This document shows positions 1 through 40,528 of a stretch of 40,528 nt of DNA, one piece after another (position 1 is the stretch's first letter; each line of letters starts with the position of its first letter). The stretch is from assembly GCA_949282745.1 (NCBI GenBank), contig CASDQM010000012.1, positions 1-40,528 of the forward strand, given 5' to 3'. A program made the translations under genes and the position numbers. A model generated the notes under the pieces. The model worked only from the letters and a program-made list of their open reading frames with translations. It was not told where the DNA came from and did no database searches. The DNA comes from an uncultured Sutterella sp. (lineage in GTDB: Bacteria; Pseudomonadota; Gammaproteobacteria; Burkholderiales; Burkholderiaceae_F).

Positions 1-188
1 CGCCGAAGGCGGAGAGGGCAAAGCCCTTGTTCCGCTGATGCTTAGAAAAGCGTATGTCCTTGTTGTTAAAGAACTAGTTTTCCAGACGAACGGTAACTGA
101 TGAAGTCACGTGTCTAGGAAGCCTGAGGACATTATCGTTGCAAACTATCCTCTCGATAGAAAAATAAAGTGCTCTTTCGGAATCTAAG

Positions 189-205
189 TACAGGGAAACC
201 CTGTA
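189..205. promoter_or_regulatory. perfect palindrome in the leader of the autotransporter
   Basis: The sequence TACAGGGAAACCCTGTA has two 7-bp arms around a 3-base centre. It lies about 60 bp upstream of the autotransporter start codon. It could be an operator or a small RNA hairpin in the 5' leader; the sequence does not decide. A weak TTGCAA box at 138-143 followed by an A/T-rich stretch around 160-169 could be the promoter. Confidence 0.3.
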
Positions 206-266
206 GGATGGAAAGATATCTTTATGAGAAGAAAAGTCTACTTCTCCCTCCTTTTGGATCCCCCTC

Positions 267-2894
267 ATGCAAAAACTTTTTCGCCGTCCGACTTCTTCGG
301 CAAAACCCTCTTTCATCCTCTCCCCCGAGAGGAAATTCACTCTCCTCGCCTGTGCGCTCCTGGCTGCGGGCGCTGCGGAGTGCGCCGAAGACCGCTTCGC
401 GACGGTCGCCGACCTTGACCGTTGGATCGACAAGTCTCAGGAACATACCTACAGCGGTAGCGCCGAAGGTTCTCACAGCGGCAACGTCTTCACTTTTGCT
501 CTCTCCGGAAACGACGTCTCGGGGTTCCACTTCTTCGGAGCTTCGGGCGCCGCGGTCGAAAACGGAAATCAGCTTCTCTTTTCGGAGGGTGACTTCCTGG
601 CGACAGAATCGGTGCAGTCCTTTGTTGCCGCGCACCATGCAACCGAGGAAGCAAACGGCAACGCCATCGTCATCAAGGGAGGAAACTTCAAGCTCAAACC
701 CTCCGATACGACGCCGAGCGAAAAGTTCGTCTTTATCGCCGCCGAAGGGACGGGCAACATGAGCGGCAACCGGGTCCGCGTTACGGGCGGCGACTTCAGC
801 GTGCAGGTCATGCTCTTTGCTGCGAAGAACGAGGTCGGGGAAGGGGACGTCACGGATACGGGCCCCACGCTTACCGACAACACGATCGAAATCACGGGCG
901 GGAACTTCGAAGCGGATGCGGATGTCGAAGTTGCTTCCGCGGAGGTCGGCACGCTCTCCCGCAACCGTCTCGAGATCAAGGGACTTCAGAACGGACGCAT
1001 CAACATGGCTTACGCAGCGTACACGATGCGCGGAGACGCTTTGGACAACGAGATCGTCATTGAAGACGCCGAAAACCTTTATGTGCAATCGGACTTCTTC
1101 ACCGCAACGGCCGGTTCGCCCGCACCATCTACGCTCGCCAAAAACCTTCTCACCATCTCGAATTCCACGATCGACTCACCGTCGTTCGGAGCTGCCATGA
1201 ATGCGAGCGGGGACGTCGTCGGCAACCATGTCGAAATCGCGAATACGACCCTGAAGGAATCCTCGGGTTCCAATCTTTTCGTTTACGGCGGTCTCCACGT
1301 TGGGTACGGCGGTCTCGACGGCAGGATCGCAGGCAACGTCATTCGTCTTGAGAACGTGACGCTCGATCTCAAGGAAAACCAAACCGCCTTCTTTATCGCC
1401 GGACAGATCTCCGCTTCCGAGGGCGGCGTCCTCACGGAGAACGCCGTCGAAATCGTAGGCGACGGCACCTGGGACAAAAGCCTTTCGAAAGCACGATTTG
1501 TGGGCGCTCAACGCTTTGGCGGGACCGCGCAGGACGGCATCCGCAACAACGCCCTGCGACTCTACGGATGGCGCGGCGAGGTCTCCTCGATCAAGGGATT
1601 CGATCGAATCGAACTCAACGCCGTCCCCTGGGAGGCGAACGGCACCGTGCTCAGGTTCGACATGACGCCCTACGAAACCTGGGAAGGAATCGTCACGGAA
1701 GAAACCCTGGACCTGAGCGGCACCACCTTCACCTTCGTCGACGGAGGCTTTGTCTTTGAAGGGGGCGCCGACGCGCACCTCGGCGAATCGATGACGCTCA
1801 TCGAGGCGGGCAACCATACCGACCTCACGCTCAATCCCCTCTACGACGGAGAAGGCCAGGCGATCGCGCTCACAACCGGCATCACGACCGAGGTCGAGGG
1901 CCGGATCGTGAACGCCGAAGACGGGAAGTCGATCGTTCTCGAACTCGAAGACGCCCCCGTGGCGAACCGGCAGCTCGCCCTCGTCACGAACCACCGAAAC
2001 ATGGCGGTGACCTTCCTCGGCCAGGCCGCGGAAATCGTGGGGGACACCCTCACCGAACCCCCGAAGGACTACCGCCTCGGCCCCAAGACCTTCGCGGTGA
2101 TGAACGGCGCGGACGTCAAGTACGAGTCCTCCGGCAAACTCACCGTGCGCGGCATGAACTTCCTCGCGGGCGCGGGAACGAGCGTCGAGACCGACTCGGG
2201 CATCGCCCGCGTCAACTTCTTTGCGGAAACCGGGCGCGGGGAGTTTGACGACTCGATGCGGCTTTCGGGTCTCACGCGCCGACTCGACGGCACGATGACC
2301 TACTACGGCGTCGGAACGTCCGCGCGGCATCTTCTCGAAAACGGCTTCTACGCGGAAGGCTCGCTTCGAGTCGGGCGCTATGAAAACGACGTCGAGCACG
2401 GGCTCGTCGGGGCCGACGGGGTTTCACACGGCTACAAGACGCGCACCGCCTACGCCGCGGCCCATGCGGGGTTCGGCCGGATTTTCCCGGTGACGGCCGA
2501 CCTCAAGCTTGAAGTCTTCGGAAAGTACTTCTACACGCACCTTCCGAGCGACACCGCACGCGTCAAGGATTCGGACGGAACCACGACGCTGCGCTTCGAG
2601 AGCGTCGACAACCACCGCGTGCGCACGGGGGCGCGTCTCTACGCGCCGGCGAGGGATTGGCAGGGCTATCTCGGAGCGGCCTTCGAGTACGACTTCACGG
2701 ATACGTTGCGCAACGAAGCGAACGGCGTCGAAATCCGCGGCGGCGAATCGATCCGGGGCGCGACGGGGATCGGCGAAGCGGGCCTTCGTCATGCCGCGGC
2801 CGATTCGCCCTGGCTCTTTGACCTGCGGCTTCGCGGGTACTGCGGCAAGCGCGAGGGCGCGAGCCTGAAGCTGCAGGCCGAATACGGGTTCTGA
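267..2894 (+). CDS. autotransporter (type V secretion) adhesin-like protein
   Basis: This 875-residue protein has the layout of a classical autotransporter. The N-terminus is charged and somewhat long, followed by a hydrophobic segment (about residues 24-37) ending in an alanine-rich signal-peptidase-like site. The passenger (about 40-600) contains roughly ten spaced repeats of the form G/D-N-x-[IV]-x-[IV] followed by GG(N/D)F or a variant, about 30-35 residues apart, as expected of a right-handed beta-helix. Residues from about 610 to the end look like the 12-stranded outer-membrane barrel, with alternating aromatic strands and a terminal Phe (QAEYGF). No protease triad is obvious, so adhesion or surface display is more likely than proteolysis. 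The ATG at 267 has only a weak GGA-type ribosome site. A second copy of its 3' end occurs as a damaged fragment 3 kb downstream. The substrate or ligand is unknown. Confidence 0.85.
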   Translation: MQKLFRRPTSSAKPSFILSPERKFTLLACALLAAGAAECAEDRFATVADLDRWIDKSQEHTYSGSAEGSHSGNVFTFALSGNDVSGFHFFGASGAAVENGNQLLFSEGDFLATESVQSFVAAHHATEEANGNAIVIKGGNFKLKPSDTTPSEKFVFIAAEGTGNMSGNRVRVTGGDFSVQVMLFAAKNEVGEGDVTDTGPTLTDNTIEITGGNFEADADVEVASAEVGTLSRNRLEIKGLQNGRINMAYAAYTMRGDALDNEIVIEDAENLYVQSDFFTATAGSPAPSTLAKNLLTISNSTIDSPSFGAAMNASGDVVGNHVEIANTTLKESSGSNLFVYGGLHVGYGGLDGRIAGNVIRLENVTLDLKENQTAFFIAGQISASEGGVLTENAVEIVGDGTWDKSLSKARFVGAQRFGGTAQDGIRNNALRLYGWRGEVSSIKGFDRIELNAVPWEANGTVLRFDMTPYETWEGIVTEETLDLSGTTFTFVDGGFVFEGGADAHLGESMTLIEAGNHTDLTLNPLYDGEGQAIALTTGITTEVEGRIVNAEDGKSIVLELEDAPVANRQLALVTNHRNMAVTFLGQAAEIVGDTLTEPPKDYRLGPKTFAVMNGADVKYESSGKLTVRGMNFLAGAGTSVETDSGIARVNFFAETGRGEFDDSMRLSGLTRRLDGTMTYYGVGTSARHLLENGFYAEGSLRVGRYENDVEHGLVGADGVSHGYKTRTAYAAAHAGFGRIFPVTADLKLEVFGKYFYTHLPSDTARVKDSDGTTTLRFESVDNHRVRTGARLYAPARDWQGYLGAAFEYDFTDTLRNEANGVEIRGGESIRGATGIGEAGLRHAAADSPWLFDLRLRGYCGKREGASLKLQAEYGF

Positions 2895-2927
2895 GCAAAG
2901 CGCTTTTGGCTCGATCAAATAAAACGA

Positions 2928-2958
2928 ATCCCCTGCGCCGCACCGGTTCGCAGGGGAT
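2928..2958. terminator. bidirectional terminator between convergent genes
   Basis: A perfect 10-bp stem (ATCCCCTGCG with CGCAGGGGAT) closes an 11-base loop between the convergent autotransporter and the acidic protein gene. On the minus strand it is followed by a T-rich stretch (TTCGTTTTATTTG), so it best terminates the minus-strand gene. Confidence 0.7.
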
Positions 2959-2995
2959 CTCACTGTCAATCGAAGTCTCCGTCCGACCCAACCGC

Positions 2996-4060
2996 TCAAG
3001 CGTCCTGATCGTCCGACTCTTCGATCATCCGCCTAAAGAAGTCCTCTTCCTCGTCCTCGAGCGTCTTCATTAACGTCGGGTCCACCGCGTCCATCACGGA
3101 GCGGACGAAACTCGCGCCCGCGGCGCCGACGGAGCAGGCCGTACCCGGGAAGAACCCGAAGGCCAAGCGGGCGGCGACGAGAATCAAACGATAGAAATCA
3201 GGCTGCGGGAGCGCTCCCAACGCCTTCGCTTCGGGCGCGATCATCGTGCGGATTTCCTCCTGAACGCTTTCGTCGGGAGCGGTTCCGGCGTGTTGCTCGA
3301 TCCACTCTTCGTATCGACCGTCCTCCTCTTCCGGCCTCGTGTCGTGCCGACTTGCCGTCAAGTACAGAATCTGAGAAACGATTTCGCCGTGGAGACGTGC
3401 CCGTTGAAATTCGTCGCACTCGTCCCCGGGATGGTTTTCCGCCTCCAAATGGCGAACGATCGCCTCCCGCAGGAATTGACCGATGCAGTCGGCTCGACGA
3501 ACGCGTTCCTCCTCGTCGGGCTCGCTCGTCTCGCGCATCAGAAGCTGATCGATCCAGGGTTCGAAGACCTCTTCGGAATCGTATTGGAAGATGCGGGCGC
3601 TGTCCTCAGGGTCCTCGAGCTCGCAGTCCGAGAAGTCCGCGGAGACGAAACGGGGAACGGCCGCCTTCAGAGCCTTGTATTCCACCGGATCGACCTCTTC
3701 GAGACCGTCCATCCCAAACGAAAGAAGTCCCGCGATCGAAATCATTCGGGAAACGTCGCTGAAATGTTCGATCAGCTCTACCTGAACTAAGGGATCGACC
3801 GTTTCCTCTTCGGAGGGTTCGTCCGTCGACGGAACACCTGAAGACATCGTTTTGCTGACGCATTCCAACAGTTCTTCGTCGAGGAATTCCGGATCCGCAC
3901 AGCTCAAAAGGCCGAGGAAAAGATCGGTGAAGAGCCCGTGAACCCGGTCGTACGAAAGACCGGTCTTCAGGGATACCATCTCCAACAAGGGGGCCCGCTC
4001 CTCGGGCGTTCGGAAAATGAACCAATAGGCATGAAACGCCTGAAAAAGACCGTCGCTCAT
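2996..4060 (-). CDS. acidic protein of unknown function
   Basis: I do not recognise this 354-residue protein. It is strongly acidic, with runs such as EDEEEDFF near the C-terminus and many E/D-rich linkers. It is predicted largely alpha-helical, with one alanine/glycine-rich hydrophobic stretch near residues 305-330 and no signal peptide. I start it at the ATG at 4060 (MSDGLFQAF); the frame stays open upstream to a TTG at 4138 but that extension is arginine/proline-rich and has no ribosome site. It lies immediately downstream of the hsdR ruin and convergent with the autotransporter, inside a block of defence-gene debris. A role as a phage- or restriction-associated accessory protein is possible by location only. 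Confidence 0.6.
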   Translation of the reverse strand: MSDGLFQAFHAYWFIFRTPEERAPLLEMVSLKTGLSYDRVHGLFTDLFLGLLSCADPEFLDEELLECVSKTMSSGVPSTDEPSEEETVDPLVQVELIEHFSDVSRMISIAGLLSFGMDGLEEVDPVEYKALKAAVPRFVSADFSDCELEDPEDSARIFQYDSEEVFEPWIDQLLMRETSEPDEEERVRRADCIGQFLREAIVRHLEAENHPGDECDEFQRARLHGEIVSQILYLTASRHDTRPEEEDGRYEEWIEQHAGTAPDESVQEEIRTMIAPEAKALGALPQPDFYRLILVAARLAFGFFPGTACSVGAAGASFVRSVMDAVDPTLMKTLEDEEEDFFRRMIEESDDQDA

Positions 4061-4177
4061 GATCGCCGACCGAAGGATTTCCTGCCGGCGGCTGACGGGC
4101 GGGCCCGAAGGTCCGCGCCCTTTTGGTTGTAAGACCAAGAAATTCTAGCGAATTTCCCTTGTCGGAGAAGCTCATTT

Positions 4178-4604
4178 TTATCCGGCGAGCCCCTGTGTGA
4201 GGTCGGTCTTGACCTCCACCATCGCCACGGGGACGTCGTGTTGTGGTGAACCTGCTGAACGACGCGAAGGATGTTGCTACGGCAACGTTGGGCAACCTCC
4301 TCATTGCGGCCGTCTTCCGGGGCGCTCTCGCTCATCTTGAAGCGGCCGACGCCGGTAATGCCGATTGACTCGTGCAGGAGGACGAGCGCACCGTGCTGAC
4401 GGGCGAAGTCCAGCAGTCGATCGGGAAGAACGATCTGTCAGTTGTTCGTTTTCTGCAGAAGCCCAAATTCCTTCGGGTACGCCGTCTGCATCCATTCGAA
4501 GGCGTCGGGCCGGATAAAGAGCCGGCCACGGTCGTAACCGAGATCGTTTTCGGACCGACGCCACCCGGAGGCGACAAGCCTTCGCCGATTGCGTCCTCGA
4601 AATT
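4178..4604 (-). pseudogene. hsdR: degraded N-terminus of a type I restriction HsdR subunit
   Basis: Joining frames on the minus strand gives a recognisable HsdR N-terminal domain. The pieces are a start-like stretch NFEDAIG, then LVASGWRRSENDLGYD, then FIRPDAFEWMQTAYPKEF, then LRVVQQVHHNT and finally VPVAMVEVKTDLTQGLAG. The last part matches the PVA-x-E-(L/V)-K-T element of the type I restriction endonuclease domain. The copy is dead: there is a frameshift near 4575, an in-frame TGA at 4438-4440, and a frame change near 4235 that also seems to remove about a dozen residues. The reading then stops at 4178, so the helicase part (normally several hundred residues more) is absent. It follows rhuM by about 30 bp in the same direction, the order often seen in type I restriction loci, where RhuM proteins are common passengers. 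Confidence 0.7.
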
Positions 4605-4632
4605 CTTTCCTTTGCGCTGTCGAAATCCTACG

Positions 4633-5685
4633 TCAGTCCTCGTCTTTCACCATCTTGCGGGCATCGTCGAGCAGCCGATCCGCAGCGATTCGAACGTCGA
4701 AAGCATTTCGGAATTCGTGGTCCTGCCTGATGCGGAATTTCTCGAATTCCCCCAGGGCATGTTCCTTCGCCTCTTGGGCCGAAACGCTGCCGGGACCTTG
4801 AAGAATGCCCATGTCGTTGAATACCAGGAAGCTGTCGAGTCGCTTCTCCCAGTCGTCCATGGTCATGGGAAGGCGCTTCTGGGCGCGGAGCTCGGCCATG
4901 TCGAGATACATGGAAACCAAGCGGTTGAGCGTGTCGATCTCTTCTTTGGAGAGATAGTTTTTCGCGATGAGAACATCGGTGCGGATGACCTTGCCGCCCG
5001 TCTTGACATTCTTCCAGGAGGTGAGGCCCATGTGCGGCTTTTCCGCATCCGCTCGGTCCCTGATGATCTCCGCTGCCGTGTGACGATGAACCGCGTAGTG
5101 AAGCTTGTTCTGGACGGTTGCGAAGAATCGGCGGGCAACGTCCGAATCAACGTCGTAGTCGGAAGCCGTTGCGAACAGGTCCGTCACCTTTTGGTAGGCC
5201 TGGCGCTCGCTTGCGCGAATCTCCCGAATTTCTTCAAGAAGTTGGTCGAAGTACGACTGATCGAATAGCTTGCCGTTCTTTAGACGTTCGGAGTCCAACA
5301 AGTAGCCCCTGATCACGAAGTCGCGAAGCACTCTCGTCGCCCACTGACGGAAAGCCGTGGCACGTTTGCTATTGACGCGGTAGCCGACGGCGATGATGGC
5401 GTCGAGGTTGTAGTGCTTAACCTTGCGGGTAACCGTACGGGAGCCTTCTTCGCGAACAACTAAGAAATCCTTAGTAGTTGCCTCTTCCATCAATTCTTCG
5501 TCATCGAAAATCTTCTTCAAGTGCTGAAGGACATTTTCAGGGGTGCAGTCAAACAGTTGAGCCATCAACTTCTGAGTAAGCCAGATAGTCTCATCCTCGA
5601 TACGAACTTCAATACCGTTGCCGCCATTCTCCTTAGTGAAGATGAGAAAGTCGGCCGTATGATTCCGGATGTTTGATTTATCCAT
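4633..5685 (-). CDS. rhuM: RhuM family protein
   Basis: This 350-residue protein matches the RhuM family (COG3943) over its whole length. The N-terminus (DFLIFTKENG and VRIEDETIWLTQKLMAQLF) has the winged-helix-like DNA-binding look of the family. The diagnostic block follows at about residues 105-145: the KHYNLDAIIAVGYRVNSKRA stretch and then FRQWATRVLRDFVIRGYLL. The C-terminal half is helical and ends at KDED. RhuM was first named in a Salmonella pathogenicity island, but family members are frequently carried inside type I restriction loci; their biochemical role is not established. The start is the ATG at 5685, which has AAGG a few bases upstream; the frame extends to a TTG at 5724 without support. 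The gene is intact although the neighbouring hsdR is ruined. A weak promoter (TTGCCA, 16 bp, AATAAT) lies about 40-70 bp upstream. Confidence 0.85.
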   Translation of the reverse strand: MDKSNIRNHTADFLIFTKENGGNGIEVRIEDETIWLTQKLMAQLFDCTPENVLQHLKKIFDDEELMEEATTKDFLVVREEGSRTVTRKVKHYNLDAIIAVGYRVNSKRATAFRQWATRVLRDFVIRGYLLDSERLKNGKLFDQSYFDQLLEEIREIRASERQAYQKVTDLFATASDYDVDSDVARRFFATVQNKLHYAVHRHTAAEIIRDRADAEKPHMGLTSWKNVKTGGKVIRTDVLIAKNYLSKEEIDTLNRLVSMYLDMAELRAQKRLPMTMDDWEKRLDSFLVFNDMGILQGPGSVSAQEAKEHALGEFEKFRIRQDHEFRNAFDVRIAADRLLDDARKMVKDED

Positions 5686-5890
5686 GGTTAACCTTAACTC
5701 ACAAAGAAAGAAGATACTAAACAATCGCGATTATTCAACACTCTTCGCTATTGGCAAACAACCCTCGACTAAAATTGAAGGCTTTGCAACTATTGCCGAG
5801 GCACGTCGCATTAGGCCTGTTTACAGCCGGCGCCTGAGTCCCCGGCTGGTAACCCAGACTCTGCAGATTCCGACCTGCGTTGAGATCGCT

Positions 5891-6105
5891 GTGCGCATGG
5901 GCACCCGACTCTACACCCGGCAGGCGACTGGCAGGGCTTCCTCGGCGCGGCCTTCGAGTACGACTTTACCGACACGATCCGCAACGAAGCGGGGATTCAC
6001 CACGCGAAGGCGGGTTCCCCCTGGCTCTTTGACATGCGGTTGCGCGGCTACTGCGGCAAACGCGAGGGTGCGAGCCTGAAGCTGCAGGCGGAATACGGTT
6101 TCTGA
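5891..6105 (+). pseudogene. scar copy of the autotransporter 3' end
   Basis: This stretch is clearly homologous to the end of the autotransporter gene (about 2618-2894). Both encode DWQG(F/Y)LGAAFEYDFTDT, later WLFD-x-RLRGYCGK, and the same last residues QAEYGF before the stop. It is not a gene. Similarity begins abruptly around 5891, one base is missing near 5915-5926 so the upstream part is out of frame, and 60 bp (20 codons) are absent relative to 2721-2780. That missing piece lies between two CGAAGCG repeats in the longer copy, which suggests slipped-strand deletion. It indicates that a second autotransporter gene once stood here, or that the 3' end was duplicated. Confidence 0.8.
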
Positions 6106-6160
6106 TTGCCTTGCCGTGCACACCTTGGAAACCGGCCGATTCCTTCCTGCCTGGGAATCC

Positions 6161-7543
6161 TTAGAGACAGTGCGCAGCGTAAAGCGGCACAAGAAGGCGC
6201 CTCCCGTCCCTGCGCATAGGGCCGGGATAAACAACGTATTCCGTCCCGATTTTCTCCCGGAACTTTTCCGCGAAGCGTTCGAGTGACAGCACACGAAAAC
6301 GTACGGACGACTTCACTTCGATCGGGCTCACTCGGGGCTTTCCTCCGGCATCCTTGAATGATCGAACGACTAGAAAATCGATTTCAAGACGTTCCTCACC
6401 CTCCTTCTTTCCACTCTGCGAATAGTAAAAAAGTCGATCCCCCTTTGCGACCAAGGTTTGCGCCACGACGTTTTCGACGAGCATCCCTTCGTTAAGCGAC
6501 AATTTTCCAAACAGCACGCCGCGATAGAGATCTTCCTTCGTTGCGTTCGAGGTGAGGAGACTCATCGTGGCGAGCAGTCCCGTGTCAGCCATATAGCACT
6601 TCAGCGCTGACGAATCTCGCGAGAGCGCCAAGCCCACTGAGGGGGCCGTCGAGGAAAAGCAGGGAATGCTGATTTGCGCATCCGCCAACCAGAAAAAGGC
6701 TTCTTCGTACGTTCTAGAACGAGCGGATTTGCCAAGCGACGCAAGCGTAAAACGCTTTTCATGTTTCGAGAGTTGTGCGGGGATCTCATCGAAAATGCTT
6801 CCCACTTTATCCTGGTAACCGTAGGCAAAGCGAGCAACGTCTTTCCTATAAAGATCAAGAATCCTTCTTTTTTCCTCATCGGCCTTTTCAAAGGAAGATG
6901 TCTGTGCATAAACGTCGACAACGCGCGGCATACCCCCGATAAGCATGTACTCGCGAAATAACCTTGATGCCTTCCTATGAAGTGCGTCGGGGACGGCATC
7001 CCCCCGCTCGAAAGCTTCACGGATAAGGTCGGAGAGCGAGTCATTGCCGGTCGCGACGAGAAACTCTTCAAAGTCGAGCGGGTTCAGACGAAAGGACTCT
7101 TCTTCCGACGGGATGACGATCTCCTGAACATTTTGTCGGATCGAGAGAAGTGACCCCGTTTCTATGTAGTCATATCGTCCGTCCGCGACCAGGTACTTGA
7201 TAAAACCGCGGGCGATCGGAAAAGTCTGAACCTCATCGAAAATGACCAGACTCTCGCGCGGGTAAAGCCTCACACCGTAGAAAGCGCTCAAATACTGGAA
7301 GAACTTGTCGATGTCCGTGCGCAAGTTCATGAAGATGTCAGCCACCTCCTGCGGAATTCGGGCAAAGTCTATGAGCAAGTACGAGCGATAATGACGCTTC
7401 CCGAACGCCTCCGCCAAGGTACTTTTTCCCACCCGGCGCGCACCCTCAATCAAAAGAGCCGTCGCTCCCCGACGGTTCTGCTTCCACTCAACTAGTCGGT
7501 CCATCGCTTTTCGATCGATCACAGCTTCAACCCCCTCATTCAC
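6161..7543 (-). CDS. AAA+ ATPase with C-terminal DUF4143
   Basis: This is a 460-residue member of the large ATPase family with an AAA_14 core and a DUF4143 C-terminal half. The Walker A motif is GARRVGKST at about residues 34-42 and Walker B is LVIFDEVQ at about 99-106. The C-terminal part carries the DUF4143 hallmarks, a LLATMSLL-like helix, NEGMLVENVVAQTLVAKGD, and a nuclease-like strand IDFLVVRSF followed by VSPIEVKSS. The family is common in gut bacteria and archaea; the role is not established, with DNA-binding or toxin-like functions proposed. I start at the GTG at 7543 because GGAAG sits 8 bases upstream; an ATG at 7504 is the alternative and would still keep Walker A. The repeat array and its short frame end 33 bp upstream in the same direction, which hints at joint expression. 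Confidence 0.85.
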   Translation of the reverse strand: MNEGVEAVIDRKAMDRLVEWKQNRRGATALLIEGARRVGKSTLAEAFGKRHYRSYLLIDFARIPQEVADIFMNLRTDIDKFFQYLSAFYGVRLYPRESLVIFDEVQTFPIARGFIKYLVADGRYDYIETGSLLSIRQNVQEIVIPSEEESFRLNPLDFEEFLVATGNDSLSDLIREAFERGDAVPDALHRKASRLFREYMLIGGMPRVVDVYAQTSSFEKADEEKRRILDLYRKDVARFAYGYQDKVGSIFDEIPAQLSKHEKRFTLASLGKSARSRTYEEAFFWLADAQISIPCFSSTAPSVGLALSRDSSALKCYMADTGLLATMSLLTSNATKEDLYRGVLFGKLSLNEGMLVENVVAQTLVAKGDRLFYYSQSGKKEGEERLEIDFLVVRSFKDAGGKPRVSPIEVKSSVRFRVLSLERFAEKFREKIGTEYVVYPGPMRRDGRRLLVPLYAAHCL

Positions 7544-7576
7544 AGTTTTTACTTCCAACGCAATATAAAATCGTCA

Positions 7577-7705
7577 TCACAACCTACAGCGTCGCACGAT
7601 ATCCATGTATGTCAACACCATTTTTAGCACGATATCCAAGTATAAAACAAGCTGTTTAAGCACGGTATCCATGTAAGAAACCACCGTTTTCAGCACGATA
7701 TCCAT
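7577..7705 (-). CDS. short frame encoding an 11-residue-repeat peptide (YMDIVLK type)
   Basis: Read on the minus strand, the 33-bp repeats form one open frame of 42 residues. The unit is YMDIVLKTVVS, repeated with changes as YMDTVLKQLVL and YLDIVLKMVLT and ending in YMDIVRRCRL and a stop. Between copies the leucine codon changes CTG/CTT/CTA while the protein is kept, which favours coding, though four copies are too few to prove it. A GGGGA element 8 bases before the ATG could serve as a ribosome site. The stop lies 33 bp before the ATPase start. The frame has no stop to the left of the ATG until a TAA 27 bases upstream. I do not know an established function; the array may instead be a protein-binding DNA repeat that happens to be open. 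Confidence 0.4.
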   Translation of the reverse strand: MDIVLKTVVSYMDTVLKQLVLYLDIVLKMVLTYMDIVRRCRL

Positions 7706-7708
7706 GTA
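7594..7708. repeat. four-copy direct repeat, exact 33-bp period
   Basis: The 16-bp core GCACGATATCCATGTA occurs at 7594, 7627 (one mismatch, CAAGTA), 7660 (one mismatch, GGTATCC) and 7693. The spacing is exactly 33 bp each time. The 17-bp segments between cores are less conserved but share A/T-rich ends. The array lies directly upstream of the minus-strand AAA+/DUF4143 ATPase gene. Interpretations are an iteron-like binding array for a regulator or the ATPase itself, or the coding repeat described for 7577-7705. Confidence 0.9.
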
Positions 7709-7731
7709 AGAAGTCCCCGCCGCTTACATGG
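7702..7731 (-). other. 9-bp hairpin enclosing the start region of the repeat peptide
   Basis: CCATGTAAG and CTTACATGG pair perfectly across a 12-base loop. On the minus-strand transcript the loop holds the GGGGA ribosome-site-like element and the 3' arm contains the ATG of the repeat peptide. The left arm of the DNA is part of the last 33-bp repeat, so the right arm is an extra, inverted copy of the repeat edge. Confidence 0.5.
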
Positions 7732-8291
7732 CATTCGCGTTACAGCACTCTGACAAAGGGCGTTCTCGCACGGCCCGTCCGAATGCGCTAGAAGCGCCCC
7801 TTCCTTGCACGGCGACCCGTTCTGCACGCCGTCTTTCCTCCGGAACGAACGCCACACCTCCCCGCAACTCCTCCTCCCCTCACCAAACGTCCTAGGCAAT
7901 CGAACCTATTGCGAGTCCTTAGCTTTTGCAATAAAGTCTTTTCTACGCACTCACAAAGAGGCGCTCGGACCGGATCCCATTCCGGATTTCTTCCCCACCA
8001 CGGAGTTCCCCATGACCGCACGATTCACCATACGCCGCACGATCCGCAAGGATCCCGCGCGCTTCGTGCCCGCCTCGGAATTCCGACTTACGAGCCTTCT
8101 CCGCCTTAGGACGGGGGACGGCCGCTGATTATTTTCTTCACTCACCGCCGTTCTCCCGCCAAGAATCGCGAGCAGGACGGCGTACGGGGATCTTCCCCAT
8201 TCAGCCCGCACGAGCGCAAAACCGCCACGACGGCCCTTCGTTCGAACCTCTCGCGACGACGTGAGACCCAAACGAACCAAGGATGACCGTC
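7732..8291. other. intergenic region without a convincing gene
   Basis: Open frames here (for example 7805-8128 plus) have no ribosome site, no family features and atypical composition, so I leave them out. The region must hold the promoter of the ABC importer operon. The best candidate is TTGCGA near 7910 with ATAAAG 16 bases downstream near 7932, well upstream of the first gene. Confidence 0.3.
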
Positions 8292-9347
8292 ATGACGAAC
8301 CAAACGCCTCAAATCTTCAACGCTCCCTTCTCCCGCCGCACGTTCTGCCGCGGCGCCGCCCTCTTTGCCGCGGGTCTTGCGACGCCCCCGATTTTCGCGG
8401 CCGAGCCCGAAAAGACCGAAGTCACGATCGCCGTGGGCGGAAAGAACCTCTACTACTACCTTCCCGCCGCCATCGCCGAATGGAAGGGCTTTTACAAGGA
8501 AGAAGGCTTGGACGTCAAGGTCGTCGACTTCCAGGGCGGATCGAAATCTCTGCAGGCCGTCGTGGGCGGCTCCGCCGACGTGGTTTCGGGCGCTTTCGAG
8601 CACACGCTCTCGATGCAGGCGAAGCGCCAGGCGATGCGCGCCTTCGTGCTCCAGGGCCGCGCCCCGCAGTGCGTCTTTGCGGTGAACCGCAAGACGATGC
8701 CGAACTTTCAGGACGTGAAGGAACTCAAGGGCCGCCGCATCGGCGTCACGGCGCCGGGGTCGTCTTCGCACGTGATCGCGAACTACGTCCTGAAGCGCGC
8801 GGGCATCGCCTCGAACGAAGTGGCCGTAATCGGGATCGGCTCGGGCGCGGGCGCGATCGCAGCCGTGCGCGCGGGCCAGGTCGACGCCTTCGTGGGGCTC
8901 GACCCCGTGATCACGCAGTTGATGCAGGACGACGCGATTCAAATCGTCACCGACACGCGAAACGTCGCGGAATCGGACGCCCTTTTCGGCGGGCCCATGG
9001 TGGCGGGCTGCCTCTATGCCCCGACGAGCTTCGTCGAGAAGAACCCCGAAACCGTGCAGCGCTTGACGAACGCGATCGTGCGCGCCGACAAGTGGCTCGC
9101 AACCGTCACCCCCGACGAACTCGTGAAGGTGGTGCCTCGCGCGGCCTTCCTCGGGAACCCCAAGGTCTACGTCGAAGGTTTCCTCAAGAACCGTCCGGCG
9201 CTCTCCACCGACGGGCGCTTTCCCGAAGGCTGCGCCCAGATTTCCGCGGCGGCCCTCGCGACGGTCGACGCGAAGTTGAAGGACTTCCCCTTTGACTTCG
9301 GGACGGTCTTTACGAACGAATTCGTCGACAAGGCGACGGCAAAGTGA
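8292..9347 (+). CDS. ABC importer substrate-binding protein, SsuA/TauA/NMT1-like, Tat-exported
   Basis: This is the periplasmic binding protein of an importer for a small organic anion or vitamin precursor. It has 351 residues. The N-terminus has a twin-arginine motif (SRRTFCRG at residues 14-21), a hydrophobic stretch and a cleavage-like IFAA site near residue 37. The mature part shows the NMT1/SsuA pattern: YYYLPAAIAEWKGFYKEEGL, then VDFQGGSKSLQAVVGGSADV, then GRRIGVTAPGSSSHV. I prefer the ATG at 8292, because AAGGA lies 8 bases upstream; the in-frame ATG at 8283 overlaps that site. The ATPase and permease follow without a gap. Sulfonates, taurine, nitrate-like anions and pyrimidine precursors are all transported by this family; the sequence does not choose. 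Confidence 0.88.
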   Translation: MTNQTPQIFNAPFSRRTFCRGAALFAAGLATPPIFAAEPEKTEVTIAVGGKNLYYYLPAAIAEWKGFYKEEGLDVKVVDFQGGSKSLQAVVGGSADVVSGAFEHTLSMQAKRQAMRAFVLQGRAPQCVFAVNRKTMPNFQDVKELKGRRIGVTAPGSSSHVIANYVLKRAGIASNEVAVIGIGSGAGAIAAVRAGQVDAFVGLDPVITQLMQDDAIQIVTDTRNVAESDALFGGPMVAGCLYAPTSFVEKNPETVQRLTNAIVRADKWLATVTPDELVKVVPRAAFLGNPKVYVEGFLKNRPALSTDGRFPEGCAQISAAALATVDAKLKDFPFDFGTVFTNEFVDKATAK

Positions 9348-9361
9348 CGGGGAGCGAGAGG

Positions 9362-10195
9362 ATGCAAAAAGCTTTCACATCGGCGAATCCCGCCCCCGCG
9401 CTCGACTTTCGGGGCGTCACCTGCCGCTTTGCCGGCAAACCTGGGCAACCCGACTACACGGCGACCGAGAACGTGTCGTTCACGGTCGAAGCGGGCGAAT
9501 TCGTGAGCGTCGTGGGCCCCACGGGCTGCGGCAAGTCCACGATCCTCAACGCCGCGGCGGGGCTTTTGAAGCCGACCGAGGGCGAAGTGCGGGTCTTCGG
9601 CGAAACGCTCACGGGGATCAACCGCCGCGCCGGATACATGTTCCAGGCGGAAAGCCTCATGCCCTGGGCCACGGCCTATGAAAACGTCGTGATGGGCCTT
9701 CGCTATCGGGGCGTTCCCGAGACTGAGCGGCGCGAAGCGGGCATGTCGTGGCTTGCGCGCGTCGGGCTCGAGCGCTTCGCGGACCGTTATCCCCACGAAC
9801 TCTCGGGCGGGATGCGAAAGCGCGTGGCGCTTGCGCAGACGCTCGTCACCGACCCCGACATTCTCCTCATGGACGAATCCTTTTCCGCGCTCGACATCCA
9901 GACGCGGCAGCTGATGGAAAACGAATTGCTCGACATCTGGCAGAGCGCGAAGAAAGCGGTCCTCTTCATCACGCACGACTTGGACGAAGCCGTTTCGATG
10001 TCGGACCGCGTCGTGGTGCTCTCGGCCGGACCGGCTTCGCACCCGATCGGAAACTTCCCGACCGAACTGCCGCGTCCGCGAAACGTCGTCGAAATCCGCA
10101 CGACGCCCGACTTCCTCGCCTGCCACGAAGCGATCTGGAACGTGCTGCGAGACGAAGTCCTGAAGAGTTATCACCAACACCGCGAGTCGATTTAA
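9362..10195 (+). CDS. ABC importer ATP-binding subunit, SsuB/TauB-like
   Basis: This 277-residue nucleotide-binding protein energises the importer. Walker A is GPTGCGKST (about residues 52-60), the signature motif is LSGGMRKR (about 145-152), and Walker B is ILLMDESFSALD (about 167-178) followed by the switch histidine in FITHDLDEA. These are typical of the nitrate/sulfonate/taurine ATPase group. The start is the ATG at 9362 with GGAG 7 bases upstream; a GTG at 9344 overlaps the previous stop codon and would add six residues. The permease gene begins 13 bp after the stop with its own GGGGGAG site, so the three genes form one operon. Confidence 0.92.
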   Translation: MQKAFTSANPAPALDFRGVTCRFAGKPGQPDYTATENVSFTVEAGEFVSVVGPTGCGKSTILNAAAGLLKPTEGEVRVFGETLTGINRRAGYMFQAESLMPWATAYENVVMGLRYRGVPETERREAGMSWLARVGLERFADRYPHELSGGMRKRVALAQTLVTDPDILLMDESFSALDIQTRQLMENELLDIWQSAKKAVLFITHDLDEAVSMSDRVVVLSAGPASHPIGNFPTELPRPRNVVEIRTTPDFLACHEAIWNVLRDEVLKSYHQHRESI

Positions 10196-10208
10196 GGGGG
10201 AGACAATC

Positions 10209-11075
10209 ATGACGCAAACGCATGCCGCGGCCGTTCGGGCCGTTCAAAATCCCAAGGCGAGAACCGAGGAGCGGGAACGCCACAACGCCCGTTGGCGCGT
10301 GCGCGCGGGCCAGTGGGGCCTGCTCGTTGCGGTCTTCGTCTTCTGGTGGCTCATGACAAAGCCCGGACTCGTGCCGCCCTTCTTCTTCGAAAACGACAGT
10401 CAGGCGGCCTTCTTTTTCGGCGAGCCCGATCAGATTTTCTTGCGCATCTGGGAGTGGTTTGCGGGCGGAGAAATCTACCGGCACCTCTTCGTGACGCTCT
10501 ACGAAACCCTGATGGCCTTCGTAATCGGGACGGTTTCGGGGCTCTTCGTCGGGCTCTGGCTTGCCCGCGCCCCCACGGCCGCGGCCGTGCTCGATCCCTT
10601 CATCAAGGGGCTGAACTCCATGCCCCGCGTGATTTTGGCGCCGATCTTCGCCGTCTGGTTCGGGCTCGGGCCGGCGTCGAAGATTGCGCTCGGCGTCACG
10701 CTCGTCTTCTTCATCGTTTTCTTCAACGTCTATCAGGGCGTGCGGGAAGTCAATCCCACGGTCTTGGCGAGCGCGCGCATGCTGGGCGCGACGAACCGGC
10801 AGCTCATGCGCACCGTCTACATTCCGTCGGCGATGAGCTGGGTCTTTTCGAGCCTTCACACCTCGGTCGGGATGGCTTTCGTCGCGGCCGTGATCGGCGA
10901 ATACCTCGGAAGCGCCGAGGGTGTGGGCTACCTGATTCTCCAGGCCGAAACGACCTTCGACATGAACACCGTGATGGCGGGGATTCTCGTTCTGACGGCC
11001 TTCGCGCTCGTCATCGACCGGGCTGTCACCGAACTTGAGCGCCGCTTCATGCGCTGGCAGCCGGCCGTGAAGTAA
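10209..11075 (+). CDS. ABC importer permease, SsuC/TauC-like
   Basis: This inner-membrane permease has 288 residues and about six or seven hydrophobic segments. The cytoplasmic coupling loop with the EAA-type motif is visible (LASARMLGATNRQLMR followed by VYIPSA). The first segment is preceded by a charged cytoplasmic N-terminus of about 35 residues. The family is the BPD_transp_1 type permease of nitrate/sulfonate/taurine importers. It is the last gene of the operon and is followed by a strong hairpin. Confidence 0.9.
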   Translation: MTQTHAAAVRAVQNPKARTEERERHNARWRVRAGQWGLLVAVFVFWWLMTKPGLVPPFFFENDSQAAFFFGEPDQIFLRIWEWFAGGEIYRHLFVTLYETLMAFVIGTVSGLFVGLWLARAPTAAAVLDPFIKGLNSMPRVILAPIFAVWFGLGPASKIALGVTLVFFIVFFNVYQGVREVNPTVLASARMLGATNRQLMRTVYIPSAMSWVFSSLHTSVGMAFVAAVIGEYLGSAEGVGYLILQAETTFDMNTVMAGILVLTAFALVIDRAVTELERRFMRWQPAVK

Positions 11076-11089
11076 TCCCTATCCCGATC

Positions 11090-11127
11090 GCCCCGCGAAA
11101 GCGCACTCCCCCGAGCTTTCGCGGGGC
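11090..11127 (+). terminator. strong hairpin after the ABC importer operon
   Basis: A perfect 13-bp stem, GCCCCGCGAAAGC with GCTTTCGCGGGGC, closes a 12-base loop 14 bp after the permease stop. There is no T-run after it, so it may stabilise the mRNA end or need Rho. Confidence 0.6.
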
Positions 11128-11196
11128 GGTTCGGATTGAGCTCTAAGGAAAACGAAGGGAAAGGCCCGAAGAAAGGGGCCGCCTCACGCGCCTCGC

Positions 11197-11275
11197 GGAT
11201 ACGACCGCATAAGACCGGATAACACCGCATACGACTGCATAAGTCTGCATAGGAGCGCATAACTTCGCATACGCG
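11197..11275. repeat. tandem repeat with 10-bp period, about eight copies
   Basis: The unit is about A(A/C)GACCGCAT; each copy ends in GCAT or GGAT, and the GCATA/GGATA steps recur exactly every 10 bases from about 11197 to 11274. It lies between the convergent ABC permease and LeuE-like genes. The period is not a multiple of three, so it is not coding, and it matches roughly one DNA helical turn, so any bound protein would meet all copies on the same face. Confidence 0.85.
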
Positions 11276-11307
11276 CAGTCGATGCGCACGACTCGCCTTG
11301 GCAAACC

Positions 11308-11985
11308 TCAGCCCGTGACAAGCTTCCAGGCGAAAAAGAGAAAGAGAAGTGCGACGGCGGCGTTTCCGATCCGCCCCCAGACGGGTCGGCGCCCGAAGAA
11401 GAAAAGAAGGGCCTTCCCGACCTGCGTAAGCGCCGTCAGATAGCAGACGCTCCAGAACTGCAGCGTCACGGCGAGCGTCAGAAAAGCAAGCGCCGGATGC
11501 CCCTTCGTAGTGTCGACAAAGGGAAGGAAAAACGAGAGCATAAAGAGGATCGCCTTCGGGTTCGAGAGGCTCAGCACGAGCGCCGTGCGAAAGGCGGTCT
11601 TGGGGGCGATCTTGGGTTTCTCCGTCTTTGTCTCGCGCAGCGTCACCGCGTCTCCCGACGTAGCCGGAGCCGCTTTCTTCAGCTCCTTCCAGAGACCCGA
11701 AAGAATCCGGAAGGCAAGCCACGTCAGATACGCCGCCCCCGCGCACTTCAGGGCGAAGAAGACCGTGGGGTTCGCGATGATGAGGGCCGCGACGCCGAGG
11801 TAGACGGCGAGAAGAAGAATGATGTCGCCGAGCCACACCCCGCAGGCGCCGGCAAAGCCTACGCGCGCCCCGTCGCTCACGCTCGTTCTCAGAACGTAGA
11901 GGCTGTTGGGGCCGGGGCAGAGGACGATGAGAAGCGACGCGACGAAGAAGGTCGGGTAGTCGATAACGCCGAGGCTTTCGAACAT
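11308..11985 (-). CDS. leuE: LysE/RhtB family amino-acid exporter, LeuE-like
   Basis: This 225-residue inner-membrane protein matches the LysE/RhtB exporters. The N-terminus resembles E. coli LeuE: a short MFESLGVIDYPTFF lead, then VLCPGPNSLYVLRTSVSDGA and GACGVWLGD. The second half carries the SLSNPKAILFMLSFFLPF motif typical of the family. Six hydrophobic segments are visible. LeuE exports leucine and related hydrophobic amino acids in E. coli; the exact substrate here is inferred only. The ATG at 11985 is preceded by a weak purine stretch. The gene is convergent with the ABC importer and transcribed away from the flavoprotein terminator. Confidence 0.82.
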   Translation of the reverse strand: MFESLGVIDYPTFFVASLLIVLCPGPNSLYVLRTSVSDGARVGFAGACGVWLGDIILLLAVYLGVAALIIANPTVFFALKCAGAAYLTWLAFRILSGLWKELKKAAPATSGDAVTLRETKTEKPKIAPKTAFRTALVLSLSNPKAILFMLSFFLPFVDTTKGHPALAFLTLAVTLQFWSVCYLTALTQVGKALLFFFGRRPVWGRIGNAAVALLFLFFAWKLVTG

Positions 11986-12143
11986 GGTGCGGGGATTTTC
12001 AGACGTGGGAAACGCTTCATTCTATGACGGCGTTCTCCCGACGTGGCGGGGCGTACGGAACAAACGACAAAACCTCCGACGAAGAGTCAGCCCGGGCGGG
12101 AAAAAGGCGCTTCTGTCGAGTGCTCCGCCTCATCCAAAACCGC

Positions 12144-12181
12144 AAATCTGAACGCGGTTAAGCTTAACGTCGTTAAGATTT
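12144..12181. promoter_or_regulatory. large inverted repeat upstream of the LeuE-like gene
   Basis: Arms AAATCTGAACG and CGTTAAGATTT pair at 10 of 11 positions around a 16-base centre that is itself symmetric (TTAAGCTTAA). It sits about 160 bp upstream of the leuE-like start in the 317-bp interval 11986-12302. It looks like a dimeric regulator operator. Nothing else gene-like is visible in that interval apart from the terminator at 12222-12243. Confidence 0.45.
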
Positions 12182-12221
12182 GAAGCCGTCTCCCGGGAAG
12201 GATCGGCCACGTCGAAAGAAA

Positions 12222-12243
12222 GGCCGCCCGAATCCGGACGGCC
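12222..12243 (-). terminator. terminator of the 12303-13805 flavoprotein gene
   Basis: On the minus strand GGCCGTCCG pairs with CGGGCGGCC (one G-T pair) across a 4-base loop and is followed by TTTCTTTC. It lies 60 bp past the flavoprotein stop. Confidence 0.75.
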
Positions 12244-12302
12244 CCTCCAAGAACGATCTTCAGGTCGGGGCGCGGAAACGCGTCCGCGCCCTCTTCCCTG
12301 CC

Positions 12303-13805
12303 TTACTTTCCGAGCGCCTCCTTCGCGGCGTACTCACCCGCGAGACGACCCGAGGTGTAGGCGATGCCGAGCCCCGTGCCCGAAGTGTAGACGCGGTTGT
12401 AGTACGGACGGTTGATGACTTCGCCGCCCGCATAAAGGCCCTTGATCGGCTTTCCGGCCTTGTCGACCACGCGGAAGTGGTCGTCCACCTTGACGCCGCC
12501 CATGGTGCCGCCCGTCTGCGGAATGACGCGGACGGCGTAGAAGGGCGCTTTGTTGAAGGGCTTCAAGAACGCCTTGGGCTTGCCGAAGGCCTTGTCGTCA
12601 CCCGTTTCGCAGGCGCGGTTGTAGTCCGTCATGGTCTTTTCCAAGGCCTCGGTCGGAACGCCGAGCGCTTCGCCCAATTCCTTCCAGGAATTCGCCTTCA
12701 CGGAAATCTTCGGATCCTGCACGCCGTTCAGCACTTCGACCTTCTTCGGGTCCTGGCTGTCGACGATCGCCCAGACGGCCTTTTGCATCGCGACCGGATC
12801 AGTGAGGTACGGGAGGTCTTCGTTGACGAAGCGTTCGCCCTTTTCGTTCACGAAGACGCGGTCCTTGTACTTGTCCTTCGAAGTAAAGGTCTTCGAGTAT
12901 TCGGGCTTTGCCCCCGAAACGTAGAGACCGATCACCCAGGCGTCTTCGTATTCGACGCCGCCCGCCTTCACAGCCATGCGGATGCCGTCGCCCGTGGCGC
13001 CCACCGTCGCGACCGACTTGTCGGTATAGGGGGCGTAGACGGGAACGAGGCGCTCCATCATTTCCTTGTTGTGCGCGAAACCGCCCGTAGCAAGGATCAC
13101 CGCCTTGGCGGAGACTTCGTAGGCGGTCTTCTTGTCCGCGGCCTTCACGCCCACGACTTCACCCTTTTCGTTCTGAATGAGGTCGGTGACAGGGGTCGCC
13201 GTACGGACGGGGACACCCATCTTGTCGAGATAGAGCTTGACGTTCTTAATGACGAAGCGGCCGCCCGCCGGGGACGAGCCGCGGCCCGAAGCCGGAACGG
13301 GCGATTCGGAGGGCGCGTGCGCGTAGTTGGGGCCCCCGTAGCCAAACGGCCGGGGCTTCGCGAAGGTGTGTCCCACGACCTCTTCAAGCCAGTTGATCGT
13401 GTCCGTGAAGGCGAAGGTCATGGACTTCACGAGCGCTTCGTCGGGATAGTCCTTGCTTCCGCCCTGGTAGGAGCGCTTCTGGTCGTTCAACCAAATCTTC
13501 ATGAAGCCTTCGGAGGTCGTTTCCTTTTCGCCCGCGCGGGCCTGGGCCTTCGTGTCGCCCGCCGCGATCGCGCCGCCCGCGAGGGCGGAACTGCCGCCGA
13601 TGAAGGGCATTTTTTCAAAGACGATCACCTTGGCGCCGTGCTGCGCCGCGGAAGCCGCGGCCGCCACGCCCGTGCCGCCCGCCCCCACGACCACGACGTC
13701 GGCCGAGAGTTTTTCGACGGGCAGAGCGCCCGAAGCCGCAAAGGCGAAGCCCGCGGTCGTCATGAGAAGCGTGAGCGCGGTCGCGCGAAAGATCGATTTC
13801 GTCAT
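12303..13805 (-). CDS. exported FAD-binding reductase, fumarate reductase/flavocytochrome c family
   Basis: This 500-residue protein belongs to the FAD_binding_2 family of soluble fumarate, urocanate and related reductases. A Sec signal peptide (residues 1-24, ending GFAFAA) targets it to the periplasm. The FAD dinucleotide motif is VVVGAGGTGVAAA (about 37-50), and GGSSALAGGAIAAGD follows as in the family. There is no CxxCH heme domain, so electrons must come from a separate cytochrome or quinol enzyme not in this window. Near the C-terminus, the segment equivalent to HGANRLGGN of fumarate reductases reads NRVYTSGTGLGIA; the arginine is kept but its surroundings differ, so the acceptor may not be fumarate. 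The start has an excellent site (GGAG, 6-7 bases). It is a single-gene unit with its own terminator. Confidence 0.85.
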   Translation of the reverse strand: MTKSIFRATALTLLMTTAGFAFAASGALPVEKLSADVVVVGAGGTGVAAAASAAQHGAKVIVFEKMPFIGGSSALAGGAIAAGDTKAQARAGEKETTSEGFMKIWLNDQKRSYQGGSKDYPDEALVKSMTFAFTDTINWLEEVVGHTFAKPRPFGYGGPNYAHAPSESPVPASGRGSSPAGGRFVIKNVKLYLDKMGVPVRTATPVTDLIQNEKGEVVGVKAADKKTAYEVSAKAVILATGGFAHNKEMMERLVPVYAPYTDKSVATVGATGDGIRMAVKAGGVEYEDAWVIGLYVSGAKPEYSKTFTSKDKYKDRVFVNEKGERFVNEDLPYLTDPVAMQKAVWAIVDSQDPKKVEVLNGVQDPKISVKANSWKELGEALGVPTEALEKTMTDYNRACETGDDKAFGKPKAFLKPFNKAPFYAVRVIPQTGGTMGGVKVDDHFRVVDKAGKPIKGLYAGGEVINRPYYNRVYTSGTGLGIAYTSGRLAGEYAAKEALGK

Positions 13806-14015
13806 GTCGTCTCCTTTGTATTCGGCCCGCGCAGAAAGGGAGGATCAGACGCGAACGCCCCCTCCCTTCACGGTGCCGTACGGTGAATCTTGGGTTCGGG
13901 AACAATCTAGCCCGAAGCGCCCTTTCGCGCCAGTCCGCGGTTTTCCCGACCTCTTGAAGAAAAGGCGCCGAACCCTCGGGCCCGACGCCTTTGACTTTTT
14001 GACTGGCGGTCTTCG

Positions 14016-15695
14016 TCAGGAGATAAATCCCCAGAGGAGCACCAAAAGAAGCTGCCCCGTGAGAATGCGAAGGAACATCGCAAGAGGATAGACGGTCGAG
14101 TACGCGACCGACGAGGAGTTCTTTTCCGAGAGCGTCGCCGCGTAGGCAAGCGCGGGAGGATCGGTCGTCGCTCCCGCCATCAGGCCCACGATGCTGTGGA
14201 AGTTGATGTGAAAGACCTTTCTCGCGACGACGCCCACGACGAGAAGCGGAATGAGCGTGACGAAAAGCCCGAGGAGGACGTAGAGCAACCCGTTCCCCTG
14301 CGTGATGGCCGCAACGAAGCTCTCGCCCGCGGCGAGCCCGACGCTCGCCAAAAAGAGCGAAATCCCGATTTCGCGCATCATGAGACTCGCCGACTGCGTC
14401 GTGTAGGTGACGAGACGGGCGAAATTCCCGAAGCGCCCGAGAAGAATCGCGACGATGAGCGGCCCGCCCGCAAGGCCGAGCTTGAGGGGCGCGGGCATAC
14501 CGGGAATCGCGATCGGAATGCTCCCCAAAACGATCCCGAGCGCGAGACCCACGAAGATCGTGAAGATGTTCGGGTGGTAGAGCTTCTTCACCTTGTTGCC
14601 AAGCAGCGTCTCGAGACGCTGGAGCGCGGGTTCCGGCCCGACGCAGTAAACCTGGTCGCCCACCTGCAGATGGAGGTTCGAATAGGGAAAAAGCGTCATG
14701 CCGGCTCGGAAGACGCGCGTGATGTTGACGCCGTCCATCTGATTGAGCGCGAGGTCCTTCAACATCATCCCGTTGAACTTCTCCCGCGTGATGAGGATCG
14801 TGCGGGTCGCAAGGGGCGACTTTTCGTTCGCGAGATCCACGCCCTTCTTTTCGCCTCCGAAGAAGGCCGTGACGGGAAGACGGTCGTCGGGCGCGGCGAC
14901 GATGCGAAGAACGTCGCCCTCCTGAACGACCGTTTCGGCCGTGGGGCTCGAGAGTGCTCCCTTCGAGAGAATGCGGCTGCAGATGAAGGAGCGCCCCGTA
15001 AATTCGCGGATCGCCCCGAGGGTCTTGCCCGCCACCGCGGGGTTCGTGACTTCCACGTGGAAGAAGATGGGTTCGCGGTTGTGTTCCTTTTCTTCCGTCT
15101 CCCAGTGCTTGTCCTCTTCCGCGAGATCGATCGAGAAGACTTTTCTGAGAAGCACGGCGCAGAAGATCGCCCCGACGACGCCGAGCGGATAGGCGCAGGC
15201 GTAGGCGACCGCGATGTTCTCCCCTTCGTAGTGAAGAAGGTCGAGCGCCTCCTGCGTGGCGCCGAGGCCCGGCGTATTCGTGACGGCCCCGTAGTGAACG
15301 CCCAGCATTTGAGGAAGCGACACCCAGTCCTTAAGTAAGAACCAGAGCGCGACCGTCACGACGATCCCGAGAAGGACGATCATGACGGTGAGGAGATTCA
15401 AAACGAGTCCCCCGCTCTTGAAGGACGAGAAGAAGGAGGGCCCCACCTGCAGGCCCACGAAGAAGATGAAGAGCGTGAGGCCGAAGTCGCGGATGAAAAA
15501 GAGCACGGGCTCCGGCACCGTGAGGCCGAAGTGCCCGGCGGCGAGCCCCACGAAGAGAACGAAGGTGACGCCGAGCGAAATGCCCGCCACCTTGAGGCGT
15601 CCGAGGAGGGTTCCGAGGGCAACGACGAGCGCGTAGACGAGAATGATGTGCGCCACGGCGTTCGTGTCGGTGATGAGTGCGCGAAGCCAATCCAT
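14016..15695 (-). CDS. AspT/YidE-YbjL family transporter with two RCK-C domains
   Basis: This 559-residue membrane protein has the arrangement of the aspartate-alanine exchanger (AspT) family and of YidE/YbjL. There are about five membrane segments, then two cytoplasmic TrkA-C/RCK-C type domains in the middle (around residues 205-375), and a second set of about five segments. The two membrane halves share the internal-duplication motif, GVHYGAVTNTPGLGATQEAL in the first and GLMAGATTDPPALAYA in the second. AspT itself exchanges aspartate for alanine; YidE-type members are of unknown substrate. The start is the ATG at 15695 (MDWLRALITDTNA); the frame is open for 73 further codons but that part has no membrane-protein character. 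Its position beside asparaginase and DcuC fits an aspartate-related substrate. Confidence 0.85.
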   Translation of the reverse strand: MDWLRALITDTNAVAHIILVYALVVALGTLLGRLKVAGISLGVTFVLFVGLAAGHFGLTVPEPVLFFIRDFGLTLFIFFVGLQVGPSFFSSFKSGGLVLNLLTVMIVLLGIVVTVALWFLLKDWVSLPQMLGVHYGAVTNTPGLGATQEALDLLHYEGENIAVAYACAYPLGVVGAIFCAVLLRKVFSIDLAEEDKHWETEEKEHNREPIFFHVEVTNPAVAGKTLGAIREFTGRSFICSRILSKGALSSPTAETVVQEGDVLRIVAAPDDRLPVTAFFGGEKKGVDLANEKSPLATRTILITREKFNGMMLKDLALNQMDGVNITRVFRAGMTLFPYSNLHLQVGDQVYCVGPEPALQRLETLLGNKVKKLYHPNIFTIFVGLALGIVLGSIPIAIPGMPAPLKLGLAGGPLIVAILLGRFGNFARLVTYTTQSASLMMREIGISLFLASVGLAAGESFVAAITQGNGLLYVLLGLFVTLIPLLVVGVVARKVFHINFHSIVGLMAGATTDPPALAYAATLSEKNSSSVAYSTVYPLAMFLRILTGQLLLVLLWGFIS

Positions 15696-15827
15696 GACAA
15701 AAACTCTGACGGCCGATGCCGAAAAACCTGCCGCGCCCGGGAGGCGCGCAATCGACCTTTCCGATTTCCCAAAAAAAAGTATGCGGCATTCTACAAAAAT
15801 GCGCCCGAACCCGCACCCGTCCTCAAG

Positions 15828-15854
15828 GAAAACCCTCGCCGCCGGCGGGTTTTC
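15828..15854. other. symmetrical hairpin in the 353-bp gap before the AspT-like gene
   Basis: GAAAACCC and GGGTTTTC pair perfectly around an 11-base G/C-rich centre that can extend the stem. It resembles a bidirectional terminator and lies upstream of the AspT-like gene. The rest of 15696-16048 holds the pepT terminators and no gene that I can support. Confidence 0.45.
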
Positions 15855-15888
15855 TCGGAGAATGCGGCGCGTCCCGTCCGGCTTCGAA

Positions 15889-15930
15889 CGGCGAAAAAAG
15901 AGGCGGCCCGACAAACGCGGTCGAGCCGCC
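15889..15930 (-). terminator. intrinsic terminator of the dcuC-porin-ansB-pepT unit
   Basis: On the minus strand GGCGGCTCGAC pairs with GTCGGGCCGCC (one mismatch) across a 7-base loop and is followed by TCTTTTTT. A second strong hairpin, CCCGGCCTCCG with CGGAGACCGGG, stands at 15991-16024, just 25 bp past pepT. Confidence 0.8.
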
Positions 15931-16048
15931 CGAGTGCCAAAAAGCTTGGATCCGAATCCTCCCGCATCCCGCTTCGGCGCGAAAGGAACTCCCGGCCTCC
16001 GACGCCGAAGCGCCGGAGACCGGGATCGGCACTCAACCGAAACCTAAG

Positions 16049-17290
16049 TTACGCGAGGGACTTCACCGAGGCCGACCCTTCCGCGAGCTTCACGGCGACT
16101 TCCACGGCCTTTTCAAGGGACTTCACGGGCAGGCATTCGTAGATCCCGTGGAAGTTCATGCCGCCCGTAAAGACGTTCGGGCAGGGAAGACCGCGCACCG
16201 ACAGGCGGGCGCCGTCCGTGCCGCCGCGCACGGGCTCTTCGATCGGTTCGAGTCCGGCGGCTCGGTACGCGGCGCGCGCGATCTCGAGGACCTTCGGGGC
16301 CTTGTCGAGATAGGGACGCATGTTCTGGTAGCTGTCCTTGATCTCGATCGTGACCGGAGCCTGCGGGTAGAGTTCGTTCATCTTCGCTGCGATGTCGCGA
16401 AGAAGCGCCTTCTTTTCCTCGTAGCGCGCCGTGTCGTGGTCGCGAACGAGAATGCGGATCGTCGTTTCGACGACGTTCCCCTTCATCATGTTGGGGTGCA
16501 GGAACCCTTCGTGGCCGGCCGTGCATTCGGGGCTCACGTCGGCGGGGAGCATTTCCATGAATTTCGCCGCGTAGCGAAGGGAATTGACCATCTTGTCCTT
16601 GGCGAGGCCGGGGTGCACGCCCACGCCCTTCACCGTCACCATGGCGGTGCCCGCGTTGAAGTTTTCACTTTCGAAGGTCCCCGCTTCGCCGCCGTCGAAG
16701 GTGTAGGCGTAGGCGGCGCCGAAGTGTTCGATGTCGAAGTTGACCGTCCCGCGGGCCACTTCTTCGTCGGGCGTAAAGCCGATCGCAAGGGCCGCGTGCG
16801 GGATTTCGGGGTGGGCCTGCACGTGGGCGACCATCGCCATGATGGCGGCGACGCCCGCCTTGTCGTCGGCGCCGAGAAGCGTCGTGCCGTCCGTGAAGAT
16901 CACGTCTTCGCCCTTGTACTTCGCGATTTCCGGGAAGTCGGCCGCCTTGAAGACGATCCCCTTTTCGGCGTTGAGCGTCACGTCCCCGCCTTCGTAGCGA
17001 AGGATCTGGGGCTTGACGTCCGCTCCGGAAGCGTCGGGCGAGGTGTCCATGTGGGCGATGAAGCCGATCGTCGGGCAGTCTTCGCACCCCGGCGTCGCGG
17101 GAACGAGCGCGTAGACGACGCCCCCGTTGCCGATGTGGGCGTTTTCAACGCCGAGTTCCTTGAGTTCGGCGACGAGCGTTTCCGCGAGACGTAGCTGCTT
17201 TTCGGTCGACGGGGCCGTTTCGCTTTCGCGCGCGGACTGCGTGTCAAAGCTCACGTAACGGAGAAAGCGGGTGAGAACGGTTTCGTTCAT
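16049..17290 (-). CDS. pepT: peptidase T (aminotripeptidase)
   Basis: PepT is a dinuclear zinc cytoplasmic enzyme that removes the N-terminal residue from tripeptides. The 413-residue protein has the usual family length. Metal ligands and catalytic residues are visible: HMDTSPD (H80, D82), the bridging Asp in LLGADDKAGVAAI (about 138-150), and the general base and ligand pair in GFTPDEEVARGT (E176, E177). The RGGTDGARLS element and the final histidine segment NFHGIYE are also present. GAGGAG lies 10 bases before the ATG. It is the last gene of a unit with dcuC, a porin and ansB, which suggests that it supplies amino acids from peptides to asparagine/aspartate catabolism. E. coli pepT is induced anaerobically by Fnr; control here is unknown. 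Confidence 0.95.
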   Translation of the reverse strand: MNETVLTRFLRYVSFDTQSARESETAPSTEKQLRLAETLVAELKELGVENAHIGNGGVVYALVPATPGCEDCPTIGFIAHMDTSPDASGADVKPQILRYEGGDVTLNAEKGIVFKAADFPEIAKYKGEDVIFTDGTTLLGADDKAGVAAIMAMVAHVQAHPEIPHAALAIGFTPDEEVARGTVNFDIEHFGAAYAYTFDGGEAGTFESENFNAGTAMVTVKGVGVHPGLAKDKMVNSLRYAAKFMEMLPADVSPECTAGHEGFLHPNMMKGNVVETTIRILVRDHDTARYEEKKALLRDIAAKMNELYPQAPVTIEIKDSYQNMRPYLDKAPKVLEIARAAYRAAGLEPIEEPVRGGTDGARLSVRGLPCPNVFTGGMNFHGIYECLPVKSLEKAVEVAVKLAEGSASVKSLA

Positions 17291-17315
17291 TTTTCATACT
17301 CCTCATGTTCGGTTT

Positions 17316-17354
17316 CCGCCCGCGCCCTCTTCGGGTCCTCGGGATCGCGGGCGG
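17316..17354 (-). other. intercistronic hairpin between ansB and pepT
   Basis: CCGCCCGCG and CGCGGGCGG form a 9-bp stem in the 74-bp gap between ansB and pepT. There is no T-run, so it may adjust mRNA stability or cause partial termination. Confidence 0.5.
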
Positions 17355-17364
17355 GAACGGGATT

Positions 17365-18420
17365 TCAATATTCGCTGAAGATGCGGGCGATTTCCTTCGG
17401 GTCCGAAGTCTTCGTGAGCGCAAGCTGCAAGAGGATGCGCGACTTCTGGGGCGAAAGGTTGCCGGCCGCGATGTAGCCCTTCTCAAGGTAGTCCTTCGAG
17501 AGAACGCAGTCGCCCGTCGGGACGCGGTTCGAGAGCACGACGGGGAAGCCCTTCTTCATGAGGGGCACGTAGAAATCCTTGTGACCCTGCGGAATGGAGC
17601 CGTTTCCCATGCTCGCGGAAACGATTCCCTTGGCGCCCGCCGCGACCGCGGCTTCGGCGAGCTTCGCATCGCCTCCGGGAAGCGCGAAGACCACGTCGAC
17701 GCGCGGAAGCGTCGTGAGGCCCTTGACGTCGAACTCGCTCTTCGTCGTGTGACGGCGCGTCGAGAGACGGTAGAGGACGGGTTCGCCCTCGCTCATGACG
17801 CCGAGAAAGCCGTATTCGGGCGAGCGGAAGGTGTCGACGTTGCTCGTGTGGAACTTCGTCGTTTCGCGCGCCGCGCAGATGCGGTCGTTCATGACGATCG
17901 TCACGCCCGCGCCCTTCATCTTGGGCGACGCCGCGGCCTGCACGGCTTCGAGAAGGTTCATCGGGCCGTCGGCGGATATCGCGGTGGCCGGACGCATGGC
18001 GCCCACCATGACGACGGGCTTGTCGCTCTTCACCGTGAGGTTGAGGAAGAACGCCGTCTCTTCGATCGAGTCGGTCCCGTGCGTGATGACGACGCCGTCC
18101 ACCTTCGGATCGGCCAGGAGTTCGTTCACGCGGTTGGCGAGCGTCAGAAGAATCTTCGTGTCGACGTTGTTGGACGAAATGTTCACGACCTGTTCGCCCG
18201 AGACTTCGGCGTAGTCCTTCATCTGCGGAACGGCGTCGATGAGCGTCTGAATGCCGAGCGATCCGGCCTTGTAACCCGTGACGTCGGTCTTGCTCGCCGA
18301 CGCCCCGGCGATGGTGCCGCCCGTGGCGAGGATCTTCACGGTCGGAAGCGCCCAGACCTGCGCGGCGAAAGCCATGGCGACGGCGCCGCCCAAAATCGTC
18401 AGAGTCTTTTTGATGTTCAT
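17365..18420 (-). CDS. ansB: periplasmic type II L-asparaginase
   Basis: The enzyme hydrolyses asparagine to aspartate and ammonia. The 351-residue protein starts at the ATG at 18420 with GGGGAG 7 bases upstream. A signal peptide (residues 1-24, ending QVWA) directs it to the periplasm, as for type II enzymes. Both asparaginase signatures are intact: ILATGGTIAGA (about 30-40, nucleophilic Thr) and VITHGTDSIEET (about 112-123, second Thr, Asp and the Lys partner further on). The SADGPMNL loop and the C-terminal GNGSIPQG segment also fit. Being exported, it would act on asparagine entering through the adjacent porin, and the aspartate could be taken up by the DcuC- or AspT-type carriers nearby. 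E. coli ansB is anaerobically induced by Fnr and Crp. Confidence 0.94.
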   Translation of the reverse strand: MNIKKTLTILGGAVAMAFAAQVWALPTVKILATGGTIAGASASKTDVTGYKAGSLGIQTLIDAVPQMKDYAEVSGEQVVNISSNNVDTKILLTLANRVNELLADPKVDGVVITHGTDSIEETAFFLNLTVKSDKPVVMVGAMRPATAISADGPMNLLEAVQAAASPKMKGAGVTIVMNDRICAARETTKFHTSNVDTFRSPEYGFLGVMSEGEPVLYRLSTRRHTTKSEFDVKGLTTLPRVDVVFALPGGDAKLAEAAVAAGAKGIVSASMGNGSIPQGHKDFYVPLMKKGFPVVLSNRVPTGDCVLSKDYLEKGYIAAGNLSPQKSRILLQLALTKTSDPKEIARIFSEY

Positions 18421-18443
18421 GATGTTCTCCCCCGACGGCCCCC

Positions 18444-18458
18444 TCCGACAAAGTCGGA
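18444..18458 (-). other. short hairpin between porin and ansB
   Basis: TCCGAC and GTCGGA pair across AAA in the 71-bp gap between the porin and asparaginase genes; no T-run follows. Confidence 0.35.
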
Positions 18459-18491
18459 CGGACCCGCCGGGCTGCGGTTCGGTTCGTGGGA

Positions 18492-19664
18492 TCAGAAGTA
18501 GACGGAAAGGCCCGAGACCACCTGCACGGCGCTCGGATCCACCGTTTCGCCGTTGTAGGAGTATTCGGCGTCGACGTAGCTCAGGGCGCTGTAGAAGCGC
18601 GCGGTCTTCGAGAACTGATACTGCCAGCCGAGCGCCGCGAACCACGTGTCGGCCTCGAACTTGTGCTCGAACTCGGTCGATTCGGCCTTCTGACCGCCGA
18701 GGCCGACCAGGAGCTTGCCGCCCGCAAGCGGCGTGTCGAGCCCGAGAATGCCGCCGTAGCCCTTGAGTTCGTCGGCCGCGTTCACGGTACCGTCCATCAG
18801 GAAGCCGTTGACGTTCTTGATCGTGTCCCAGCCGCCCGTGGAGCTCAGGGCGTCGGCGTTCTTGAAGTAGTGCGCCATGGCGTAGAGGCGCATGAAGCCG
18901 AAGTCGTAGTTGCCGCCGAGCGTCAAGCGCCACATGTCTTCGGGGTCGTCGCGCAAGGCCGCGCCTTCGTTGACGCCTTCCCAGAGAAGAACCGTGGAGA
19001 GAGCCCCCGTCGTGTAGGTGACGCCCAGGCCCGAGTAGCGGTTCGTAAGCGTCTTGTTTTCGGCGGGACGCGTATTGCCGTCCTCGTCCTCATATTCGTT
19101 GTCGCCGAACGTGTACATGGCCGTGAGCTGCAACCCCGCGGCCTTGGGCGAACGGTAGGTGACGGCGTTGTCGTAGCGCGTGGCGGGGAGCTTGCCCAAA
19201 ATCATGTTCTGGTTGCCGGCGATGCCGATCCCGGTGCCGAACGGATTGACGTTGCCGAGCAGATTGAAGCTTCCGCCGTCGGTGCCGAGAATCGATTCGC
19301 GCCCGAGGGCGACGGCGCCGAAGGGACCGTGCAGCTGCAGCGTCGCCTCGCGGTCGAAGATCTTGCCCGCGGTCACCATGTCGCCGGTGTCGGGGTTGAA
19401 GCCGTTTTCAAGAACGAACTTCACCTGATAGCCGTTGCCGAGGTCTTCCGACCCGCGGAAACCGAAGCGGCTCGACGTGCCGTTGCTCGGATCCATGGTG
19501 AAGGTGTTGTAGGAACCTTCCGAGGTTCCCGTGTCGACGTTCTTGAAGGAAAGGCCCAGGTCGGCGCGGCCGTAGACTTCGACGTCCGCGGCGAAGGCGG
19601 TGCTGGCGACGGCGCCGAGCGCGGCCGTCACGAAGGCGGCGAGCGCGGTGCGATGAATGGTCAT
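18492..19664 (-). CDS. general porin, Burkholderiales trimeric type
   Basis: This 390-residue outer-membrane protein forms a diffusion channel. It has a clear signal peptide (residues 1-25, ending STAFA) and begins the mature chain with DVEVYGRADLGLSF, the typical first strand of Neisserial/Burkholderial porins. The conserved SSRFGFRGSEDLGNGYQVKF segment and the constriction-loop PFGAVALGRE segment follow. The last residues are GLSVYF with a terminal Phe for BAM recognition. I use the ATG at 19664, with GAGGAG 7 bases upstream; an in-frame ATG at 19679 overlaps this site. It lies between dcuC and ansB, so it probably brings in substrates for the periplasmic asparaginase. Three hairpins in the 145-bp gap before it suggest separately tuned expression. 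Confidence 0.93.
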   Translation of the reverse strand: MTIHRTALAAFVTAALGAVASTAFAADVEVYGRADLGLSFKNVDTGTSEGSYNTFTMDPSNGTSSRFGFRGSEDLGNGYQVKFVLENGFNPDTGDMVTAGKIFDREATLQLHGPFGAVALGRESILGTDGGSFNLLGNVNPFGTGIGIAGNQNMILGKLPATRYDNAVTYRSPKAAGLQLTAMYTFGDNEYEDEDGNTRPAENKTLTNRYSGLGVTYTTGALSTVLLWEGVNEGAALRDDPEDMWRLTLGGNYDFGFMRLYAMAHYFKNADALSSTGGWDTIKNVNGFLMDGTVNAADELKGYGGILGLDTPLAGGKLLVGLGGQKAESTEFEHKFEADTWFAALGWQYQFSKTARFYSALSYVDAEYSYNGETVDPSAVQVVSGLSVYF

Positions 19665-19704
19665 GACAAAACTCCTCATGAAGGGCGGCAGGCGCCCTCG
19701 AAGC

Positions 19705-19800
19705 GGAGCGCACGGACGCTTGGACAGGCTCGCGCCCGTGCGCTCCTTGTGTGAAAGCGGTGGGATTCGTGCGGGAGGCCGCCTCCATCGGCTCCCGCAC
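19705..19800 (-). other. strong hairpins between dcuC and the porin gene
   Basis: Two stems stand in the 145-bp gap: GTGCGGGAG with CTCCCGCAC at 19769-19800, immediately after the dcuC stop, and GGAGCGCACGG with CCGTGCGCTCC at 19705-19746. Neither has a T-run. They may cause partial termination or protect processed mRNA, and a separate porin promoter could lie between them. Confidence 0.5.
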
Positions 19801-19809
19801 CGGTTTTCC

Positions 19810-21093
19810 TCAGAAGAGGAAGTAGAGAACGCCGATCGTGAGGATCGTCACGATGGCCGAACGCTTGATGACGTCGAGCGGTTCGGCGCCCGCGAGGCTC
19901 GCGATGATGATCACGCCCGCGGCAAGGGGCGAGGTGACGCGGCCGAGCGTGGCGGAGAGGCAGGCGATGAAGCCCAAGTCCTTCACTTCCATGCCGAATT
20001 CGGCGGCGTAGGGCGTCACGGCTTCGTTGAAGGCGAAGGCCGCGGCGTTGCCCGAACCCGTGATGATGCCGAGGAGATACGGGCCGAACGAAGCGCCGAG
20101 CTTGGCGATGTCGTTCGAGGTCTTGAGGTATTCGATGAAGGCGGAGACGACGCCGCAGCTCTGAAGACCCATGGCGAAGACGCCCGCGGCAATGATGAGG
20201 CCGATGGTCGAGCCGTAGCCGTGGCCCATGCCGTCGAAGAACTTGCGGGTGAGCGCGGCCGGGCTTTCACGCGTGATGACGATCACGTAGATGAAGCCAA
20301 AGAGCATGGCCGTCGCGACGCTCATCTTGATTTCGGGGAAGCAGAGCGAAATCACGAAGAGGAGCACCACCGGAAGAAGCGGCGCAAAAGCCTTGAGCCA
20401 GCTCGGGTTCGCGGGGAGTTCCGGGAGCTTGTTTTGAAGTTCGGCGCCCGGAGTGGCGGCCTGCACGCCGAAACCGCCCTTCTTGTAGTCGCCGAAGAGA
20501 ACGCACACGATCGTGAGGAAGACGATCGAAAGGCCCGAAAGGAGAAGGACCTTCGGCGCGATGTAGGTCACCATGTCCATCACGGGGATGTTGGCGATCT
20601 TGGCGACCAAGACGTTGTCGGACGAACCCGGGCTCCAGTAGTTGGGAAGCGTCGACGAAATGACGGCCGCGGCGGCCATGGCCGGGCGGAAGCCCGCGCG
20701 GATCATGAGGCTCACGAGCGTCGGGCCGATGGCGGCGCAGAGGGCCGAGAGCGAACCGATCGCAAGCGAGGCGATCCCGGTCACGATCATGCAGCAGGGA
20801 AGGAGCAGAATGCCCACCTTGTTGAGGGGCTTCGTGAGAAGCGACACGAGGTGCAGGTCGCACTTCGTGAGCGTGACGACGGCGGCGAAACCGAGCGACG
20901 AGCAGATGGAAACGATGAGCGACGCATTCGTCATCGACTTGTCGAACTGCTGGAATGCGGCCATCGGGTTGAGGGAAAGACAGCACATCGCAAGGCCCGC
21001 GACGAGCAGGACGAGGCGGGTTTCGATGCGCTTTACGAGCGCCCAGAGCGTCGCGATGACGATGACGAGCGCTCCGATCATTGTGAAGGACAT
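19810..21093 (-). CDS. dcuC: DcuC-family C4-dicarboxylate carrier
   Basis: This 427-residue inner-membrane protein has about twelve hydrophobic segments and the DcuC family features. These include GSLSALCAAIGPTLVSLMIR, the SSTLPNYWSPGSSDNVLVAK loop, and a C-terminal GSGNAAAFAFNEAVTPYA segment. DcuC carriers of E. coli work anaerobically and mainly export succinate or exchange C4-dicarboxylates; the exact mode here is inferred. The ATG at 21093 has only a weak ribosome site. It is the first gene of the co-oriented series dcuC, porin, ansB, pepT. About 50-130 bp upstream the leader contains two hairpins and about 250 bp upstream a palindrome-bearing promoter-like site. A Crp/Fnr-like regulator is the next gene upstream in the same direction. 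Confidence 0.88.
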   Translation of the reverse strand: MSFTMIGALVIVIATLWALVKRIETRLVLLVAGLAMCCLSLNPMAAFQQFDKSMTNASLIVSICSSLGFAAVVTLTKCDLHLVSLLTKPLNKVGILLLPCCMIVTGIASLAIGSLSALCAAIGPTLVSLMIRAGFRPAMAAAAVISSTLPNYWSPGSSDNVLVAKIANIPVMDMVTYIAPKVLLLSGLSIVFLTIVCVLFGDYKKGGFGVQAATPGAELQNKLPELPANPSWLKAFAPLLPVVLLFVISLCFPEIKMSVATAMLFGFIYVIVITRESPAALTRKFFDGMGHGYGSTIGLIIAAGVFAMGLQSCGVVSAFIEYLKTSNDIAKLGASFGPYLLGIITGSGNAAAFAFNEAVTPYAAEFGMEVKDLGFIACLSATLGRVTSPLAAGVIIIASLAGAEPLDVIKRSAIVTILTIGVLYFLF

Positions 21094-21144
21094 GGCTGAG
21101 TGTTCCGAAGAGGTTGGTCCAAGGGAGTGCTGAAAAGGAAAGAA

Positions 21145-21220
21145 GGGGCGGTCCGGACAAAGCGACAGGAAGTCCGGACGCCCCCCTTTGCCTCTCTCAA
21201 CCGACTGGAGGTTTCGGTTG
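21145..21220 (-). other. two hairpins in the dcuC leader
   Basis: On the minus strand the first stem is CAACCGA with TCGGTTG (21198-21220), with CCTCCA in its loop. The second is GTCCGGAC flanked by GGGGC arms (21145-21184, almost perfect 13-bp stem) and is followed by TTCTTTCC. The second looks like a terminator placed about 50 bp before the dcuC start, so it could act as an attenuator if the promoter is at about 21340. Confidence 0.45.
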
Positions 21221-21336
21221 GCATGAAGTCTACCCGTGAGGGTTCCTCTTCAAAAATGGTGCGGGTGGGATATAGGCTCTCCGATTAACCCCGAGCGCTT
21301 TTCCCTCCTGACGAGGGAATTCGGGGAAAACGCATT

Positions 21337-21354
21337 CTTATAGAAAGCTTTCTA
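21337..21354 (-). promoter_or_regulatory. promoter-like site with a 14-bp palindrome
   Basis: TAGAAAGCTTTCTA (21341-21354) is a perfect palindrome. On the minus strand it overlaps TATAAG, a -10-like element, with a weak TTTGTC about 16 bases further upstream. The palindrome would then occupy the promoter spacer, as repressor operators do. The promoter would drive dcuC and the genes after it. The 389-bp gap 21094-21482 holds this site, the leader hairpins and the terminator of the Crp-like gene. Confidence 0.4.
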
Positions 21355-21405
21355 AAAAGACAAATGAACGAGCGGTCTTTGCCGCGGGACATTGCGCACG
21401 GAGAC

Positions 21406-21439
21406 GAAAAAGCCCGCGAAGGCGTTGCGCCGAGCGGGC
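21406..21439 (-). terminator. terminator of the Crp/Fnr-like gene
   Basis: On the minus strand GCCCGCTCGGCG pairs with CGCCTTCGCGGGC, leaving a small internal loop, and TTTTTC follows directly. Confidence 0.8.
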
Positions 21440-21482
21440 GAAGAAACGGATCTTTCGGACTCGGGACCGTCCGCGGCGGGCG

Positions 21483-22367
21483 TCAGACTTGGCCGGAATT
21501 TTGCCGGCGCAGATTCGCCTCCTGCTCGCGAAGGCACTCGAGCATTCTGCACAGCTCCATCGGAAAGAGGTCGGGCTTGATGCCCGAGAGCGTGCGCACC
21601 CAGACGTAGGCTTCCTGCAGGAGTTCGGGCGCGACGAGGACCCACTCCCGATCGCGGCGCCACAGATCCTCCTTTCGCCATTCGTGGATCATGCGGTCGA
21701 CCCAGTTCGGACTCGCGTTGACGATGAGGCTCTGCACGCGCATCGGCATGGGCGAGAGCATGCGGATCCACGTGCGCTCCTCCCCTTCTCCACGGTGGAG
21801 ATCCCCGTAGACCACGGCCCAGGACATCATATAGGCCTTGAGCCGGTCCTTGGCGTCGAGAAGCGAATGACACGCAAGGTCGAGCCGGTCGGAAAGATGA
21901 CAGTACTCGAACTGAATCATGCAGAGCTTTGCGAGCGCGGAGTCCTTATCGAGGACGGCGTTCAGAAGGCGCCTCGGGCAGCGGCAGACTTCCGCGTCCG
22001 TGAGCGCGTAGCAGTGCTCCGCCGCGTTGCGCCCGGAGAAGAAGTTGAGGTAGCCCGCCGCAAGTCGCCCTGGGGGCGACAGACTGATTCTCTCCTGCGA
22101 GAGATTTCCGAAGCCGCGCGCGGTGACGCCGCGGCACACCACAAAGAGGTCCTCGTTTTCGTAGCCGCGGGCAAAGAGCGGTTCGCCCTGCGAAAGCTTT
22201 TGCGTCTGTCCGAGCCGCAGGATGAGGCGGAAGATTTCCGAATTGAGGCGGGGCGCGATCCAGGGGACGATCGGCTCGGGATAGAGGTCGGGCGAGGAGG
22301 CGGGCGTGTCCGTGGAAAAGTATCGGTCGCGCAGATTGTCGTACCAATTGTTGGAAAGTTTGCTCAA
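21483..22367 (-). CDS. Crp/Fnr-like transcription regulator
   Basis: This 294-residue protein has a cyclic-nucleotide-binding-like beta-roll (about residues 40-150, with GEPLFARGYENEDLFVVCRG and the SLSPPGRLAAG turn), a long linking helix and a C-terminal winged helix (about 215-255). The roll lacks the GE...R-S/T signature that binds cAMP, and there is no Fnr-type N-terminal cysteine cluster. Several cysteines occur in the middle (CRCPRR, CMIQFEYCH), so the ligand is unknown. The start must be the TTG at 22367: an in-frame TGA stands 15 bases upstream, no ATG occurs until deep inside the roll, and AGGAA lies about 9 bases before the TTG. It is encoded upstream of dcuC in the same direction but separated by a terminator, and is a candidate regulator of that cluster. 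Confidence 0.75.
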   Translation of the reverse strand: MSKLSNNWYDNLRDRYFSTDTPASSPDLYPEPIVPWIAPRLNSEIFRLILRLGQTQKLSQGEPLFARGYENEDLFVVCRGVTARGFGNLSQERISLSPPGRLAAGYLNFFSGRNAAEHCYALTDAEVCRCPRRLLNAVLDKDSALAKLCMIQFEYCHLSDRLDLACHSLLDAKDRLKAYMMSWAVVYGDLHRGEGEERTWIRMLSPMPMRVQSLIVNASPNWVDRMIHEWRKEDLWRRDREWVLVAPELLQEAYVWVRTLSGIKPDLFPMELCRMLECLREQEANLRRQNSGQV

Positions 22368-22493
22368 AACCCGAGTTCCTCAAAAGAAAACGTGCGCTCG
22401 ACGGACGCAAGCTCCGCCCCGCAACACAAATTCGCACGGCGACGAAAGAATGGGATTCTATTCGAAATTTTTCGGGGATTGTACGGACTTTTC

Positions 22494-22507
22494 CCGCAAA
22501 TTTGCGG
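22494..22507. promoter_or_regulatory. perfect palindrome in a divergent intergenic region
   Basis: CCGCAAATTTGCGG is a perfect 14-bp palindrome about 130 bp upstream of the Crp-like start and about 225 bp upstream of the divergent ATPase gene. It is a reasonable operator for either gene. The 364-bp interval 22368-22731 has no gene that I can support. Confidence 0.4.
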
Positions 22508-22731
22508 CGACGCTCCGATGAAAACTGAATGTTCGAGCGGCGACGTGAGCATACGGGATCCCAGAGGCCGGAGTGAAACTCGAACTCCCCCGCGGGTCGT
22601 CCGACGCCCTTTTGACCGCATTCTCCGCGAAAGGCAGCCGCCATGGCTGATATCATCGAATCGACAGAAAGATAAACAAAATTTTTGATTATCTCTTCAA
22701 GAACGATTTTCTCATTACAGTGAACCAGGTC

Positions 22732-24024
22732 ATGCTCTCGCGGGTCCAAATTCATAACTACCGAAGCATTCAGGATGCCACCCTCACCTTCCACTACGCT
22801 CAGCGGAAGGCGCCCAACGGTTACGCGGAATCGCCCGCGCACCCGTTCATCGAGACAGCCGGGATGCGGCTCGTTCCCTGCATGGCGCTTTACGGACCAA
22901 ACGCCTCGGGCAAGACCGCCGTCCTTCGCGCGATCGCTTCGCTCGTTTCGTTCGCACAAACCAAGCAACCTCTCGCGCAACCGCTCCCTCTGTTCCAACC
23001 GTATCGGCTCAAAAGGCCCGAGCCCCGGACCACGCGCATCGAGCTCGAATGGACCGACGCCGAGAAGCGCTTCGGTTACGCGGCGGCCGTCGCGGAAGAC
23101 CGCATCACGGAAGAAACGCTGTCCGTCGACGGAAAACTGAAGTTCCGCCTGCAGGGGGGATCCCTCTCGCTCGCGCCGGAAGAAGGCCGGGAAGAGGCCG
23201 AGGCAGACCTTCGCCTGCGGTGCTTCGACGCCCTGACGAAAAAACAGCTGCGCCCCGCTCTCCCCGTCATCGCGGAAAACTTTCCGGGCTACGACTCGGA
23301 AATCAATCAGGCGCACCGGAGCCTTTCCGCCAACATTCAGTTTTTCGACCAGAGCGTTCCGCCCGAAATCGGCGTGACGCGCCTCGCGGACACTTTCGAC
23401 CTGCCGACGAAGGCCAAGCGCGAGAGCGCGGCCCTGGCCCTGATCGTCAAGTATCTGCAAAAGCTCGACGTCCGGATTCGCCGCATCGAAATGAGGCGAA
23501 CGCCCAAGTCCGTCGAAGCGCTTCCGGCGGGAGTCCATCCGTTTCTCCCGTCCTTCGCCGCGGGCGGCCCGTCGTCAACCGTTGCCGACGCGGAATTCCG
23601 GACCTTCCACTTGGCGGAGGACGGCGTCGAAATCCCGCTCGAGTTCGAAACGGAGTCGGCCGGCACAAGAAAGCTCTTCGGCCTTCTCGCCAACCTTCTG
23701 ACGGCCGTGCGGACCGGCGGAACCGTTCTTGCGGACGACTTCGACCAATCGCTTCATCCGGCCCTCCTCCACGAAATCGTCAAGCTCTTTCAGGTGCGCG
23801 CGTACAACGACCGTAAGTCGCAGTTCGTCTTCACGCTCCACAACACCGAGTTGCTCGCTTCCGACCGGCTTTCCGTTTCGGAGGTCGCCTTCGTGTCGCA
23901 GAGCGGGTTCCAAGGCACAAAGGTCCGAAGACTGTCGGATTTCGAAGACGTACGAAACGTCGACAACTTTCGCAAGCGTTATCTGACGGGCTGCTACGGG
24001 GCGATTCCGTCGCCCTTCATTTGA
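22732..24024 (+). CDS. COG1106-type AAA ATPase (RloA/Abi-like)
   Basis: This 430-residue protein has the layout of the SMC/Rad50-related ATPases annotated as COG1106 or abortive-infection-like. It begins VQIHNYRSIQDATLTF, has Walker A GPNASGKTAV (about 55-64), a long insertion instead of a full coiled coil, Walker B VLADDFDQSLHP (about 327-338) and a switch motif FTLHNTEL (about 366-373). Family members act in phage defence, often with an RloB or nuclease partner; no such partner follows here, only a small acidic protein encoded convergently. The ATG at 22732 gives the usual family N-terminus; a GTG at 22720 is an alternative. Neither has a good ribosome site. The gene sits between the two C4-dicarboxylate clusters and may be an insertion. 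Confidence 0.8.
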   Translation: MLSRVQIHNYRSIQDATLTFHYAQRKAPNGYAESPAHPFIETAGMRLVPCMALYGPNASGKTAVLRAIASLVSFAQTKQPLAQPLPLFQPYRLKRPEPRTTRIELEWTDAEKRFGYAAAVAEDRITEETLSVDGKLKFRLQGGSLSLAPEEGREEAEADLRLRCFDALTKKQLRPALPVIAENFPGYDSEINQAHRSLSANIQFFDQSVPPEIGVTRLADTFDLPTKAKRESAALALIVKYLQKLDVRIRRIEMRRTPKSVEALPAGVHPFLPSFAAGGPSSTVADAEFRTFHLAEDGVEIPLEFETESAGTRKLFGLLANLLTAVRTGGTVLADDFDQSLHPALLHEIVKLFQVRAYNDRKSQFVFTLHNTELLASDRLSVSEVAFVSQSGFQGTKVRRLSDFEDVRNVDNFRKRYLTGCYGAIPSPFI

Positions 24025-24039
24025 TCCGCGCCTGGCGGC

Positions 24040-24348
24040 TCAAAGATCCCGCGAAGCTTTTGCCCCGTCCCCTTCCGCGCCCGACTCGACTTCGCATTCG
24101 TAGAAGTCGTCTTCGTCGTCCTCGTCCCGCCACTCTACAGGCATGATGAGTCGTCCGTCCCTGTAGATCGGTCGAATGATCCGCGGATAATCCCGGTTGA
24201 AGACTCGCCGGGAAGACACCTCCGCGGGGCCGTCAAAAGAACTTTCATTCGGGCGTTCTGACTCGTTCGCAGAACGCTCCGCTTCCGGCGTTTCGGCTTC
24301 AAACCGCCTTTCCTTCGGACCGATGTTATCCGTCATGCTGTCTTTCAT
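24040..24348 (-). CDS. small acidic protein of unknown function
   Basis: I do not recognise this 102-residue protein. Its middle is basic and beta-like (RRVFNRDYPRIIRPIYRDGR followed by LIMPVEWR) and the C-terminus is very acidic (DEDDEDDFYECEVESGAEGD). The first half is rich in E, S and P and probably disordered. It starts at the ATG at 24348 or the ATG at 24336; neither has a strong ribosome site, and the frame continues upstream without features. It converges with the COG1106 ATPase, ending 15 bp from it. The RPIYRDGRLIMPVEWR block looks like a folded motif and supports a real gene. Confidence 0.5.
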   Translation of the reverse strand: MKDSMTDNIGPKERRFEAETPEAERSANESERPNESSFDGPAEVSSRRVFNRDYPRIIRPIYRDGRLIMPVEWRDEDDEDDFYECEVESGAEGDGAKASRDL

Positions 24349-24460
24349 TGTTGGAGAAGGAAATCCTCTCCTTCCAAGGCAATGTAGCGCAGTCCGGCAC
24401 CGTTTTCCGAAAATTCCCGTCAGACGACACTGGATGTCGCAGGCCAAACCGTTCCCTTGC

Positions 24461-24485
24461 GAAAAGGCCGCCCCGAAGGACGGCC
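24461..24485 (-). terminator. terminator of the lyase-dcuC unit
   Basis: On the minus strand GGCCGTCC pairs with GGGCGGCC (one G-T pair) across a tetraloop and is followed by TTTTC, 25 bp past the second dcuC gene. Confidence 0.8.
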
Positions 24486-24510
24486 CTTTCCGCTCAGTCG
24501 GATCGACTCA

Positions 24511-25881
24511 TCAGCCGAAAAGGATCTGATTGACGACGATCGTCGTGATAAGACCGAGGATCATCGGGATCCAGGTGCGGCGAACGATGGCCATCGGGGA
24601 AACACCCGCGGCGCCCGCCACGGCGATGATGACGCCCGCGACCGGGCTCATGGCGCGAAGCATGCCGGAGGCGAACTGCATCGGCGTGACGAGGGCTTCG
24701 ACCGAGCCGCCGAGACCCGAAGCGACGTCCGGCGCAAGGGCGGCGAAGGACGAGTAGGCGCCCACGCCCGAACCCGTGAGGAAGGTCACGATCGAGACGA
24801 TCGCCGTGAGGATCACCGTCATGAAGCCCATGCCGGCGCCCACGCCCTGGGCAGAGTTGATGAGGGCGTCGATCAAGCCCGATTCGCGAAGACCCGTGGC
24901 GAAGAATTCGGCGCAGATGATGAGCGCGACGATGCCCGTGAACATCTTGCCCATCGACTGGAAGAGCGCGAGGGCGTCCTTAAAGATCTTCTTGACGTTG
25001 CCGCGGTTGCGGATGATTTCGACGATCACGACGAAGACCCACACCATGAAGAGCGCGGCGATCGTGTCGAGCTTCACGGACGAGACGACGAGCTTCGAGA
25101 AGATGATGAGAAGGAAGATCGGGAGGACCGGGAAGAGCGCGTACCACTTCGGGACTTCCGGCGCTTCGGACTTCTTCACTTCGGCGGCTTCGGCGTAGAC
25201 GTCGTCCGCCTTCTTGTCGTAGTAGCGCTGCACGAAGTAGTGGGCGACGGCGCAGACGATCAAGGTCGGAATGGCGAGCGGGAGCTGGTATTCGACGAGG
25301 TAGATGATCGGATCGAGACCCGCCACCTTCGCGGCGAGCGAGGCGGTGCCCGCGGTCGGCGCAAAGGTCATGCCGGCCGACGTGCCGATCACGGCCGCGG
25401 CTGCGGCGGGAGACGTGCCGACGGCGGTGAGGATCGGGAAGAGCGCGACCAAAAGCAGCATCGCAAGACCCGCCGCCGACGGAATGACGGTGACGAGGAT
25501 CTGGCCCACGATGTAGCCGCCCGCAAGGACGAGGTACGGGGCCTTGAGGAGCGACAGGGGCTTCACGGCGACGTCGACCAACGCCTTCGCGGCGCCGATG
25601 CGGTCCATGTAGGCCGCAAAGCCGCCCGCCGTCATGATGAGAAAGCCCGTGCCGGCGCTTTGCTTCGTCGCGATGTTCTTCAAGGTCGCGAAAATGTCGA
25701 AGAGCCAGAAGCCCGAGGGCTTCACGCCCTTCGGAAGGAAGTCGACGCCCGCGAGCGCGACGCAGACGAGGATAACGAGGCCGGAAAAGAGGAGGACCAT
25801 GTGGGTCGAGTAGCGCTTCAAAAGCGCCCAGCCCGCGACGATCGTCACGATTACGGCAATCCAAGGTAGGAGCGCGGTCAT
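24511..25881 (-). CDS. DcuC-family anaerobic C4-dicarboxylate carrier (second copy)
   Basis: This 456-residue inner-membrane carrier has about twelve hydrophobic segments and DcuC hallmarks. They include TGFLIMTAGGFAAYMDRIGA, VTVIPSAAGLAMLLLVALFP, GTSAGMTFAPTAGTA and a C-terminal GSGVGAYSSFAALAPDVA segment. It differs strongly from the other DcuC-type protein in the window, so this is not a recent duplication. GGAG stands 6-7 bases before the ATG. It follows the argininosuccinate-lyase-like gene by 86 bp in the same direction. The pair suggests either import of the lyase substrate or exchange of fumarate/succinate made from it; the sequence alone does not show which. Confidence 0.87.
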   Translation of the reverse strand: MTALLPWIAVIVTIVAGWALLKRYSTHMVLLFSGLVILVCVALAGVDFLPKGVKPSGFWLFDIFATLKNIATKQSAGTGFLIMTAGGFAAYMDRIGAAKALVDVAVKPLSLLKAPYLVLAGGYIVGQILVTVIPSAAGLAMLLLVALFPILTAVGTSPAAAAAVIGTSAGMTFAPTAGTASLAAKVAGLDPIIYLVEYQLPLAIPTLIVCAVAHYFVQRYYDKKADDVYAEAAEVKKSEAPEVPKWYALFPVLPIFLLIIFSKLVVSSVKLDTIAALFMVWVFVVIVEIIRNRGNVKKIFKDALALFQSMGKMFTGIVALIICAEFFATGLRESGLIDALINSAQGVGAGMGFMTVILTAIVSIVTFLTGSGVGAYSSFAALAPDVASGLGGSVEALVTPMQFASGMLRAMSPVAGVIIAVAGAAGVSPMAIVRRTWIPMILGLITTIVVNQILFG

Positions 25882-25967
25882 AAGATTCTCCGCTGGTAGT
25901 GTTGTGGTTGAGAGGGTTCAGGCGGTCGGGAAGCGGTTGGCTCCCCTCCCCGGCCGCGGTCATTCGA

Positions 25968-27392
25968 TTAGAGGTACTGCGAGAAGTCCGCCTCGAGCTT
26001 TTCGAGCGCGGCCTTCACGCGGGCTTCCATGCCGTCGCGAAGTTCGACGGAGCGCGCGAGCGCCCCGCGGGCCCCGGCGATCATGGCGTCCACTTCCGCG
26101 GGGGCGCAGCTCCCCGCCGTGCGGCGGGCGGCGACGATCTTGCGGGGATCGAGCGCATCGCGGAATTCCGCTTCCGACATGGGGAGTTCACGCGGGGCCT
26201 GGGGATACTCTTCTTCCACTTCTTCGCGGTAGAGCTTCTGCATCACGTCGTAGGGGAAGGCAAGCGGCAGGATGTTTTCCTTGCGGGCGTACGAGACCAT
26301 GCGGCTCGCCATGTGGTGGCCGATGCGGAAGGGCAGACCGTAGTCCTTCATGAGGCGGTCGGCAATTTCCTGCGAGGCGGTCCAGTCGGAATTGAGTTCT
26401 TCCAAGGCGCGGTCGGGATTGATGCGGATGCCGGTGAGGACCTTGAGGAAGCGCTCCATCATGCCCGTCGCGGTGGAGAGCATGCGCGTATTCATGGCGA
26501 CCGACTTCGCGTCGACCATGCCCGGCACGAGGTTGTGGGCGCGAAGCATGACGGACGCGAGTTCGCCCACGACGTTCGACGCGTCGGCGCGGCAGTTGTT
26601 GAGAAGGCCCGGATTGCGCTTTTGCGGCATGGCGGACGAGACGTAGGTGTTTTCGCCGCCTTCGGCCAACAGAATCCAGGGACGGGGCTGCGCGTACTGC
26701 ACCATGACGTCCGACACGAAGGAGCCGACATGGAGGGCCGACGACGCGACGATCTGGGCGAGTTCGACCGGGAAGTCGACGGGGGATTCGCAGGTCGCGT
26801 CGAAGGCGTTCGTGACGGGCGCAGCAAAGCCGAGGACCTCGGCCATCTTCGCGCGGTTCAAGGGCCAGCCCGTGCCGTTCAGGACCGTGGCGCCCATCGA
26901 GGAGCGGTCGTAGCGCGCGAGGCACTGGTCCAGGCGTTCACGGTCGCGAAGGAAGGCGTGAATGAAGCCCAAGAGATAGTGCGCGTAGCTGTTGGGCTGC
27001 GCGGCGACGCCGTTCGTGTAGTTCGGAACGATCGTGTCGCGGTGGGCGTCGGCAAGCGCAAGGAGCTTTTCGAGCGCGGCGTCGAAGGCGTGCGCGAAGC
27101 GGAGCGCTTCGTCGCGGTCGATCGCCATGCGCACGGTCGAGAGCATGTCCTGGCTCGAGCGGCCCGCGTGAATGATCGTCACTTCGGGGCTCGTCGCCTG
27201 AATCAGGAGGGGTTCGTAGGTGATGTAGGTCTTCACGCGCTTCGCGGGGTCGGCCGCGGCCGCCTCTTCGACGGCGCGGATGCCGCGGGCGGCGAGCTTC
27301 GCCGTATCGTCCCCGATCAGTCCTTCGGCGCGGTTCACGACGACCGTCGCCTTGTTGATGGCGGAAAGCCAGAAAAATTCATCGCGCTTCAC
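25968..27392 (-). CDS. argininosuccinate-lyase-like enzyme (fumarase/aspartase superfamily)
   Basis: The protein has 474 residues and belongs to the fumarase/aspartase superfamily, whose members split C-N or C-O bonds and release fumarate. The catalytic-loop signature is visible as VSSAMPQKRNPG (about residues 248-259), as are the SSQDMLSTVRMA stretch with its substrate-binding residues (about 90-101) and TGWPLNRAKMAEVLGF, the latter seen in argininosuccinate lyases. It starts at the GTG at 27392 with GGAG 7 bases upstream. No arginine-biosynthesis gene is nearby; instead a DcuC carrier follows and a LysR regulator is divergent. A catabolic lyase acting on an N-succinyl (aspartate-derived) compound, as known for EDDS lyase, is therefore more likely than arginine synthesis. 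The true substrate is unknown. Confidence 0.82.
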   Translation of the reverse strand: MKRDEFFWLSAINKATVVVNRAEGLIGDDTAKLAARGIRAVEEAAAADPAKRVKTYITYEPLLIQATSPEVTIIHAGRSSQDMLSTVRMAIDRDEALRFAHAFDAALEKLLALADAHRDTIVPNYTNGVAAQPNSYAHYLLGFIHAFLRDRERLDQCLARYDRSSMGATVLNGTGWPLNRAKMAEVLGFAAPVTNAFDATCESPVDFPVELAQIVASSALHVGSFVSDVMVQYAQPRPWILLAEGGENTYVSSAMPQKRNPGLLNNCRADASNVVGELASVMLRAHNLVPGMVDAKSVAMNTRMLSTATGMMERFLKVLTGIRINPDRALEELNSDWTASQEIADRLMKDYGLPFRIGHHMASRMVSYARKENILPLAFPYDVMQKLYREEVEEEYPQAPRELPMSEAEFRDALDPRKIVAARRTAGSCAPAEVDAMIAGARGALARSVELRDGMEARVKAALEKLEADFSQYL

Positions 27393-27497
27393 GGCGCTTC
27401 TCCTTTCGAATGGATAACTTCTCTCCCGAACGAAGCGTCCGGGATCGGCACGGGGGAAAGTTTCGACCTTCGGGGACTTGCCGCACAAGTGCGTACG

Positions 27498-27526
27498 GCG
27501 CAAACTTTCTTTGCGCGACGCGCAAA
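27498..27526. promoter_or_regulatory. probable LysR binding region
   Basis: Three half-sites GCGCAAA (27498-27504), TTTGCGC (27510-27516) and GCGCAAA (27520-27526) alternate in direction with spacers of 5 and 3 bases. They lie in the 261-bp region between the divergent lysR-type and lyase genes, where LysR regulators normally bind. The right-hand pair forms a palindrome with a 3-base centre. Confidence 0.55.
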
Positions 27527-27653
27527 ATAAAAAACTTCCCTTTCCCGCGCGTTTCCGCTACCTTAGGCTCCATGCAAGCCTTCCCAAGAAGGCGCACTCA
27601 GGGCGCAAGGCTTAGCAAAGCGCCCCATCACTCTCTCCCGCAGAGGAACTCTC

Positions 27654-28664
27654 ATGTCCAAACTCGACGACCTCACCGCCTGGCGCTACTTCGTCGCCTT
27701 TGCGCGCTCGGGCACGCTCACGGCGGCGGCGACCGCAATGGACGTGAACACGGCGAACATTTCGCGCGCGATTTCGGGACTCGAAAAGGCCTTGGGCATC
27801 CCGCTCGTGCGCCACAACGCGCGGCCCCTTGAGCTCACGAAGGAAGGCGCCCAGGCCTTGAAGCGCATGGAAACGATCCTTCGCGCCCACGACGCGCTCA
27901 TCTCCCAGATTTCCGACGACCGCCGATCCCTTGAAGGCAAGATCCGCCTTTCCTCGGCCCCGGGCTTTGCGTCGCGGCGGCTCACGGGGCTTCTGCACCG
28001 CTTCAAGGAACTCCACCCCGAGATGACGATCGAAATCCTCGGAGGCTTGAAGGAGGCGGACGTGCAAAAGGGCTTCTGCGAAGTCGCGACCTTGACGGGC
28101 GAGCCCACGCTTTCCGGCCTCGTCTACATGAGCCGCGGGCGAAACGTCTACCTTCCCGTCGCGAGTCCCGAGTACGTGAAGCGATTCGGGATGCCGTTTT
28201 CGCCGGAGAACCTGCGTTCCCACACGGGCTACGTCTACAACGGACCGGTGCGCGAGGAAACGAAGGTGCTCTACCGCGGGGACGACGCGGAACCCGTCGT
28301 CTTCGGACGGAGCGTCCGCTCGACCGACATTCTCGCCATCCGTCAGGCTCTGCTCGACGGCATGGGGGTCGCGGTCGACATGCCGCTCGTTCAGATCGTG
28401 GAGGACCTGCGCCGAGGGGCGCTCGTACCGATTCTTCCGGGTTGGTTCCGGCCGTCCGTCGAGTGCTTCAACGTGACGAACCGAGCCGGATGGCGAAGCC
28501 GCCGCGTGCGGATTTTCTTCGAGTGGTATTCGAAGGCCATGCAGGAACTCTTCTCATCCTACGAGGCGCAGGTGTCGGCCTTCGTGGGCTTGCCCGCGGA
28601 GAAGCTTCTCTACGACCGGGACCGCATCTACTTTACGGATGCGGGGACGGGCGGGGCTTCGTAA
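27654..28664 (+). CDS. LysR family transcription regulator
   Basis: This 336-residue protein has the N-terminal LysR helix-turn-helix (about residues 8-65, with LTAAATAMDVNTANISRAIS and LEKALGIPLVRHN). The co-inducer domain follows (about 95-300), beginning GKIRLSSAPGFASRRLTGLL. The length is somewhat above the usual 300. The ATG has GAGG 8 bases upstream. It is divergent from the lyase-dcuC unit, the classical arrangement for a LysR regulator that activates its neighbour with a pathway intermediate. The likely inducer is the lyase substrate or a C4-dicarboxylate; this is inference. Confidence 0.92.
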   Translation: MSKLDDLTAWRYFVAFARSGTLTAAATAMDVNTANISRAISGLEKALGIPLVRHNARPLELTKEGAQALKRMETILRAHDALISQISDDRRSLEGKIRLSSAPGFASRRLTGLLHRFKELHPEMTIEILGGLKEADVQKGFCEVATLTGEPTLSGLVYMSRGRNVYLPVASPEYVKRFGMPFSPENLRSHTGYVYNGPVREETKVLYRGDDAEPVVFGRSVRSTDILAIRQALLDGMGVAVDMPLVQIVEDLRRGALVPILPGWFRPSVECFNVTNRAGWRSRRVRIFFEWYSKAMQELFSSYEAQVSAFVGLPAEKLLYDRDRIYFTDAGTGGAS

Positions 28665-28881
28665 AGAGCCGAGCGGCCGCAGACCGTGAGAACGGTGAGG
28701 AACCCGCGGTCTCTCTCATTCGGCACAACGCCCTGGCCACTCCCGCACCCAAGTCCGAGACTTTCCGGCAACCTCGGCAAAATGTACGTAGTTTCCGCAT
28801 ACAGACTGCGGGAGTGTCAAAATACGCTTTCCATCCTGTAGAATTTCGAGGTTTTTCCCAACCTCTCAGAGAGACTTACGT

Positions 28882-29568
28882 ATGACAAAACAACTGAAAA
28901 CGCCGCTTCTTCTCGCCGTCGCTTCCGTTCTTCTCACGGGCTGCGCCTCGGTACAGAAATCCTACGACGGGCACGATCTCTCCCGCATCGACCCGTACGT
29001 GGAAAAGAACAAGACGACCTACCGCGAAATGCGCGGCCTTCTCGGCACGCCCACGTTGACCGCGAAAACGAAGGACGGCGATTTCGTGGCGGGCTGGGCG
29101 CTCGTCGGGAACCGCCCGGGCGGCGCCTTCGGCCGCAACGTCGGAAAAGGCATGCTGACGCTGGGCTTTGGCTCGTCGACCTACGAAGCGACGGTTAAAA
29201 ACGTGATCGTTCGCTTCGCCGACGACGGCACGGTGGCGGACGTCCGCAAGAGCGGCTGGTCCTATCTGCAGAAGCATCGCATTACCAACTGGTTGGAATG
29301 CGAACGCCCCCTCACCGAAGCGGAACTCAACACCCCGCTCAACTACACCGTCGACGAAATCTGCGAAGTCTACGCCAATGAGGTCGCCGCCAAGGAAAAC
29401 ATTCCGGTTGACGAGGTGGATACCGGCAAGGAAACGGATTTCTGCAACATTCCCTGCCATACCCAGCGCGACGCAGTGTCCGCTTTCGGGCCTCTCGCAG
29501 AAGTGGATCAACTCGTTGACGAAGAAGAAGGCGACGGCGCTCGCTTTGCGGAAATCTTCCCGCGCTGA
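28882..29568 (+). CDS. lipoprotein of unknown function
   Basis: This 228-residue protein has a lipoprotein signal with lipobox LLTGC (Cys at residue 21), so it is anchored in a membrane facing the periplasm. The region from about 45 to 125 (YREMRGLLGTPTLTAKTKDG, then a glycine-rich turn and VKNVIVRFADDGTVADVRKS) resembles the BamE/SmpA-like small beta-alpha fold, in which a strand ends in a DGxVxxV turn. The C-terminal 80 residues are acidic and contain three cysteines. It is preceded by AGAGAG. No operon partner is obvious; a microprotein follows about 200 bp later. I do not recognise a named family. Confidence 0.75.
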   Translation: MTKQLKTPLLLAVASVLLTGCASVQKSYDGHDLSRIDPYVEKNKTTYREMRGLLGTPTLTAKTKDGDFVAGWALVGNRPGGAFGRNVGKGMLTLGFGSSTYEATVKNVIVRFADDGTVADVRKSGWSYLQKHRITNWLECERPLTEAELNTPLNYTVDEICEVYANEVAAKENIPVDEVDTGKETDFCNIPCHTQRDAVSAFGPLAEVDQLVDEEEGDGARFAEIFPR

Positions 29569-29589
29569 GCGCATCTGCCCCATTCTCAA

Positions 29590-29633
29590 CCTCCGGGAAG
29601 CGTTGGCCTGCGGGCGCAGCCTCCTCCCGGAGG
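29590..29633 (+). terminator. hairpin after the lipoprotein gene
   Basis: CCTCCGGGA and TCCCGGAGG form a perfect 9-bp stem 22 bp past the stop. The loop is 26 bases with further internal pairing, and no T-run follows. Confidence 0.45.
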
Positions 29634-29773
29634 CCTACGGACGAAAGCACTCGCGTCCGCGAGGCGCCATTCTTAAAAATCTTATAGAACTGCAAGCAAA
29701 AATCCCGATCCTAAGAAGCAATGATCTTTTCTTTTGGACGATAATGTTTCTGGGATCTTAGGAGGATTGTTGA

Positions 29774-29872
29774 ATGGATGTCTGGACAGCAACCATCATC
29801 TTGGCGTTGGTCCTATGTGCCGTTGGCGCTTATTGCGCTCTCACGGCCAAAGAACCTAAAAACCGCCACTAG
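29774..29872 (+). CDS. 32-residue single-pass membrane microprotein
   Basis: A perfect GGAGG ribosome site (29761-29765) stands 8 bases before an ATG that opens a 32-codon frame ending in TAG. The peptide begins MDVWTATIILALVLCAVGAY, continues as a hydrophobic segment and ends with the basic tail TAKEPKNRH, which fits one membrane helix with the C-terminus in the cytoplasm. It looks like the small accessory subunits of respiratory or transport complexes, but no partner genes stand next to it. It is not KdpF or CydX by sequence as far as I can judge. A GATAAT box at 29739-29744 could be its -10 element. Confidence 0.6.
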   Translation: MDVWTATIILALVLCAVGAYCALTAKEPKNRH

Positions 29873-30005
29873 CCCAAACCCTTAAACATCGGTTTGATGC
29901 TCGGATTCAAAGGGATGTCTTCGTCGATCTCGACATCGTCTATCGAGCATCACCGACGTTTTGCGAAGAAAGCGGTTGAGCGCGTTACCGCGTCTTCACC
30001 GGCAC

Positions 30006-30073
30006 GAACGCCCGACGCAACCCCATGCGCCGGGCGTTCCTCTTAGGGACTCGGGCGGGCAACACACCCGCCC
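30006..30073 (-). terminator. hairpins after the 30092-31630 flavoprotein gene
   Basis: GGGCGGG with CCCGCCC (30053-30073) and GAACGCCCG with CGGGCGTTC (30006-30039) form two stems within 90 bp of the flavoprotein stop. Neither has a clear T-run. Confidence 0.5.
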
Positions 30074-30091
30074 TTCACTCCTTCTCCGCGG

Positions 30092-31630
30092 TCAGCACCA
30101 GGGCTTTTCCTTCGCTACCTCACGACCCGCAATGCGTCCGTAGACAATGCAGTCCGTCACGGCGCAGGAACCCAGGCGCACGGCACCGTGCACGCCGCCC
30201 GTCGCTTCGCCCGCGGCATAGAGGCCCGGAATCAGGCGGTCGCCCTCGATGTCCATCGCCTGCGCCTGCATGTTCGTATAGATCCCGCCCATGCAGTGGT
30301 GCACCTTCGGCACCATTTCGGACACGTACCAAGGGCCCTGTCCCATGGGCTTGGCGTGCTTGTTGACGTAGCGCCCGAAGTGGGCGTCCTTGCCCGCCTT
30401 CACGGCTTCGTTCCATTCCGCAATGCTCGCCTTGAGGCCTTCGAGATTGATTTTCTCGCCCTCCGCCAGGGTTTCGAGCGTTTCGTACTTGCGAACGCAC
30501 TTGCGCTCGAGCATCTTCTCGAGCATCCCCGGGCGCGAGACCGTCATCGGCTTCGTCCCGACGGCATCCGCCACGGCGTAGCAGTGACCGCCCTTGTTCA
30601 AGTAGACCATGATCGCGTCGGAACGCACCTTGCGGTTGGCGAGTTCGTTGACGAAGCGCTTTCCGCCCTTGTCTTCGACCCAGACGCCGTACATGGCGGC
30701 CGCGCCCTGCGCAAAGAAGAGCGCGATCCCCATCCCCTTTTCCTGCGGAGCCGACCAGGGCGCGCATTGAATCCAGTCGGTCTGGATCATGTGACAGCCG
30801 ATGCGGGCGGCTTCGCGCCAGCATTCCGACGTGGCGCCCGGCTGACAGGTCGTGCCGATTTTCTCCGTGAGCTTCGGATCCTGGATCTTGCGGAAGGCGA
30901 CGTCCGCGCCGAACCCGCCGTGGGCGAGCACCACGCCCTTACGGGCGCAGATGTACTTCACTTTGCCCGACGCCGCGTCGGGGAAACGGTAGCCTTCGCG
31001 GACCTTCACGCCCTTGACGCGCCCGTCGCCGTCGCGAACGATGCGCTCGAGATAGGTGCGAAGACGGGGCTTCACGCCGAGGCTCTCGAGCTTTTTGAGT
31101 TCCTTGTTGACGATCTCGGACCCGGAACCGGTCTTGAGAATCGCGCAGCGCGGCACCGAATGGCCGCCTTCCTGCGAGACGCGCTCCTGCACCCACTCGA
31201 CGCCGAGTTCCTTCACCGTCCACTCCCAGGTGGGCAAAGCTTCGCGGCACATGTGGAGGACCTTGTCGGGATGGTTCATCCCGGCCCCTTCGCGGATCAT
31301 GTCTTCGGCCATGAGTTCGGGCGAATCCTCATACCCCTGTTTCTTCTGCATGGGCGTTCCCGGAACGCCCATGATGCCGCCGTTGATGGAGCTGTTGCCG
31401 CCGTGCACGCGCATCTTCTCGAGCACGCACACGCTCGCGCCCGCAAGACGCGCCTCGATCGCCGCGGCAAGTCCGGCAAAGCCCGAGCCGATCACGACGA
31501 CGTCGAAGGTTTCGTCCCATTTTGCAGGCATCGGATCCGTGCACTGCGCGTGGGAGGCGGAGGCTCCGGCGAGAAGCGCGGAGCCCGCAGCGGCGGTCTT
31601 GAGCCAATCGCGGCGGGAAAGAACGGTCAT
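30092..31630 (-). CDS. Tat-exported FAD-binding reductase, fumarate reductase/flavocytochrome c family
   Basis: This 512-residue protein has a twin-arginine signal (SRRDWLK, residues 5-11, then a hydrophobic stretch ending SASHAQ), so it is exported folded with FAD. The dinucleotide motif is VVIGSGFAGLAAA (about 45-57), followed by GGNSSINGGIMG as in fumarate reductases. Near the C-terminus the substrate segment reads GGVHGAVRLGSCAV (about 478-491). The histidine and the arginine equivalent to Fcc3 R544 are kept, but the usual HGANRLGGN is changed at several positions. There is no heme domain. GGAG stands 7 bases before the ATG at 31630. A fumarate-like or other unsaturated acid acceptor is likely; the electron donor is not encoded here. 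Confidence 0.87.
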   Translation of the reverse strand: MTVLSRRDWLKTAAAGSALLAGASASHAQCTDPMPAKWDETFDVVVIGSGFAGLAAAIEARLAGASVCVLEKMRVHGGNSSINGGIMGVPGTPMQKKQGYEDSPELMAEDMIREGAGMNHPDKVLHMCREALPTWEWTVKELGVEWVQERVSQEGGHSVPRCAILKTGSGSEIVNKELKKLESLGVKPRLRTYLERIVRDGDGRVKGVKVREGYRFPDAASGKVKYICARKGVVLAHGGFGADVAFRKIQDPKLTEKIGTTCQPGATSECWREAARIGCHMIQTDWIQCAPWSAPQEKGMGIALFFAQGAAAMYGVWVEDKGGKRFVNELANRKVRSDAIMVYLNKGGHCYAVADAVGTKPMTVSRPGMLEKMLERKCVRKYETLETLAEGEKINLEGLKASIAEWNEAVKAGKDAHFGRYVNKHAKPMGQGPWYVSEMVPKVHHCMGGIYTNMQAQAMDIEGDRLIPGLYAAGEATGGVHGAVRLGSCAVTDCIVYGRIAGREVAKEKPWC

Positions 31631-31901
31631 GGTTTTCTCCTTGAGTGTTGCTTCAAAGCGCTGCGGGGCGGGGTCGACGCTCCGGCGCGGTCGGAACCAT
31701 TCTCCGCCACCACGCGGAAGAGGTAAATCGGGAAGAGTCCGAGCGTCCGTACCATCGCGCACCATCGAAGACCGGACAGAAACTCTGCGGGAGCCCGCCC
31801 CACACCCGTGCGGTCGACCGAAACCCCGAGGGCGTTTTTCCCTTCAATGGAGCGCCTTCGCTACAATCCCGTCTTCTCACCATCCATCAGAAAAACAAAC
31901 G

Positions 31902-32333
31902 ATGATCCGTCTTCTCAACGAATCTGACTATCCGCGCGTCTGCGAAATCTGGGAGAGCGCCGTGCGCGCCACGCACGACTTTCTCAGCGAAGAGGACTTC
32001 CTTCACTACAAGGAAGCACTTCCCTCCTACTTCCCCCACGTCCGTCTCGCGGGCTGGGAAGAGGACGGTCTGTTGCTCGGCTTCATCGGCACCTCGGCCG
32101 ACAACATCGAAGAGCTCTTCGTTCACAACGACGCCCGCGGCAAGGGGATCGGCAAGGCCCTCCTCCTTCACGCGGTCAACGACCTTCACATCCACAAGGT
32201 CGACGTGAACGAACAAAACGGCCAGGCCGTGGGCTTTTACCAACACATGGGCTATCAAGTCGTCTCGCGCGACGACCTCGACCCCGAAGGGAAGCCCTAT
32301 CCGATCCTCCACCTTGAGTGGAAGAAGGCCTAA
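31902..32333 (+). CDS. yjaB: GNAT acetyltransferase, YjaB-like
   Basis: This 143-residue protein is a GNAT N-acetyltransferase. The acetyl-CoA loop is visible as ARGKGIGKALL (about 78-88). The C-terminal VNEQNGQAVGFYQHMGYQV (about 102-120) and the GKPYPILHLEW ending match E. coli YjaB closely, as does ATHDFLSEEDF near residue 23. YjaB acetylates small substrates, but its physiological role is not settled. I start at the ATG at 31902; the longer open frame upstream has no relevant features, being antisense to the flavoprotein. There is no strong ribosome site. It stands alone. Confidence 0.85.
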   Translation: MIRLLNESDYPRVCEIWESAVRATHDFLSEEDFLHYKEALPSYFPHVRLAGWEEDGLLLGFIGTSADNIEELFVHNDARGKGIGKALLLHAVNDLHIHKVDVNEQNGQAVGFYQHMGYQVVSRDDLDPEGKPYPILHLEWKKA

Positions 32334-32482
32334 GGCACATCCTCATGCGGACGGTCCGAATCGACGGGGCGCCCATTCTTCTTTTGCGCCCGCGCCTCCG
32401 AAGCCGCACACCCCTCCCCTCTATCAAGGTGTCGACGACGCCCCTCGAACTCAAAACACCTTCCCGCGGCTCCTTCCCTTCT

Positions 32483-33710
32483 TCAGCGGACCGCTCCTTC
32501 TCCCGACACTTCCGCCAATTGTTGCCAGGCAAGCTTCACGGCCTTGCGTCTTTCCCGCCCCTCGTGCCAGAAGCGAAGGCTGACGAGCAATGCAAGGAAG
32601 AGCAGATAGAAGAGAAACTGTCCGATCGCCCCGAGCATCCCCGAAAACTCAATCCCGCGAAGCCCGATGTCCCGCCAGAAGGCAAAGACGTGCACAAGCG
32701 GAATGCCTTCCGAAATCGTCCTTACCCAGGGGTGCGCAAAACCGATCGCCATCGTGGCGCCCCCGAGAATGAAGCCCGGCGGCACAAGCCAGATCATGAA
32801 GCTCGCTCCTGCGCCCGGATTCGTGCAGCGCCAGGAAAGAAGCATCGCGACGAGGCCGTTGGCGACGCCCGTCATGAAAAAGAGCGCGAGAAAGAGGAAG
32901 GGATTTCCGAGAAAGCGCAGCTGTCCGAGATTCACGAGTACGACCAGGGCCGCTCCCACCGCCGCCGTCATGACGAGCGCGTAGGGAACCGTTCGCACCA
33001 TGAGGGCCGCGGCCGACCCCGAGAGGACGTCCGTCTCCCAGACGTGCGAAACGCGAAGCCGCCCCACGAGCATGAGGCAGGTCATGCCCTGGTACATCAT
33101 CGAGAAGAAGAAAAGAAAGTTCACGACCGTTCCGGTCGCGGCCTGGCCCGTGGGGTTCGTCAGATAGCGAAAGACGGCGCGAAGGGGCGACATCGCGGCG
33201 GCGGTTTCGTTCTCGTTTTTGCCGAGCGACGAGACACCGCCCGCTCTCGAGACCGCGGCCTCGGCCTCGACGGTCGCGATCACTTCGTTTATGACGTTGT
33301 AGAGTTCGCCGTTTTGCGCCGTGTTGCTGTCGTCCGCAAAGAACCCGACGTTCACGGTCTTGTCGCCGCGAAGGACGGACTCTTCGAGTCCGTGGGGGGA
33401 GAAAAACCACGCCCTGCACGGCGTCGCCCCGCGTCAAGGTCCGGGGATTCGCGGGGGAATGCCGGACCTCGCGCACGCTCATGTAGGGCGAGGCGTTGAG
33501 CTTCTCGATGAAGGCCGTGGAGTATCGGCTCGCGTCGAGGTCGATTACGGAGACGGGGGCCTCAAAGACGATGTCGTGCGAAAAAAAGATCGAAAAGACG
33601 AAGGACACGACCGTAGCGACGAGCACCGCGAGCTTGTAGTACGGGACGAAGCGCCCCGAAAACATCGCGGCCCATTCGTCAAAGAAGCTCTCCCGCAGAC
33701 CCTTACTCAT
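32483..33710 (-). pseudogene. ABC-2 type export permease interrupted by a frameshift in a six-base run
   Basis: Two minus-strand frames together encode one ABC-2 membrane permease. The first covers about 105 codons from the ATG at 33710, with a membrane helix (YYKLAVLVATVVSFVFSIFF) and the periplasmic start VSVIDLDASRYSTAFIEKL. It loses frame at the C6 run (G6 at 33394-33399 on the plus strand). With one C fewer it continues as FLPHGLEESVLRGDKTVNVG into the second frame, which has five C-terminal membrane helices and runs to 32483. The corrected length is 408 residues, normal for the family. The start overlaps the last codons of the HlyD-like gene. A slipped base may mean phase variation, a recent mutation or a base-calling error. 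No ATPase gene is adjacent. Confidence 0.8.
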
Positions 33711-34842
33711 TTTGCACCTCGACCGTCATCCCCGTGAGCAACCCCTCCACGTCCGCGGGGACGTCGATGCGTACGCGAAAGAGCGTGAGGTCCGCCTGCC
33801 CGCGCTCCCGCACCATTCGGAGTTCCGCAAATTCGGGCGCCGCCTCGCAAAAGCGCACGGTCCCAGAGAAGTCCCGCCCGATCGCAGGGGCGTGAAGAGA
33901 GACTTCGGCGCCCGGGGCGTAGCGGCCCGCGTCGGTTTCACTCACGTAGATCTCCACGTAGCGGCGGTCCGTTTCGAGAAGCGCCACGGGAACGCCCGCC
34001 CCAACGATTTCGCCCTCTTCGAAGAGGAGTTCCAGGATCTTGCCCGACTGCGGGGCTTCGAGCGTGAGGCGGTCGCGGTCGACCTTGAGGTCGTCGAGTT
34101 TCAGGAGAGCCGCTTCGCGCAGGGCACGGAGGTTCTGCAGCGTGTTGCGAAGATTCGCCGCGTTGAAGCGGGCGTTTTCAACGGTCGAGAGCCGCATGCC
34201 TTCGGCGCTTCCGGTCTTTCTGAGTTTCGCGAGAGCCTTCTCGTCCGCTCCGACGGCGAGCGCCCGCACCGAGCGTTCCGCCCCAAGGAGCGCCGCGCGT
34301 TTCGCGTCATAGGCGCTCTTGGCCGCATCGTAGTCCGCTTCCGAGACGGCTCCCGAAGGACGAAGGCGCTTGGCGCGCTCAAAGACGAGCCGCGCGTTTT
34401 CCCAATCCGCCGCCGTCGTGCGGCGCGCGGCCTCGGCCTCTTCGATCCGGCGCCAGGTCACGCGCTCGGTCGTGTCGGCCGTGCGTAGCGTGAGTTCGAT
34501 CGTTCCTTCGAGTTCCGCAATCTGGGCGTCCAACGACCGGATCTGCGCCTCGGCCTCTCGGATCGCGATCTCGACGTCCGTCGGATCGATCGCCATGATG
34601 AGGTCGCCCGCGGCGACACGCTCGCTCTCTTCATGCGGACGAGCAACGATGCGCCCGCCCACGCCCTCAAAGGCCGTCTTCACCTGATGCGCGGTGAGTA
34701 CGCCCGCCTTGAGGCGCTCGGCCTCCGTGATCGCGTCGTTGCGGTTGCCGAGCCATATGAGCCCAGCCGCCACCAGTGCGACGGCCGTGAAGCCGGCCGC
34801 GGTTCGAAGATAGTCTCTCTTTTCCTTGAGGGTGGTCGCCAT
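33703..34842 (-). CDS. HlyD-type membrane fusion protein of an efflux system
   Basis: This 379-residue periplasmic adaptor is anchored by one N-terminal helix (about residues 13-31, AAGFTAVALVAAGLIWLG). It has a lipoyl-like half motif (GGRIVARPHEESERVAAGDL), a long alpha-helical hairpin (about 85-235) and the second lipoyl half with a beta-barrel domain (APQSGKILELLFEEGEIVGAG, about 255-275). It overlaps the ABC-2 permease start by 8 bp, so they form one operon. Its start codon is only 5 bases downstream of a TTAGTCAGCTAA site shared with the neighbouring marR-type gene. This indicates control by that regulator. Export of drugs, dyes or bile-type compounds is a reasonable inference; if the permease frameshift is real, the system is disabled. 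Confidence 0.87.
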   Translation of the reverse strand: MATTLKEKRDYLRTAAGFTAVALVAAGLIWLGNRNDAITEAERLKAGVLTAHQVKTAFEGVGGRIVARPHEESERVAAGDLIMAIDPTDVEIAIREAEAQIRSLDAQIAELEGTIELTLRTADTTERVTWRRIEEAEAARRTTAADWENARLVFERAKRLRPSGAVSEADYDAAKSAYDAKRAALLGAERSVRALAVGADEKALAKLRKTGSAEGMRLSTVENARFNAANLRNTLQNLRALREAALLKLDDLKVDRDRLTLEAPQSGKILELLFEEGEIVGAGVPVALLETDRRYVEIYVSETDAGRYAPGAEVSLHAPAIGRDFSGTVRFCEAAPEFAELRMVRERGQADLTLFRVRIDVPADVEGLLTGMTVEVQNE

Positions 34843-34846
34843 TTCG

Positions 34847-34869
34847 TTAGTCAGCTAAATAATTACTAA
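34847..34869. promoter_or_regulatory. MarR-type operator before the HlyD-like gene
   Basis: TTAGTCAGCTAA (34847-34858) followed by TTACTAA (34863-34869) lies 5-27 bp upstream of the HlyD-like start, in an A/T-rich island. The 12-mer differs by one base from the one upstream of the marR-type gene at 35619-35630. Confidence 0.6.
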
Positions 34870-34937
34870 AAAGAAAGTCGGCGCAGCGGTTTTCCGGCCG
34901 GTGCGCACGACGGAATCTGTCGGGAAATCGGGCGTCT

Positions 34938-35510
34938 TCAGCGGCCCGTCGTTTCGTTCTCCTCGGGCGCGGCCTTGTCGGACGGGGCGGCGGGTACCGA
35001 GAGGTCGCCCAATTCCTCGGCCGCGGGATCGGGGCCGAGAAGCTTCTTGATGAGGCCCACGAGTTGATCGCGTTCTTCAGCGTTCAAGGGCGCGGAGAAT
35101 TCGGCGATGCGCGCGAAGTGGTCGGGAAGAAGCCAGTCGAGAAGCGCCTCCCCCGCCTTCGTGAGACCGACCAGGACCGCGCGGCGGTCTTCGGGGTCGG
35201 CGTGGCGCGCGATGAGGGGCGTCGCTTCCGCGAGCATGCGCTTCACCATGACCGACACCGTGGCGTCGGAGACGCCCAAGTGCGCGGCGAGCCGTCCCGT
35301 CGAGACGGGGTGACCCGCGTCGCGAAGCGACATCAAAAGGGAAAATTTCCCTTCGGAGAGGCCCGCCTCCTTGTGGAGCCGCGTGTAGACGGAATTGCGG
35401 ATCACCTCCACCGCGCTCATGAGGTGGAGAATCAGGTCCACGCCCGCGACGTCGAGGTCGCTCGGGGCGCGGCCGTTTACGCGCCGAAGCGTCTGGCGCG
35501 ACGGAATCAT
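34938..35510 (-). CDS. MarR family transcription regulator
   Basis: This 190-residue regulator has the MarR winged helix-turn-helix at about residues 45-120: LHKEAGLSEGKFSLLMSLRD, then PVSTGRLAAHLGVSDATVSV and the wing ADPEDRRAVLVGLTKAG. The final 30 residues are an acidic, proline/alanine-rich tail not usual for MarR. I use the ATG at 35510. The open frame reaches a GTG at 35603, but that codon lies inside the likely promoter (TACAAT at 35594-35599). It is upstream of and co-oriented with the efflux genes, and copies of the same 12-bp palindrome precede both transcription units. It therefore probably represses itself and the pump and is released by a pump substrate. Confidence 0.88.
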   Translation of the reverse strand: MIPSRQTLRRVNGRAPSDLDVAGVDLILHLMSAVEVIRNSVYTRLHKEAGLSEGKFSLLMSLRDAGHPVSTGRLAAHLGVSDATVSVMVKRMLAEATPLIARHADPEDRRAVLVGLTKAGEALLDWLLPDHFARIAEFSAPLNAEERDQLVGLIKKLLGPDPAAEELGDLSVPAAPSDKAAPEENETTGR

Positions 35511-35593
35511 GCGTCGTCTGGGGTCCACAGTGCTCTGCTCTCTAAGGACGGCGTCAAGGGGACGCCGCGGGTTGACGGGGAAAACGGAGAGGG

Positions 35594-35630
35594 ATTGTAG
35601 CACGGAAACGACGTTTTGTTAGTCGGCTAA
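35594..35630 (-). promoter_or_regulatory. promoter and operator of the marR-type gene
   Basis: On the minus strand CTAACA (35617-35622), a 17-bp spacer and TACAAT (35594-35599) form a good sigma-70 promoter. TTAGTCGGCTAA (35619-35630) overlaps the -35 box, as expected for autorepression. This placement argues against the GTG at 35603 as start codon. Confidence 0.6.
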
Positions 35631-35826
35631 GATTTGTAGGCTTCCATTTCCCGGCGGGCTTTCGCGCGGGCCGAACGGACGGAAAGGCCGGGCGCGACGC
35701 GCTTGGAAGGAGAGGCTTTGGACGAGACCCCGTTGACGGCCCGCTCCCTCGAAGAATCTGGGCGGCAGTGGAAACGACCGAGAAAACAGGCGAAAATGGC
35801 AACGTCTAGAGCCAAGGAGAAAAAAC

Positions 35827-36189
35827 ATGCAGATCCGACCGCTCCGAAACGAGGCCGATTACCGGCTTGCGCTCAAAGAAATCGAACCCTTTTTTGACAA
35901 TCCGCCGCCCGAGGGCGATCCCGCCCGGGACTTCATGGACGCCATGATCAGCATCATTGAGGCGTACGAGCGCCGTCATTTTCCGCTGCTCGACAACGCC
36001 ACGGCGGTCGACGCTCTGCGCTTCACCATGGAACAGAATGATTTGACTTCGAAAGACCTGGCGCCCTGCATGGGTTCGGTCGAAACGGTGGAGAAAGTGC
36101 TTTCCGGGGAACGCCCGCTTACGCTTTCGATGATTCGGCGTCTGCACAAAGTCTTCGACATTCCGGCGAAATATCTGATCCTAGCCTGA
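35827..36189 (+). CDS. HigA-like antitoxin/regulator without an adjacent toxin
   Basis: This 120-residue protein resembles the COG5499 HigA-type antitoxins. The N-terminal helical region (IRPLRNEADYRLALKEIEPF followed by an acidic stretch) is the family signature, and the C-terminal half is a helix-turn-helix (about 68-118, LTSKDLAPCMGSVETVEKVL, then GERPLTLSMIRRLHKVFDIP). AAGGAG stands 7 bases before the ATG. HigB toxins normally lie directly upstream, but the 200 bp before this gene contain no RelE-like frame. It could be an orphan antitoxin that neutralises the RelE/ParE-type toxin 600 bp downstream, or a solo regulator. Confidence 0.8.
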   Translation: MQIRPLRNEADYRLALKEIEPFFDNPPPEGDPARDFMDAMISIIEAYERRHFPLLDNATAVDALRFTMEQNDLTSKDLAPCMGSVETVEKVLSGERPLTLSMIRRLHKVFDIPAKYLILA

Positions 36190-36194
36190 GAACA

Positions 36195-36217
36195 GCTGCT
36201 GCGCTCGCCCCAGCAGC
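36195..36217 (+). terminator. hairpin after the HigA-like gene
   Basis: GCTGCTG and CAGCAGC form a 7-bp stem around a 9-base loop 5 bp past the stop codon; no T-run follows. Confidence 0.45.
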
Positions 36218-36456
36218 CTCGCGCGCAAAAACTTCCGGCCGTGTCCCTTTGCATTACGGTCGTAATCCTCAGACCCGTGTCTGCCGCTTGGACGTTGCCG
36301 AAGACTGCCCGACGGCCGGGGCAGTTTATGTGTTGTTTTCGGGTCAGTTCCCGTGTCGCCTGACATTGATACGTTCATCGACAGGTCGATTCAGCAAAGC
36401 ATACGCAGACGTATTCACGTCATCAATAGCTAAACGTATGTACCGGCGCAAAGAAA

Positions 36457-36475
36457 AGCCCGCGCGCGGCGGGCT
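36457..36475 (-). terminator. terminator of the toxin-antidote pair
   Basis: On the minus strand AGCCCGC pairs with GCGGGCT across a 5-base loop and is followed by TTTCTTTG. The rest of the 302-bp gap 36190-36491 contains no gene that I can support, but it has three ACGTAT-type motifs (36369-36374, 36410-36415 and 36435-36440) like those upstream of the S24 repressor. Confidence 0.75.
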
Positions 36476-36491
36476 CTCGAGTAGATTGTTT

Positions 36492-36740
36492 TTAAGCGAT
36501 AGCGTGTTTTGCCTCAGTGCAATGTCGTTTCTCGCGTCGACTGATCTCCTTGATTGCACGATAAAACAGTCCGTAGGCAACGACGGCCCCCTTGGCTTCC
36601 GTGACAAACTGGCAAGCTCGTGTGTACACGTACCCGTCGGGGTCGTCGAAGTACGAGTCGACCAAGTAATCGACAATCTCTTCGTCGCTTTCCATGTAGT
36701 CACATGGATTGAAGCGGCTGATTTTGATCTCGTTAGTCAT
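36492..36740 (-). CDS. short antidote of a RelE/ParE-type addiction module
   Basis: The 82-residue protein begins like the addiction-module antidotes that accompany Gp49/HigB-2-like toxins (TIGR02684 type): an ISRFNPCDYMESDEEIVDYL stretch, then a FDDPDGYVYTRACQFV segment. After AKGAVVAYGLF, where the family continues into a helix-turn-helix, the sequence becomes a basic tail (YRAIKEISRREKRH) and stops. No other frame restores the missing helix-turn-helix. It therefore looks truncated or diverged and may still neutralise the toxin without binding DNA. The ATG overlaps the last 8 bases of the toxin gene. Confidence 0.65.
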   Translation of the reverse strand: MTNEIKISRFNPCDYMESDEEIVDYLVDSYFDDPDGYVYTRACQFVTEAKGAVVAYGLFYRAIKEISRREKRHCTEAKHAIA

Positions 36741-37068
36741 TGCTCTGGTTCCTAACTTGATTTGCGAGCCGTTTGGCTTTGTCAATGTCTTGATTTTGCG
36801 AGCTCTTGTCACCACCGACAAGCAGGAGAACGACCTCGCTCCCCTCCATAGTAAAGTAAATGCGGTATCCAGGTCCAACATGAATGCGCAATTCCATTAC
36901 CCCCTCTCCAACACTTTTCGAATCACCGAAGTTACTGACAGCTATTCGTGAGATTCGATTGTTGATTGCGCGCTTGGCCACCTGATCTCTCAAATTTCTC
37001 AGCCATCTGTCGAACTCTTCGGTTTTATTGATGCGAAGGCTTCTTGCGATGAAATTTGTAACTCTCAT
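36733..37068 (-). CDS. RelE/ParE superfamily toxin (Gp49/HigB-2-like)
   Basis: This 111-residue protein matches the phage-derived Gp49-like toxins of type II addiction modules. The order of elements fits: FDRWLRNLRDQVAKRAINNR, then a short strand and SVGEGVMELRIHVGPGYRIY, then FTMEGSEVVLLLVGGDKSSQ with the final helix DIDKAKRLANQV. GYRIYF and the LLVGGDKSSQ strand-turn are hallmarks. Family members are usually mRNA interferases acting at the ribosome. AAGGA stands 8 bases before the ATG at 37068. The toxin gene precedes its antidote, the order typical of this family, and the pair is just downstream of a phage-type repressor, only 12 bp away, in one likely operon. Confidence 0.82.
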   Translation of the reverse strand: MRVTNFIARSLRINKTEEFDRWLRNLRDQVAKRAINNRISRIAVSNFGDSKSVGEGVMELRIHVGPGYRIYFTMEGSEVVLLLVGGDKSSQNQDIDKAKRLANQVRNQSND

Positions 37069-37080
37069 GCAACCGTCCTT

Positions 37081-37800
37081 TTAATGTCGACGTCGATACG
37101 ACCGTCGGTGTTCGACAAGCACACCGACGATCTTGAGTTCGTCGATGCCTGAGTTGTAGGATGGGTAATCGATGTTCAGCGGGACAAGCTCAAAGAGCTC
37201 ATTGCCGCACATGTCATAGCCACGTGGCCGGTATTTCTTGAAGGTCGCTTCCACCTCATCGGTCTTCTTGATGAGGCGCGTTGCAACGACGAAGTCGCCG
37301 GGGCAAGGCACGATGATCGTCGGGTCTATGACGATCACGTCGTTCTCGCAAAAAACCGGCTCCATTGACGACCCTGTCACCTTCAGAGCAAAGCACTCGT
37401 CAGACAAATCTTCGTCGACCCAGATGAAGTCCCCGTTGTCGAAGGTGGTCTGGCGCGCCTGGATCTGTTCGACCCCGGTCAGTGTTCCTACTTGAACGTA
37501 AGACAAAACCGGAATCCTCTTCATGTGGCTACGCACCGTCTCACCATTCGTTGTTTCCGCTGTCGGAGCGTTCACCCCTTGAGGATTGCCTCGTCCACTA
37601 ATCAGCCAGTCCAGCGAAAGAGAGAAGTGTCGGCAAATTAAGACCGCAGCATCGGCTCGGATGGCCGCGCCAACGCCGTTCACCCAGCGATTCACGGAAG
37701 GTTGCTTGACTCCCGCAATCTTGGCGAGAGCCGCCTGCGACAGATTGTATTTCCGCATCACCCACTGGATGCGTTCAGAAAGCGTGTTCATATGCGCCAT
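37081..37800 (-). CDS. phage-type repressor with HTH and S24 peptidase domains
   Basis: This 239-residue protein combines an N-terminal XRE helix-turn-helix (about 8-65, NLSQAALAKIAGVKQPSVNR) with a C-terminal LexA/CI-like S24 domain. The S24 motif is VTGSSMEPVFCENDVIVIDP (about 141-160, Ser145). The lysine of the dyad probably lies in EATFKKY (about 185-190). Such repressors are inactivated by RecA-stimulated self-cleavage, although no clear Ala-Gly site is visible in the linker. The ATG at 37800 or 37791 is the start; neither has a good ribosome site. It is followed by the toxin-antidote pair, 12 bp later, suggesting a stress-responsive addiction module or a prophage remnant. No other phage genes are present. 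Confidence 0.85.
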   Translation of the reverse strand: MAHMNTLSERIQWVMRKYNLSQAALAKIAGVKQPSVNRWVNGVGAAIRADAAVLICRHFSLSLDWLISGRGNPQGVNAPTAETTNGETVRSHMKRIPVLSYVQVGTLTGVEQIQARQTTFDNGDFIWVDEDLSDECFALKVTGSSMEPVFCENDVIVIDPTIIVPCPGDFVVATRLIKKTDEVEATFKKYRPRGYDMCGNELFELVPLNIDYPSYNSGIDELKIVGVLVEHRRSYRRRH

Positions 37801-37806
37801 GACTCG

Positions 37807-37848
37807 ATACGTTTAATGATAACAAATTATATACGTAGTTCTATCATT
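37807..37848. promoter_or_regulatory. operator-like repeats upstream of the S24 repressor
   Basis: An A/T-rich island carries the inverted pair AATGATA (37815-37821) and TATCATT (37842-37848) and direct copies of ATACGT at 37807 and 37831, 24 bp apart. This is typical of an autoregulated phage-type operator. The start codon is immediately adjacent. Confidence 0.5.
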
Positions 37849-38002
37849 TAACCGAATATCCCTAGATTTACGCATTAAAAGCACCGCGAGAAGTCGGCCC
37901 GTCGTTTGGCAAAAACGGCGGGCCGTTTGCCGTGCGGGCGACGGACACCCGGTACGCGGGATTTCCGCCCGCGGAAAACGGGCCCGCTTCGTGTGTGAAA
38001 AA

Positions 38003-38033
38003 CGGGCGGAGCCCCGCAAAGGAACTCCGCCCG
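38003..38033 (-). terminator. terminator of the 38071-39537 flavoprotein gene
   Basis: On the minus strand CGGGCGGAG pairs with CTCCGCCCG across a 13-base loop and is followed by TTTTT. A further hairpin (GGCCCG with CGGGCC, 37896-37924) stands behind it. No gene is visible in 37801-38070. Confidence 0.85.
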
Positions 38034-38070
38034 CTTCTCTTTCGATCGATTTTGTCGAGGCGTCTTCGGC

Positions 38071-39537
38071 TTACTTCTTCAGACCCTTAACGTAGTCGGC
38101 CACGGCGATCCCGAAGACCGCGGCACCCGTGAGCTGCGCACCGCCGACATAGTTGTCGTAGAAGATGCCGCCCGCGGCGTTGCCGATCGCAAAGAGCCCT
38201 TCGATCGGCTGATTTTCGGTGTCGCGCACACGACCGTTCACGTCGATGAGCGGGCCGCCGAAGGTGGCCGTCATGCCGCCCTGGAACGGAACGATGTAGA
38301 AGGGAGCCTTGTCGATCACCGGCGCCTTCGGAAGCGTGTTGGTCGGAACGAGCTTGGCGCGAGCGTCGGCCTTGACGGCGGCGTTGTAGTCGGCCACGGT
38401 CTTGGCGAGCTTCGCGGGATCGAGACCGGCCGCCTTGGCGGCTTCCTCAATGGTGTTCCCCGTGTAGATCGGCGCCTTGGCGCGTTCGTAGGACGCGAAG
38501 TCGGGCTTCAGAATCGGGATTTCGCGTGCCTTCTGGTCACAGACCATGAAGGCCCAGTTGTCGGGCGTCATCGCGGCGACGTCGCGCGACATCTGCACGT
38601 AGGTCTTGCCTTCGTCGATGAAGCGTTCGGCCTGACGGTTCACGCAGATGCCGTTGTTCACGATGTTGAGCGGGTTCGCGCCCGTGGGACCGTGAATCGG
38701 ACCGCAGTGATACTGGTCGACGTTCACGACCTTCGCAAAGAGCGGATCGACGAGGCGGATGTTTTCACCCATGATGATGCGCGAGCCGCGGATCGGCATC
38801 TTGGCGCCGGCCGAGCCGATGTACTGCGTGACGAGCTGCTGATTGGCCGAGAAGCCGCCCGTGGCGAGGACGACGCCGTACTTGGCGTGGACATCGGAGA
38901 GGCCCTTCTTGTCCTTGACGCGAACGCCCGTGACGGCGCCCGTCTTTTCGTCGGTGAGAAGCGCAATGCCCTTCGTGTTGAAGCGCATTTCGACGCCGAG
39001 GCTCTTGGCCTTGGCCATCAGGTCCTTGGCGAGCTGACCGCCGCCCGGCTTCACTTCACCGAGAACGAGGTGGGCGCGGGAGAGCATCGGCCAGACGAGC
39101 TTCGCGGGCTTCGAGAACTTGACGCCGACGTAGTCGGCGAGCCAGCCCATCATGGCGTCGCAGTCTTCGGCGATCTTGCGGGTGAGCGCCTTGTCGCCCT
39201 TCCCCTGCGAGACCTTCATCATGTCTTCGTAGAAGGCGTCGACGCTGTCGGCGTCGTTTACGCCCTTCTGCTGGGCGGTGTGCACGCCGAGCATGAAGCC
39301 CGCGGCGTAGATCGTGTTGCCCGCGGGCATCGACATCTTTTCAATGAGAAGCGGCTTCAACCCGTTCTGCGCGGCGCGTACTGCGCAGACGAGACCGCCG
39401 CAGCCGGCCCCCATGATGATGAGGTCGTACTGCGCGGCCGGGGCCGCGGCGGCGATCGCCGTCTTGGTGGCGGCGGCGACGCCGAGGGCGCCGACGGTCG
39501 CCTGCTTGAAGAAGGAACGACGGGAAGTGGCGTTCAT
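38071..39537 (-). CDS. Tat-exported FAD-binding reductase with altered substrate site
   Basis: This 488-residue protein has a twin-arginine signal (SRRSFFKQ, residues 5-12, hydrophobic region to about 31). The FAD motif is LIIMGAGCGGLVCA (about 39-52), followed by PAGNTIYAAGFMLG in place of the usual glycine/serine loop. At the C-terminus the segment equivalent to GGVHGANRLGGN of fumarate reductases reads GGIFYDNYVGGAQL: the histidine is Phe and the substrate arginine is Tyr. A dicarboxylate is therefore an unlikely substrate, and a neutral or aromatic acceptor is more plausible. No heme motif is present. GGAG stands 8-9 bases before the ATG at 39537. It is transcribed alone with its own terminator, next to a more canonical family member. 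Confidence 0.87.
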   Translation of the reverse strand: MNATSRRSFFKQATVGALGVAAATKTAIAAAAPAAQYDLIIMGAGCGGLVCAVRAAQNGLKPLLIEKMSMPAGNTIYAAGFMLGVHTAQQKGVNDADSVDAFYEDMMKVSQGKGDKALTRKIAEDCDAMMGWLADYVGVKFSKPAKLVWPMLSRAHLVLGEVKPGGGQLAKDLMAKAKSLGVEMRFNTKGIALLTDEKTGAVTGVRVKDKKGLSDVHAKYGVVLATGGFSANQQLVTQYIGSAGAKMPIRGSRIIMGENIRLVDPLFAKVVNVDQYHCGPIHGPTGANPLNIVNNGICVNRQAERFIDEGKTYVQMSRDVAAMTPDNWAFMVCDQKAREIPILKPDFASYERAKAPIYTGNTIEEAAKAAGLDPAKLAKTVADYNAAVKADARAKLVPTNTLPKAPVIDKAPFYIVPFQGGMTATFGGPLIDVNGRVRDTENQPIEGLFAIGNAAGGIFYDNYVGGAQLTGAAVFGIAVADYVKGLKK

Positions 39538-39735
39538 GGTTTTTCTCCTTACATTTTTGCGAAGAGTCTCAAGACGCGGTTCATTCGGTCCGAACCGCCG
39601 TCCGATGACGCCATTTTCCCGCCCGGGAACCGCCCCGCCCACCCCCGAGCGCCTCTTGACAAATTCACAATTTCGTGTTCCATCGCGGCTCACGAACTAC
39701 GGCCGCGCGCCGCACAAAGACCGTAAGCGACGAAG

Positions 39736-40528
39736 TCAGCGGCGAAGGGCCGCACGGGCGGCCGAACGGCCCGCAATGCGCCCGAAGGTGATCGCCGCGG
39801 CAATGCCGTTTCCTCCGATGCGGTTTGCTCCGTGCACGTTTCCGACGATTTCACCCGCCGCGAAAAGGCCCGGCAGGACCTTTCCCTCCCGATCCAATAC
39901 CGCGCCCTCGGGCGTGATGCGAACGCCCCCGAGCGTCGAGTGAAGGTTGAGGTAGACGGGCGCCGCCCAGAAGGGAGGCGTCTCGATTTTGCGGCAGACG
40001 ACGCGGCCGCACTTTCCGATTCTCTTCTCCACTTCGCCGTTGAAGGCTTCGACGGTGCGGCGTAGCGCCCCCGCGGGAAGGCCCGCCTTGCGGGCGAGCG
40101 CTTCGAGCGTCTCCGCCCGAAAGGCGTCCCCCGTCTGCAGACCCCGGTAGATGTCCTTTTGCGAAACGAGGTCGTAGGACGAGACGCCGCGGTCGTCCGT
40201 CACGGTGTAGGCGCGGCCTCCGACCGCATTTCGGATCGCAAGGGCGAGCGCCCGGCGGGAGCCGTCCTCTTCGACGAGCCGCTCGCCTCGGGCGTCGACG
40301 AGAATGCAGACCCCGACGTCCAAGTCGAGCCGCACCGCATGCGTTTGTCCCTTCCTCACGCCCGGAACCGCCTGCACGACATCGAGATTGACAAGCGCCG
40401 CCCCCGCGCGCTCCGCCGCGAGCTGTCCGTCGCCCGTCGAGCCCGGCGCATTGTCGGTGGGCAATTCCGCCCAGGCGGGCGCCCAGCGCTTGAGCAAGTT
40501 CGGGTTCGCGCCGTAGCCGCCCGACGCG
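39736..40528 (-). CDS. fumarate-reductase-like flavoprotein, N-terminus beyond the window
   Basis: This is the C-terminal part (263 residues in the window) of another FAD-binding reductase. The reading frame continues past the window edge, where it begins SGGYGANPNLLKRW. The substrate site is canonical: GNVHGANRIGGNGI with the His and Arg of soluble fumarate reductases, followed by ITFGRIAGRSAA at the end. The GGVRITPEGAVLDREGKV strand and LPGLFAAGEIVG also match. It is therefore the best candidate in the window for a true fumarate (or methacrylate-like) reductase. The stop at 39736 is followed by a gap of about 200 bp to the next gene in the same direction. Export signal and any heme domain cannot be judged. 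Confidence 0.85.
   Translation of the reverse strand, partial: ASGGYGANPNLLKRWAPAWAELPTDNAPGSTGDGQLAAERAGAALVNLDVVQAVPGVRKGQTHAVRLDLDVGVCILVDARGERLVEEDGSRRALALAIRNAVGGRAYTVTDDRGVSSYDLVSQKDIYRGLQTGDAFRAETLEALARKAGLPAGALRRTVEAFNGEVEKRIGKCGRVVCRKIETPPFWAAPVYLNLHSTLGGVRITPEGAVLDREGKVLPGLFAAGEIVGNVHGANRIGGNGIAAAITFGRIAGRSAARAALRR

Follow-up and report, generated by a model that had tools for sequence, protein, structure and literature searches.

PDC-S01 is a PADLOC phage-defence candidate composed of an ATPase and a PD-(D/E)XK part, and the sections of PMC12988326 cited here rank it fourth in frequency among prokaryotic defences, counting 29,494 systems in bacteria and 9,986 in archaea, with experimental validation pending. 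In the cited part of PMC13356809, PDC-S01 is the most frequent individual locus in rumen genomes. No account of how PDC-S01 senses was found in the literature searched. Plasmid iterons are phased direct repeats upstream of autoregulated Rep genes, with a spacing of about two turns. Direct repeats are also known from a defence promoter, as the cited portion of PMC12255303 describes RptR, the repressor of a restriction-modification defence island, as binding such repeats at the island's promoter, two of them overlapping the -10 box. Here we describe a row of direct repeats at a PDC-S01 gene in a 40,528-nucleotide stretch of DNA from an uncultured Sutterella sp., hereafter the window.

The repeat array and its ATPase gene

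The window harbors four copies of a 16-bp core, GCACGRTATCCAWGTA, at a step of exactly 33 bp (7594-7708), directly upstream of a minus-strand AAA_14/DUF4143 ATPase gene. On the gene strand the cores correspond to TACATGGATATCGTGC with at most one change each, and the bases between them are less alike. Four cores at this spacing had been proposed by a sequence-only reading of the window, and they are confirmed by their coordinates, by TRF, in which the array has the highest score (131) of the 20 rows in the window, and by shuffling. The window contains five matches to the core at up to 3 mismatches, the fifth at 4907 with 3 mismatches, versus a mean of 0.26 and a maximum of 2 in 100 shuffled windows. 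At no other place in its own genome (2.5 Mb, 92.5% complete) is the core multiplied: two further matches were observed there, both single and with 2 mismatches each, and the reversed core, used as a control, gave none. Searched as a 33-bp pair in 67 genomes of the family, the core forms an array in its own genome only, and two others contain it at one place each, with 1 and 2 mismatches. Another tandem array, with 10/20/30-bp units of the CGCATAAGAC type (11195-11271, TRF), is unrelated in sequence to the 33-bp array.

Features of the array and of the ATPase gene in the window.
Feature	Position	Strand	Remarks
Core site 1, farthest from gene	7693..7708	-	TACATGGATATCGTGC on gene strand
Core site 2	7660..7675	-	TACATGGATACCGTGC
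Core site 3	7627..7642	-	TACTTGGATATCGTGC
Core site 4, nearest gene	7594..7609	-	TACATGGATATCGTGC
Candidate -10 TATACT between sites 2 and 3	7639..7644	-	tentative; poor -35 partner, 7 of 12 in all
42-codon open frame through the array	7577..7705	-	judged no gene, from codon-position differences and frame conservation
GGAAG, candidate ribosome-binding site for GTG 7543	7552..7556	-	read from sequence
ATPase gene, AAA_14 + winged helix + DUF4143, PADLOC PDC-S01	6161..7543	-	GTG start; longer alternative TTG 7558
AAA ATPase domain, residues about 20-160	7064..7486	-	G39, K40, D103, E104 invariant in alignment A3
Predicted winged helix-turn-helix, residues 244-318	6590..6814	-	helix 274-288 taken as recognition helix
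C-terminal PD-(D/E)XK-type nuclease domain, residues about 350-460	6164..6496	-	conserved residues, published PDC-S01 description

The ATPase matches AAA_14 and DUF4143 in Pfam, both above cut-off, and nothing else. It aligns with the PDC-S01 profiles at E 3.1e-100 (PDLC04786, residues 14-465) and 3.3e-96, and each of the 58 proteins in alignment A3 also matches PDC-S01 models. Nucleotide-binding, helical and winged-helix domains follow one another in STAND/Orc-like order, and SSO1545 (2fna) is among the best fold matches of the protein. No strong fold match was obtained for the winged helix by itself. Classical STAND proteins carry C-terminal sensor repeats; the C-terminus of this ATPase is modelled as a nuclease-type alpha/beta domain, with no repeat domain by Pfam. 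In alignment A3, E387 and D389 are conserved in at least 90% of members and E409 and K411 are invariant, and we take these four to be the PD-(D/E)XK residues. Pfam revealed no replication-initiator (Rep) family in the ATPase, the kind of gene that plasmid iterons accompany.

The flanks examined contain no conserved neighbor, partner gene or separate regulator, the largest cluster being found at 4 of 75 loci. In the window, a RhuM-family protein (PF13310, E 8e-111; 4633-5724, minus strand) is encoded 3' of the ATPase gene, and this family is often found near mobile or defence genes. An ABC transporter set, comprising an NMT1-type substrate-binding protein, an ABC ATPase and a permease, lies across the array from the ATPase (8283-11075, plus strand). 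Locus L162 and two others share a downstream-flank ORF (homologues in 3 of 75 loci), which at L162 looks like another ATPase of this type.

Arrays upstream of homologous ATPases

We searched the 67 family genomes with the ATPase and obtained 33 matches in 19 genomes (E 1e-20 or better), of which 30 made loci. The closest homologue, at 63% identity, has steps of 33, 32 and 32 bp and another core. Upstream regions were scored for chains of repeated 12-mers at 31-34 bp, with a threshold of 12, starting from 80 named-record, 30 family and 19 viral loci and scoring those with enough upstream sequence. The threshold is passed by 22 of 29 family loci, with cores unlike that of the window (for example CGTAAAACGTG, CGCAAACGTGAAA, GCAATTGTGGAAA, AAAACGTTACA, GGAAAATGTAA and ACGCATCATATC), by 12 of 18 viral-contig loci, and by 27 of 79 loci from named genome records, these being the best 80 of at least 584 and of one subfamily; L080 and L088, from outside these three sets, complete the 63 passing loci. 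By title, the named records with arrays include ones from Bacillota, Bacteroidota, Fusobacteriota, Actinomycetota (Collinsella) and Fibrobacter. Among nine named plasmid loci, five are at or above the threshold (L175, L176, L177, L178 and L183), on plasmids that include those of Segatella copri, Agathobacter rectalis and the chlamydial Criblamydia sequanensis; plasmid loci L179-L182 are below it. On the Segatella copri plasmid NZ_CP085933.1, four places are similar to the ATPase, L175 being one of them.

The threshold was reached in 63 of 143 upstream regions, 1 of 141 downstream regions and 0 of 145 regions inside the gene, in a sample that includes the best 80 of at least 584 named-record loci, and in 5 of 250 upstream regions of neighboring ORFs. 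Control steps in the same 143 upstream regions gave 0 at 24-27 bp, 2 at 28-31, 0 at 35-38, 3 at 40-43 and 2 at 46-49. Steps of 20-23 bp reached the threshold in 10, above all other control windows. In the lag test, lag 33 was found in 34 and lag 32 in 13 of 67 upstream regions, compared with 0 and 0 of 65 downstream and 0 and 1 of 67 in-gene regions. For the named genome records (best 80 of at least 584), lag 33 was found in 21 and lag 32 in 33 of 79 upstream regions, and the controls showed lag 32 in 4 of 80 downstream and lag 33 in 7 of 80 in-gene regions. The scoring leaves out L028 and L066, whose upstream was too short, and L112 (41 bp), the control regions of L145 and L146 are misplaced, and archaeal PDC-S01 members lie outside the sample. 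The count of 143 includes the near duplicates L051/L052 and L054-L057, which the 75%-identity set drops.

After removal of proteins more than 75% identical, the array is present in 45 of 77 clade members, whereas sister DUF4143 clades have it in 1 of 22 (Fisher p 4e-6, a statistic that ignores shared ancestry). Upstream regions in the 22-row sister group, where L080 is the one scoring row, are less exact because starts were taken as first ATGs. Within the window's own subclade, 17 of the 18 loci listed pass the threshold. By the E-values shown, the best PDC-S01 models of the array clade are PDLC04786, 04792 and 04788. Nine of ten other DUF4143 proteins scanned match PDLC04787, 04790 or 04791 best and have no array; the tenth, L079, is nearest to PDLC04788 and scores below threshold. 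Among other DUF4143 proteins of the window's own genome, L007, L008, L011 and L012 have no array and L010 has one pair at 33 bp. The array is concentrated in one PDC-S01 ATPase clade. The sequence-only reading had offered, as one of two possibilities, an iteron-like array controlling the ATPase; the association recurs across many bacteria within this clade, whereas the control is something we infer. The search for the core that it proposed gave, among the 67 family genomes, an array in the window's own genome only; examined for repeats of any sequence, the upstream regions of homologues showed different arrays of their own.

The largest group is that of the AAAATGTGAT core, in which 62 of 85 upstream and 0 of 86 downstream regions have [TC]GTGA pairs spaced by 31-34 bp. 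The ATPase copy at L044 (G014:C59) contains six in-frame stops and retains a core pair at 33 bp. The Thermus pTT27 ATP-binding protein L184 was considered as a member of the array clade and rejected, its A1 match being weak (best 51 bits); its upstream region has no array, the best pair reaching 8 of 12. L184 may be the DUF4143 gene (TT_P0211) of PMC4406477, for which the cited part of that paper reports a 6.6-fold increase with plasmid DNA in the presence of Argonaute.

Coding, RNA and operator readings of the array

The other possibility offered by the sequence-only reading was that the array is the gene of a YMDIVLK repeat microprotein partnering the ATPase. Its 42-residue minus-strand frame exists (MDIVLKTVVS / YMDTVLKQLVL / YLDIVLKMVLT / YMDIVRRCRL-stop), and the distance of 33 bp from its stop to the ATPase start is right for GTG 7543, becoming 18 bp for TTG 7558. 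Silent changes of leucine codons (CTG/CTT/CTA), which had been taken to favor coding, do occur, but silent changes make up only 3 of the 17 codon differences among the three full copies. The remaining 14 are nonsynonymous, and in the same comparisons codon positions 1, 2 and 3 differ in 10, 7 and 9 places; no codon-level constraint is seen. Nor is the frame kept among 61 homologous arrays, of which 28 have all spacings divisible by 3 and 33 have at least one frame-breaking spacing (71 steps of 33 bp, 49 of 32, 5 of 34 and 4 of 31). L080 was left out of these 61, which also serve the core-correlation and promoter-position analyses, and was kept in the helix-versus-core table. An open sense frame runs in phase through 13 of the 49 arrays having at least three sites, but any 33-bp unit that lacks a stop in one frame keeps that frame open at no cost when repeated, and the relatives' cores are wholly different in sequence. 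The even codon-position differences, the 14 versus 3 codons and the 33 frame-breaking arrays thus make the coding reading fail, and a partner microprotein is highly improbable; the four repeats most likely form a row of evenly spaced DNA sites and encode no small protein.

The array could also act as RNA in the 5' leader of the transcript, given that a transcript begun at the tentative -10 would have the last sites in its leader. The RNA strand of the window array, however, is no more stably folded than shuffled versions (z +1.13, with 176 of 200 shuffles equally stable or more so), Rfam gave no match at gathering score over the window, and in several loci the array is upstream of the best promoter, all of which leaves an RNA leader barely credible. 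Since the frame is not kept and neither folding nor Rfam gives a signal, the array works, if at all, most likely as DNA.

The direct repeats lie in the promoter region, as those of an operator array do, the window's own promoter being only tentative; a consensus promoter scan found none at the window array. Its relatives L049 and L050 have a perfect TTGACA-17-TATAAT with the -10 inside the array. When only promoters of at least 9 of 12 were considered, the -10 was inside the array span in 16 of 29 arrays, little above the 44% predicted by the span, and a uniform roadblock model, tested by promoter position, was not upheld. The sign of regulation may differ between clades. In the AAAATGTGAT group, offsets between TATAAT and core are heaped at +11 (26) and +8 (17), where the core thus covers the start-site region, and also at -34 (10), which places it just upstream of the -35 region. 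These preferred offsets, together with the failure of Pfam to find a replication-initiator family in the protein, speak against an iteron-like origin, a partition site or a selfish-element target of the ATPase-nuclease in place of a regulatory operator. We consider such a function unlikely, even if it would suit direct repeats that adjoin an Orc-like ATPase gene, a solitary gene with no conserved partner in the flanks examined, and the occurrence on plasmids and viral contigs.

The core sequence tracks the type of ATPase more than the host, with exceptions. Mean core similarity is 0.51 for ATPases less than 30% identical, 0.51-0.53 up to 50%, 0.71 at 50-60% and 0.79 at 60-75%; the Spearman correlation is 0.35 (0 of 300 permutations; 1771 pairs, 61 loci) and rests largely on pairs above 50% identity, drawn for the most part from the AAAATGTGAT group. 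With the rest of the protein accounted for, the partial correlation with the core is 0.22 for the AAA part (0/300), 0.11 for the helical part (2/300), 0.13 for the winged helix (8/300) and 0.17 for the recognition helix (2/300), and the nuclease part shows no signal (0.02, 93/300). Recognition helices of the GARAREYExAL type mostly pair with AAAATGTGAT, those of the ARxRxYxGPxRWL type with CGCAAACGTGAAA or GCAATTGTGG, NARKYGDALQWL with GCATCATWTYC, and the RADD type with TGCGATTTT. L065 and L148 break the first of these rules, and L170 and L174 have the same recognition helix with a core only partly common. The pairings are correlations within a family, and contact with DNA remains putative.

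Alternatively, the array might be bound, and the gene controlled, by a host regulator that has no relation to the ATPase, such as one of the CRP/FNR type. TCACA follows TGTGA by 11 bp in 27 of the 85 loci of the AAAATGTGAT group, and such a site resembles the CRP consensus. Yet ATPases of one genome have unlike cores (core similarity 0.42-0.62 in seven same-genome pairs), indicating that a shared host does not make cores alike, and the AAAATGTGAT core follows the ATPase type across the window family (L029, L045) and Bacillota, Bacteroidota and Fusobacteriota records. A single host factor predicts the opposite pattern and several could fit it; overall, we find control by a host regulator improbable.

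Any alternative has to account for a step that is constant at about three turns, for the concentration in one clade, for the tracking of core and ATPase, and for the absence of a conserved neighbor in the flanks examined. That many relatives bear their own version of the array suggests that the enzyme recognizes its own promoter. We favor, as the probable explanation, a phased operator read by the winged helix of the ATPase itself for autoregulation; our confidence is tempered by the correlation coming largely from pairs above 50% identity and by the exceptions. Under this operator model, the array would be a cis-acting row of protein-binding sites, stepped by about three DNA turns, in the promoter region of the ATPase-nuclease. 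Its reader would most likely be the ATPase, with the winged helix recognizing the core and the STAND/Orc-like ATPase part allowing cooperative binding of neighbors 32-33 bp apart on roughly one face of the DNA. Autoregulation would be the likely result, with low expression until the ATPase changes state or is titrated away, and repression would be the likelier sign where sites cover the start. That the ATPase binds the array, that it does so cooperatively and which way it regulates are what we infer here. A bolder reading, which we hold to be possible but doubtful, is that in one PDC-S01 branch the gene's own promoter serves as a platform for storage and sensing. On it, STAND-like ATPase-nucleases would line the 33-bp sites, one per three turns, keeping the gene low and the nuclease idle, and invading DNA or a lost ATP state would free promoter and effector together. 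If so, each clade would have a private recognition code, and the arrays would be a natural catalogue of winged-helix specificities.

Comparison with known systems

The operator model makes the mechanism of the very common, uncharacterised PDC-S01 family testable, namely the DNA it reads, the geometry and the self-control, and the 61 array-bearing proteins are candidate helix-site pairs for decoding the winged helix. The window ATPase matches the PDC-S01 profiles and has the AAA_14 plus DUF4143/PD-(D/E)XK architecture of that system, but the promoter array is absent from the cited parts of its published descriptions (PMC12988326, PMC13356809). We found no description of the array in the literature searched, and the founding PDC preprint (doi 10.1101/2024.01.29.577857) might contain one.

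The window array resembles plasmid iterons in consisting of phased direct repeats ahead of a gene that probably encodes their binding protein, but this gene belongs to no Rep family by Pfam and the spacing is about three turns. Among STAND-type regulators, MalT and IniR are comparable in that IniR, in the cited part of PMC5760070, couples an SSO1545-like AAA ATPase to DNA binding and multimerisation. Unlike in MalT/IniR, no ligand-binding domain was found in the window ATPase, and its C-terminus is nuclease-type and not a LuxR-type DNA-binding domain; an internal winged helix would bind DNA instead. In the archaeal ATPases PABY2304 (2qen) and SSO1545 (2fna), the aligned range stops before the nuclease domain of the window protein. 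RptR shares direct repeats at the promoter of a defence locus, but, in the cited part of PMC12255303, it is a separate small protein with three 9-bp repeats 58 to 31 bp before the start codon. The window array has instead a step of 32-33 bp and no conserved separate regulator in its flanks, the effector itself being the likely binder. Direct-repeat defence operators are known from RptR, and what is probably new is a phased operator attached to, and probably read by, the effector itself.
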